The translations under genes were made by a program, and so were the position numbers. A model generated the notes under the pieces. The model did no database searches, was not told the origin of the DNA, and saw only the letters and a program-made list of their open reading frames with translations. DNA of 43,826 nucleotides from Actinomycetota bacterium (GTDB lineage: Bacteria; Actinomycetota; Thermoleophilia; Solirubrobacterales; 70-9): assembly GCA_018268655.1 (NCBI GenBank), contig JAFDWC010000007.1, forward strand, positions 1 through 43,826, given 5' to 3'. Each line of letters starts with the position of its first letter. Position 1 is the first letter of the stretch. Shown piece after piece: positions 1 through 43,826 of the stretch.

Positions 1-1
1 G

Positions 2-1438
2 CAGGGCTCGGGGGTCGGGGTGAGCCGCCGGCTGGGCGACAAAGAGCGCGACCGGCTGCGGAAGATGGTCGACCGCACCTACAAAGGCCCGGGTGGGCTG
101 ATCGTCCGCACCGCCGCCCACGGGGCGAAAAAATCGGACTTCGTCCGCGAGATCGCCTACCTGCAGAAGCTGAACGAAGTGCTCGAGCGGCGCTCCGAGT
201 CGACCAAGGCCCCGGCGCTGGTCTTCCAGGAGGCCGACCTCTCGGTGCGGGTCCTGCGCGACGTCTTCCTGAGCGAGTTCGAGAAGGCGATCATCGACTC
301 CGAGAAGCAGTTCGAACGGGTCACCAGCTTCTTCCAGCGGACCGCGCCGGAGCTGGTCGACGGCGTCGAGCTCTACAAGGGCAACAAGCCGCTGTTCGAG
401 AAATGGCGCATCGACGAGGAGATCGAGTCGACCCTGAACCGGCGCGTCGACCTGCCCTCGGGCGGCTACCTGGTGATCGACTACGCCGAGGCGCTGACGG
501 TGATCGACGTCAACTCCGGCAGCTTCACCGGCCGCGGCAAAGGCGGCCTCGAGGAGACGATCACCAAAGTCAACACCGAGGCGGCCGAGGAGGCGGTGCG
601 GCAGCTGCGGCTGCGCGACATCGGCGGCATCATCGTCATCGACTTCATCGACATGGCGCGCGCCTCGAACCGCGACAAAGTGCTGAAAACGATGCGCAAA
701 GCACTCGATGCCGACAAGTCGAAGAGCTACGTGGTCGAGGTCTCGCCGCTGGGGCTGGTCGAGATGACCAGGCAGAACGTCACCGACGGGGTGCGCGAGA
801 TCCTCACCGAGCTGTGCCCGACCTGCCACGGCGAGGGGGTCGTCCTCTCGGCCGAGACGGTCGCCCTCGACGGCCTCCGGAAGCTGCGCGAAATCGCCGC
901 CGACAACGCCGATGTCGAGGCCTTCCTGCTGCGGGTCAACCCGAAGGTCGCCCAGGCGCTGACCGACGAGGACTCCGGTTTGGCCGAGATCGAGGAGGAG
1001 ACCGGCAAGCGCTTCCACTTCGAGGGCGGCGACGCCCTGGCGATCGAGACCTTCGAGCTGGTCGATCGCGGCACCCGCGAGCTGATCGAGGAGCGGGCGC
1101 TGCCGTTCAAGGTCGGCGAGGAGGTGCTGGTGAAGATCGACGAGCCGCACATGTACAACGCCGACGACGCCGTCGCCCGGATCGACTCCTACATCGTCAG
1201 CGTCACCGGCGGCGGCCCCTTCGTCGGGGAGCGCAAGCTGGTGCGGATCGAGGACGTGCGCCGCTCCGAGGCGGTCGCCTCGCTGCTCGGCGGGGCCGAT
1301 CCGACCAGCGGCAACGGCTCGGGCGCCGAGGAGAACGGCTCCCAGCTAGACTCCGACGCTGCTTCGCGCAGGCGCAGCCGAGGCCGCAGAGGCGGCCGGG
1401 GGCGTTCGCGCGCCAAACAAGGCACCACGGACGAGTAG
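2..1438 (+). CDS. rng: Ribonuclease G/E family endoribonuclease, 3' part
   Basis: Endoribonuclease of the RNase E/G family, acting in rRNA maturation and mRNA decay. The frame is open to the window edge and reads QGSGVGVSRRLG before the first internal GTG (position 20), so the true start and the N-terminal S1 domain lie upstream. The catalytic core is visible: DVNSGSFTGRGKGG and DFIDM carry the metal-binding aspartates, and CPTCHGEG is the zinc-link of the family. About 150 residues follow, including a TRAM-like stretch near VGEEVLVKIDEPHMYN, and a basic Arg/Gly tail that probably contacts RNA. It is 21 nt upstream of rplU, a common arrangement for this gene. Family call is firm; rne versus rng is not decidable from the fragment. 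Confidence 0.93.
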   Translation, partial: QGSGVGVSRRLGDKERDRLRKMVDRTYKGPGGLIVRTAAHGAKKSDFVREIAYLQKLNEVLERRSESTKAPALVFQEADLSVRVLRDVFLSEFEKAIIDSEKQFERVTSFFQRTAPELVDGVELYKGNKPLFEKWRIDEEIESTLNRRVDLPSGGYLVIDYAEALTVIDVNSGSFTGRGKGGLEETITKVNTEAAEEAVRQLRLRDIGGIIVIDFIDMARASNRDKVLKTMRKALDADKSKSYVVEVSPLGLVEMTRQNVTDGVREILTELCPTCHGEGVVLSAETVALDGLRKLREIAADNADVEAFLLRVNPKVAQALTDEDSGLAEIEEETGKRFHFEGGDALAIETFELVDRGTRELIEERALPFKVGEEVLVKIDEPHMYNADDAVARIDSYIVSVTGGGPFVGERKLVRIEDVRRSEAVASLLGGADPTSGNGSGAEENGSQLDSDAASRRRSRGRRGGRGRSRAKQGTTDE

Positions 1439-1459
1439 TCGGAGACGAGTGAACTGAGC

Positions 1460-1855
1460 ATGTACGCGGTAATCGAGAGCGGCGGCAAGCAGTATCGGGT
1501 CGAGGAGGGCACCTCCCTGCTCGTCGATCGGATCGACGCCAAGGAAGGCGACAAAGTCAGCCTGCGACCGGTGATGTTCCGCGACGGCGAGGTGCTCGTC
1601 GGCGAGAAGGAGCTGGCGGGCGTCAAGGTCGAGGCGACGGTGGCCGAGCACCTGCGCGGGCCGAAGGTCAAAGTCTTCAAATACAAGGCGAAGAAGGGCT
1701 ACCGGCGCCGTGCCGGCCACCGCTCCGAGCTGACCAAGCTCGAGGTGACGAGCCTCAAGGCCGGCAAGAAAGCCGCCGCCAAGAAAGAGCCGGCGGCGAA
1801 AGACGAGAAACCGGCCGCCGAGCCCGCCGCGGCCAAAGCCGAGAAAGAGGAGTAG
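1460..1855 (+). CDS. rplU: 50S ribosomal protein L21
   Basis: Structural protein of the large ribosomal subunit that binds 23S rRNA. The start MYAVIESGGKQYRVEEG and the segment VKVFKYKAKKGYRRRAGHR are diagnostic for L21. At 131 residues it is about 30 longer than the usual 100-105, because of an Ala/Lys/Glu-rich low-complexity tail from about residue 102. It is followed after 6 nt by rpmA, giving the conserved rplU-rpmA pair. Confidence 0.98.
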   Translation: MYAVIESGGKQYRVEEGTSLLVDRIDAKEGDKVSLRPVMFRDGEVLVGEKELAGVKVEATVAEHLRGPKVKVFKYKAKKGYRRRAGHRSELTKLEVTSLKAGKKAAAKKEPAAKDEKPAAEPAAAKAEKEE

Positions 1856-1861
1856 GCACCG

Positions 1862-2116
1862 ATGGCTCACAAGAAAGGTCTCGGTTCGTCGCGGAACGGT
1901 CGCGAATCGAACCCGAACATGCTCGGCGTCAAGGTCTTCGCCGGCCAGCAGGTGCACGGCGGCGAGATCATCGTCCGCCAGCGCGGGACCAAGTTCTGGC
2001 CCGGCGACGGCACCGGTATCGGCCGTGACCACACGATCTTCGCCACCCGCGCCGGTCGGGTCGACTTCAAGCCGGCCCGGCGCGGCCGCACGATCAGCGT
2101 CCTCGCCGAGGACTAA
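1862..2116 (+). CDS. rpmA: 50S ribosomal protein L27
   Basis: Large-subunit protein whose N-terminus reaches towards the peptidyl transferase centre. The sequence [19 protein letters not shown], then [20 protein letters not shown], is typical L27, and 84 residues is the normal length. The mature-type N-terminus follows Met directly, with no cleavable N-terminal extension of the Firmicutes kind. Co-transcription with rplU is very likely (6 nt gap). Confidence 0.98.
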
Positions 2117-2125
2117 CGGGGGCTG

Positions 2126-3667
2126 GTGGGCGCGGTGGCCGCTCGCGGCCCGCGCCGACGTCGCCTGACGGCGGCCGCTCTGGCGGCGGCTGCGCTGCTC
2201 TCTCTGCTGCTGCTCGCGCCGGGGGCCCGGGGCGCGGAAATCGTCTACTGGGACAACTTCCGCGACAACCCGGCGACGGTCTCCTGGGCCGGGGTCGACG
2301 GTAGCGGTGGCGGCGTCGTCGCCGGCGGTGGCGTCGAGATCCGGGAACCGGAAGGGATGGCCTACGACCCGGTCAGCAACCGGATCTACGTCGCCAGCGA
2401 AGGGCAGCGCGGCAGCGGCGGCCAGATCGCCTACCTCGATCTCGGCGGCAGCAGCGGTGGCGTCCTCGCGGTCCCCGGCGTTCCCGTCCACAGCCCGGAA
2501 GGGATCGCGCTCGACCCGGCGTTGCGCCGGCTCTACTGGGTCAACAGCGACGACGACACGATCGCCTGGGCGGACCTGAGCGGGGCCGCCGGCGGTCTCC
2601 TCGACACCCGCGGCGCTCCGACCACGGGGGCCTACCGGCTGGCGCTCGCCGACGGGATCCTCTACTGGTCGGGGGCGACGGCCGCGGGCGAGCGCTATCT
2701 CGCCGCCACCGAGCTCGTCGGCGGCGGCAGTGGCCGCGTGCTTGCGGTCGGGGCGCTCGGGCTGGTCAACGGCCTCGCAGTCGACCCCGGCGCCGGGCGC
2801 CTCTACTGGCTCGACAGCACTAGCGGCAAGGAGAGCCTTCGCTGGCTGCCGCTCGGCGGCGGCCCAGGCGGCAGCCTGCCGCTCGGCGCGGTCGACCACC
2901 GGGGCACCGGGCTGGCCGTCGATCCGGCCCTAGGCAAGGCCTACTGGGGCAACTACGGCCTGGCCGGGACGCGGCAGGACGCGATCGGGTTCGTCAGCCT
3001 CGGCGGCGCCACCGGCACGATCAGCCCGGCGACGGCGCCGGTAAACGGCGCCCAGGACCCGATCGTGATCAGGACCCCCACCGCCACCGTGGCGCCGCGC
3101 CTGACCGCGGCCGGCACTGAGCTGGCCTGCTCGCGGGGTACCTGGGCGCCCGACTTTCCGGGCTCGAGCGTGTTCCAGTCGCCGCGCTCCTTCTCCTACC
3201 GCTGGAGCCTCAACGGGACCACGATCCCTGGCGCCGCCGGCCCGAGCCACACCGCCACCGCGGCGGGCGTCTACGGCTGCGTGGTCGTCGCCGCCAACCA
3301 GGCCGGTGCGGCGAGCCAGGGGGCCGCGGCGACGGCCACCGTGGCCCCGGCGCGGCTGGCGCTGCGTGGGCCCGGGCGCCGGTTGCGGGTGCGTCCCGGC
3401 GGCGTCGCCAGCTTCCGCATCGAGGTTGTCAACCAGGGCGATCTCGGCGCCGCGCGGGCCCGGCTCTGCCTGGTGGTTCCACGGCGGGCCAGGGCCGAGC
3501 TGCGGCCGGGGAAGTGCCGCTCGCTGCCGCCGCTCCGGGCGGGTGAGAGGCGCCGGCTGAGGCTGGGACTGCGGGTCAGCCCGGCTGCTGCCGCCGGTGG
3601 CTACCGGTTGCGGATCACGCTCTCCGGGGTGGTGGCGCGGAAGCTGCCGCTGCGGATCGCCGGCTGA
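2126..3667 (+). CDS. Secreted YWTD/NHL-like beta-propeller protein with Ig-like domain
   Basis: Predicted exported protein of 513 residues, function unknown. The GTG start 9 nt after rpmA gives a basic n-region (RGPRRRR), a long Ala/Leu hydrophobic core and a likely cleavage near GARGAE at about residue 37. Residues 40-310 hold repeats such as PEGIALDPALRRLYWVNSD, AVDPGAGRLYWLD and AVDPALGKAYWGN, the pattern of LDL-receptor YWTD or NHL propeller blades. Residues 320-410 resemble an Ig-like domain (YRWSLNGTTIPGA, YGCVVVAANQAG). The C-terminal ~100 residues are Arg-rich with a CARDB-like beta pattern. No anchor is visible. It interrupts the usual rpmA-obgE adjacency and may share the ribosomal-protein transcript. 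An alternative GTG lies at 2135. Confidence 0.75.
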   Translation: MGAVAARGPRRRRLTAAALAAAALLSLLLLAPGARGAEIVYWDNFRDNPATVSWAGVDGSGGGVVAGGGVEIREPEGMAYDPVSNRIYVASEGQRGSGGQIAYLDLGGSSGGVLAVPGVPVHSPEGIALDPALRRLYWVNSDDDTIAWADLSGAAGGLLDTRGAPTTGAYRLALADGILYWSGATAAGERYLAATELVGGGSGRVLAVGALGLVNGLAVDPGAGRLYWLDSTSGKESLRWLPLGGGPGGSLPLGAVDHRGTGLAVDPALGKAYWGNYGLAGTRQDAIGFVSLGGATGTISPATAPVNGAQDPIVIRTPTATVAPRLTAAGTELACSRGTWAPDFPGSSVFQSPRSFSYRWSLNGTTIPGAAGPSHTATAAGVYGCVVVAANQAGAASQGAAATATVAPARLALRGPGRRLRVRPGGVASFRIEVVNQGDLGAARARLCLVVPRRARAELRPGKCRSLPPLRAGERRRLRLGLRVSPAAAAGGYRLRITLSGVVARKLPLRIAG

Positions 3668-3685
3668 GCCCGGCCACTCCGCCTC

Positions 3686-3691
3686 TACGCT
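3686..3691 (+). promoter_or_regulatory. Candidate -10 element of obgE (leaderless)
   Basis: TACGCT lies 7 nt before the obgE ATG, the spacing expected if transcription begins at or next to the start codon. It matches TAnnnT and recurs in the same place before many other genes of the window. No clear -35 hexamer is seen. Confidence 0.4.
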
Positions 3692-3698
3692 CTGCGGG

Positions 3699-4988
3699 AT
3701 GGACGACAGCGCGAAGATCTGGGTCGAGGGTGGCGCCGGCGGCGCCGGCTGCATCTCCTTCCGGCGTGAGGCCCACGTGCCGCGCGGCGGCCCCGACGGC
3801 GGCGACGGCGGCCACGGGGGCGACGTGGTCCTCGTCTGCGACCCGTCCAGGCGCGATCTCGGCGCCCTCCGCGGCAGCAAGCACTTCCGGGCGCAGCGGG
3901 GGCGCAACGGCGAAGGCTCGAACCGCCACGGCGCCCGCGGCGAGAACCTCGAGATCCCGGTGCCGCCGGGGACGCAGGCGGAGGCGGTCGACGGCAGCCG
4001 CATCGACCTCACGGTCCCGGGCCAGCGCGCGGTGGTCGCCCGCGGCGGCCGTGGCGGCCATGGCAATAGGCGCTTCACGACCTCTACCCGGCAGGCCCCG
4101 CGCTTCGCCGAGAGGGGCACGGGCGCCGAATCGGACTGGATCGAGCTGCGCCTGAAGCTGCTTGCCGACGTCGGGCTGGTGGGGCTGCCGAACGCCGGCA
4201 AGTCCTCGCTGCTTGCGCGGCTGACGCGGGCGACCCCCAAGGTCGGCGACTACCCGTTCACGACCCTCTCGCCGGTGCTCGGGACGATCGAGGGCGAGGA
4301 TCGCCAGGCGGTGCTCGCCGACATCCCGGGGCTGATCGAGGGCGCCGCCGCTGGCGCCGGCCTCGGCCATGAGTTCCTCGCCCACGTCGAGCGCTGCTCA
4401 ATGCTCGTCCACCTGGTCGAGCTGGCCCCGGCAGCGGGCGACCCGGTCGCCAACTACGAGACGGTGCGCGCCGAGCTGACCGCCCACGGCGCCGGGCTCG
4501 AGCGGCTGCCGGAGCTGGTCGTGCTCTCGAAGCGGGACCTGATGCCGCCGGCCGAGGTGGCCACGGCGCTGGCCGAGTGGGAGGGGCGGCTGGGGGCGGC
4601 GGTGCTGGGCGTCGTCGCCGTCTCCGCGGCGACCGGCGAGGGAATGGAGGAGCTGCGGCGGCGGATCCTCGCCGACCTGCCCGAGCCGGCTCGTGAGCCG
4701 CTGCCAGCGGGGGCGGTGGAGGCCGAGTTCGAGGCCGAGCACCGTGTCTACCGACCGGCCGGGGAGGGCGGCTACTGGGTGGAGCGCGAGGACGACGGCG
4801 GCTTCCGGGTGCTCGGCCGCGGCGTCGAGCTGCTGTTCGAGCGCCACGACACCGGCAACGAGGAAGCGCTCGCCTACCTCGAGCAGCGGCTGACCGAGAT
4901 CGGCGTGATCGCGGCGCTGACCCGGGCCGGGTTCGAGCCCGGCGACGACGTGCGGATCGGGGACCAGGAGTTCGAGCTGCACGTTTAG
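3699..4988 (+). CDS. obgE: Obg family GTPase ObgE
   Basis: GTPase acting in large-subunit ribosome assembly and stress control. From ATG 3699 the protein has 429 residues: glycine-rich Obg fold (about 1-155, with FRREAHVPRGGPDGGDGGHGG), G domain (G1 GLPNAGKSS at about 161, switch PFTTLSPVLG, G3 DIPGLIEGA, G4 LSKRD), and a C-terminal OCT domain (about 345-429, from EFEAEHRVYRP). The OCT domain is characteristic of Gram-positive Obg. An in-frame GTG further upstream gives a longer frame, but it overlaps the previous gene and lacks homology; the -10 at 3686 supports ATG 3699. The stop codon sits inside a 21-bp inverted-repeat arm. Confidence 0.97.
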   Translation: MDDSAKIWVEGGAGGAGCISFRREAHVPRGGPDGGDGGHGGDVVLVCDPSRRDLGALRGSKHFRAQRGRNGEGSNRHGARGENLEIPVPPGTQAEAVDGSRIDLTVPGQRAVVARGGRGGHGNRRFTTSTRQAPRFAERGTGAESDWIELRLKLLADVGLVGLPNAGKSSLLARLTRATPKVGDYPFTTLSPVLGTIEGEDRQAVLADIPGLIEGAAAGAGLGHEFLAHVERCSMLVHLVELAPAAGDPVANYETVRAELTAHGAGLERLPELVVLSKRDLMPPAEVATALAEWEGRLGAAVLGVVAVSAATGEGMEELRRRILADLPEPAREPLPAGAVEAEFEAEHRVYRPAGEGGYWVEREDDGGFRVLGRGVELLFERHDTGNEEALAYLEQRLTEIGVIAALTRAGFEPGDDVRIGDQEFELHV

Positions 4989-5080
4989 CTTCGGGGCGTT
5001 GCGAGGGATCAGGGTTGGGTGAGGGGCACGCCACCGCTCCCTTACGAAACGGCTGAGGACTCGCAACGTCCCGAAGCTAA
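4985..5080. repeat. Large inverted repeat at the obgE 3' end
   Basis: Two 21-bp arms, 4985-5005 (starting TTAGCTTCGG) and 5060-5080 (ending CCGAAGCTAA), are reverse complements at 20 of 21 positions. The single mismatch (4996 against 5069) becomes a G-U pair in plus-strand RNA. The spacer is 54 nt. The left arm includes the obgE stop codon. A second, smaller repeat, GCTAACG (5076-5082) and CGTTAGC (5097-5103), shares sequence with the right arm, so alternative pairing is possible. No U-tract follows. It may serve as a 3'-end structure for obgE or be a small repeat element. Confidence 0.75.
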
Positions 5081-5150
5081 CGGGAAATGCTGCGGGCGTT
5101 AGCGGTTGAAGGTGCGTTCGGCTTGCCTTGAGGGTGACTTCGTGCGGGTG

Positions 5151-5186
5151 GGGGTCCCTGGACCCCTCTCATCGGCAGGCCCTGCC
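5151..5186. terminator. Possible convergent terminator hairpins before the thioesterase gene end
   Basis: GGGGTC (5151-5156) pairs with GACCCC (5161-5166) around a 4-nt loop, and GGCAG (5174-5178) pairs with CTGCC (5182-5186). They lie between the convergent obgE and thioesterase genes. Neither is followed by a clear T-run on either strand, so intrinsic termination is uncertain. The rest of 5081-5150 shows nothing recognisable. Confidence 0.3.
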
Positions 5187-5614
5187 TAGAGCACGAATGG
5201 CGCCAGGCCGTCCCGGACCCAGTCGGGGATCTCGGTTTTTCGCAAGCCCGGCGTATCGACGAACACGTAACGCATCCGCGCCTCGACCAGGTCCTCGTCT
5301 CCCCGCCGAAACGTCAGCCGGAGGACGGCGCTGGTGCGGCCGGGAGGCTCGAAGCCGCCGGCGATGGTCAGCACGTCGTCGAACCGGGCCGAGGCGCGAT
5401 AGAGGAGGTTGACTTCGTGGACGACGGTGTCGATGCCGCGATCGACCATCGCCTGGTAGGAGCCGAAGGCGGTGCGCCAGAGCTCGGTCAGCGCGACGTC
5501 GACGTAGGCCAGGTAGTTGGCGTTGAAGACGATGCCCTGCGGGTCGCACTCACCGAAGCGGACGCGGAGCTGATGGGTGAACGGAGGCGGTTCGCTCCTA
5601 GACTTGCCGGTCAT
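5186..5614 (-). CDS. Acyl-CoA thioesterase-like hotdog protein (4HBT family)
   Basis: Probable acyl-CoA thioesterase of the 4-hydroxybenzoyl-CoA thioesterase/YbgC type, 142 residues, cytoplasmic. The N-terminal segment VRFGECDPQGIVFNANYLAY matches the family signature, with the catalytic-type Asp in ECDPQG and a hydrophobic hotdog helix after it. LLYRASARFDDVLTIAG and the C-terminal beta strands fit the fold. The frame is open further upstream, but ATG 5614 is the last start before the conserved region; the longer reading would run deep into proB on the other strand. Its ATG overlaps the proB ATG in a shared CATG. Substrate cannot be inferred. Confidence 0.85.
   Translation of the reverse strand: MTGKSRSEPPPFTHQLRVRFGECDPQGIVFNANYLAYVDVALTELWRTAFGSYQAMVDRGIDTVVHEVNLLYRASARFDDVLTIAGGFEPPGRTSAVLRLTFRRGDEDLVEARMRYVFVDTPGLRKTEIPDWVRDGLAPFVL
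5599..5604 (+). promoter_or_regulatory. Candidate -10 element of proB (leaderless)
   Basis: TAGACT ends 8 nt before the proB ATG. It lies within the first codons of the divergent thioesterase gene, so the two promoters would have to sit inside each other's genes. Confidence 0.4.
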
Positions 5615-6710
5615 GACGCTGGTAGTAAAGCTGGGCTCCTCGATCGTCGCCGCCGACGACGGCGAGCTGCGGGCCGAGGTGCTCGACTCGATCTGCGAGC
5701 AGGTGGCGGCAATCAGGGGGCGGGGAGAGGACGTCGTCCTCGTCACCTCGGGGGCGATCGCACGCGGCATCCGGCTGCTCGCGCTGACCGGTCGGCCGAC
5801 CGACATGGACGCGCTGCAGGCGGCCTCGGCGGTCGGCCAGGGGGACCTCTTCCGGGCCTACGAGGAGCGCCTCGACCGCCGCGACGTGCGGGCGGCCCAG
5901 GTGCTGCTGACCCTCGCCGACGTCTCCGAACGAGCCCACTACCTGAACGCGCGCCAGACCCTGCAGCGGCTGCTGCGCTGGAACGTGGTCCCGATCGTCA
6001 ACGAGAACGACACCACCGCGACCGACGAGATCACCTTCGGCGACAACGACTTCCTGGCGGCGCTGGTGGCCGGGCTGCTGAAGGCGCGGCTGCTGGTCCT
6101 GCTGACCAACACCGACGGCGTCTTCAGCGCCGACCCGCGCCGGGTGCCGGACGCCGAGCTGATCGGCGAGATCAACGAGACGGGGGAAATCGAGACGATC
6201 GAGATCGGCGAGACCTCGCAGTTCGGGCGCGGCGGGATGAAGAGCAAGATCACGGCGGCGCGGATCGCCAGCGAGTCGGGGGTGCCGGTGGTGATCTGCA
6301 ACGGGACGGTGCCGGGGACCCTGGCGGCCGCGGTCGCGGGCGAGGACGCGGTTGGCACCCGGGTGCGGGCGACTCTCGGCGGCAGCACGCCCCCGTACAA
6401 GCTCTGGCTCAAATACGCGAAGCAGCCGGCGGGCTCGCTGGTGATCGACGACGGCGCCGCCCGGGTCCTGCGCGAGAGCGGCTCGAGCCTGCTCGCGGTC
6501 GGGATCGTCGACAGTCACGGCGCCTTCAACCCGGGTGATGCCGTCTGGGTCGTCGACCGCGGCAGCGACCGGCCGATCGGCAAGGGGATCAGCGAGTTCG
6601 GCGCCTTCGACCTCGCCCAGATCATGGGCCGCAAGAGCGACTACCTGCGCGAGCGCTTCCCCGACTCCCCCGACGAGGTCATCCACCGCGATCGCTTCGT
6701 CCTGCTCTGA
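5613..6710 (+). CDS. proB: Glutamate 5-kinase
   Basis: First step of proline synthesis: ATP-dependent phosphorylation of glutamate to gamma-glutamyl phosphate. From ATG 5613 (MTLVVKLGSS) the protein has 365 residues: an amino-acid kinase domain (about 1-255; VVKLGSS, LVTSGAIARG, NENDTTATDE, LTNTDGVFSADPR, GRGGMKSKI) and a C-terminal PUA domain (about 275-360). An ATG 12 codons upstream would add a non-conserved leader. It is 42 nt from proA. Both domains and all kinase motifs are intact. Confidence 0.97.
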   Translation: MTLVVKLGSSIVAADDGELRAEVLDSICEQVAAIRGRGEDVVLVTSGAIARGIRLLALTGRPTDMDALQAASAVGQGDLFRAYEERLDRRDVRAAQVLLTLADVSERAHYLNARQTLQRLLRWNVVPIVNENDTTATDEITFGDNDFLAALVAGLLKARLLVLLTNTDGVFSADPRRVPDAELIGEINETGEIETIEIGETSQFGRGGMKSKITAARIASESGVPVVICNGTVPGTLAAAVAGEDAVGTRVRATLGGSTPPYKLWLKYAKQPAGSLVIDDGAARVLRESGSSLLAVGIVDSHGAFNPGDAVWVVDRGSDRPIGKGISEFGAFDLAQIMGRKSDYLRERFPDSPDEVIHRDRFVLL

Positions 6711-6740
6711 CCGGGAGCGGGGGAGGCGACGCCGCCAAGC

Positions 6741-6746
6741 TACCCT
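6741..6746 (+). promoter_or_regulatory. Candidate -10 element of proA (leaderless)
   Basis: TACCCT ends 6 nt before the proA ATG, in the 42-nt gap after proB. It suggests an extra transcription start for proA-nadD-rsfS besides read-through from proB. Confidence 0.35.
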
Positions 6747-6752
6747 TCACCG

Positions 6753-8018
6753 ATGGCTGTCACGACCAGCACCGTCGCCGAGAGCTGCGCCGCCGCGAAG
6801 CGGGCGGCGCGGGAGCTGGCGAGCGCGCCGACGGAGGCCAAGGACGCCGCCCTCGCCGCCACCGCGCGGCTGCTCGAGGAGCGCGCCGGGGAGATCCTCG
6901 CCGCCAACGCCGGTGACCTGGCCGACGACCGCGCCGCCAGGCTCAGCGATGCCCTCCGCGACCGGCTGAGCCTGACCCCGGCTCGGATCGAGGCAATGGC
7001 CGATGGAGTGCGGGTGGTCGCCGCGCTCGCAGACCCGGTCGGCGAGGAGCTCGAGCATCGGACCCTGGAGAGCGGCCTCGATCTGCGCAAGGTGCGGGTG
7101 CCGCTGGGGGTTGTCGCGGTCGTCTACGAGGCCCGCCCCAACGTCACGATCGACTGCGCGGCGCTGACGATCAAGAGCGGCAACGCGATCGTCCTCCGCG
7201 GCTCCAGCTACGCCGAGCGCTCGAACGCGGCGCTGGCCGCGGTGGTCCGCGAGGCGCTGGCCGAGGCCGGGCTGCCGGCCGACTCGGTGACGTTGCTGCC
7301 GGTCGGCGGCCGCGACGAGCTCGGCGAGCTGGCGACCCAGGAGGGCCTGGTCGACCTCTTGATCCCACGCGGGGGAGAGGGCCTGAAGGAGGCGATCAAG
7401 GCGGTGGCGACGGTGCCGGTGATGTACGCGGCTGCGGGCAACTGCCACGTCTACGTCCACGCCGAGGCCGACCTCGAGATGGCGCGGCGGATCGCGGTCA
7501 ACGCGAAGACCCAGCGGCCGGGAGTCTGCAACGCCGCCGAGACGCTGCTGATCGACGCCGCCGTCGCCGAGGAGTTCGCGCCGGCGGCGCTGGCCGAGCT
7601 GGCGGCGGCCGGGGTCGAGCTGGTCGGCGACGAGCGGGCGCGGGCGGCGGCCGACGGGGTGGAGGTGGCCGCGGCCAGCGAGGAGGACTGGGGCACCGAG
7701 TTCCTGAGCATGAAGCTGGCGGTCGCCGTGGTCGACTCGGTCGAGGAGGCGATCGAGCACGTCAACGCCCACGGCACCGGCCATTCGGAGGCGATCGTGA
7801 CCGGCTCCGCGGTGGCGGCGGAGGCGTTCACCACCGGGGTCGACGCCGCCGCGGTCTACGTCAACGCCTCGACCCGCTTCACCGATGGCTTCGAGTACGG
7901 GATGGGGGCCGAGATCGGCAACTCGACCCAGAAGCTCCACGCTCGCGGCCCGATCGGGATGCGCGAGCTGACCACGTTCAAGTACGTGGTTCACGGCGAC
8001 GGCCAGGTGCGTGGCTAG
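6753..8018 (+). CDS. proA: Gamma-glutamyl phosphate reductase
   Basis: Second step of proline synthesis: NADPH-dependent reduction of glutamyl 5-phosphate to the semialdehyde. The protein has 421 residues of the aldehyde-dehydrogenase fold. Recognisable segments are VPLGVVAVVYEARPNVT, KSGNAIVLRGSS, the catalytic cysteine in GVCNAAETLL, and the C-terminal TDGFEYGMGAEIGNSTQKLH and GPIGMRELTTFKYV. Length is normal. It overlaps nadD by 8 nt, so translation is probably coupled. Confidence 0.98.
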   Translation: MAVTTSTVAESCAAAKRAARELASAPTEAKDAALAATARLLEERAGEILAANAGDLADDRAARLSDALRDRLSLTPARIEAMADGVRVVAALADPVGEELEHRTLESGLDLRKVRVPLGVVAVVYEARPNVTIDCAALTIKSGNAIVLRGSSYAERSNAALAAVVREALAEAGLPADSVTLLPVGGRDELGELATQEGLVDLLIPRGGEGLKEAIKAVATVPVMYAAAGNCHVYVHAEADLEMARRIAVNAKTQRPGVCNAAETLLIDAAVAEEFAPAALAELAAAGVELVGDERARAAADGVEVAAASEEDWGTEFLSMKLAVAVVDSVEEAIEHVNAHGTGHSEAIVTGSAVAAEAFTTGVDAAAVYVNASTRFTDGFEYGMGAEIGNSTQKLHARGPIGMRELTTFKYVVHGDGQVRG

Positions 8019-8625
8019 CGTCGCCGCGGGGTCCGGGATCGGCGTGCTCGGGTCCGCGTTCAACCCGCCGCACCTCGGTCACCTGGCGCTTGCCCAGGAG
8101 GCGCTGTGGCAGCTCGGGCTGGCCGAGGTCGTGCTCGTCCCCACCGGCGAGGCGCCTCACAAGCGGATCGCCGACGACCCCGGCAAGGAGCAGCGGCTGG
8201 CGATGACCCGCCTCGCGGCCGCCGACGACGCTCGCTTCTCGGTCTCCGCGCTGGAGGTCGAGCGCGAGGGGCCGTCCTACACGTATGAGACCTTGCAGCT
8301 GCTTGCCAAGGAACGCGGGGACAGCGAGTTGGTGTTCGTGATGGGGGCGGATGCGGCCGTCGGGCTCGAGAGCTGGCGCGAGCCCGAGCGGGTGGTCGCG
8401 CTGGCGCGCCTGGCGGTGGCGCGGCGGGCCGGGGTCTCCGACTCCGAGGTGAGCGCGGTGATGCGCAGCCTTGGCGCCGGCGACCGGGTGACGATGCTGG
8501 AGATGCCGCAGTTCGGGGTTTCTTCCTCGGCGGTCCGCGAGCGAGCCGCGGCCGGGCGGCCGCTGCGCTACCTGGTGCCGGAGCCGGTTGCGCGGTTCAT
8601 CGAGGAGAAGGGGATCTACCGATGA
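8011..8625 (+). CDS. nadD: Nicotinate-nucleotide adenylyltransferase
   Basis: Joins ATP and nicotinate mononucleotide to give deamido-NAD, a late step of NAD synthesis. The protein has 204 residues from a GTG start. GSAFNPPHLGH contains the nucleotidyltransferase HxGH motif (HLGH at residues 21-24), and SSSAVRERAAAG near residue 170 corresponds to the second (ISSTxxR-type) motif; YLVPEPVARFIEEKGIY is the usual C-terminus. The start overlaps the proA end by 8 nt and the stop overlaps rsfS by 4 nt. Confidence 0.96.
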   Translation: MASVAAGSGIGVLGSAFNPPHLGHLALAQEALWQLGLAEVVLVPTGEAPHKRIADDPGKEQRLAMTRLAAADDARFSVSALEVEREGPSYTYETLQLLAKERGDSELVFVMGADAAVGLESWREPERVVALARLAVARRAGVSDSEVSAVMRSLGAGDRVTMLEMPQFGVSSSAVRERAAAGRPLRYLVPEPVARFIEEKGIYR

Positions 8626-9011
8626 GCCCGATCGACACCGAGACGCTGGCGCGGCGCCTGGTTGCGATCGCCGACGCGAAAAAAGCAGAGGGCCCGGTGC
8701 TGCTCGACATGCGCGAGCTGGTCGCCTACACGGACTTCCTGGTGATCGTCACCGCGCGCAACGAGCGCCAGGCGCGGGCGATCGTCGACGAGGTGCGGCT
8801 GGTCGTCAAGCGCGAGTCGGGGCTGCTGCCGGCGGGCGTCGACGGCGGCGGCGAAGCCGGCTGGACGATCCTCGACTACCTCGACGCCGTCCTCCACGTC
8901 TTCACCCCCGAGGCCCGTGATCGCTATCAGCTCGAGGACCTCTGGCGGGACGCCCCCCGTCTCGAGCTCGAGCTCGAGGAGCCCGAGGCGCCCTCGGCGG
9001 CGACCGGCTGA
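8622..9011 (+). CDS. rsfS: Ribosomal silencing factor RsfS
   Basis: RsfS/Iojap binds L14 and blocks subunit joining under starvation. The 129-residue protein has the expected LLDMRELVAYTDFLVIVTA, NERQARAIVDEV, GWTILDYLDAVLHVFTPEAR and YQLEDLWRDAP. ATG overlaps the nadD stop (ATGA). The nadD-rsfS order is standard in Gram-positive bacteria. Confidence 0.97.
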   Translation: MSPIDTETLARRLVAIADAKKAEGPVLLDMRELVAYTDFLVIVTARNERQARAIVDEVRLVVKRESGLLPAGVDGGGEAGWTILDYLDAVLHVFTPEARDRYQLEDLWRDAPRLELELEEPEAPSAATG

Positions 9012-9078
9012 GCCGGCGCCGCCCGCGGCCGCCGGGCGCGGGCGCGCTCTGTGACGGATATCCGTCCGACGCCCCGCC

Positions 9079-9084
9079 TACTTT
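9079..9084 (+). promoter_or_regulatory. Candidate -10 element of the 9092 gene (leaderless)
   Basis: TACTTT ends 7 nt before ATG 9092. The 80-nt gap after rsfS otherwise contains only GC-rich sequence and the short palindrome GGATATCC (9056-9063). Confidence 0.4.
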
Positions 9085-9091
9085 CCCGCCC

Positions 9092-9829
9092 ATGGCCCCG
9101 TTCAATCGCGCCCTCTTCGGCTACCGCCGTTCAGAGGTAGAGGCCGCCATCGCCCTTCGCGACGGCCGGATCGGCGCCCTCGAGTCAGACCTCGCCAGCA
9201 GCCGGGAGAGCCTCACCTCGTTGGAAGGCGAGACCACGGCTCTGGCGGCGATGGTGATCGAGCGCGAGCGCGAGATGCACGTCCTCGAAGCCCGCCTGCG
9301 CGAGGCCCAGGCGTGTCACGAGCGCAGCATCGCCAGCCTCGACGCGGTCACCGCGCGGCTGGAGGAGATGGGCGCCCAGGCGCGCGGCCAGGCGACGAGG
9401 ATCCGGATGAAAGCCCTGCGCGAGGCGATGGAGGTGAGCCGCCGCGTCCAGGCGCTGAGCGAGGCGCAGGAAGAGGCGCCGGCAAACGGCGCGACGCTTG
9501 CGGCCAACGGGGCGGAGCCGGTCCCGGTCGACTTCGATGGTCTCTACGAGGGCCGGATCAAGCTCGAGATCGGACCCCTCGGCGATTTCTCCCAGCTGGT
9601 CGGCTTCGAGGACACGATCGGCGGCCTGGGCGCCTCCGAGATCTCCGTCGAGCGCTTCTCAGAGGGCCGCGCGACCCTCTCGATGCACCTCGAGGAGCCG
9701 ATCGACCTCCTGCAGGAGCTCGAAGAGCACTCCGCCCTCGACTTCAGGGTCCGCCACACCGCCCCCGACAACCTGATCCTCGACCTCGACCACGAGCCCG
9801 GCGACGACCCCGAGCAGTTCGCCGCGTAG
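9092..9829 (+). CDS. DivIVA-like N-terminal motif and coiled-coil protein, C-terminal domain unknown
   Basis: Not recognised as a named family. The 245-residue protein starts FNRALFGYRRSEVEAAI, which resembles the membrane-targeting N-terminus of DivIVA/Wag31 proteins. A coiled coil of Glu/Arg/Leu heptads spans about residues 20-125, followed by a short Ala/Asn linker and a compact domain (about 150-232: KLEIGPLGDFSQLVGFEDT, then VERFSEGRATLSMHLEEP). That C-terminal domain may be a small alpha-beta sensory or assembly module (inference). No membrane segment is predicted. A role in cell pole or division organisation is possible but unproven. It probably has its own promoter. Confidence 0.65.
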   Translation: MAPFNRALFGYRRSEVEAAIALRDGRIGALESDLASSRESLTSLEGETTALAAMVIEREREMHVLEARLREAQACHERSIASLDAVTARLEEMGAQARGQATRIRMKALREAMEVSRRVQALSEAQEEAPANGATLAANGAEPVPVDFDGLYEGRIKLEIGPLGDFSQLVGFEDTIGGLGASEISVERFSEGRATLSMHLEEPIDLLQELEEHSALDFRVRHTAPDNLILDLDHEPGDDPEQFAA

Positions 9830-9839
9830 AGCGGCAGCG

Positions 9840-9859
9840 CAGACAGAACATTCCGTCTG
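9840..9859. repeat. Small inverted repeat after the coiled-coil gene
   Basis: CAGAC (9840-9844) and GTCTG (9855-9859) are perfect inverted repeats with a 10-nt loop, 10 nt after the stop codon at 9829. There is no T-run, so a terminator role is only possible. Confidence 0.3.
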
Positions 9860-9868
9860 AGCCAGTTG

Positions 9869-9882
9869 CGAACATCTGTTCG
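9869..9882. promoter_or_regulatory. LexA/SOS-box-like palindrome
   Basis: CGAACATCTGTTCG is a perfect CGAAC-N4-GTTCG palindrome. That is the core of the LexA box of Gram-positive bacteria and actinobacteria (established knowledge: CGAACRNRYGTTCG type). Its last base is the first base of the GTG start of the endonuclease gene, so a bound repressor would block transcription start and translation start alike. No other such site was noticed in the window. Confidence 0.55.
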
Positions 9883-10301
9883 TGGTCGCCGAACGGAACG
9901 CCAACCACAAGGGCAATGCCGCCGAGCTGGCAATAGCGGCTGAAGCCGCCCGGCTCGGGCTTCCGGTCTTCGGGCCGCTGACCGAGCACGGGCGCTACGA
10001 CCTCATCCTCGAGGTCGCGGACCGCCTGTTGCGGGTTCAGTGCAAGTGGGGAGCCTGCAACGGCGAGACGATCACGGTGCGACTTGCCTCCTCCTATTAC
10101 TCGCCGACCCGTGGCTATGTCGTCAGGAAGTACACCGCCGAGGAGGTGGATGCGATCGCGATCTATTGCGATCACACCAGGCGGTCCTACTTGCTGCCGA
10201 TCGGGGCGGTTTCGGGCCTGGGTCTGCTCACCCTTCGTCTCACACCGCCACGAAGCAACCAGCGCGCGTCGCTAAACTTCGCCGCCGATTACGAGTTTCC
10301 G
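9882..10301 (+). CDS. PD-(D/E)XK endonuclease-like protein, group I intron endonuclease type; C-terminus undefined
   Basis: Putative nuclease related to the PD-(D/E)XK family that includes the intron endonuclease I-Ssp6803I (from memory of the family). From GTG 9882: KGNAAELAIAAEAARLGLPV carries a helix with a conserved Glu; HGRYDLILEV then LLRVQCKWG gives the D...QxK catalytic core; YTAEEVDAIAIYC and NNQR-like TPPRSNQRASLNFAADYEF complete the domain by about residue 140. The frame has no stop here. It continues through the tRNA-Ala gene (read as GAVAQLEERDTGSVEVTG) and on to 11408, where it is only a shadow of the next gene. I end the entry before the tRNA because conservation ends there. 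Base composition is somewhat less GC-rich than its neighbours, which suits acquisition by transfer. The SOS-like box at its start suggests DNA-damage control. Confidence 0.65.
10273..10278 (+). promoter_or_regulatory. Candidate -10 element of tRNA-Ala
   Basis: TAAACT lies 23 nt before the tRNA 5' end, inside the last conserved codons of the endonuclease frame. No good -35 is visible. Confidence 0.3.
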
Positions 10302-10374
10302 GGGGCTGTAGCTCAGCTGGAAGAGCGCGACACTGGCAGTGTCGAGGTCACGGGTTCGAGCCCCGTCAGCTCCA
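10302..10374 (+). tRNA. tRNA-Ala (anticodon GGC)
   Basis: A complete 73-nt cloverleaf can be drawn by hand. The acceptor stem GGGGCTG pairs with CAGCTCC and includes the G3-U70 pair that marks alanine tRNAs. The D arm is GCTCAGCTGGAAGAGC. The anticodon stem CGACA/TGTCG carries loop CTGGCAG with anticodon GGC at positions 34-36. The T arm is ACGGG/CCCGT with TTCGAGC. The discriminator is A73, and the 3' CCA is not encoded. There is no intron. The gene lies within the open reading frame of the upstream endonuclease. Confidence 0.95.
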
Positions 10375-10391
10375 CTTCCCCGATCGACCTC

Positions 10392-10555
10392 GAGGGCAAG
10401 GTCGGAATTGACGAGTTCTACGCCCGGCTGGCGCACTACGTGCGCCACGCCGAGGCGGGCGGCGACGTGGTCGTGACCCGTTGGGGCCGGCGGTCGCCCG
10501 GCTCGGCCCAATCAGGGATGCGCTCAAAGCGGGACAGGTGGCTGCCGATGAATAA
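10392..10555 (+). pseudogene. Phd/YefM-type antitoxin remnant with frameshift
   Basis: VGIDEFYARLAHYVRHAEAG followed by GDVVVTRWGR reads like the DNA-binding half of a Phd/YefM antitoxin. The next residues expected, PVARL, appear only in the +1-shifted frame as PAVARLGPIRDALKAG, ending at TAA 10553. This is explained by loss of one base near 10490. No start codon precedes the conserved part in frame. No toxin gene follows. It is probably a dead toxin-antitoxin fragment beside the tRNA gene; a sequencing error at the frameshift would not restore the missing start. Confidence 0.55.
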
Positions 10556-10560
10556 CCGCG

Positions 10561-11307
10561 ATGAGCACCGCCAACCAGCACGTCTTCGCGCATGGCATCC
10601 AGGACACGCGGGAGACGATCGACGCCTGGAGCGGGCGGCCGTGGCCGGTCCTGCGCGGCTGGATCGCGCTCAGCCTGGCGGTCGCGCTGACGCTGCTCGC
10701 TGCGGTCTGGTTCGTCTCGGGGCTGCTGACCCCGGACCTGACCCCGCTGCACCTGCCGGGCCTGACCACGACCGCGGAAGCAAGCGACCTGCTGCCGATC
10801 CTCTACCGCAACTCCCTGGTGCTGGCGCTGCACGCGACCGCCTGCGTCGCCGGCTTCATCGCCGGCGCCTCGATGCCGATCGCCGCCGAGCAGCGAACCG
10901 GCTTCTCGCGCTGGGTCCATGTCAAGGCGGGCGAGCTGGCGATCCTCTTCGTCTGCGCGGTGACGATCTTCTCGCTCGGCACCCAGGCCCTCTACCTCGG
11001 CTTCCAGGGCTCGACCCTCGCCTACCAGCTCCACATCTCGCGGTTCGAGTTGATCCTCAGCGTGTTGCCGCACGCGATCCCCGAGCTGACCGCGCTCTTC
11101 CTGCCGCTCGCCGCCTGGCTGATCGCCAGTCGCCGGGGCGAGTGGAACCAGCTGCTCGCCGCGACCGTGGTCACCGTCGCGATCGCGATCCCGACCCTGG
11201 TCGTCGCCGCCACGATCGAGGTCTACGTCTGGCCCCACATCCTGCGCTCGCTCTCCGACGTCCACTACACGCTGCAGAGCTGGACCCCGCCGCCGAGCTG
11301 GCGCTGA
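10561..11307 (+). CDS. SpoIIM-like multi-pass membrane protein
   Basis: Integral membrane protein of 248 residues with about five or six hydrophobic segments (roughly 35-55, 85-108, 122-145, 160-185, 195-220). NSLVLALHATACVAGFIAG and LPHAIPELTALFLPLAAW resemble the two conserved blocks of the stage II sporulation protein M (SpoIIM/DUF95) family, in which an intramembrane Pro-His-x-x-x-Glu pattern recurs. In non-sporulating actinobacteria such proteins have no settled role. The start is 5 nt after the antitoxin remnant. The 97-nt gap downstream (11308-11404) holds only the leuS promoter candidate. Confidence 0.5.
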   Translation: MSTANQHVFAHGIQDTRETIDAWSGRPWPVLRGWIALSLAVALTLLAAVWFVSGLLTPDLTPLHLPGLTTTAEASDLLPILYRNSLVLALHATACVAGFIAGASMPIAAEQRTGFSRWVHVKAGELAILFVCAVTIFSLGTQALYLGFQGSTLAYQLHISRFELILSVLPHAIPELTALFLPLAAWLIASRRGEWNQLLAATVVTVAIAIPTLVVAATIEVYVWPHILRSLSDVHYTLQSWTPPPSWR

Positions 11308-11388
11308 GCGCGGCGGCGCCCGCCATCGCCGCCGCCAACTGCCGTTCCCCCCGCTCGTCCGCCGCGGACGCCCTGCGTCCGGCCTCCA

Positions 11389-11394
11389 TAAGAT
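11389..11394 (+). promoter_or_regulatory. Candidate -10 element of leuS
   Basis: TAAGAT ends 10 nt before the leuS ATG, slightly farther than in the other genes, leaving a leader of at most a few bases. No T-box-like structure fits in the short upstream gap. Confidence 0.35.
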
Positions 11395-11404
11395 CGGCCC
11401 GTAG

Positions 11405-13915
11405 ATGAGCGCGTACGAGCCGAAGCGGATCGAGTCGAAGTGGCAGGCGGTGTGGGCCGAGGAGCACACCTGGGAGGTCGCCAACCCGGGGCAGCCCGGT
11501 TTCGCGCCCGAGAAGCCGAAGGCCTACGTGCTGGAGATGCTGCCCTACCCGTCCGGAGAGCCCCACGTCGGGCACCTCAAGTGCTACGCGGTCGGCGACG
11601 CGATCGCCCACTTCCGCCGTCGCCACGGCTTCCAGGTGATCCACCCGATGGGCTACGACTCCTTCGGCCTGCCGGCCGAGAACAACGCGATCAAAACCGG
11701 GGAGCCACCGAGGGTCGCGACCGAGCGCTCGATCGATTCCTTCCGCCGCCAGTTCCGCTCCTGGGGAATCTCGATCGACTGGTCGCGCGAACTCGCCACG
11801 CACACGCCGGAGTACTACCGCTGGACCCAGTGGATCTTCCTGCAACTGCTGGAGAACGGGCTCGCCTACCGAACCCAGGCGCCGGTGCAGTGGTGCCCCA
11901 AGGACGCCACCGTCCTCGCCAACGAGCAGGTGGTCGACGGCCGCTGCGAGCGCTGCGGCACTCCCGTCGTGCAGCGCAACCTCGAGCAGTGGTTCTTTCG
12001 CATCACCGACTACGCCGACCGCCTGCTCGCCGACTTCGACTCGCTCGATTCCTGGCCCGAGCACGTGGTCACGATGCAGCGCAACTGGATCGGCCGTTCG
12101 GAGGGAGCCGAGGTCGTCTTCCGCTGCGACGAAGTCGGCCTTGACTTCCCGGTCTTCACGACCCGCCCGGACACCCTCTTCGGCGCCACCTTCTTCGTCC
12201 TCGCCCCCGAGCACCCGGAGCTCGAGCGCCTCGTCGCCGGCACTCCGGCCGAGGCGGCGGTGCGCGAGTACGTCGACCGGGTCGGCCGCGAGTCGGCTGA
12301 GGAACGAGGTGCCGAGGATCGCGAGAAGACCGGCGTCGCCCTCGGCCGCAGTGTCGTCAACCCGGTCAACGGCGAGCGCATCCCGATGTACGTCGCCGAC
12401 TACGTGCTGATGGAGTACGGCACCGGCGCGATCATGGCCGTCCCCGGCCACGACTCCCGTGACTACGAATTTGCCCGCGCCTTCGAGCTGCCGCTGAGCC
12501 GGGTGATCGAGGGCTCCGACCCCGAGGCGGCGCGCGACGACGACGGTCTGCCTTACCCAGGTGACGGGCCGATGGTCAACTCGGGCCGCTTCGACGGCAA
12601 GCACAATCGCGACGCCTACGCCGAGATCGTCGCCTGGCTCGAAGTGGAGGGACGCGGCAGGACGGCGGTCAACTTCCGCCTCCGCGACTGGCTCGTCTCG
12701 CGCCAGCGCTACTGGGGCGCGCCGATTCCCGTCGTCTACTGCGAGGCCTGTGGGGCGGAGGGTGAGCCGGCGATCGTCCCCATCCCCGCCGACCAGCTCC
12801 CGGTCGAGCTGCCGGAGGTCGAGGACTACGCCCCCAAGGGCCGCAGCCCGCTGGCCGCCGCCGAGGATTGGGTCAGCACCAGCTGTCCGCGCTGCGGCGG
12901 CCCGGCCCGGCGCGAGACGGACACGATGGACACCTTCGTCGACTCCTCCTGGTACTTCCTCCGCTACCTCGACCCGGGCAACGAGGAGGCGCCGTGGGAT
13001 CGCGCCGCCGCCGACCACTGGTTCCCCGTCGACCAGTACATCGGCGGCGTCGAGCACGCGATCCTGCACCTGATGTACGCGCGCTTCTTCACCAAGGCGC
13101 TCGCCGACCTCGGCCACATCGGCGCCGTCGAGCCCTTCGCCAACCTCTTCACCCAGGGCATGATCACCCGTGACGGCGCCAAGATGTCGAAGTCGCGCGG
13201 CAACGTCGTCAGCCCGGGCGAGTTCGTAGAGCGCTACGGCGCCGACACCGCGCGCACCTATATCTGCTTCATGGGTCCGCCCGAGCGCGGCGGCGACTGG
13301 ACCGACGAGGGCGTCGAGGGCGTCAACCGCTTCCTGGCGCGGCTGTGGAGGCTCGGGGAGGAGGTCGAGCAGCGGACCGACCCGGGCGAGTGGGAGGCGG
13401 CGACGGCTGGACCCGAGTCGCGGCAGCTGATGGCGAAGGCGCACTGGGCGATCGATAAGGCGACCCGCGACTTCAGTCGCGGCTTCCAGTTCAACACCGT
13501 GGTCGCCGCTGTGATGGAGCTCGTCAACGACTGCTACCGGCTCAAGGACGGGCTCTTCGAGAGCGCCGACGGCGCCGCCGCGCTGCGCTTCGCGACGACC
13601 ACCGCCGCCTCGCTGATCTTCCCCTTCGCTCCACACCTGGCCAGCGAGGTGTTTGAGCGGCTGCGCGGCGAGCGCGTCTGGGAGCAGCCCTGGCCCGAAG
13701 CAGACCCCGCCCTCCTGGCCGCAGACACCGTCACGCTGGTGGTACAGGTGAACGGCAAGCTCCGCGACCGGATCGAGGCGGCGGCCGAGGCCGACCGCGA
13801 TGAGCTGCTCGAGCTGGCCCGCGGTAGCGAGAAGGTCGGCCGCCATCTCGACGGCAAGGAAGTCGTCAAGGAGGTGGTCGTGCCGGGCAAGCTGGTCAAC
13901 TTCGTCGTCCGCTAG
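11405..13915 (+). CDS. leuS: Leucyl-tRNA synthetase
   Basis: Class Ia aminoacyl-tRNA synthetase of 836 residues, charging tRNA-Leu. The HIGH-type motif is HVGH at residues 54-57 in [13 protein letters not shown], and KMSKS is at about 593-597 ([15 protein letters not shown]). The CP1 editing domain starts near [20 protein letters not shown] and contains [16 protein letters not shown] with the editing aspartate. Cysteine pairs (CERCG, CEACG, CPRCG) suggest zinc sites. The C-terminal domain ends [10 protein letters not shown]. Length and motif order are normal for a bacterial LeuRS. Confidence 0.98.
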
Positions 13916-13964
13916 GGCGGCCCGCTCAACACCCTCGCGCCCCGCATCTGGTACAAAGCCGCCG

Positions 13965-14366
13965 ATGCTCGTCAGGCGCCTCGGAGATGCACCGGTCGAG
14001 GAGTGGCACCGGCTCCGCGCCCATCTGCTGATGGACGCGGGGGAACTCGGTGCCCGCAACCTCACCGTCAGCTGGCTCACCGTCCCCGCCGGGGCCGAGC
14101 AGACCCTGCGCTCGCACGAGGAGGCCGAGCAGGCCTACGTCGTCGTCCGCGGTCGCGGCGCGATGTCGGTGGCCGGCGACAACCAGCAGGTCGGGGAGGG
14201 CGACCTGATCCTGGTCCCGCCGGCGACCGATCACTCGATCTCCAACGACGGCGACGCCGAGCTCGCGTGCGTCTCGATCCAGTCGCCCCAGGTGGCCGCC
14301 TCAGAGCTCTACAGCGACCAATTGGCCGAGGTTGCGGGGTACGACTACGACGACGACGATCTCTAG
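13965..14366 (+). CDS. Cupin-domain protein
   Basis: Small cytoplasmic cupin of 133 residues, probably metal-binding, substrate unknown. SHEEAEQAYVVVRGRGAMSV is cupin motif 1 (H...E...G) and GDLILVPPATDHSISNDG is motif 2 with the conserved His. The N-terminal ~35 residues are helical, and the C-terminus is an acidic tail ending YDYDDDDL. TACAAA lies 7 nt before ATG 13965 as a weak -10 candidate. The longer frame starting at 13800 overlaps leuS and is not supported. Confidence 0.8.
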   Translation: MLVRRLGDAPVEEWHRLRAHLLMDAGELGARNLTVSWLTVPAGAEQTLRSHEEAEQAYVVVRGRGAMSVAGDNQQVGEGDLILVPPATDHSISNDGDAELACVSIQSPQVAASELYSDQLAEVAGYDYDDDDL

Positions 14367-14434
14367 ACGGAGACGCGAGGAAGTCGTTTGATTGAGCGCG
14401 CCACGCGCGCGCCCCTTCCGGCCACGATCGGCCG

Positions 14435-15082
14435 GTGCCAGAGCTCAGCCGCACTCAGATCGTCGTCTACGGCGCGATTGCCGTCGCCCTGCTGCTGATC
14501 GGTGCGCGGGCGATCAGAGGGGAGGGGGGAGGACCGGCGGGCGGCGACGGAACGACCTGGAGCGACTCGGGCTCGGGCTGGAGCGACCCGGGATCGGCAG
14601 AAGCGGAATCCGGCGCCGCCGAGGCAGGGGAAGGCGAATTCGAGCTCGGACAGGGAGGCGGTGACGTCGTCGTCGACGTCACCGGCGCCGTCGCCCGTCC
14701 CGGCGTCTACCGGCTGCCCGTTGGGAGCCGGGTCAACGACGCCCTCCAGCGCGCCGGTGGCGCCGCTCCGAAGGCGCAGCTCGAAGCCGTGAACCTGGCG
14801 GCGCGCCTGGCCGATGGCCAGCAGGTGGTCGTCCCCGAACGCGCCCCGGCAGGTATCGGCGTCGCCGCGACCGGAGCTGGCGCCGAAGAAGGCCCGATCA
14901 GCCTCGGCACTGCCACGCTCGAGCAGCTCGACACGATCGACGGGATCGGCCCGGTCACCGCCGAAGACATCGTCCAGTTCCGCGAAGAACACGGCGGCCT
15001 CTCCTCGATCGAGCAGCTCGACCAGATCTCCGGCATCGGCCCGGCGACGATGGAGGCGCTGCGGGCCCGGCTCCAGCCCTGA
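14435..15082 (+). CDS. comEA: ComEA-like DNA-binding competence protein
   Basis: Membrane-anchored double-stranded-DNA receptor for natural transformation. From GTG 14435 the 215-residue protein has a single N-terminal membrane segment (about 8-26), a Gly/Ser/Glu-rich spacer (30-75), an SLBB domain (about 77-135; VVVDVTGAVARPGVYRLPVG) and a C-terminal helix-hairpin-helix pair (155-215) with two GIGP turns (IDGIGPVTAEDI and ISGIGPATMEAL). It lies 9 nt before comEC. The 68-nt gap upstream contains the GC-rich palindrome GCGCGCCACGCGCGC. Confidence 0.93.
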   Translation: MPELSRTQIVVYGAIAVALLLIGARAIRGEGGGPAGGDGTTWSDSGSGWSDPGSAEAESGAAEAGEGEFELGQGGGDVVVDVTGAVARPGVYRLPVGSRVNDALQRAGGAAPKAQLEAVNLAARLADGQQVVVPERAPAGIGVAATGAGAEEGPISLGTATLEQLDTIDGIGPVTAEDIVQFREEHGGLSSIEQLDQISGIGPATMEALRARLQP

Positions 15083-15091
15083 GCCACCGCC

Positions 15092-16996
15092 GTGCGCAGC
15101 GCCCGAATCTCCCTTGCGGTGCTGGTCGGGATCGCCGCCTTGCTCGGGCTCGCCCTCGCCCACACCGACGAGATCCGCGCCCGCGCCGCGGCCGGCCTCG
15201 GCCGCGGCATGCCGGCTCGGGAGGCGGCACTCGCCCGCGGCTTCGTCCTCGGCCAGGACGAGGGCATCGACGCCGGGACCAAGGACGACTTCACCCGCGC
15301 CGGGCTCAGCCACCTGCTCGCGGTCAGCGGCGAGAACGTAACCCTGCTGGCGCTGCTCGCGACCACGCTGCTCGGCGCTCTCGGAATCCCGCTGCGCGAG
15401 CGCCTGCTCTGGGTGCTGGCGCTGATCGCCCTCTACGTGCCGCTGGCCGGCTCCGGCCCCTCGATCCAGCGCGCCGGCGTGATGGGGGCCGCCGGCCTGG
15501 TGGCGACGCTCGCCGGGCGCCGCGCCTCGACCCTCTACGCGCTCGGCCTGGCCCTGCTCGTCACCGTCGTGATCGACCCCGCGGTCGCCGGCGACGTCGG
15601 CTGGCAGCTCAGCTTCTCGGCCGTCCTCGGCATCTACATGCTCGCCGGCCCGATCCGCGATGCCGCCCTCACCGCCACCGGCGGCGGGGCCGCGAGCGCT
15701 GGCTGGCGCCGGGCGCTCGCCGAGGGTGCTGGCGTCACCGTCGCCGCCACCCTGGCCACCGCACCGTTGATCGCCTTCTACTTCGAAGAAGCCTCGCTGA
15801 CGACGCTTGCCGCCAACCTGCTGGCGATGCCGGCGGTGGCGCCGGCGATGTGGCTGGGGATGGTCGGCGCCGCCGCCGCCCAGGTACCGGGCCTGCCGCT
15901 GGCGCCGCTGAACGGCCTCGACGCTCTCCTCCTCGCCTACATCGCTCAGGTTGCCGCCTGGTGCGGCCGCCCGGACTGGGCCGTCGTCGCCGTCCACCTC
16001 GATGGCGGGGGGCTGGCGGCGACCTACGCCGCGCTGGCGGGCGCGATCGTCGCGGTGGCGCGGCTGTCACGTTGGCGCCGGCTGCGCACCGCCCGCGCCC
16101 GCCGCCTCGACTCGCGCGCCTTTGTCCCCGCTACGCGGGGACGACCGCGTGCGGGGCGCGCAGCTCTCCTCGCCGCCGCTCTGGCTGTCGCAGTCGCGCT
16201 CGTGGCCGCCGGCGCGGTCGCGCTTCGCGGCGGACCCGGCCCGGGGTCCGAAGACTCGCCCTACGGCCTCCGGGTCGAGGTCCTCGACGTCGGCCAGGGC
16301 GACGCCATCCTGCTCCAGCCCGCGGCGGCGCCCGCTGTCCTCGTCGACGGCGGCCCGCCGGGCGACCGGCTCGAGGCGAAGCTCGCCGCGGCCGGCGTCG
16401 AGAGCCTCGGCGCCGCTGTCGTCAGCCACGACCAGGCGGACCACGCCGGCGGCCTCGGCGAGCTGCTCGGGAGCTTTCCCGTAGCACGCCTCCTCTACGG
16501 CGCCAGCTCGTCCCGCCTGATCGCCGCCGCCCGCGCGGCTGGCGCGCGCCCGGTCCAGATCGCCCGCGGCGACACCGTTCGCTCCGGCAGCCTCCGGCTC
16601 GAGGTGCTCTGGCCGCCGCCGGAGCTGGCCGCCGAACCGCCGGGGGGCACAGATGCGAACCAGCTCGCGCTCGTCCTCCTCGTCCGCTGGCACCGCTTCT
16701 CGATGCTGCTGAGCGCCGACGCCGAGGCCGAGTCGGTCCCGCTCGATCCCGGCCAGGTGGACGTCCTCAAGGTCGCCCACCACGGCTCTGACGATGCCGG
16801 CCTGAGCGAGCTCCTCGATCGCACGAGGCCGCGCCTGGCGGTGATCTCGGTCGGCGACGGCAACCCCTTCGGCCACCCGACCCCGGGTACGCTCACGACC
16901 CTGGCCAGGCACCGAGTGCCGGTCCTCCGCACCGACCTCGCCGGCACCGTCGAGATCTACGTGCGGCCCGGCTTCATGGCGATACGATCGGGATGA
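15092..16996 (+). CDS. comEC: ComEC/Rec2-like DNA uptake channel
   Basis: Inner-membrane channel that imports single-stranded DNA. The protein has 634 residues. A Competence domain of about nine hydrophobic segments begins near residue 50 (GLSHLLAVSGENVTLLALLA, GPSIQRAGVMGA, DVGWQLSFSAVLGIYML). A metallo-beta-lactamase-like domain runs from about residue 394 (VLDVGQGDAILLQP, SHDQADHAGGL, LKVAHHGSDDAG, NPFGHPTP). The N-terminal OB-fold domain (DUF4131) found in full-length ComEC is missing: only about 50 residues precede the Competence domain. The GTG start has no good upstream alternative. Adjacent comEA supports the function. Confidence 0.93.
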   Translation: MRSARISLAVLVGIAALLGLALAHTDEIRARAAAGLGRGMPAREAALARGFVLGQDEGIDAGTKDDFTRAGLSHLLAVSGENVTLLALLATTLLGALGIPLRERLLWVLALIALYVPLAGSGPSIQRAGVMGAAGLVATLAGRRASTLYALGLALLVTVVIDPAVAGDVGWQLSFSAVLGIYMLAGPIRDAALTATGGGAASAGWRRALAEGAGVTVAATLATAPLIAFYFEEASLTTLAANLLAMPAVAPAMWLGMVGAAAAQVPGLPLAPLNGLDALLLAYIAQVAAWCGRPDWAVVAVHLDGGGLAATYAALAGAIVAVARLSRWRRLRTARARRLDSRAFVPATRGRPRAGRAALLAAALAVAVALVAAGAVALRGGPGPGSEDSPYGLRVEVLDVGQGDAILLQPAAAPAVLVDGGPPGDRLEAKLAAAGVESLGAAVVSHDQADHAGGLGELLGSFPVARLLYGASSSRLIAAARAAGARPVQIARGDTVRSGSLRLEVLWPPPELAAEPPGGTDANQLALVLLVRWHRFSMLLSADAEAESVPLDPGQVDVLKVAHHGSDDAGLSELLDRTRPRLAVISVGDGNPFGHPTPGTLTTLARHRVPVLRTDLAGTVEIYVRPGFMAIRSG

Positions 16997-17034
16997 CGGG
17001 GGAATCTGGGCGGGTCGTCGGACGCGGATGCGGT

Positions 17035-17083
17035 CGATCAATTCTGGACGTATGTCCCACCCAATACTTGGAGAATTCGATCT
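17035..17083. promoter_or_regulatory. AT-richer gap with imperfect inverted repeat upstream of the 17118 gene
   Basis: The 121-nt gap 16997-17117 is less GC-rich than its surroundings. TCGATCAATTC (17035-17045) and GAATTCGATC (about 17073-17082) form an imperfect inverted repeat that would flank a promoter, with CTATAA following at about 17083. GGGAGG at 17103-17108 is a good Shine-Dalgarno for GTG 17118. Exact promoter hexamers are not clear. Confidence 0.3.
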
Positions 17084-17117
17084 ATAACCGCGCAGCGGCG
17101 CTGGGAGGGCCGATGAT

Positions 17118-18104
17118 GTGGATGTGAACGCCAGTCGCAAATGGATCTCAGCGCGCTGGGCAGGCCGGCCGACCTTCGCCGGCGACGGCCTGATCGAACG
17201 CCTGCGTACGACCACCTTCGCCGTCCTCGGCGTAACCGCGATCGGCGGCATGGTCACCGTCGGTCTCCTCGCCAGCGCCGGCTATCCGAACCTTCCGCCG
17301 GGGCCGCCTCCGACCGGCCCGCTGCAGGGGATTTCCTCCGCACAGGCGCTGGGCGGCGGCGGATCGGCCCCGGTGCTCGGCGCCGGTGCCAACCTCGCCG
17401 AAGGTGGTGTTCTCGGCACGGCTGTCGCAGGCACCGCGGGCTCACCCTCGCTCTTCGCCGCGGCGACGCTGCCCGGCGCGCCTGGCGCGGCGGGCAACGC
17501 CGCCGGCTCGCCCGGCGCCGGCTCCAACCCGAGCGGCGGCGAGGCCGCCGCCGGCATTGAAGTCGGTGGCGCGGCGCTGGCTAATGGGAGCGGCCCGAAA
17601 CAGCCGCATGGCTCGGCTCAGCCGGTGACCAGCCCACCCGCCGGCACCGCACCGGCCGGGACAGAATCTTCGGGCGGTTCGAGCACCGAATTCGCCAGCC
17701 TGCCGGCCAGCCAGGGCGCTCCGGCCTCCGGCGCCGAATCGACGACCGGCAGCGGGCCCGGGGCCAGCGGTGGCAATCAGCCCGGTCGCTCCAGCGCCGG
17801 CTCGAAGGGGAGCTCGGGAGAAGAAGGACAGGAAGGCGAAGACGAAGAAGCCGTGACTCCCGAAGAACCTGCTTCCGGCGAAGCTGAAGCGCCGTCGGCT
17901 GAAGCACCGACCACGCCTGAACCCGAAGTTGCGCCGCCGGCCGAAGAAGCGCCGGCGCCTGAACCGGAAGCTTCCGCGCCTGAACCTGAAGCCCCGGCCG
18001 TCGAACCGGCACCGGAAGCGCCGGCGGTCGAACCGGAAGTGGAAGCCGCTCCGGCACCGGAACCTGAACCGGTGACGCCGCCCCCCGGCGACGAACAGGG
18101 CTGA
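17118..18104 (+). CDS. Membrane-anchored Gly/Ser- and Pro/Glu-rich low-complexity protein
   Basis: No family recognised. The 328-residue protein has a basic N-terminus, one hydrophobic segment at about residues 31-55 (TTTFAVLGVTAIGGMVTVGL), then a Gly/Ala/Ser/Pro region to about 230 and an acidic Pro-Glu-Ala tail (repeats of PEPEAPA type). This is the layout of a surface stalk or cell-wall-spanning protein. Glutamate in the tail is almost always GAA, whereas most neighbours prefer GAG, so the tail probably grew by repeat expansion. It sits between comEC and holA, a position usually without a gene. A role in competence is possible but unsupported. Confidence 0.6.
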   Translation: MDVNASRKWISARWAGRPTFAGDGLIERLRTTTFAVLGVTAIGGMVTVGLLASAGYPNLPPGPPPTGPLQGISSAQALGGGGSAPVLGAGANLAEGGVLGTAVAGTAGSPSLFAAATLPGAPGAAGNAAGSPGAGSNPSGGEAAAGIEVGGAALANGSGPKQPHGSAQPVTSPPAGTAPAGTESSGGSSTEFASLPASQGAPASGAESTTGSGPGASGGNQPGRSSAGSKGSSGEEGQEGEDEEAVTPEEPASGEAEAPSAEAPTTPEPEVAPPAEEAPAPEPEASAPEPEAPAVEPAPEAPAVEPEVEAAPAPEPEPVTPPPGDEQG

Positions 18105-18139
18105 GGCCGCGCACCGACCGGCTTGCGGCGGGGCGCCAC

Positions 18140-18145
18140 TAGACT
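18140..18145 (+). promoter_or_regulatory. Candidate -10 element of holA (leaderless)
   Basis: TAGACT ends 6 nt before the GTG start of holA, the same hexamer as before proB. It supports GTG 18152 over the ATG at 18164. Confidence 0.4.
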
Positions 18146-18151
18146 CGCCCT

Positions 18152-19126
18152 GTGCCTGACGAGATGCGAGCCCTGTACCTGATCTCGGGGACCGACGGGG
18201 CGAAAATCGACGCGACCAGGGCGCGGCTGCGCGCTCGCGCCGAGCGCGAGGCGGGCGTCGACGCTCTGACCGTCTTCGAGCCCGGGGACGGGCGCTCGAT
18301 GCCCGACCACGAGGCTCTGCTGGCGGAGCTGCCGGCTCTCTCGCTGACCCAGGCGCGCCGCTACCTGCTCGCCGACGGGGTCGAGAAATGGCGCGACAAG
18401 CAGCTCGAAGCGGTCGCCGCGGCGGTCGGCGAGTTGCCCCCCGACCTCACCCTCGTCCTCATCGCCCGCGCGAAAGCGCCTCCGAAGCTGCTGAAGGCCG
18501 TGAAGGCCGCCGGTGGTGAGGTACACCACTTCGAGGCGCCGAAAGCCCGAGAGCTGCCGCGGACGCTCGTCGCCGACGCCCAGGCGCTCGGTTTCAGGCT
18601 CGACCCGCAGGCGGCGCGGATGCTGGTCGAGCGGATGGGCGCCAACCCGGTGCGGCTGCGCAACGAGCTCGAGCGGCTGGCGCTCTGGGCGGGGCCGGGG
18701 GGAGAGGTCGGCGTCGCGGATCTCGAGGAGATGATCACCGACACCTCCGAGGCCGCCGTCTGGTCGCTCTCCGACGCCCTGCTCGAAGGCGACGAGGCCG
18801 CCGCCCAGCGCCTCGCTGAGCAACTGATAGCCCAGGGCGAGAACGTCACCGGGCTGGTCTATGGCCTCGCCTCGCGCCTGCGCAGCGCCTGCACCGCCGC
18901 TGCGATGCTGGCAGAGGGGATGCCACCGAAGCAGGTCGAGTCGTCCCTGAAGATGCACCCCTACGCCGCCAAGCAGCTGGTGGGCCGCGTCCGCGACGCG
19001 GATCTGGATGACCTCCGCCGCGCAACCGAGTCCCTCGCCGAACTGGAGCTCTGGTGCCGTGGGGGCGCCGACTACGGCGACCCGCTGGCGTTCACGCTGG
19101 CAATCCGGCAGATGGCCGGCGCCTAG
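18152..19126 (+). CDS. holA: DNA polymerase III subunit delta
   Basis: Clamp-loader subunit that opens the beta sliding clamp. The 324-residue protein has the YLISGTDGAKIDATRARLRA start, PDLTLVLIARAKAPPKLLKA, the central LGFRLDPQAARMLVERMG then RLRNELERLALWAG, and a C-terminal helical domain with NVTGLVYGLASRLRS and MHPYAAKQLV. Order comEA-comEC-...-holA-rpsT is the Gram-positive norm. Its last codons and stop are part of an 18-bp inverted repeat shared with rpsT. Confidence 0.94.
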   Translation: MPDEMRALYLISGTDGAKIDATRARLRARAEREAGVDALTVFEPGDGRSMPDHEALLAELPALSLTQARRYLLADGVEKWRDKQLEAVAAAVGELPPDLTLVLIARAKAPPKLLKAVKAAGGEVHHFEAPKARELPRTLVADAQALGFRLDPQAARMLVERMGANPVRLRNELERLALWAGPGGEVGVADLEEMITDTSEAAVWSLSDALLEGDEAAAQRLAEQLIAQGENVTGLVYGLASRLRSACTAAAMLAEGMPPKQVESSLKMHPYAAKQLVGRVRDADLDDLRRATESLAELELWCRGGADYGDPLAFTLAIRQMAGA

Positions 19127-19232
19127 GGCGCGAAAACCAAGCAGTTCAAGGACGAGCGAGGGAGTGTGCTCTGCACATGACCGAGCGAGGACGCCGAAAT
19201 GCGCCCGGTTTGCAGCGCCCTAGGCGCCGGCC
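19114..19232. repeat. Inverted repeat joining the 3' ends of holA and rpsT
   Basis: GGCCGGCGCCTAGGGCGC (19114-19131) and its perfect reverse complement (19215-19232) are separated by 83 nt. Each arm contains the TAG stop of one of the two convergent genes, so both proteins end in Gly-Ala. The pairing extends imperfectly inward (AAAACC near 19133 and GGTTTG near 19207). The spacer holds two near-direct repeats with GAGCGAGG and a small hairpin, GTGCTCTGCAC. It could be a bidirectional 3'-end structure or a short mobile-type element. There is no T-run. Confidence 0.75.
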
Positions 19233-19480
19233 GCGATGCGCGCTGCTTTGGACTTCTTGCGGGCACCGGTGTTCTTATGCAGGGCGCCCTTCTGGACGGC
19301 CTTGTCGATCTTCGAGATCAGGGTCCGGTGCTCGGCGGCGATCGCCTCGGCTTCGCCGCCCTCGACCGCGCTCTCGAGGCGACGGAAGTAGGTCTTGACC
19401 GTGCTGGTGAGCAGCCGGTTCTCGGCGCGCTCGCGCTCGCTGCGTAGGATCCGCTTCTTCTGTGAGGCTATGTTGGCCAT
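19220..19480 (-). CDS. rpsT: 30S ribosomal protein S20
   Basis: Small-subunit protein binding 16S rRNA. The 86-residue sequence MANIASQKKRILRSERERAE through KTYFRRLESAV and HKNTGARKKSKAARI is typical S20. The open frame extends far upstream on the minus strand (to 21841), but only the part from ATG 19480 is conserved; the rest is a shadow of murJ. It is convergent with holA and divergent from murJ. A -10 (TATAGT) lies about 45 nt upstream, leaving a short leader. Confidence 0.97.
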   Translation of the reverse strand: MANIASQKKRILRSERERAENRLLTSTVKTYFRRLESAVEGGEAEAIAAEHRTLISKIDKAVQKGALHKNTGARKKSKAARIAAGA

Positions 19481-19525
19481 GTCGAGTGCCCGGGCAGGCT
19501 CGGTACCGGCCACGGGCGGCCGCCG

Positions 19526-19531
19526 ACTATA
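19526..19531 (-). promoter_or_regulatory. Candidate -10 element of rpsT
   Basis: Read on the minus strand this is TATAGT, five of six matches to TATAAT. It predicts a start near 19519 and a leader of about 40 nt before the rpsT ATG. CTATAG is itself palindromic, so it could also serve murJ on the plus strand. Confidence 0.4.
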
Positions 19532-19603
19532 GCGACTGCGGAGCTCCTGGGGCGCTCCCTTCCCAATTGAGGACTTCCCGGTGCGTCCCCGAATCCAACC
19601 TTG

Positions 19604-21304
19604 ATGCGAAGCCAACCGGCGCCAGCGCTCCCTGAATTCGACGACCGGCCGATCAACGCCGACATGGACGTCTGGGCCGAAGTCGGCGTGCGCCAGGCCG
19701 AGGCCTTCGAACCGGGAGAGGAACCGATGGTCGAGACGCCGCCGCGGAACCAGGCCGGCCGCATCGCCCGCTCGACCGCTTTCTTCTCGGCCGCCACCGC
19801 CGCCAGCCGCGTCGCCGGCCTCGCCCGCGAAGTGGTCGCCGCCGGCTACTACGGGATCAGCGGCCCGATGTCGGCCTTCACGATCGCCTTCCAGGTTCCG
19901 AACCTGGTCCGGGCGCTGTTCGCCGACGCTGCCCTGCAGCCGGCCTTCGTCCCGGTCTTCACCGAACTGCTCGGCCGCAAGCAGTACCGCGAGGCCTTTC
20001 GCCTCGCCTCGACCCTGTTGCTGCTGATCACGATGGTGCTGGGCGCCATCACCGCCCTCTTCGTCCTCCTCGCGCCGGTGATCATGCCGGTCTTCGCGCC
20101 GGGCTTCGAAGGCCAGATCCTCGAACTCACGATCTCGCTCTCGCGGGTCCTCTTCCCGATCCTGATCCTGCTTGGCGTCAGCGGCATCGTCGTCGGCATC
20201 CTCAACAGCTACGACCGTTTCGGCGCCTTCGCGATCTCCCCGCTGTTCTGGAACCTGACGATCATCCTCGTCCTCGTCGTCGCCGAGCCGCGCTTCCACG
20301 GCGAAGACAAGATCTACGCCTACGCGATCGCGATCCTGATCGGCACCGCGGTGCAGCTGGCGATCCCGGCCTGGGACCTGCGCCACACCCCCTTCAGGTT
20401 CAGCTGGAGCCTCGACTGGCGCCACCCCGGCGTGCGGCGGGTGCTGCTGCTGATGCTGCCGGTCACGATCAGCCTCGGCCTGATCAACTTCAACCTCCTG
20501 ATCAACAGCTTCTTCGGCAGCCTCGTCTCCGACGAAGCGCCGGCGGCGATCGACAAAGCGTTCCGCATCTACCAGCTGCCGCAGGGGATCTTCTCGGTGG
20601 CGATCGCGACCGTCCTCTTCCCGACCCTGGCCCGCTTCGCCAACGCCGGCGAAATCGACAACCTGCGTTCGACGATGGCGAACGGGATGCGCCAGATCCT
20701 CTTCGTCCTGCTGCCCGCCGCGGCGGTGATCTTCGCCCTCTCCGAACCGATCATCCGGCTCGTCTACCAGCGCGGGGAATTCAATCCGGCGGAGACCTCG
20801 ATCGTCGCCACGGCCCTCTTCTGGTTCGCCTTCTCGTTGCCGACCAACGGCCTCTACCTGTTGCAGACGCGGACCTTCTTCAGCCTGCAGCGGCCCTGGA
20901 TGGCAACCTGGCTGGCGATGATCGACCTGATCGTCTCGGCGCTGGCGGCGTGGGCCCTCTACTCCCCGTTCGGCGTCGGCGGGATCGTCGCTGGGACCGG
21001 GATCGGGACCACGGCGGCGGTGCTCGCCCAGGCGGTGATCCTGCGCCGCGAGTTCCATGGGCTCGAGCTGGGGCGGCTGCTCTCGGCGGCGATCCGGATC
21101 ACGATTGCCTCGGCGGTGCTGGCCGGCGTCAGCTACGTCGTCTGGAAGGGCCTCGACGGGGTCGTGGGGAGGAGCCTGGTCGGCCAGATCGTCTCTCTCG
21201 GCACCGGGCTCATGGCCGGGGCCGCGGTCTACCTGGCGGCGGCCTGGGCGCTGCGGATCGCCGAGCTCGAACAGATCATGCGACTGCTGCGGCGCGGGCG
21301 TTAG
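19604..21304 (+). CDS. murJ: Lipid II flippase MurJ (MviN family)
   Basis: Moves the peptidoglycan precursor lipid II across the membrane. From ATG 19604 the protein has 566 residues. A cytoplasmic N-terminal extension of about 60 residues, absent in E. coli MurJ, precedes the conserved core: RIARSTAFFSAATAASRVAG, VPNLVRALFADAALQPAFVP, FRIYQLPQGIFSVAIATVLFP, RLVYQRGEF. About 14 hydrophobic segments are present. A TTG one codon upstream is a less likely start. The gene is followed after 12 nt by a membrane glycosyltransferase-like gene, suggesting an envelope operon. Confidence 0.93.
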   Translation: MRSQPAPALPEFDDRPINADMDVWAEVGVRQAEAFEPGEEPMVETPPRNQAGRIARSTAFFSAATAASRVAGLAREVVAAGYYGISGPMSAFTIAFQVPNLVRALFADAALQPAFVPVFTELLGRKQYREAFRLASTLLLLITMVLGAITALFVLLAPVIMPVFAPGFEGQILELTISLSRVLFPILILLGVSGIVVGILNSYDRFGAFAISPLFWNLTIILVLVVAEPRFHGEDKIYAYAIAILIGTAVQLAIPAWDLRHTPFRFSWSLDWRHPGVRRVLLLMLPVTISLGLINFNLLINSFFGSLVSDEAPAAIDKAFRIYQLPQGIFSVAIATVLFPTLARFANAGEIDNLRSTMANGMRQILFVLLPAAAVIFALSEPIIRLVYQRGEFNPAETSIVATALFWFAFSLPTNGLYLLQTRTFFSLQRPWMATWLAMIDLIVSALAAWALYSPFGVGGIVAGTGIGTTAAVLAQAVILRREFHGLELGRLLSAAIRITIASAVLAGVSYVVWKGLDGVVGRSLVGQIVSLGTGLMAGAAVYLAAAWALRIAELEQIMRLLRRGR

Positions 21305-21316
21305 GGGCGGGGAGGG

Positions 21317-23392
21317 ATGCTCGGGCCCGGTCGGTACCTGCTCGGCGCGGTCGAGGTGCTCCTCTGGGCGGGGCTCGCCGGGGCGGCCGGGTGGCGGCTG
21401 CGGACCTGGTTGGTGCCGCGGCTGCGAGGCACCGCGGCGGCGCTGGCGACGACGCTGATCGCGGTCGCGATCCTGATCTGGTGCGCCGAGCTGCTCGGGA
21501 GCTTCGGGGTGTGGGAGCCGGTGCCGTATCTGGTGCTGGTCGGGATGGTGGCCGCCGGCGCGTGGCTGTGGGCGCCGCTTCCGGATCGGCCCGCGAGGGT
21601 GGGCCCGAGCTACTCGCGGCTGGTCGTCGCCCTCGCCCTCCTGGTCGCCCTGGTCGCCACCATCCATTTCGGGGGCGGGGTCAAGGACAAGCTGGGGACG
21701 GGGATGACCGGGTTCGACTCGACCTGGTACCACGGGCCGTTCGCGGCTGGGTTCTTCCAGAGCGGCGACACCTGGAACCTGCACTTCATCGCGCCGCAGT
21801 TCCTGGCCTGGTTCTACCCGGCTAACAGCGAAGTCCTGCACGCAGCGGGAATGCTGGCGTTTGGGCGGGACCTGCTGTCGCCGCTACTCAACCTCGGCTG
21901 GTTCGTTGGCTGCCTGGTCGCCTGCTGGGCGATCGGGCGGCCCTACCGGGTGGCGCCTTGGTCGCTGGCTCTGGGGGCGGTGGCGCTGAGCGTGCCGGCG
22001 CTTTCCGACCAGGCCGGCGAGGCCCGCAACGACCTCGTCGGGATCTTCTTTCTGTTGGCGGCGGTCGCGGTGGCGCTGAACGCCTGGGGGGACGAGCGCC
22101 CGCGCCTCGACCTCGGCGCCCTCGCCGTCGTCGGCCTCGGGGCCGGCCTCGCAGCCGGCACCAAGCTCAACTTCATCCTGCCGGCGGCGGTCCTGGTGAT
22201 CGGCTTGGTCGTCCTGGCGCCGCGCGGCCGCCGCTGGCGGGCGCTTGCCGCCGCCGGTCTGGCGGCGCTGGCCGGGTGCGGCTACTGGTACCTGCGCAAC
22301 GTCGTCCACAGCGGCAACCCGCTGCCGTGGATCCACCATCTCGGCCCGATCTCGCTGCCGGCACCGGCCCAGGCCCTCGGCGGTCGCGAAGCCCACAGCG
22401 TCCTCGGCTACCTGACCGACGGCAGCGTCTGGTCGGACTGGTTCCTGCCCGGCCTCCACCACGGTCTCTGGATCGTCTGGCCGCTGCTGGCGCTCGGGGC
22501 CGTCGCCGGCCTCCTCCTCGCCCTCGTCCCCCTCGCCCGCCGGGTGTGGTTGTCCTTTGTCAACCAGGGCATGACAAAGGACAACCACACTGCCGCCGGG
22601 TTGACAAAGGACAACCACGCAGGCGCGGCCGGGGTGCTGGCGGTTGCGGGGCTGGTGGGGCTGGCCAGCGCCCTCGCCTGGCTCGTCGCCCCGACCTCGG
22701 CCTCGGGCCCCGACGGGATGCCGCGCGGCTTCGAATCGGGACTCCGCTACCTCGCCCCGGCGCTCGTCCTCGGCCTCGCCCTACTCCCGGCCGCTCCGCC
22801 CTTCCGCAAGCGCCTCGCGTCCCTCGCCACCGCTCCGTGGTTGTCCTTTGTCAACCAGGGCATGACAAAGGACAACCACACCGCCGCCGGGTTGACAAAG
22901 GACAACCACGCGGGGAGGCGGCTTGGGGTGGCGGCGCTCGCCCTCGGGCTGGTCGCGGTGGTGGCGGCCGGCTACGCCGTCCAGAGGCACTACCTGGCGA
23001 GCCGCTACAAGAACCCGTCGTTCACCACGCCTGGCCTCAACGCGGCGTTTGCCTGGGCACGGGGCGTCTCCGGGGCGCGGATCGCGACCACCAGCACCCG
23101 CCAGTACCCCCTGTTCGGCACCGACCTCTCGAACCGGGTCCAGTACCTCGGCGAGAGGACGGCCCACGGCGGCTTCGAGGCGCCGCCCAGCTGTCGTGCC
23201 TTCGTCCGCCTCCTCAACGCAGGCGATTACGACTACCTGGTCGCCTCCCGAGACCGGATCGAACCGGGGAAGCCGCCGTTCCCGCCGCAGGCGCGCTGGG
23301 CCGAACGGGGCGGCGCCGAAGTCGTCCTCCGCAAGCCGCCGACCGTCGTCTTCCGCCTCCACGGCCCGCTCGGCCCAGCCGCCTGCTCCTGA
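21317..23392 (+). CDS. GT-C-like multi-pass membrane glycosyltransferase with two in-frame palindromic insertions
   Basis: Integral membrane protein of 691 residues with more than ten hydrophobic segments and a soluble C-terminus. [20 protein letters not shown] in the first large outside loop resembles the acidic catalytic loop of GT-C (PMT/ArnT-like) enzymes that use polyprenyl-phosphate sugars (inference, moderate). [20 protein letters not shown] and [16 protein letters not shown] are reminiscent of family conserved blocks. Two nearly identical peptide inserts ([14 protein letters not shown], then [11 protein letters not shown]) at about residues 411-435 and 508-532 are encoded by a repeated DNA palindrome. 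Both fall in hydrophilic loops between membrane segments, where they would be tolerated. The neighbour murJ suggests cell-envelope work. Confidence 0.65.
22546..22618. repeat. Palindromic A-A'-A' repeat element, copy 1, inside a coding gene
   Basis: GTGGTTGTCCTTTGTCA (22546-22562), 9-nt loop, its exact inverse (22572-22588), a 13-nt linker, and a second inverse copy (22602-22618). The first hairpin extends to 19 bp (22544-22562 with 22572-22590). The element is translated through without stop or frameshift. It differs from copy 2 at one of 73 positions. Its composition is clearly lower in GC than the host gene. Confidence 0.92.
22837..22909. repeat. Palindromic A-A'-A' repeat element, copy 2, inside the same gene
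   Basis: The arms are 22837-22853, 22863-22879 and 22893-22909, with the same loop and linker as copy 1. It starts 291 bp (97 codons) downstream of copy 1 and is read in the same frame. Flanking DNA on both sides differs from that of copy 1, so this is not a simple duplication of a gene segment. Confidence 0.92.
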
Positions 23393-23471
23393 GCCCCGCG
23401 GAGGCCCGCGCGGCGCTGCCCGGCCCAGCTCGGCGCCCACGCCCGCCCCTCGCCATACTCATCGCTCCCGC

Positions 23472-25265
<1,794 letters not shown>

Positions 25266-25304
25266 GTCGCTCCGGACCAGCCGGCCTCCTGGCTGCACAG
25301 CCAG

Positions 25305-25310
25305 TAGAGT
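25305..25310 (+). promoter_or_regulatory. Candidate -10 element of the HadA-like gene
   Basis: TAGAGT ends 9 nt before ATG 25320, at the outer edge of the spacing seen for other leaderless candidates. Confidence 0.3.
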
Positions 25311-25319
25311 GCCGCGGCG

Positions 25320-25760
25320 ATGGCGCTGAAGACCGAGGCGGTCGGCAAGGAGTGGGAGGGGACGACCTACCAGGTAGGCCGCGAGAAGATCAAGGAGTAC
25401 GCGACCGCGCTGGGGATCGAGAACCCGGTCCACTTCGACGTCGGCGCCGCCCGCGAGGCCGGTTTCCGCGATGTCGTCGCGCCGCCGATGTTCTGCGTGG
25501 TCTACGCCCTGCCGGCGATCGCGCCGGCGATCCTCGACCCCGAGGTCGGGATGAACTTCGCGACGATGGTCCACGGCGCCCAGGAATTCGAGTGGGGCGA
25601 TGTGGTCTGCTCGGGCGACGAGATCACGACGGCGCCGAGATGCCTCTCGATCAAGGAGAAGCTCGGCAACGGCTTCTACGTCTTCGAATCGACCTCGGTC
25701 AACCAGGACGGCGCCCAGGTCCTGCGCGGCGTCTGGACCAACATCGTCAGGGGGGCGTGA
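25320..25760 (+). CDS. MaoC-like N-terminal hotdog dehydratase subunit (HadA type)
   Basis: Probable non-catalytic subunit of a (3R)-hydroxyacyl-thioester dehydratase, 146 residues. It resembles the HadA/UPF0336 proteins of mycobacteria: YQVGREKIKEYATALGIENP, VAPPMFCVVYALPAIAP, FEWGDVVCSGDEITTAPRCL. It lacks the D-x4-H catalytic pair of MaoC enzymes. The stop codon shares one base with the next ATG, and the next gene carries that pair, so a HadA-HadB heterodimer acting in fatty-acid elongation is the best reading. Confidence 0.8.
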   Translation: MALKTEAVGKEWEGTTYQVGREKIKEYATALGIENPVHFDVGAAREAGFRDVVAPPMFCVVYALPAIAPAILDPEVGMNFATMVHGAQEFEWGDVVCSGDEITTAPRCLSIKEKLGNGFYVFESTSVNQDGAQVLRGVWTNIVRGA

Positions 25761-26155
25761 TGGCCGAGATCGAGGTCGGCGACGAGGTGCGGGAGCTGCG
25801 GGTAACCCCGGACAAGTACCTGCCGCATCGTTACGCCGGGGCTTCCGGTGACTTCAACCCGATCCACATCGACGACGAGTTCGCCAAGGCCGTCGGGCTT
25901 CCGCGCAACATCCTCCACGGTCTCTACACGATGGGGCTGGTCGCGAAAGCGAGCGCGGTGGCGCTCGCCGGTGGCGATCCAGCCGCCCTGAAAAGGCTCA
26001 GCGTCCAGTTCCGCGGCATGGGCGTCCCCGAGCAGGAGATCGTCGTCACCGGGACGGTGAAGTCGGTCAATGGCAACCGCGTCGTCGTCGACACGGTCGC
26101 CACCCAGGGCGAGACGAAGCTGGTCAAGAACGCCGAGGCCGAGCTCGAGCTCTAG
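25760..26155 (+). CDS. MaoC-like catalytic dehydratase subunit (HadB type)
   Basis: Probable catalytic subunit of the (3R)-hydroxyacyl-thioester dehydratase, 131 residues. YAGASGDFNPIHIDDEFAK holds the hydratase-2 motif with Asp31 and His36, and LPRNILHGLYTMGLVAKA matches the active-site helix region. ATG overlaps the upstream stop (TGATG), indicating coupled translation with the HadA-like subunit. The pair sits between lepA and hrcA, where hemW usually lies in Gram-positive genomes. Confidence 0.88.
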   Translation: MAEIEVGDEVRELRVTPDKYLPHRYAGASGDFNPIHIDDEFAKAVGLPRNILHGLYTMGLVAKASAVALAGGDPAALKRLSVQFRGMGVPEQEIVVTGTVKSVNGNRVVVDTVATQGETKLVKNAEAELEL

Positions 26156-26186
26156 CGGCGCCGCCGGGACCCGCTCGCCGGGTTTC

Positions 26187-26192
26187 TAGAAT
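26187..26192 (+). promoter_or_regulatory. Candidate -10 element of hrcA (leaderless)
   Basis: TAGAAT, five of six matches to TATAAT, ends 7 nt before the GTG start of hrcA. No CIRCE operator (TTAGCACTC-N9-GAGTGCTAA) is seen around it. Confidence 0.5.
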
Positions 26193-26199
26193 TGGCGAT

Positions 26200-27228
26200 G
26201 TGCTTTCACCACGGCAAGAGCTGATCCTGCGGCTGGTCGTCGACGCCTACCTGGCGTCGGCGCGGCCGGTGCCCTCCAAGGAGGTCGCCGAGCTGCCCGA
26301 GGTCGAGTGCGCGCCGTCGACCGTCCGCGCCGAGCTGGCGGCGCTCGAGGCGGCCGGCTTCCTCACCCACCCGCACACCTCCGCCGGTCGCGTTCCCACC
26401 GACGCCGGCTACCGCCGCTACGTCGACGCCCTGCTGGCGGCGGGGAAGACGCCGGTGGAGTCCCATCTCGAGGTCCAGCTCTCGCAGCTGCGCCGGGAGG
26501 TCGACGAGGCGATGCGGGAGACGACCGCGGCCCTGGCCCGGGTCACCGACCTGGTGGCGATGGCGACGGCGCCGGCGCCCGGTGCGGCGGCGACGATCCA
26601 CCGGGTCGAGGTGCTGCAGCTGGCGCCGAACCGGATCGTCGTGATCGCGATCGCCTCCAGCGGCGACGTCGCCCGCCGCGTCTTCGAGTTCGCGCAGCCG
26701 GTCGACACCGGCCTCGTCGCCTGGGCCTCGAGCTACCTGAACGAGTCGCTCTCCGGCCTTGGTGTCGGCGCCCGGATGATCGCCACCCGCCTCGCCGACC
26801 CCGAGCTGGGGCCGCTCGAGGCCGATTTCGTCGCCACCCTCGGCGGCGCCTTCACCGAGCTCGAGCCCGACGCCGGCGGTGACCTCTACCTCGACGGCGC
26901 CGCCCGCCTGCTCTCCCGCCAGCACCTGCCGGACCTGCCGCGGGCCGACGAGCTGATGACCGCGCTCGAGCGCCGCGCCGACGTGCTGCGGATGCTCCGC
27001 GCCACGATCGACGAGAGCTCGGTCTTCCTCTGGATCGGCGGCGAGAACCCGCAGCCGGCGCTGCGCACGGTCAGCGTCGTCGGCGCCAACTACGGCCTCG
27101 GGCACCGCAACCTCGGTACGGTCGGCGTCGTCGGCCCGCTGCGGATGGACTACGCGACCGCGATCTCCTCGGTTCGCAGCGCCGCCCGCGAGCTCTCCCG
27201 CTACTTCGAGACCGTCTACGACGGCTAG
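26200..27228 (+). CDS. hrcA: Heat-inducible transcription repressor HrcA
   Basis: Repressor of chaperone genes that binds CIRCE operators. From GTG 26200 the 342-residue protein has an N-terminal winged helix (LSPRQELILRLVVDAYLASA, PVPSKEVAEL, STVRAELAALEAAGFL, HTSAGRVPTDAGYRRYVD) and a C-terminal GAF-like domain ending GPLRMDYATAISSVRSAAREL. The gene precedes dnaJ by 19 nt. Because no CIRCE is present here, its targets (for example groES/groEL) are probably elsewhere. Confidence 0.96.
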   Translation: MLSPRQELILRLVVDAYLASARPVPSKEVAELPEVECAPSTVRAELAALEAAGFLTHPHTSAGRVPTDAGYRRYVDALLAAGKTPVESHLEVQLSQLRREVDEAMRETTAALARVTDLVAMATAPAPGAAATIHRVEVLQLAPNRIVVIAIASSGDVARRVFEFAQPVDTGLVAWASSYLNESLSGLGVGARMIATRLADPELGPLEADFVATLGGAFTELEPDAGGDLYLDGAARLLSRQHLPDLPRADELMTALERRADVLRMLRATIDESSVFLWIGGENPQPALRTVSVVGANYGLGHRNLGTVGVVGPLRMDYATAISSVRSAARELSRYFETVYDG

Positions 27229-27247
27229 GTAACAGAACCCACACCGA

Positions 27248-28363
27248 ATGCCACGCGATTACTACGAAGTGCTCGGGGTCGGCCGCGACGCCAGCGAGGC
27301 CGAAGTCAAGAAAGCGTTCCGGCGGCTCGCCCGCGAACTGCACCCGGACGTCAACGCCCACGACCCGGAAGCCGAGGAGAAGTTCAAGGAGGCGGCGGAG
27401 GCCTACGAGGTTCTCTCCGACGCCGAGCGGCGTGGCACCTACGACGCCTACGGCCATGAGGGCCTGCGCTCCGGCGGATTCGATCCGCGCGCCCAGAGCT
27501 TCGGCTCCTTCGAGGATCTCTTCTCCTCGATCTTCGGTGGCGCCGGCTTCGGCTTCGGCGGCGGCGGTGGGCCGGCCCCCGGCGGCGACGTCCTCGCCGC
27601 CGTCGAGGTCGAGCTCGCGGACGTCGCCACCGGAGCGCCGCGCGAGGTCAGCTACGAGGCAGTCGCCGCCTGCGAGCACTGCCGCGGCAACGGCGCCGAG
27701 CCCGGGACCCCGATCGTCAGCTGCGAGAAATGCGGTGGCGCCGGCCAGCTGCGTCAGGTCACCAACACGCCCTTCGGCCAGATGGTCCGCGGGGTCAGCT
27801 GCGACCGCTGCCATGGCGCCGGCCGCATTCCCGAGACCCCCTGCGGGGTCTGCCACGGCAGCGGACGGGTCCGCGGCCTGCAGACGAAGACGGTCGAAGT
27901 CCCGCCCGGGATCGAGGACGGGCAGCGGCTGCGAGTCAGCGGTGCCGGCCACGCCGGTGAGCCCAGGGCGCCCGCCGGCGACCTCTACGTCGAGGTCGCG
28001 GTCGCCGCGGACGAGCGCTTCCGCCGCGAGGGAACCGACCTCGTCCACGTCGTCTCGATCCCGGCCACCGAGGCGATGCTGGGGACCACCGTCACCGTCC
28101 CGACCCTCGACGGCGAGGAGGAGGTCGAGATCGGGCCGGGGACCCAGCCCGGCCACGAGGAGACGCTGCGCGGGCTCGGCCTGCCGCGGCTCGGCAGCCG
28201 CCGCCGCGGGAACCAGCGGGTGGTCATCGACGTCGTCGTCCCGACCCATCTCAGCGAGGAGCAGCGGGCGCTCGCCGAACGGCTCGACGAGACGCTCGAG
28301 GCGGCCAACCTCGAGCCCGAGCGCGAGGGGATCTTCGCCCGCGTTCGCCGCGCCTTCAGTTGA
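27248..28363 (+). CDS. dnaJ: Chaperone protein DnaJ
   Basis: Hsp40 co-chaperone of DnaK. The 371-residue protein has a J domain ([23 protein letters not shown] at 32-34), a Gly/Phe-rich linker ([13 protein letters not shown]), four zinc-finger repeats ([32 protein letters not shown]) and the C-terminal substrate-binding region. All catalytic and zinc residues are intact. dnaK and grpE are not adjacent. Its stop overlaps the next start. Confidence 0.98.
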
Positions 28364-29181
28364 TCCGGCTCGCGGTCCGCTGCGCGCCGGAAGCGGCCGA
28401 TCTCGTCCTCGCCGAGCTGACCGTGCTGGCCCCGAACGGGGTCGAGGAGGAGCGCGGCCCGGGCTACGTCGAGTACGCGATCTACGGCGGCGAGGGTGAG
28501 CTACCGGAGCTGGGGGAGATCGAGGCGGTGGTCGGGGGCCGGCCGATCGAGGTCAGCGCCACGGAGATCCCCGACGACTGGGCCGACCGCTGGCGCGACT
28601 TCCACAAGCCGCTCCTGATCGGCCAGCGGCTCTGGCTGCGCCCCTCTTGGGAGCCGCCGCGGGCCGGGGCGATCGACCTCGTCGTCGATCCCGGTCGCGC
28701 CTTCGGCACCGGCGCCCACCCGACCACCCGGCTCTGCCTCGAGCTGCTGCTGGAGCTCGGGCAGGGGGGAGGGGCGGGGGGCGAGCTGGTCGACCTCGGC
28801 ACCGGCTCCGGCGTCCTCGCGATCGCCGCCGCCAAGCTCGGCTGGGGTCCCGTCCGCGGCTACGACCACGAGGCGGCGGCGATCGAGGCGGCCGCCGCGA
28901 ACGCCGCCGTCAACGGCGTCGAACTCCACCTGGAGCGCATGAACCTGCGCGAAACGCTCCCGAAACTCGCACCGACGGTGGTCGCCAACATGACCGCGCC
29001 TGTGCTGACCGCGGTCGCGAAGCTGATCGGCACCGGCGCCGCACCCGAGATCCTGATCTGCTCGGGCCTGCTGCCCAGCGAGCTCGACGCCACCGCCGCG
29101 GCCTTCGCCCCCTGCGGACTGGCCGAGGTCGAGCGCCGCCGCGACGGCGACTGGGCGGCGCTGCTCCTGCGGCTCCCCTGA
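28360..29181 (+). CDS. prmA: Ribosomal protein L11 methyltransferase
   Basis: SAM-dependent methyltransferase that modifies L11. The TTG start overlaps the dnaJ stop (TTGA). The 273-residue protein has the PrmA signature [23 protein letters not shown] motif [19 protein letters not shown], then [20 protein letters not shown] and [12 protein letters not shown]. The dnaJ-prmA order is conserved. The usual following gene rsmE is absent here. Confidence 0.93.
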
Positions 29182-29206
29182 GCCCGCTCCGTCGCCGCCG
29201 GGGGAT

Positions 29207-29716
29207 ATGTTGTCGCTGATGCTCCCGATCGGCATGTACCTGGACACGGGCTACAAGATCGCCCTGTTCTTCCACATCCTGGCGGTCGTCGTCGCCTTCG
29301 GGCCGACCTTCGGCTACGCCTTCCTCTTCTCCGTCGCGCCCCAGTTCCCGCGGGCCACGCCGGCGCTGCTGCGCGGGATCCAGCGGATCGACCGCTACCT
29401 GGTCAATCCCGGGATGGTGATCCTGCTGATCGCCGGCATCGTCCTGATGGCCGACGCCAGCAGCATCTGGAGCGGCAGCAGCTTCTTCATCGTCTGGGGG
29501 TTCATCGCGATCGTCGCCCTGTTCGGGATCCAGCACGGCTACTTCCAGCCGGCGGTGCGGAAGGCGATCGACCTCGCCGACCGCGACCTCGAGGCCGGCG
29601 AGGAGCTCAGCCCCGAGTTCGAAGCGCTATCCAAGCAGTACGGCCAGGTCGGGACGATTGCGGGCGTGCTCGTCGTCGTCACGATCTTCTTCATGGTCTA
29701 CAAGCCGTTCATGTGA
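29207..29716 (+). CDS. DUF2269-like integral membrane protein
   Basis: Membrane protein of up to 169 residues with four hydrophobic segments (about 15-42, 68-88, 93-112, 145-167). GYKIALFFHILAVVVAFGPT is typical of the predicted membrane proteins grouped as DUF2269. Function unknown. The first ATG (29207) is very close to a GGGGG stretch; ATG 29219 or ATG 29234 are possible alternative starts. Its stop overlaps the murI GTG (ATGTGA), so the two are translated together. Confidence 0.65.
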   Translation: MLSLMLPIGMYLDTGYKIALFFHILAVVVAFGPTFGYAFLFSVAPQFPRATPALLRGIQRIDRYLVNPGMVILLIAGIVLMADASSIWSGSSFFIVWGFIAIVALFGIQHGYFQPAVRKAIDLADRDLEAGEELSPEFEALSKQYGQVGTIAGVLVVVTIFFMVYKPFM

Positions 29717-30540
29717 GCGGCGCGGCGCTGCCCGTGGCGATGTTCGACTCGGGCGTCGGCGGGCTCACCGTCCTCCACGAGTGCCTCGTCTCGCTGCCCC
29801 AGGAGGACTACGTCTACCTCGGCGATACGGCGCTCTTCCCCTACGGCTCGCGGCCGGTAGCCGAGCTCCGCGATCGCGTTGCCGCGATCGCCGGCCTCCT
29901 GCTCGGGCGCGGCGCCAAGCTGCTGGTGATCGCCTGCAACACGGCGACGGCGGTGGCCGAGGACGTCGCCCGTGAGGTCGCGGCCGTTCATGGGGTGGCG
30001 GTGGTGCCGGTGGTGACGCCGCAGGCGGAGATCGCCGCCGCGATCACCGACAACGGCCGCGTCGGCGTCCTCGCCACCCCGAACACGGTCGCCAGCGGCT
30101 CCTACCGCCGGGCGCTGGAAGCGCAGGGACGGGCGCTCGAGGTGATCGAGGTCAGCGCTCCCCGGCTCGCGCCCTTCATCCAGGAGGGCTCTCCCTTCGA
30201 CGAGCAGACGATGGCGATGGCCCGCTCCTACTGCGCGCCGCTGCGCGAGGCCGGCATCGACACCCTGATCCTCGGCTGCACCCACTACCCGCTGGTGGCG
30301 CCGATGCTGCAGCGCATCCTCGGCCGCGACGTCCGCCTCGTCAGCGGCGGTCACGCGGTGGCCGCCGCTGTCCAGCGCGACCTCGACGGGGCCGGTCTCT
30401 CGCGCCCGAGCAGCGTCGGCGAGGGCAGCTACGACTTCATCTGCACCGGCGAGGCGGACGCCTTCCGCGAGGTCGGCACCCGGTTCCTGCAGATGCCGCT
30501 GGGCGAGGTCGAGCGGGTCGAGCTCGGCGTCGGCGTCTGA
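29713..30540 (+). CDS. murI: Glutamate racemase
   Basis: Makes D-glutamate for peptidoglycan. The 275-residue protein has FDSGVGGLTVLHE with the substrate-binding Asp-Ser, LGDTALFPYGSRP, the first catalytic Cys75 in ACNTATA, and the second Cys189 in GCTHYPLVAP. The GTG start overlaps the upstream stop. Downstream, 30541-30654 contains nothing recognisable. Confidence 0.96.
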   Translation: MSGAALPVAMFDSGVGGLTVLHECLVSLPQEDYVYLGDTALFPYGSRPVAELRDRVAAIAGLLLGRGAKLLVIACNTATAVAEDVAREVAAVHGVAVVPVVTPQAEIAAAITDNGRVGVLATPNTVASGSYRRALEAQGRALEVIEVSAPRLAPFIQEGSPFDEQTMAMARSYCAPLREAGIDTLILGCTHYPLVAPMLQRILGRDVRLVSGGHAVAAAVQRDLDGAGLSRPSSVGEGSYDFICTGEADAFREVGTRFLQMPLGEVERVELGVGV

Positions 30541-30684
30541 GCTGGTTGATTCGTCCATCTGAGCGCCGCGGGCGTTCGTCTTCTCTGCGCAAATCTGCTC
30601 GAAGCCGGCACCTCGGTTGCGCACCCGCGCGTACCTCCCTGGCAGGGTCCCCACATGGCCGTCACGATCACAAGACATACTGGA

Positions 30685-30690
30685 TATACT
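30685..30690 (+). promoter_or_regulatory. -10 element of the vapBC module (leaderless)
   Basis: TATACT (five of six to consensus) ends 6 nt before GTG 30697. ATACT is repeated at 30677-30681, and GCCGGTGGC, a small palindrome over the start codon, could be an autoregulation site. This placement decides for GTG 30697 over the in-frame ATG 30655. Confidence 0.5.
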
Positions 30691-30696
30691 CTGCCG

Positions 30697-30942
30697 GTGG
30701 CAAAGGTTCTCGTCTCCATCCCCGACGACCTGCTGGGGGCGATCGACGCGCGGGCGAAGGCGCTGCGCGAGAGCCGCAGCGGTTACCTGCGGAAGCTCGC
30801 CGAGGCCGACCTGGAGGATCTCTCCCAACGCCAGGCGGAGGTGAAGCGCCTCCTCGCCCTGATTCGGGAAGACGCCGCGAGCGGCGACCGGCCGATGCCC
30901 GATGGTGCAGCGATGATCCGCGCAATGCGGGACTCGCGGTAG
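30697..30942 (+). CDS. VapB-like ribbon-helix-helix antitoxin
   Basis: Probable antitoxin and autorepressor, 81 residues. MAKVLVSIPDDLLGAIDARA and KALRESRSGYLRKLAEADLE form a ribbon-helix-helix DNA-binding domain; the acidic-basic C-terminal part would wrap the toxin. An ATG 14 codons upstream (30655) is in frame but would place the -10 inside the gene. The stop is 2 nt before the toxin ATG, the expected coupled arrangement. Confidence 0.85.
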   Translation: MAKVLVSIPDDLLGAIDARAKALRESRSGYLRKLAEADLEDLSQRQAEVKRLLALIREDAASGDRPMPDGAAMIRAMRDSR

Positions 30943-30944
30943 CG

Positions 30945-31340
30945 ATGCTCCTTCTCGACGCAGGCGTTTGGGTCGCGGCCTCCGACCCGGGGCAGCGGTT
31001 CTACCTGGAGGCGGGAAACCTGCTGGAATCGACCGAGCCCGTGGCGGCTCTCGATCTGACGCTTTTCGAGGTGGCCAACGCGATCGGGGCTGTCGCGAAG
31101 CAGCCCCGGCGCGCCCGCCTGATGCTCGACACGATCGCGACCCGGTGCGGCGAGCGAATCGTCCGCGCCGACGCGTCGCTGATGGTCGCTGCCCTCGACC
31201 ACGCGGCGCCCCACGGCCTCACGGCCTACGACGCGGCCTATGTCGCGGTCGCCAAACGCAACGATTGGACCTTGGTCAGCACCGACTTCCGCGACCTCGT
31301 CTCCAAGGGCCTCGCCGTCGCCCCCGACGCCGCCGTCTAA
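30945..31340 (+). CDS. VapC-like PIN-domain toxin ribonuclease
   Basis: Probable Mg-dependent RNase toxin, 131 residues. The PIN acidic residues are present: Asp5 (LLLDAGVWVAA), Glu42 (LFEVANAIGA), Asp96 (YDAAYVAVAK) and Asp114 (VSTDFRDL). The module lies between murI and yqeY, breaking the conserved housekeeping order, which suggests insertion. Its TAA stop forms the first bases of the yqeY -10 candidate. Confidence 0.9.
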   Translation: MLLLDAGVWVAASDPGQRFYLEAGNLLESTEPVAALDLTLFEVANAIGAVAKQPRRARLMLDTIATRCGERIVRADASLMVAALDHAAPHGLTAYDAAYVAVAKRNDWTLVSTDFRDLVSKGLAVAPDAAV

Positions 31341-31343
31341 CCT
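31338..31343 (+). promoter_or_regulatory. Candidate -10 element of yqeY (leaderless)
   Basis: TAACCT overlaps the vapC stop codon and ends 8 nt before ATG 31352. It would separate yqeY expression from the toxin module. Confidence 0.35.
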
Positions 31344-31351
31344 TGACGCCG

Positions 31352-31783
31352 ATGACGGTTCTCGAACAGGTGCAGAGCGATGTGCGGACGGCGATGAAAG
31401 CGCGCGAACGCGAACGGGCCGCGGCCCTGCGGCTGGTCGTCGACGTGCTCCAGCAGGACGCCAAGCTCGGCAAGGGCGACGAGGTCGCGGTCCTGCAGCG
31501 GGAGCGCAAGAAGCGGGTCGAGGCGGCGGAGGCCTACGAGGGGGCCGGCCGCGCCGAGCAGGCGGCGGCCGAGCGCTTCGAGGCAGAGCTGATCGAGGGG
31601 TACCTGCCGCAGCAGCTCTCCGATCAGGAGCTGGGGGAGCTGGTCGAGGCGGCGATCGCCGAAAGCGGCGCCACCGAGATCAAGCAGATGGGGCAGGTGA
31701 TGTCGGCCCTGATGCCGAAAGTGGGGGGCCGCGCCGACGGCAAGCGGGTCAGCGCCGCCGTGCGCGAGAAGCTGGGTAGCTAG
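31352..31783 (+). CDS. GatB/YqeY domain protein
   Basis: The 143-residue protein matches the YqeY family (tail domain of GatB), whose cellular role is unsettled and may involve tRNA. It shows MTVLEQVQSDVRTAMKARER, ALRLVVDVLQQ, YLPQQLSDQELGELVEAAIA and MGQVMSALMPKVGGRADGKR. Longer upstream frames overlap vapC and are not real. In Gram-positive bacteria it commonly lies just before phoH, as here. Confidence 0.95.
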   Translation: MTVLEQVQSDVRTAMKARERERAAALRLVVDVLQQDAKLGKGDEVAVLQRERKKRVEAAEAYEGAGRAEQAAAERFEAELIEGYLPQQLSDQELGELVEAAIAESGATEIKQMGQVMSALMPKVGGRADGKRVSAAVREKLGS

Positions 31784-31793
31784 AGGCACTGAC

Positions 31794-32744
31794 TTGGCTC
31801 GCCGACAGCTGACTCTCGACAACAGCGTCGCCGCCGAGCTGGCGGGTTCCGAGGACTCGGTCCTGCGCAGCCTCCGCGACCGGCTGCCGGTCGACCTGCA
31901 CCTGCGCGGCAACGTGCTGACGCTGGACGGCGAGGCCGCCGACCTGCAGGAGGCGGCGACGGTGGTCGACGAGCTGGTCGAGCTGATCGAGCAGGGCCAC
32001 GACGTCGCGCCGGGGACGATCGAGGCGGTGGCCGGTGCGCTCGACGCCGAGGAGAGCCCGGCGGCGATCCTCGACGACGTCGTCTGGCGCCACCGCAACA
32101 CCAAGGTCGCGCCGAAAACGCTGAACCAGAAACGCTACGTCGACTCGATCCGGCGCAACACGATCACCTTCGGGATCGGCCCGGCCGGCACCGGCAAGAC
32201 CTTTCTCGCGGTGGCGATGGCGGCGGCGGCACTGACCGAACGGCAGGTGCAGCGGATCATCCTCACCCGGCCCGCGGTCGAGGCGGGGGAGCGGCTGGGC
32301 TTCCTCCCCGGCGACATCCAGGCCAAGGTCGATCCGTACCTGCGGCCTCTGTTCGACGCGCTCTACGACATGATGGATCCGGACCGGGTGAACGGCTACT
32401 TCGAGCGCGACGTGATCGAGGTGGCGCCGCTCGCCTTCATGCGCGGCCGCACGCTCAACGACTCGTTCGTGATCCTCGACGAGGCCCAGAACACGAGCCC
32501 CGAGCAGATGAAAATGTTCCTCACCCGGCTCGGCTTCAACTCGCGCATGGTCGTCACCGGCGACGTCACCCAGATCGACCTCCCCAGCGACCAGCGCTCC
32601 GGGCTGAACGCCGTCCGCGAGATCCTCGACGACGTGCGTGAAATCGACTTCGTCGAGTTCGGCGGCGAAGACGTCGTCCGCCACAAGCTGGTGCAGCGGA
32701 TCGTCGCCGCCTACGACCGCCACGGTGCCCGTCGACCTGAGTGA
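31794..32744 (+). CDS. phoH: PhoH-like ATPase
   Basis: Cytoplasmic P-loop ATPase associated with RNA metabolism, 316 residues. A KH-like N-terminal part (about 20-70; VDLHLRGNVLTLDGEAADLQ) precedes the ATPase: Walker A GPAGTGKT at 129-136, TRPAVEAGERLGFLPGDIQ, Walker B FVILDEAQNTSPEQMKMFLT near 225, and VVTGDVTQIDLP. The TTG start at 31794 is 10 nt after yqeY with a weak AGAGG site. Overlap with ybeY is 20 nt. Confidence 0.95.
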   Translation: MARRQLTLDNSVAAELAGSEDSVLRSLRDRLPVDLHLRGNVLTLDGEAADLQEAATVVDELVELIEQGHDVAPGTIEAVAGALDAEESPAAILDDVVWRHRNTKVAPKTLNQKRYVDSIRRNTITFGIGPAGTGKTFLAVAMAAAALTERQVQRIILTRPAVEAGERLGFLPGDIQAKVDPYLRPLFDALYDMMDPDRVNGYFERDVIEVAPLAFMRGRTLNDSFVILDEAQNTSPEQMKMFLTRLGFNSRMVVTGDVTQIDLPSDQRSGLNAVREILDDVREIDFVEFGGEDVVRHKLVQRIVAAYDRHGARRPE

Positions 32745-33099
32745 CGTCCCCGCCGACCTGCGCGAGCCGGTCACCGCGGCCCTGGCGGCGGCTGGCGTCG
32801 AGGACGGCCACCTTGCCGTCGAGCTCGTCGGCGCGGAGCGGATCCGCGAGCTCAACCGCGAGCACCGGGGGAAGGACGAGGCGACCGACGTGCTCTCGTT
32901 CCCGCTCGACGGCGCCGGTCCGGTCGCCGGCCCGCGCGAGCTCGGCGACGTCGCGATCTGCCCCGAGCACTGCCGCGACATGAGCCTGGCCGAGACCGCC
33001 GTGCACGGCGTCCTCCACCTCTGCGGCTACGACCACGAGGTCGACGACGGCGAGATGCTCGCCCTTCAGGACGAGGTCTTGGCGGGGCTGGGACGGTGA
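32725..33099 (+). CDS. ybeY: Endoribonuclease YbeY
   Basis: Zinc-dependent rRNA maturation and quality-control RNase. From GTG 32725 the protein has 124 residues: LVGAERIRELNREHRGKDEA, TDVLSFPLDG, ELGDVAICPE and the metal-binding HGVLHLCGYDHEVDDGEM. GTG 32725 overlaps the phoH end by 20 nt; the earlier in-frame ATG (32638) adds a non-homologous Ser-rich leader. Its stop overlaps the era start. Confidence 0.94.
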   Translation: MPVDLSDVPADLREPVTAALAAAGVEDGHLAVELVGAERIRELNREHRGKDEATDVLSFPLDGAGPVAGPRELGDVAICPEHCRDMSLAETAVHGVLHLCGYDHEVDDGEMLALQDEVLAGLGR

Positions 33100-33995
33100 G
33101 CCGGTCCGGGTTCATCGGGCTCGCCGGGCGGCCGAACGTCGGCAAGTCGACCCTGGTAAACGCCCTCGTCGGCTCCCACGTCGCGATCGTCTCCAACCGG
33201 CCCCAGACCACTCGGCGGGCGATTCGCGGCGTCTTCACGGACGCCGAGGCTGGCCGCCAGCTGGTGCTGGTCGACCTCCCCGGCGTCCAGCGCCCGCGCG
33301 ACGTCCTCACCGCCCGCATGCAGAGCCGGGTCGAGCGCGAGCTCGCCGACTCCGACGTCGCCCTCGTCGTCATCAACGGCGAGCAGGGGGTCGGGCCGGG
33401 CGACCGCTTCATCGCCCGCACGCTGCTCGCCGCCAAGGCCGATCTGCCGATGATCTGCGCCGTCAACAAGGCCGACAGGGTCGGCCCCAACGAGCTGGTG
33501 CCGGTGCTCGCCGAGGCAGCGGAGCTGGAGGGCGTCGACGAGGTCTTCCCGATCAGCGCCCGCTCCGGCGAGGGGCTGCCGCCGCTGCTCGAGCGGCTCG
33601 GCGAGCTGGTTCCGGAGGGCCCGTTCCTCTATCCGCCCGAGGACCACAGCGACCAGTCGAGCGAGCTATTGCTGGCCGAGCTGATCCGCGAGCAGGTCCT
33701 GAACCGGACCCGGCAGGAGATCCCGCACTCGGTCGAGGTCTCGGTCCAGGAGGTCTCCGCGCCCCGCCCCGACGACGGCCTGGTCGAAGTCGTGGCCGAG
33801 ATCTGGGCCGAGACCGAGAGCCAGAAGGGCATCCTGATCGGCAAGCGGGGGGCCAAGATCGGCGAGATCGGGATCGCGGCGCGGCGCTCGCTGGAGCGCG
33901 AGCTCGGTCACCGCGTCCACCTCGACCTCGAGGTGCGGGTGCGGCGGCACTGGCGCCGCGACGAGGACCTGCTCGACCGGCTCGGGATCGAGTAG
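33096..33995 (+). CDS. era: GTPase Era
   Basis: Ribosome-assembly GTPase that binds the 16S rRNA 3' end. The 299-residue protein has G1 GRPNVGKST (about 11-19), the Era motif SNRPQTTRRAIRGV, G3 DLPGVQ, G4 NKAD, and a C-terminal KH domain (about 200-299; EVVAEIWAETESQKGILIGK). The GTG start overlaps the ybeY stop (GTGA). The insert between YbeY and Era often found in other bacteria (dgkA, cdd) is absent. Confidence 0.97.
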   Translation: MSRSGFIGLAGRPNVGKSTLVNALVGSHVAIVSNRPQTTRRAIRGVFTDAEAGRQLVLVDLPGVQRPRDVLTARMQSRVERELADSDVALVVINGEQGVGPGDRFIARTLLAAKADLPMICAVNKADRVGPNELVPVLAEAAELEGVDEVFPISARSGEGLPPLLERLGELVPEGPFLYPPEDHSDQSSELLLAELIREQVLNRTRQEIPHSVEVSVQEVSAPRPDDGLVEVVAEIWAETESQKGILIGKRGAKIGEIGIAARRSLERELGHRVHLDLEVRVRRHWRRDEDLLDRLGIE

Positions 33996-34042
33996 CGGCA
34001 GGCGCCGACCCCTCCGCTTCGCGCCCCGAGGCGGCTTGCCCG

Positions 34043-34048
34043 TACGAT
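34043..34048 (+). promoter_or_regulatory. Candidate -10 element of hisIE (leaderless)
   Basis: TACGAT ends 7 nt before the GTG start of hisIE, in the 60-nt gap after era. No attenuator-like leader peptide can fit. Confidence 0.4.
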
Positions 34049-34055
34049 TCACCGC

Positions 34056-34703
34056 GTGTTTGCCGAAATCGAATTCGACCAGCGTGGCCTCGCCCCCTGC
34101 GTCGTCCAGGACTTCAACACCGGCGAGGTGCTGACGCTTGCCTACGTCAGTCCGCAATCGCTGGAAATGACGCTCGAGACCGGCGAACTGCACTTCCACA
34201 GCCGTTCCCGGGACAAACTCTGGAAGAAAGGCGAAACCTCCGGTCACTTCATGCACGTGAAGCAGCTGCGCTACGACTGCGACGGCGACGCCGTCGTCGC
34301 TCTGGTCGACCCGGCCGGCCCGGCCTGCCACACCGGCCAGCGCTCCTGCTTCTACCGCGAGGTGCTGGGCTCGGCCTCGACTCGAAAGGACGCGCCGCCG
34401 GCCCCCGGCGAGCCGTTCCCGGTCGTCTTCGAAGCGCTCTCCTCGCTGGAGCGGACGCTGCGCACCCGCGCCGTCGAGCGCCCCAGCGGCAGCTACACCG
34501 TGACCCTGCTCGACGATCCCCCGCACATCGGCGAGAAGGTCGAGGAGGAGGCCGAGGAGGTGGCCCGGGCCGCCCGCGAAGAGAGCGACGAGCGGGTCGC
34601 CGAAGAGGCGGCCGACCTGCTGTACCACCTCTCGGTGCTGCTGTTCTCGCGCGGGGTGACGCAGGCCGAGGTGATGGAAGTGCTGAATGCCCGTCGCGGC
34701 TAG
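34056..34703 (+). CDS. hisIE: Bifunctional phosphoribosyl-AMP cyclohydrolase / phosphoribosyl-ATP pyrophosphohydrolase
   Basis: Two consecutive steps of histidine synthesis in one chain of 215 residues. HisI part, about 1-105: LWKKGETSGHFMHVKQLRYD, DCDGDAVVALVD, GPACHTGQRSCFY with the zinc cysteines. HisE part, about 125-215: FEALSSLERTLRTRAVERPS, IGEKVEEEAEEVARAAREES, EAADLLYHLSVLL. The fusion is common in other phyla, but many actinobacteria encode the two separately. Its end overlaps trpE by 17 nt, linking histidine and tryptophan genes. Confidence 0.96.
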   Translation: MFAEIEFDQRGLAPCVVQDFNTGEVLTLAYVSPQSLEMTLETGELHFHSRSRDKLWKKGETSGHFMHVKQLRYDCDGDAVVALVDPAGPACHTGQRSCFYREVLGSASTRKDAPPAPGEPFPVVFEALSSLERTLRTRAVERPSGSYTVTLLDDPPHIGEKVEEEAEEVARAAREESDERVAEEAADLLYHLSVLLFSRGVTQAEVMEVLNARRG

Positions 34704-36222
34704 CGCCGAGCTGGCGCTCGAGCCGAGCCTCGAGCAGGCGCGCGAGCTGGTCCGGGAGGGCAACGTGGTCCCGGTCCGGGCCCGCTTCGTCGACGACTGC
34801 GAGACCCCCGTCTCGGCCTTCCTCAAGCTGCGAGCCGGTGAGCCGGAGGGGGCGCCCTGCTTCCTGCTCGAGTCGGCCGAGCAGGGCCAGGTCGGGCGCT
34901 ACTCGTTCGTCGGGCTGCGGCCGCGGGCGGTGCTGCGGTGGAGCGACGGCACCCTCTCCGAATGGAGCGGCGATGCGGCCGCCGGCGAGCCGCCGCGGCG
35001 AACCGACCCCGAGCCCGACCCCTACGCCGCCGTCGCGGCCCGGCTCCGCGAGCTGACCCCGGCCCCGGTGCCGGACCTGCCGCCGTTCGCCGGCGGCGCC
35101 GTCGGCTTCTTCGGCTACGACCTCGTCCGCACCGTCGAGCCGCTGGCCGAGCCGAACCCCGACCCGCTCGGGCTCCCCGACCTCGCCCTGATGATCACCG
35201 ACGCGATGCTCGTCTTCGACCACCTGCGCCACGAGCTGACGATCCTCGCCTGCGCCTTCGGCGACGAGGAGGGTGGGATCGACGCCGCCTACGAGCGGGC
35301 GGCGGCGACGATCGCGACGATGCGCGACCGCCTCCGCGGCGCCGTCCCGGCGCCGGCGCGGCCGACCGTCACCGAACCGCCGCAGTTCGAGTCGAATCTG
35401 CGGCGGGAGGAGTTCGAAGCAATGGTCTCCCGGATCATCGAGTACGTCCACGCCGGCGACGCCTTCCAGGTGGTCCCCTCGCAGCGCTTCTCGGCGCCGG
35501 CCTCGGTCGAGGCCTTCTCCGTCTACCGCGGCCTGCGCGCGGTCAACCCCTCGCCCTACATGTACTTCCTCGAGTTCGGCGACTTCCAGATCGCCGGTGC
35601 CTCGCCGGAGCCGCTGGTCAAGGTCGAGGGCCGGCGGGTCTCGACCCGGCCGATCGCCGGCACCTCGCCGCGCGGCCGCAGCGAGGACGAGGACCGTCGC
35701 CTCGCCGAGCGCCTGATCAACGACCCCAAGGAGCGGGCCGAGCACGTGATGCTCGTCGACCTCGGCCGCAACGACCTCGGCCGGGTCTGCGAGTACGGCT
35801 CGGTCCGGGTCGACGACCTGATGGCGGTCGAGACGTACTCGCACGTCCTCCACATCGTCAGCCAGGTCTCGGGCCGGCTGCGGGAGGGGGTGACGGCGCT
35901 CGACGTGCTGCGCTCGGCGCTGCCGGCGGGGACGCTCTCGGGGGCGCCGAAGGTGAGGGCGATGCAGATCATCGATGAGCTCGAGCCGGTCAAGCGCTGC
36001 GGCTACGGCGGCGCGATCGGCTACCTCTCCTGGAACGGCGACCTCGACACCGCGATCCACATCCGCACCGTCGTCGTCAAGGACGGCCAGCTCCACGTCC
36101 AGGCCGGCGGCGGCACCGTCGCCGACGCGAAGCCGAGCTACGAGTTCAACGAGTCGGTGAACAAGGCGAGGGCGGTCTTCCGCGCGGTCGAGGTCGCCTG
36201 CCAGCAGCCGGACTGGGCCTAG
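34687..36222 (+). CDS. trpE: Anthranilate synthase component I
   Basis: Converts chorismate to anthranilate with ammonia from TrpG. The 511-residue protein has the tryptophan feedback-site motif LLES (CFLLESAEQGQVGRYSF), and the chorismate-binding core: HAGDAFQVVPSQRF, SPEPLVKVEGRRVSTRPIAG, ERAEHVMLVDLGRNDLGRV, LPAGTLSGAPKVRAMQIIDE, GYGGAIGYLSWNGDLDTAIH. ATG 34687 lies inside the hisIE end, so translation is coupled. The feedback motif predicts inhibition by tryptophan. Confidence 0.97.
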   Translation: MPVAASAELALEPSLEQARELVREGNVVPVRARFVDDCETPVSAFLKLRAGEPEGAPCFLLESAEQGQVGRYSFVGLRPRAVLRWSDGTLSEWSGDAAAGEPPRRTDPEPDPYAAVAARLRELTPAPVPDLPPFAGGAVGFFGYDLVRTVEPLAEPNPDPLGLPDLALMITDAMLVFDHLRHELTILACAFGDEEGGIDAAYERAAATIATMRDRLRGAVPAPARPTVTEPPQFESNLRREEFEAMVSRIIEYVHAGDAFQVVPSQRFSAPASVEAFSVYRGLRAVNPSPYMYFLEFGDFQIAGASPEPLVKVEGRRVSTRPIAGTSPRGRSEDEDRRLAERLINDPKERAEHVMLVDLGRNDLGRVCEYGSVRVDDLMAVETYSHVLHIVSQVSGRLREGVTALDVLRSALPAGTLSGAPKVRAMQIIDELEPVKRCGYGGAIGYLSWNGDLDTAIHIRTVVVKDGQLHVQAGGGTVADAKPSYEFNESVNKARAVFRAVEVACQQPDWA

Positions 36223-36247
36223 TGACCATTCGCCGGTCACTTAAGGT
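36221..36247 (+). promoter_or_regulatory. Candidate operator and -10 in front of trpG
   Basis: AGTGACC (36221-36227) and GGTCACT (36235-36241) are a perfect 7-bp inverted repeat with 7-nt spacer, overlapping the trpE stop. TAAGGT (36242-36247) follows directly and ends 6 nt before the trpG ATG. The geometry is that of a repressor site over the -35 region of a leaderless promoter; a weak hairpin between cistrons is the alternative. Confidence 0.45.
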
Positions 36248-36253
36248 GAAGCT

Positions 36254-36835
36254 ATGAATGGCGGCAAACGGGTCCTGGTGATCGACAACTACGACTCCTT
36301 CACCTACAACCTCGTCCAGTACCTGGGTGAGCTGGGGGCGGAGATCGAGGTCGTGCGCAACGACCGCGCCGAGGTCGGCGAGCTGCTCGAGCGCGGCTAC
36401 GAGCGCCTGGTCGTCTCGCCCGGGCCCTGCACCCCGGCCGAGGCCGGGATCTCCGGCGATGCGATCCGCGCCTTCGGCGAGTCCGGGACCCCGGTCCTCG
36501 GCGTCTGCCTCGGCCACCAGGCGATGGTCGAGGCCTACGGCGGTCGGGTCGTCGTCGGCGAGCCGATCCACGGCAAGGAGGCCGAAGTCGAGCACGACGG
36601 GCGCGCCGTCTACGCCGGGCTGCCGAGCCCGCTCGTCGCCGGCCGCTACCACTCGTTGGTCGCCGACCCCGAGCTGCCGGCGGAGCTGGAACTGACCGCC
36701 AGCCTCGGCGAAGTGGTGATGGGGGCCCGCCATCGTGAGCTCCCGGTCGAGGGCGTCCAGTTCCACCCCGAGTCGGTGCTGACTCCCCAGGGCAAGCACC
36801 TGCTCGCCAACTTCCTCGGGGGCGAGGATGCCTAA
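36254..36835 (+). CDS. trpG: Anthranilate synthase component II (glutamine amidotransferase)
   Basis: Supplies ammonia from glutamine to TrpE; also possibly to aminodeoxychorismate synthase. The 193-residue class I amidotransferase starts VLVIDNYDSFTYNLVQYLGE and contains SPGPCTPAEAGIS, the nucleophile Cys in GVCLGHQAMVEAYGG, and the His-Glu pair in VQFHPESVLTPQGKHLL. It overlaps trpD by 8 nt. Confidence 0.97.
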   Translation: MNGGKRVLVIDNYDSFTYNLVQYLGELGAEIEVVRNDRAEVGELLERGYERLVVSPGPCTPAEAGISGDAIRAFGESGTPVLGVCLGHQAMVEAYGGRVVVGEPIHGKEAEVEHDGRAVYAGLPSPLVAGRYHSLVADPELPAELELTASLGEVVMGARHRELPVEGVQFHPESVLTPQGKHLLANFLGGEDA

Positions 36836-37862
36836 CGACATCGTCAGCCGCGCGATAGACGCCGTCTGCGCCGGCGAGCACCTGACCGCCGACCACGCCT
36901 CGGCGGTGCTGAGCGAGATCATGGAGGGCCGCGCCGACGCGGTGCAGACGGGGGCCTTCCTGATCGCCCTACGGGCGAAGGGCGAGACGGTGCCGGAGCT
37001 GGTCGGGCTGGCGCGGACGATGCGGTCGCTGGCGGCGCCGGTGCGCAGCTCGCGCGGCGAGCTGGTCGACACTGCCGGCACCGGCGGCGGCCCCTCGACC
37101 TTCAACGTCTCCACCGCGGCGGCGCTGGTCGCCGCCGGGGCCGGCTGCGCCGTCGCCAAGCACGGCAACCGCTCGAACACCAGCAGGTGCGGCTCCGCCG
37201 ACCTGCTGGAGGCCTTCGGTGTCGACATCGAGGCCGCGCCGGAGACGGTGGGCGGCTGCATCGACGAGATCGGCTTCGGCTTCATGTTCGCGCCCAAGCA
37301 CCACGCGGCGATGCAGCACGTCCAACCGGCGCGAAAGGCGCTCGGCGTGCGGACGATCTTCAACTTCCTCGGTCCGTTGACCAACCCCGCCGGCGCCGAC
37401 CGCCAGCTGCTCGGCGTCGCCGACCGCCGCTACCAGGAGACGATCGCCGAGGCGCTGGTCGGGCTCGGCAGCGTCCGCGCCCTCGTCGTCAGCGCCGAAG
37501 ACGGCCTCGACGAGCTCTCGCTCTCGGCGCCGACGCGGGTGATCGAGGTGTCCGACGGGCGCACCTCCGAGTGGTACGCGGAGGCGGCTCAGTTCGGGCT
37601 CGCCCCGGCCGAGCTCGCCGACGTCGCCGGCGGCACCCCGGCGGAGAACGCGGCGGCGGTTCGCGGGGTCCTCGCCGGCGAGCCCGGCCCGCGGCGGGAC
37701 CTGACCCTGCTCAACGCGGCTGCCGCGATCTACGTCGGCGGCCTCGTCGCCGACCTCGGCGAGGGCGTCGCCCGCGCCGCCGAGGCGATCGACTCCGGTG
37801 CCGCCGCCGAGGTGCTCGACCGCCTGATCGCGACGACGGCCCGTGTCAGAGGCCAGTCCTAG
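36828..37862 (+). CDS. trpD: Anthranilate phosphoribosyltransferase
   Basis: Joins anthranilate and PRPP. The 344-residue protein has DTAGTGGGPSTFNVST, VAKHGNRSNTSRCGSADLLE, FMFAPKHHAAMQHVQPARKA, RTIFNFLGPLTNPA and AEDGLDELSL. In most TrpD proteins the glycine loop reads GTGGDG with an acidic residue; here no acid is present and the loop appears one residue shorter. Everything else is standard, so the enzyme is probably active. It starts inside the trpG end. Confidence 0.95.
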   Translation: MPNDIVSRAIDAVCAGEHLTADHASAVLSEIMEGRADAVQTGAFLIALRAKGETVPELVGLARTMRSLAAPVRSSRGELVDTAGTGGGPSTFNVSTAAALVAAGAGCAVAKHGNRSNTSRCGSADLLEAFGVDIEAAPETVGGCIDEIGFGFMFAPKHHAAMQHVQPARKALGVRTIFNFLGPLTNPAGADRQLLGVADRRYQETIAEALVGLGSVRALVVSAEDGLDELSLSAPTRVIEVSDGRTSEWYAEAAQFGLAPAELADVAGGTPAENAAAVRGVLAGEPGPRRDLTLLNAAAAIYVGGLVADLGEGVARAAEAIDSGAAAEVLDRLIATTARVRGQS

Positions 37863-37888
37863 GCGGCCGGTAACCTCTTCTGTTTCAA

Positions 37889-38695
37889 GTGGGAATGATC
37901 GAGCAGCTGATCGACGGTGCCCGCCGCGGGGTGGCGGCCCGCCGCGAGGAGGTGCCCCAGGCGGACCTCGAACGGCGCCTCTCGGCGCGCGCCGAAGACC
38001 GCCCCTTCAGCGAGGCGCTGGTGCGTCCGGGCCTCTCGGTGATCGCTGAGTTCAAGCGCCGCTCGCCCTCGGCTGGCGAGATCAAGGCCGGCGCCGACGT
38101 CGCCACCCAGGTCGCGGCCTACGAGCGCGGCGGCGCCGCCGCGGTCTCGGTCCTCACCGACGAACCGCACTTCGGCGGCTCGCTCGAGGATCTCCGCGCC
38201 GCCCGCTCCGCCAGCACCCTGCCGATCATCCGCAAGGACTTCATCGTCGACCCCTACCAGCTCTACGAGGCGGCGGTGAACGGCGCCGACGCCGTCCTCC
38301 TGATCGTCCGCGCGCTCGGCGACGACCAGCTGCGCCGCCTCTGCGAGGAAGCCGAGGCGCTCGACCTCGACACCCTGGTCGAGGTCCACAACGCCGAGGA
38401 GCTCGAGCGCGCCCTGCTCGCCGAGGCCGAGGTGGTCGGGATCAACAACCGCGACCTCGACGAGATGACGGTCAACGTCGAAACCACCTATGAGCTGATG
38501 CCTGACGTGCCGGCCGGGAAGACGGTGGTGGCCGAGAGCGGCATCTCGGGGCGGGAGGAGCTCGACGAGCTGGAGCGGGTCGGGGTCGACGCGGTGCTGA
38601 TCGGCGGCTCGCTGATGGCGGCGCCGGACCCGGAGGCCAAGGTTCGGGAGCTGACCGGGATGGACGAGCACACCCGGGAGCATCACCTGCCCTAG
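37889..38695 (+). CDS. trpC: Indole-3-glycerol phosphate synthase
   Basis: Ring-closing decarboxylase of tryptophan synthesis, a TIM barrel of 268 residues. Motifs: VIAEFKRRSPSAGEI with the catalytic Lys, GGAAAVSVLTDEPHFGGSLE, IIRKDFIVDPYQLYEAAVNG, LVEVHNAEELERAL, GINNRDLDEMTVNVETTYEL, VAESGISGREEL. Starts at GTG 37889 or ATG 37895 are both possible (two residues apart). trpF does not follow; in actinobacteria its role is usually taken by the bifunctional isomerase PriA (established knowledge). trpB and trpA are also not adjacent. Confidence 0.96.
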   Translation: MGMIEQLIDGARRGVAARREEVPQADLERRLSARAEDRPFSEALVRPGLSVIAEFKRRSPSAGEIKAGADVATQVAAYERGGAAAVSVLTDEPHFGGSLEDLRAARSASTLPIIRKDFIVDPYQLYEAAVNGADAVLLIVRALGDDQLRRLCEEAEALDLDTLVEVHNAEELERALLAEAEVVGINNRDLDEMTVNVETTYELMPDVPAGKTVVAESGISGREELDELERVGVDAVLIGGSLMAAPDPEAKVRELTGMDEHTREHHLP

Positions 38696-38722
38696 GGCAG
38701 CGCTGGTTCCGGCGAGGGCGGT

Positions 38723-38750
38723 GGGGACAGCGGGTCCCCTTGCGCTTTTT
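38723..38750 (+). terminator. Rho-independent terminator after trpC
   Basis: GGGGAC (38723-38728), loop AGCGG, GTCCCC (38734-38739), followed by TTGCGCTTTTT. It lies 28 nt after the trpC stop, separating the trp genes from the accessory cluster. The T-run begins 6 nt after the stem, slightly late. Confidence 0.6.
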
Positions 38751-38823
38751 CGCTGTGGAAGTGCTTTCAAGACCGATTCCGGCGGCTCTCGCTGGGGGAT
38801 CCTCCCCTGCGCATCGGCCTCGC

Positions 38824-38852
38824 TTGACGGCATTCGGCTTCTTCCCTATGAT
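38824..38852 (+). promoter_or_regulatory. Strong sigma70-type promoter of the VOC-MoaF-TMADH-like cluster
   Basis: TTGACG (38824-38829), exactly 17 nt, TATGAT (38847-38852): five of six matches in each hexamer. The start would be near 38859, giving a leader of about 67 nt before GTG 38926. This is the best canonical promoter in the window and stands in an AT-richer stretch. Confidence 0.75.
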
Positions 38853-38871
38853 CGTTTGACGAACACTTCTT

Positions 38872-38884
38872 TTCGATATTCGAA
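38872..38884. promoter_or_regulatory. Possible operator in the leader of the accessory cluster
   Basis: TTCGATATTCGAA contains arms TTCGA and TCGAA around TAT, just downstream of the predicted transcription start. A repressor bound here would block the promoter at 38824. No regulator gene is adjacent. Confidence 0.3.
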
Positions 38885-38925
38885 CTCTGCTGCCGAGTAG
38901 ATCTTCGGCGCTGAGAGGGGGCAAG

Positions 38926-39483
38926 GTGCTGGAAGGGGTCAAGCAGATCGGACACGTCGGGCTCGCGGTGCGCGACCTCGACCGCTCGGTCGCCTTCTAC
39001 TGCGACACGCTCGGGCTCTCTCTGACGGAGCGCTTCGAGTACCCGGAGGACGAGGTCGGCCACGGGGTGACGGTCCGCGCCGGGGCGTTCCTGCGCTGCA
39101 ACAGCACCCACCACTGCCTCTCGATCTTCGTCCTCAAGGACAGCGCCCTCGACCCCGGCGGCACCCCGGTCTACGGCCTCCACCACATCGCCTTCGAGGT
39201 CTCCACTCCCGAACAGCTGCTCGCCCTCTACCGGGACTTCAAGGCCCGGGGGATCGAGATCGTCAACGCCCGCGAGGGCGGGCCCGGCAACCAGCCGCGC
39301 TTCTACGCCCAGGACCCCGACGGCAACCTGCTCGAGTTCTACTGGGGCATCGACGAGATCGGCTGGGACGGGCGGGCCCGGGAGTACCCGCCGATCACCG
39401 AGATCGAGCTCGAGGACTTCGACTTCGAGCAGTTCGTCGAGACGCGCCGGCTGGCCGCCCTGGCCGCCGACCGGGTGCGCTGA
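38926..39483 (+). CDS. VOC-family protein, extradiol dioxygenase/glyoxalase-like
   Basis: Metal-dependent vicinal-oxygen-chelate enzyme of 185 residues with two beta-alpha-beta-beta-beta modules. Candidate ligands are His10 (IGHVGLAVRDLDRSVAFYCD), His86/His87 (GLHHIAFEV) and Glu137 (DPDGNLLEFYWG), as in catechol 2,3-dioxygenase-type proteins. The C-terminal ~45 residues are acidic and Arg-rich and outside the domain. GTG 38926 follows a GAGGGGG Shine-Dalgarno at a 4-5 nt spacing. It is first in an operon with a MoaF-like and a TMADH-like gene. Substrate unknown. Confidence 0.85.
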   Translation: MLEGVKQIGHVGLAVRDLDRSVAFYCDTLGLSLTERFEYPEDEVGHGVTVRAGAFLRCNSTHHCLSIFVLKDSALDPGGTPVYGLHHIAFEVSTPEQLLALYRDFKARGIEIVNAREGGPGNQPRFYAQDPDGNLLEFYWGIDEIGWDGRAREYPPITEIELEDFDFEQFVETRRLAALAADRVR

Positions 39484-39496
39484 GCGGGCGCGGGCG

Positions 39497-40267
39497 ATGA
39501 GCGGCGAGAGCACGTTTCGCGGCGCCGGCGAGGTGGCGCTGCTGGAGCAGTTCGACAACCACGACGGCTTCCGGCCGCGTCCCAGCTCGGTCCTCGACGG
39601 GCGGTCGCTGACCCTTCACCTCGCCGAGCCGGCGGTTGAGCTCGAGCTCGAGCTCGGCGCCGGCGGCAACGCTCGCTGGCGGCTCGGAGAGGAGCGCGGC
39701 GAGTGCCCGTTCGAGGCCTTCGAGCTGCGCCAGGGGATCGTCGCCGTCGCCGCCCGGGTCGACGAGCGGCGCAGCGTCTTCGCGGTTTGCGCCAGGGAGC
39801 GGGGCCTCGCCGTCCTCACCGAGCTCGAGCTCGGTGGGGACGGCGGCGGTGGCGCCGGCGAGAGCTCCCGCTACGTCCAGTTCGGCATCGACGCTCCCCT
39901 CGCCGAGCGCTTCGAGCCGACGGCGGAGCTGGTCGGCAAGCGGGTCCAGTGGCGCTACAGCTCGACCCACTCCTTCGAGCACATCTACCTCAACCCGACC
40001 GCCTACTGTTGGCACTGCATCGAAGGCCCGGAGCGCTGGATCGGCGACGTCGACCCCTGCGTCTATTACCGGCTCGACCAGGACCTCTACCTGTTCGCCT
40101 GGTCGGAGACCGTCGTCCCGTTCAACGGCGCCGTGGCGATCGACCTCCGCAGCGGCACCTCGACCGGTCGCTTCTTCGGCTGGGACACCGAGCACGCCGA
40201 GATCGGCCAGATCGTCGTCGGCGCCTACGGCACCGTGCTCAACGAGACCGTCCACGTCCCCGCCTGA
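39497..40267 (+). CDS. MoaF-like protein
   Basis: The 256-residue protein resembles the MoaF family, named from the monoamine-regulated moa operon of Klebsiella (from memory). The C-terminal half is the clearer match: WRYSSTHSFEHIYLNPTAYC, WHCIEGPERWIGDVDPCVYY, LYLFAWSETVVPFNGAVAID and the end VVGAYGTVLNE. The N-terminal half (FRPRPSSVLDGRSLTLHLAE) has the lipocalin-like beta pattern of the MoaF N-domain. Biochemical role unknown. It is 13 nt after the VOC gene and 4 nt before the TMADH-like gene. Confidence 0.7.
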   Translation: MSGESTFRGAGEVALLEQFDNHDGFRPRPSSVLDGRSLTLHLAEPAVELELELGAGGNARWRLGEERGECPFEAFELRQGIVAVAARVDERRSVFAVCARERGLAVLTELELGGDGGGGAGESSRYVQFGIDAPLAERFEPTAELVGKRVQWRYSSTHSFEHIYLNPTAYCWHCIEGPERWIGDVDPCVYYRLDQDLYLFAWSETVVPFNGAVAIDLRSGTSTGRFFGWDTEHAEIGQIVVGAYGTVLNETVHVPA

Positions 40268-40271
40268 GCCG

Positions 40272-42434
40272 ATGAGCGGCGCCGCCGGCTCGCGCTACGA
40301 CGTCCTCTTCGAGCCGCTCGAGATCGGCCCGCGGACGCTGCCGAACCGCTTCTACCAGGTGCCCTACCTGCCCGGCTTCACCGCCTCGGGGCGGCCGCGG
40401 GTGAGCGCCGCCCACCGCGCGGTCAAGGCCGAGGGCGGCTGGGGGGCGGTCTGCACCGAGTGGTGCATGGTCGCTCCCGACGCCGACCCCGCCCCGGAGG
40501 GCGCCTCGACCCTGCTCGACGACGCCGACGAGCGCAACCTCGCCTCCTGGTGCGCCCAGGTGCAGGCGCACGGCGCCCTGGCCGGGGTCGAGCTCGCCCA
40601 CGACGGCGGCAACGCCGGCGGCGAGCTCTCGCGCTGGCCGGCGATCGCGCCGAGCCAGCTGCGCTCCGACGCCTGGCTGTTCAGCGAAGCGACGCCGAAG
40701 GCGATGGAGCGGGCCGATATCGAGCGCGTGCAGGCGGCCTGGGCGGCGGCCGCCGAGCGCGCGGTCCGGGCCGGCTTCGACATCGTCTACGTCTACGGCG
40801 CCGCCAGCATGCTGCCGATGCAGTTCCTCTCGCCGTTCACGAACAAGCGCGACGACGCCTACGGCGGCAGCTTCGAGAACCGGGCCCGCTTCTGGCTGGA
40901 GACGCTGGCTGCGGTCAGCGAGACGGTCGCCGGCCGGGCCGCGGTGGCGGCTCGGATCGGCGTCGACGAGCTCGGCCCCTCCGGGATCGGGGTCGAGGAG
41001 GTGACCCGCCTGGTCGGGCTCGCCGACGAGCTGGTCGACCTCTGGGACGTCAACGTCGGCGGCCTCGCCAACTCCGCGATGGACCTGACCCCCTCGCGGG
41101 TCTTCGAGGAGGGCTACTCGCTGCAGTGGACCGCCCGGATCAAAGCGGCGACCCGCAAGCCGCTGGTCACCGTCGGCCGGCTCACCAACGCCGACCTGAT
41201 GGCCGATCTCGTCCGCCAGGGCAAGATCGACATCGTCGGCGCCGCCCGCCCCTCGATCGCCGACCCGTTCCTGCCGCGCAAGGTCCGCGCCGGACGCTTC
41301 GAGGACATCCGCGAGTGCATCGGCTCCAACCATTGCGCGGTGAAAGCGACCACCGGCCACCTCGGCTGTAGCCAGAACGCGACGGCGGGGGAGGAGCATC
41401 GGCGCGGCTGGCACCCGGAGCGGTTCGCCCCGCTGGCCGACCCGAGCCGGCCGGTGATGGTGATCGGCGCCGGCCCGGCCGGGCTCGAGTGCGCGAAGGT
41501 GCTCGGCCGGCGCGGGGCGGAGCTGGTCCACGTGATCGACGCGGCGGCGGAGATGGGCGGCCACCTGAGCTGGTTCGGACGGCTGCCCGGGTTCCAGCCC
41601 TGGCTGCGCCTGATCGACTACCGCCGCACCCAGATCGAGAAGCTGCCGGCCGTCACCTTCGTCCCGGGGACGAGGCTGGGGCCGGCGGAGGTGCTCGACT
41701 ACGGCGCCGCCGTCGTCGTCTGCGCGACCGGCTCGCGCTGGTCCGCGGACGGGGTCAACCTGCTCACCCACGAGCCGATCGCCGGCGCCGGGGAGGGGCT
41801 GCCGCACGTCCTCACCCCGGAGCAGATCGTGCTCGACGGCAAGCGCCCGCCCGGCCCGCGGGTGCTCGTGTACGACTGTGAGGCCTACCTGACCGGGCTC
41901 GGGATCGCCCAGTTCCTGCAGGCCGAGGGCTGGGTGCCGACCGTCGTCACCCCCGTCCACGAGGCGGGCGCCCACGCCTTCCACACAGGCGAGGGTCCGG
42001 TCATGCGGCGCGAGATCGCCGCTGGCGGCGGCCGCTTCGCGCACGGCCTGCGGCTGGAGGCGGTGGAGCCAGGCGGCGCCCGGCTCGAGGACGAGTTCGG
42101 GGCGGGGGTCGAGCTCGAGGCCGACGCCGTCGTCCTCGTCACCCAGCGGCTCTCCGAGGACGGGCTCTACCGCGAGCTCCTCGCCGACCCCGGGCGGCTG
42201 GCGGCTGCGGGGATCGAGGCGGTTTACCGCGCCGGCGACTGCGTGGCGCCGCGCCTGCTTCCCGACGCGGTCTTCGACGGCCACCGGCTCGGGCGCGAGA
42301 TCGACGGTCCCGACCCGCGCTGGCCGCTGCCGCTGCGCCCCGACGACGCGCCGCCGCCGCGGTACCCGGACGGCCCCGGCGCCGGGATCGGCCGCGAGGA
42401 CCTCGGCCTAGGTGCCCCGCCAGTAGCTCGCTGA
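40272..42434 (+). CDS. Trimethylamine/dimethylamine-dehydrogenase-like flavoprotein with altered cofactor residues
   Basis: The 720-residue protein is colinear with trimethylamine dehydrogenase (TMADH): an Old-Yellow-Enzyme FMN barrel (1-340), an Fe-S segment (349-366), then Rossmann domains (VMVIGAGPAGLECAKVLGRR near 395; ATGSRWSADGVNLLTHEPI; AGDCVAPRLLPDAVFDGHRL). Matches such as NRFYQVP, VKAEGGW, SFENRARFWLETLA, GAARPSIADPFLPRKV, QNATAGEEHRRGWHPE are near-identical by memory. The flavin-linking Cys of TMADH is Leu33, the YGAH active-site His is Ala178, and the iron-sulfur motif CIGCNxC is CIGSNHC (Ser352). It therefore probably uses another substrate and may lack a normal 4Fe-4S cluster. 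The longer upstream frame is a shadow. Confidence 0.88.
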   Translation: MSGAAGSRYDVLFEPLEIGPRTLPNRFYQVPYLPGFTASGRPRVSAAHRAVKAEGGWGAVCTEWCMVAPDADPAPEGASTLLDDADERNLASWCAQVQAHGALAGVELAHDGGNAGGELSRWPAIAPSQLRSDAWLFSEATPKAMERADIERVQAAWAAAAERAVRAGFDIVYVYGAASMLPMQFLSPFTNKRDDAYGGSFENRARFWLETLAAVSETVAGRAAVAARIGVDELGPSGIGVEEVTRLVGLADELVDLWDVNVGGLANSAMDLTPSRVFEEGYSLQWTARIKAATRKPLVTVGRLTNADLMADLVRQGKIDIVGAARPSIADPFLPRKVRAGRFEDIRECIGSNHCAVKATTGHLGCSQNATAGEEHRRGWHPERFAPLADPSRPVMVIGAGPAGLECAKVLGRRGAELVHVIDAAAEMGGHLSWFGRLPGFQPWLRLIDYRRTQIEKLPAVTFVPGTRLGPAEVLDYGAAVVVCATGSRWSADGVNLLTHEPIAGAGEGLPHVLTPEQIVLDGKRPPGPRVLVYDCEAYLTGLGIAQFLQAEGWVPTVVTPVHEAGAHAFHTGEGPVMRREIAAGGGRFAHGLRLEAVEPGGARLEDEFGAGVELEADAVVLVTQRLSEDGLYRELLADPGRLAAAGIEAVYRAGDCVAPRLLPDAVFDGHRLGREIDGPDPRWPLPLRPDDAPPPRYPDGPGAGIGREDLGLGAPPVAR

Positions 42435-42446
42435 GCCGCGTTCTGG

Positions 42447-43442
42447 TCAGGCCGGGGGGCCGGTGGCGATCGCGGCGACGCCGAGGTCGCGGAGGATCTG
42501 GCGGATCAGGTGGGCCCGGCGCGAGCGGGCCAGCGCCGCGTCGCCGGCGGGCTCTGCGTCCTCCGCCGCGAGGTAGAGGACGACGCCGCGGCCGCGGCCG
42601 ACGACTGCCGCCAGCGCCGCCTGCGGAGGGCGATCGACTCCGGCGCTGGCGAAGGCGTCCGCGGGCGGGTCCTGGACGACGGTCTCGAGGTGGATCGGCT
42701 CCGGCAGGGCGGGGTCGCCGTGGAGGAGGGCGAAGTGGCGCCTGCCCCCGCCGCGACCGCGGTAGCTGACGCAGCGCAGAGGTCCGGCGGCGGTGGCGAC
42801 GATCCGCTCGGCCCCGTCGCGGTGGACGAGGGCGGTGGCGCGGAGGCGGTGCTCGACCACCTCGAGCGAGTCGGCGAGGGGGATCTCGAGCCGGCGCGCC
42901 AGCTCCTCGGCCTCGGCGACCGCGGCCGGGGCGCCGTCGGCGTCGAGCACCTGGCAGAGCGCAGCGCCGCCGGGGCTGCCGGCGAGCGCCGCGAGCTCGA
43001 GCGCCGTCGCGGCGGCGTCGGGGCGGGAGAGCAGGCGGTCGGCCGGGACCCTGATCGGCAATACGTGCCCGGGCTTGACCACGTCAACCGCGGTGTAGGC
43101 GGGGCCGGCGGCGACCCGCATCGTCAGCGCCCGGTCGGAGGCCGAGATCCCGGTGCTGGTCCCGTGCCGGGACTCGATCGTGATCATCATCTCGCTGCCG
43201 GCGCCGATCGGGGTCAGCTCGAGCGCCTCGCAGCGCTCCTCGGAGAGCGCCAGGAACGGCATCCCGACCGCCTCTCGCAGCATCGTCGCCACCGTCTCGG
43301 CGCCGATCGAGCTGGCGACCGCGACCAGGTGCCCGCCGCCACCCGCGCCGCGGTCGACCAGCATCGCCATCGCGCCCCGGCGCAGGGCCTCGATCGCCGG
43401 CTCGAGCCGATCGCCGAGGGGTTCGACGCTTGCGATCTCCAC
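42447..43442 (-). CDS. RibBA-like protein lacking both catalytic sites
   Basis: The protein (331 residues from GTG 43442; up to 341 from GTG 43472) is colinear with RibBA. The N-terminal half follows DHBP synthase: EPAIEALRRGAMAMLVDRG, ESRHGTSTGISASDRA, VKPGHVLPIRVPADRLLSR. However, the acidic loop DDEDRENEGD is replaced by VDRGAGGGGH, and HTEA is replaced by DAAA. The C-terminal half follows GTP cyclohydrolase II ([46 protein letters not shown]), but the zinc cysteines are gone and the end is truncated. Riboflavin synthesis activity is not expected; a binding or repurposed role is inferred. It is convergent with the TMADH-like gene (12 nt gap). Confidence 0.75.
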   Translation of the reverse strand: MEIASVEPLGDRLEPAIEALRRGAMAMLVDRGAGGGGHLVAVASSIGAETVATMLREAVGMPFLALSEERCEALELTPIGAGSEMMITIESRHGTSTGISASDRALTMRVAAGPAYTAVDVVKPGHVLPIRVPADRLLSRPDAAATALELAALAGSPGGAALCQVLDADGAPAAVAEAEELARRLEIPLADSLEVVEHRLRATALVHRDGAERIVATAAGPLRCVSYRGRGGGRRHFALLHGDPALPEPIHLETVVQDPPADAFASAGVDRPPQAALAAVVGRGRGVVLYLAAEDAEPAGDAALARSRRAHLIRQILRDLGVAAIATGPPA

Positions 43443-43527
43443 CCGCGCGAGGATACAATATCGGACGATCACGATCTATTATCGGAGCGAAGGCAGAGGA
43501 GCCCCGGATCCGGTATTCAGGAGGACG
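43443..43527. promoter_or_regulatory. Divergent promoter region between the RibBA-like and aldehyde dehydrogenase genes
   Basis: An AT-richer stretch (43451-43487) contains ATATCGGA (43458-43465) and a partial repeat TTATCGGA (43479-43486) around GATCACGATC. TATTAT (43477-43482) is a plus-strand -10 candidate and TATTGT (minus strand, 43459-43454) a minus-strand one. AGGAGG at 43519-43524 is a perfect Shine-Dalgarno, 3 nt before ATG 43528. The near-symmetry suggests a shared regulator. Confidence 0.4.
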
Positions 43528-43826
43528 ATGGACGCCGCCGGCAAACTCCCGCAGCTGAACCTGTTCCTGGCCGGGCGCTGGGTCGACCCGGTCGAGTCCG
43601 ACAGCTTCATCGACCTCAACCCGGCAACCGAGGAGGAGTTGGCAACGGTCGCCGCCGCCGGCCCGGCCGACGTCGACGCGGCGGTCGCCGCCGCCCGCGC
43701 CCAGCTCGACGGCGGCGCCTGGTCGCGGCTCTCCGGCGGCGACCGCGGCCGCCTGCTGACGCGGCTGGCCGAGGCGCTCGAGCGCGACGGCGACCGCCTC
43801 GCCGCGCTCGAGGCGCTCGACGTCGG
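43528..43826 (+). CDS. Aldehyde dehydrogenase, N-terminal fragment (runs off the window)
   Basis: The first 99 residues of an NAD(P)-dependent aldehyde dehydrogenase: LNLFLAGRWVDPVESDSFID, LNPATEEELATVAAAGPADV, DVDAAVAAARAQLDGGAWSR, RLLTRLAEALERDGDRLAAL. The catalytic Cys and Glu lie beyond the window. The gene has the clearest ribosome-binding site of the region. Its place beside the flavoprotein cluster suggests it oxidises an aldehyde product of that pathway (inference). Confidence 0.9.
   Translation, partial: MDAAGKLPQLNLFLAGRWVDPVESDSFIDLNPATEEELATVAAAGPADVDAAVAAARAQLDGGAWSRLSGGDRGRLLTRLAEALERDGDRLAALEALDV

Follow-up and report, generated by a model that had tools for sequence, protein, structure and literature searches.

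The question raised by this locus is how one palindrome came to be read in frame twice within a single membrane-protein gene, and what kind of element it represents. In the window, that is, the whole 43,826-nucleotide stretch of DNA that was analyzed, the 17-mer GTGGTTGTCCTTTGTCA matches exactly at positions 22546(+), 22572(-), 22602(-), 22837(+), 22863(-), and 22893(-), giving six matches compared with 0.01 expected when up to 3 mismatches are allowed. As claimed in a first-pass annotation of the sequence, these matches belong to two 73-bp units (22546-22618 and 22837-22909), which are identical at 72 of 73 positions, the sole mismatch being unit position 46 (T22591/C22882). Each unit has the order arm (+), arm (-), and arm (-), made of GTGGTTGTCCTTTGTCA(ACC). 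This three-arm order had been described correctly, with all arms taken as 17 bp; the true length of arms 1 and 3 is 20 bp (GTGGTTGTCCTTTGTCAACC), and arm 2 matches across 17. Similarly, the element had been placed from 22544, a start that includes a 2-bp GT extension present in copy 1 only, the units proper beginning at 22546 and 22837. The two units have unrelated left flanks, and on the right their flanks part after a shared GC, in agreement with the earlier observation that the flanks differ. The lower GC of the inserts was likewise reproduced (0.55 to 0.56 in the units versus 0.74 in the flanks), and the units fold much more stably than shuffled sequences (z ~ -6).

Table 1. Coordinates of the host gene and of the two palindromic units within the window.
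Feature	Position	Strand	Remark
Host gene, 691-aa multi-spanning GT-C-like membrane protein	21317..23392	+	Same-genus orthologues 63-68% identical
Palindromic element copy 1, 73 bp, three arms; 75 bp with flanking pyrimidine and purine	22546..22618	.	In frame, residues 411-435
Copy 1 arm 1, 20 bp	22546..22565	+	
Copy 1 arm 2, 17 bp perfect; closes 43-bp core hairpin 22546-22588	22569..22588	-	
Copy 1 extra half-arm (arm 3), after 10-nt spacer, 30-bp period	22599..22618	-	
Palindromic element copy 2, 73 bp, 72/73 identical to copy 1	22837..22909	.	In frame, residues 508-532
Copy 2 arm 1	22837..22856	+	
Copy 2 arm 2; core hairpin 22837-22879	22860..22879	-	
Copy 2 extra half-arm	22890..22909	-	

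The gene carrying both units lies between a MurJ-like gene on one side and a LepA-like gene on the other (named by inspection), and the orthologues of its protein in the same genus are 63 to 68% identical. Both units are predicted to read as the same 25-residue peptide, the first (residues 411-435) between hydrophobic segments 386-404 and 440-458 and the second (residues 508-532) between segments 478-496 and 537-555, which upholds the annotated shared frame, shared peptide, and placement in loops between hydrophobic segments. The host protein had no match in Pfam, only a sub-cutoff match in NCBIfam (WsfD hexose transferase), and no PDB homologue by sequence. The AlphaFold model of the protein, made from 11 sequences, was poor (mean pLDDT of 54), and no conclusion rests on it.

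Arm searches in the organism's own genome, a 3.37-Mb MAG of 335 contigs that is 79% complete, placed the repeat family at 18 sites, including two at the ends of contigs; there were no hits with the pattern read backwards and none in the control for the 20-mer. Contigs C106 (at its end) and C331 (at its start) (L196, L199) stop inside copies with a near-perfect CCGGGATCCCGG-type center, probably because perfect hairpins break assembly, and therefore the family copy number is a lower bound. The smallest copies consist of a 43-bp hairpin (YGTGGTTGTCCTTTGTCAACC, a short center, and the inverse arm), and larger copies have a 20-bp half-arm added on one side (72 to 73 bp) or on both sides (103 to 105 bp), located about 30 bp from the neighboring arm across a variable spacer of 9 to 11 nt. 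The copy length was 43, 73, or 103 bp in 13 of 16 complete copies, and the three remaining copies (72, 72, and 105 bp without end bases) are all in gaps between genes. Including the terminal Y and R, copies are commonly 45, 75, or 105 bp long, which are multiples of three, and most have several frames without stops. GTGG and CCAC pair at the foot of the stem in 15/15 distinct cores, one of them via a single U-G pair, own-family cores also keep pairing via two-sided changes, and the outermost base is a pyrimidine at 34/34 ends. The family sites have unrelated flanks. In 15 of 16 cases, the left flank is rich in C and the right flank in G (C minus G, mean of 6.6 per 24 nt versus ~0, with an sd of 3.7, at random places); this bias fades over ~50 nt and may be a target preference. 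The loop and spacer sequence common to both window copies was found at no other family site, suggesting that one was probably copied from the other. The annotation had called for two insertions or conversion between the copies; judged from this shared sequence, a local event, by copying or conversion from one loop to the other, seems likelier than two independent insertions.

In addition to the window gene, in-frame copies are found in a second GT-C-like gene (C49) and a PMT-like glycosyltransferase gene (C233), as well as in the tails of a VWA-domain protein (C88) and a GNAT protein (C334). In the last case (L195:5110-5192), the element lengthens the protein and leaves intact the GTGA in which its stop overlaps the start of the next gene, and the proteins of relatives end without the element. 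The functions of these host genes are unrelated, and the remaining family sites are mostly intergenic. With 18 sites and several genes involved, the original proposal of an insertable palindrome read in frame, as in the Rickettsia palindromic elements (RPEs), was sustained. Across genes, the family DNA is read in all three frames (WLSFV.., VVVLRQ.., and GCPLSG..), indicating that the peptide is not what is kept; the encoded peptides are most likely by-products rather than functional domains.

Next, the search was extended from the genome, where further copies exist, to its relatives. The exact hairpin pattern was absent from the other 398 genomes of the class searched, nine of the same genus among them, and the arm pattern was absent from 40 relatives, including all 11 same-genus genomes; no conserved domain with these peptides was found in distant taxa. 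The family hairpin was missing from the relatives checked at C97 (four relatives), C334, C122, and C159, and the C233 loop is empty in G002, G004, and G009. Since the sites carry no target duplication and no mover emerged from our searches, we infer insertion from the dispersal of the family and from these empty sites. Overall, these results point to a family of REP/RPE-like mobile palindromes that is species-specific and non-autonomous, tolerates translation, and is moved and homogenized by some further activity, a reading to which we assign a probability of roughly three in four.

In most same-genus orthologues of the window gene, at least one of the two corresponding loops is occupied by a different hairpin, likewise in frame; the G001 orthologue has no hairpin in loop 1. 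At the C233 loop, G010 has another hairpin, CGCCTGTCCTTTGT...ACAAAGGACAGGCG, in the same frame (RLSFVTQRVTKD), and at C49, the hairpin GTGTGGTTGAGCTTTGGCG... of G009 occupies an identical residue position and reading frame. Three genic places are therefore common to species, with a stem that differs on both arms. Whether both peptides are absent from orthologues, the check suggested in the first-pass annotation, has no simple answer: the stems of this genome are not in the relatives, and the loops are mostly filled by other in-frame hairpins. As a separate observation, the orthologous GT-C gene of G002 (L228, G002 C28, 10134-11400) contains four in-frame hairpins of different families. In the six orthologous loop-1 hairpins, pairing is kept and both sides are changed at 7 of 21 pairs. 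The loop-1 covariation score was reached by 0 of 500 shuffles and slid controls were far lower, a result that is supportive and is not a probability, as the shuffle control leaves relatedness in. The shared genic places reflect either sites that were inherited and had their stems rewritten or favored spots that took up insertions repeatedly. On the former alternative, a RAYT-independent activity in the genus would spread ~45-bp hairpins and also rewrite existing ones: sites, even those within genes, would be passed on, and both arms of their stems would be replaced together to match the current hairpin of the lineage. We put this forward tentatively and with the odds against it; if true, the palindrome would be undergoing concerted evolution, and its trace in a protein would be a peptide that changes without moving.

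The same data count to some extent against mobility, since the three genic sites occupied by other-stem hairpins in relatives also fit a conserved functional hairpin, and selection on structure could account for the compensating changes. The hairpins would then be functional RNA or DNA structures (for mRNA processing, translation pacing, or protein binding) fixed by selection, with compensated stem change. Such a role agrees with the occupation of these loops by hairpins in most same-genus orthologues, with the two-sided changes and their covariation score, and with the very stable folds and the frequent ATA/TAT-like centers; nevertheless, it has to accommodate four own sites without the family hairpin in relatives, the G001 loop 1 without a hairpin, functionally unrelated host genes, and copies that lie between genes or use any of the three frames. 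Moreover, one stem common to a genome-wide family is not expected from site-by-site selection, and we consider this explanation improbable.

The RAYT/Y1 transposase domain (PF01797) had no match in the own genome (79% complete) or in 11 same-genus genomes, one of which is given as 100% complete, in a search that was positive in 5 of 14 control genomes. Within draft-genome limits, this argues against classical REPs of the GTAG/GTGG type moved by RAYT, which we regard as very unlikely here, even though a short dispersed palindrome in single and grouped units, a GTGG start, and the known presence of REPs inside genes (PMC3733652) would suit them. The GTGG is base-paired at both ends, and the stem measures 17 to 20 bp, compared with 5 to 13 bp in published GTAG REP families (PMC3733652). 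More broadly, no transposase or other mover for the hairpin was identified, the hairpin pattern was absent from viral contigs, and Rfam gave only sub-threshold microRNA-like hairpin matches. An exact 16-mer scan of the genome contig collection returned 106 single-arm stretches, which were set aside as chance, and no hairpin relative was recognized among them. A MITE, in which the two terminal inverted repeats from a DDE-type insertion sequence have become joined, would explain the near-perfect inverted repeats, the sharp common ends, and the dispersal; it is highly improbable given a core of only 43 bp, the absence of flanking direct repeats of at least 4 bp (target duplication) at all 16 sites, the lack of blastn matches to phage and plasmid records, and the failure to see an insertion sequence sharing these ends at any examined site. 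Finally, a conserved GT-C protein segment or a MAG assembly artefact, to which the extra residues of relatives in these loops and the two contigs ending inside a copy might point, can practically be dismissed, because the DNA is palindromic, the residues differ between species, other genes use other frames, two copies with different flanks lie on one 43.8-kb contig, and same-place hairpins occur in independent genomes.

Hairpins were also surveyed across the genus. Pieces of 0.2 to 0.5 Mb from each of five same-genus genomes contained 22 to 66 hairpins with a score of at least 12, compared with 2 to 5 in a first-order Markov control, and the sampled same-genus genomes have several hairpin families each. 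The own-genome sample is biased, as it includes contigs picked for carrying the element; pieces not picked in this way had 21 hairpins in 340 kb. Two other genera of the taxonomic family had 25 and 16 hairpins in 200 kb, only 2 and 0 of them with a score of at least 16, and no repeated hairpin family was evident in those 200 kb. Part of the hairpin excess is ordinary terminators or GC-rich repeats. The own genome also has a second family, GAGGTTGCC...GGCAACCTC, whose center is frequently ctAtG/cAtG, at L191:4359-4401, L298:5918-5960, L303:8175-8217, and L312:16396-16438, and a third, GGGGCGCCTTTCTCTC...GAGAGAAAGGCGCCCC, at L296:14704-14744, L299:7216-7266, L308:8635-8673, and L309:12320-12364. 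G006 (L334-L350) has at least 5 hairpin families, with GTTGATGGGCCGAAAACC present in 10 copies in 344 kb, and its longer paired hairpins (GGCGCGGCCATCCCCCTCAT and GGGCGCCTCATGGGGGTC) are grouped close together.

For a mobile, translation-tolerant repeat, the following course of events may be envisaged. An enzyme or a replication-linked process would act on the hairpin in trans and generate copies elsewhere, favoring sites with C-rich left and G-rich right flanks. Copies landing in spacers, membrane-protein loops, or protein tails would survive as harmless translated peptides, and gene-breaking ones would be lost. In the window gene, one of the two loops might have received its unit from the other. 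In the long run, sites would persist and the stem would be replaced on both arms, either via conversion from the active copies of the lineage or via hairpin-templated correction. How short palindromes without a known transposase spread and enter coding sequence has been an open question since the Rickettsia RPEs. In a genus with many sequenced species, empty sites, shared sites with changed stems, and in-frame copies are all observable, and thus insertion of new copies versus rewriting in place can be tested by comparative genomics. Hairpin inserts of this kind would be a route for proteins to gain and change loop peptides.

The RPEs, roughly 100 to 150 bp in size, lie in frame inside functional proteins and also between genes, with several families per genome, and we know of no mover identified for them. 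The element described here is similar in being a palindromic repeat found in frame in genes and in spacers, with several families per genome and no identified mover. It differs in its much shorter, 43-bp core with modular 30-bp steps, in stems that are species-specific at shared sites, and in its high-GC host, which from GC and gene content does not appear to belong to the Rickettsiales. In-frame insertion of the Rickettsia palindromes has been stated in the literature, together with in-frame palindromes in Opitutus, Thauera, Xanthomonas, and other proteobacteria (PMC3733652). The first-pass annotation, which knew of such inserts in Rickettsia and of none in actinobacteria, was therefore too narrow as regards bacteria outside Rickettsia (PMC3733652, PMC2759123); our literature search found no actinobacterial report of in-frame palindromes, which does not prove their absence. 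A gene with two REP inserts, and two Xanthomonas species whose recB genes have different REPs at nearly the same site, have also been described (PMC3733652). Since in-frame palindromes, double inserts, and differing REPs at one site are already documented (PMC3733652, PMC2759123), the core idea is not new; what is new here are genus-wide hairpin families without RAYT and stem turnover visible at shared coding sites. The C-left/G-right flanks are a further special trait of the family.

As in GTAG and CGTC REPs, the palindromes described here are short and dispersed, single or grouped, and in some cases inside genes. Unlike GTAG REPs, they have no unpaired one-sided GTAG/GTGG tag, GTGG being paired at both ends, and they combine a 17- to 20-bp stem with the absence of RAYT in the genus genomes tested. 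CGTC REPs lack a dedicated transposase (PMC3733652), and none was found for the present element either; those REPs have a CGTC tag, an 8- to 9-bp stem, and a 4- to 5-nt loop, whereas the stem here is 17 to 20 bp and no tag is present in the flanks. The enterobacterial RU-1, RU-2, and RU-3 elements (ERIC-like) are small mobile sequences of 103 to 168 bp that are read in frame, including in a putative inner-membrane protein (PMC2759123); our element shares with them the reading in frame of a small sequence, membrane-protein gene included, and differs from these larger enterobacterial sequences in anatomy. In the mitochondria of Nematomorpha, coding palindromes also keep their hairpins within translated genes (PMC6649704), as is the case here; there, both arms encode conserved parts of proteins, whereas the palindrome described here is an extra insert in variable loops.
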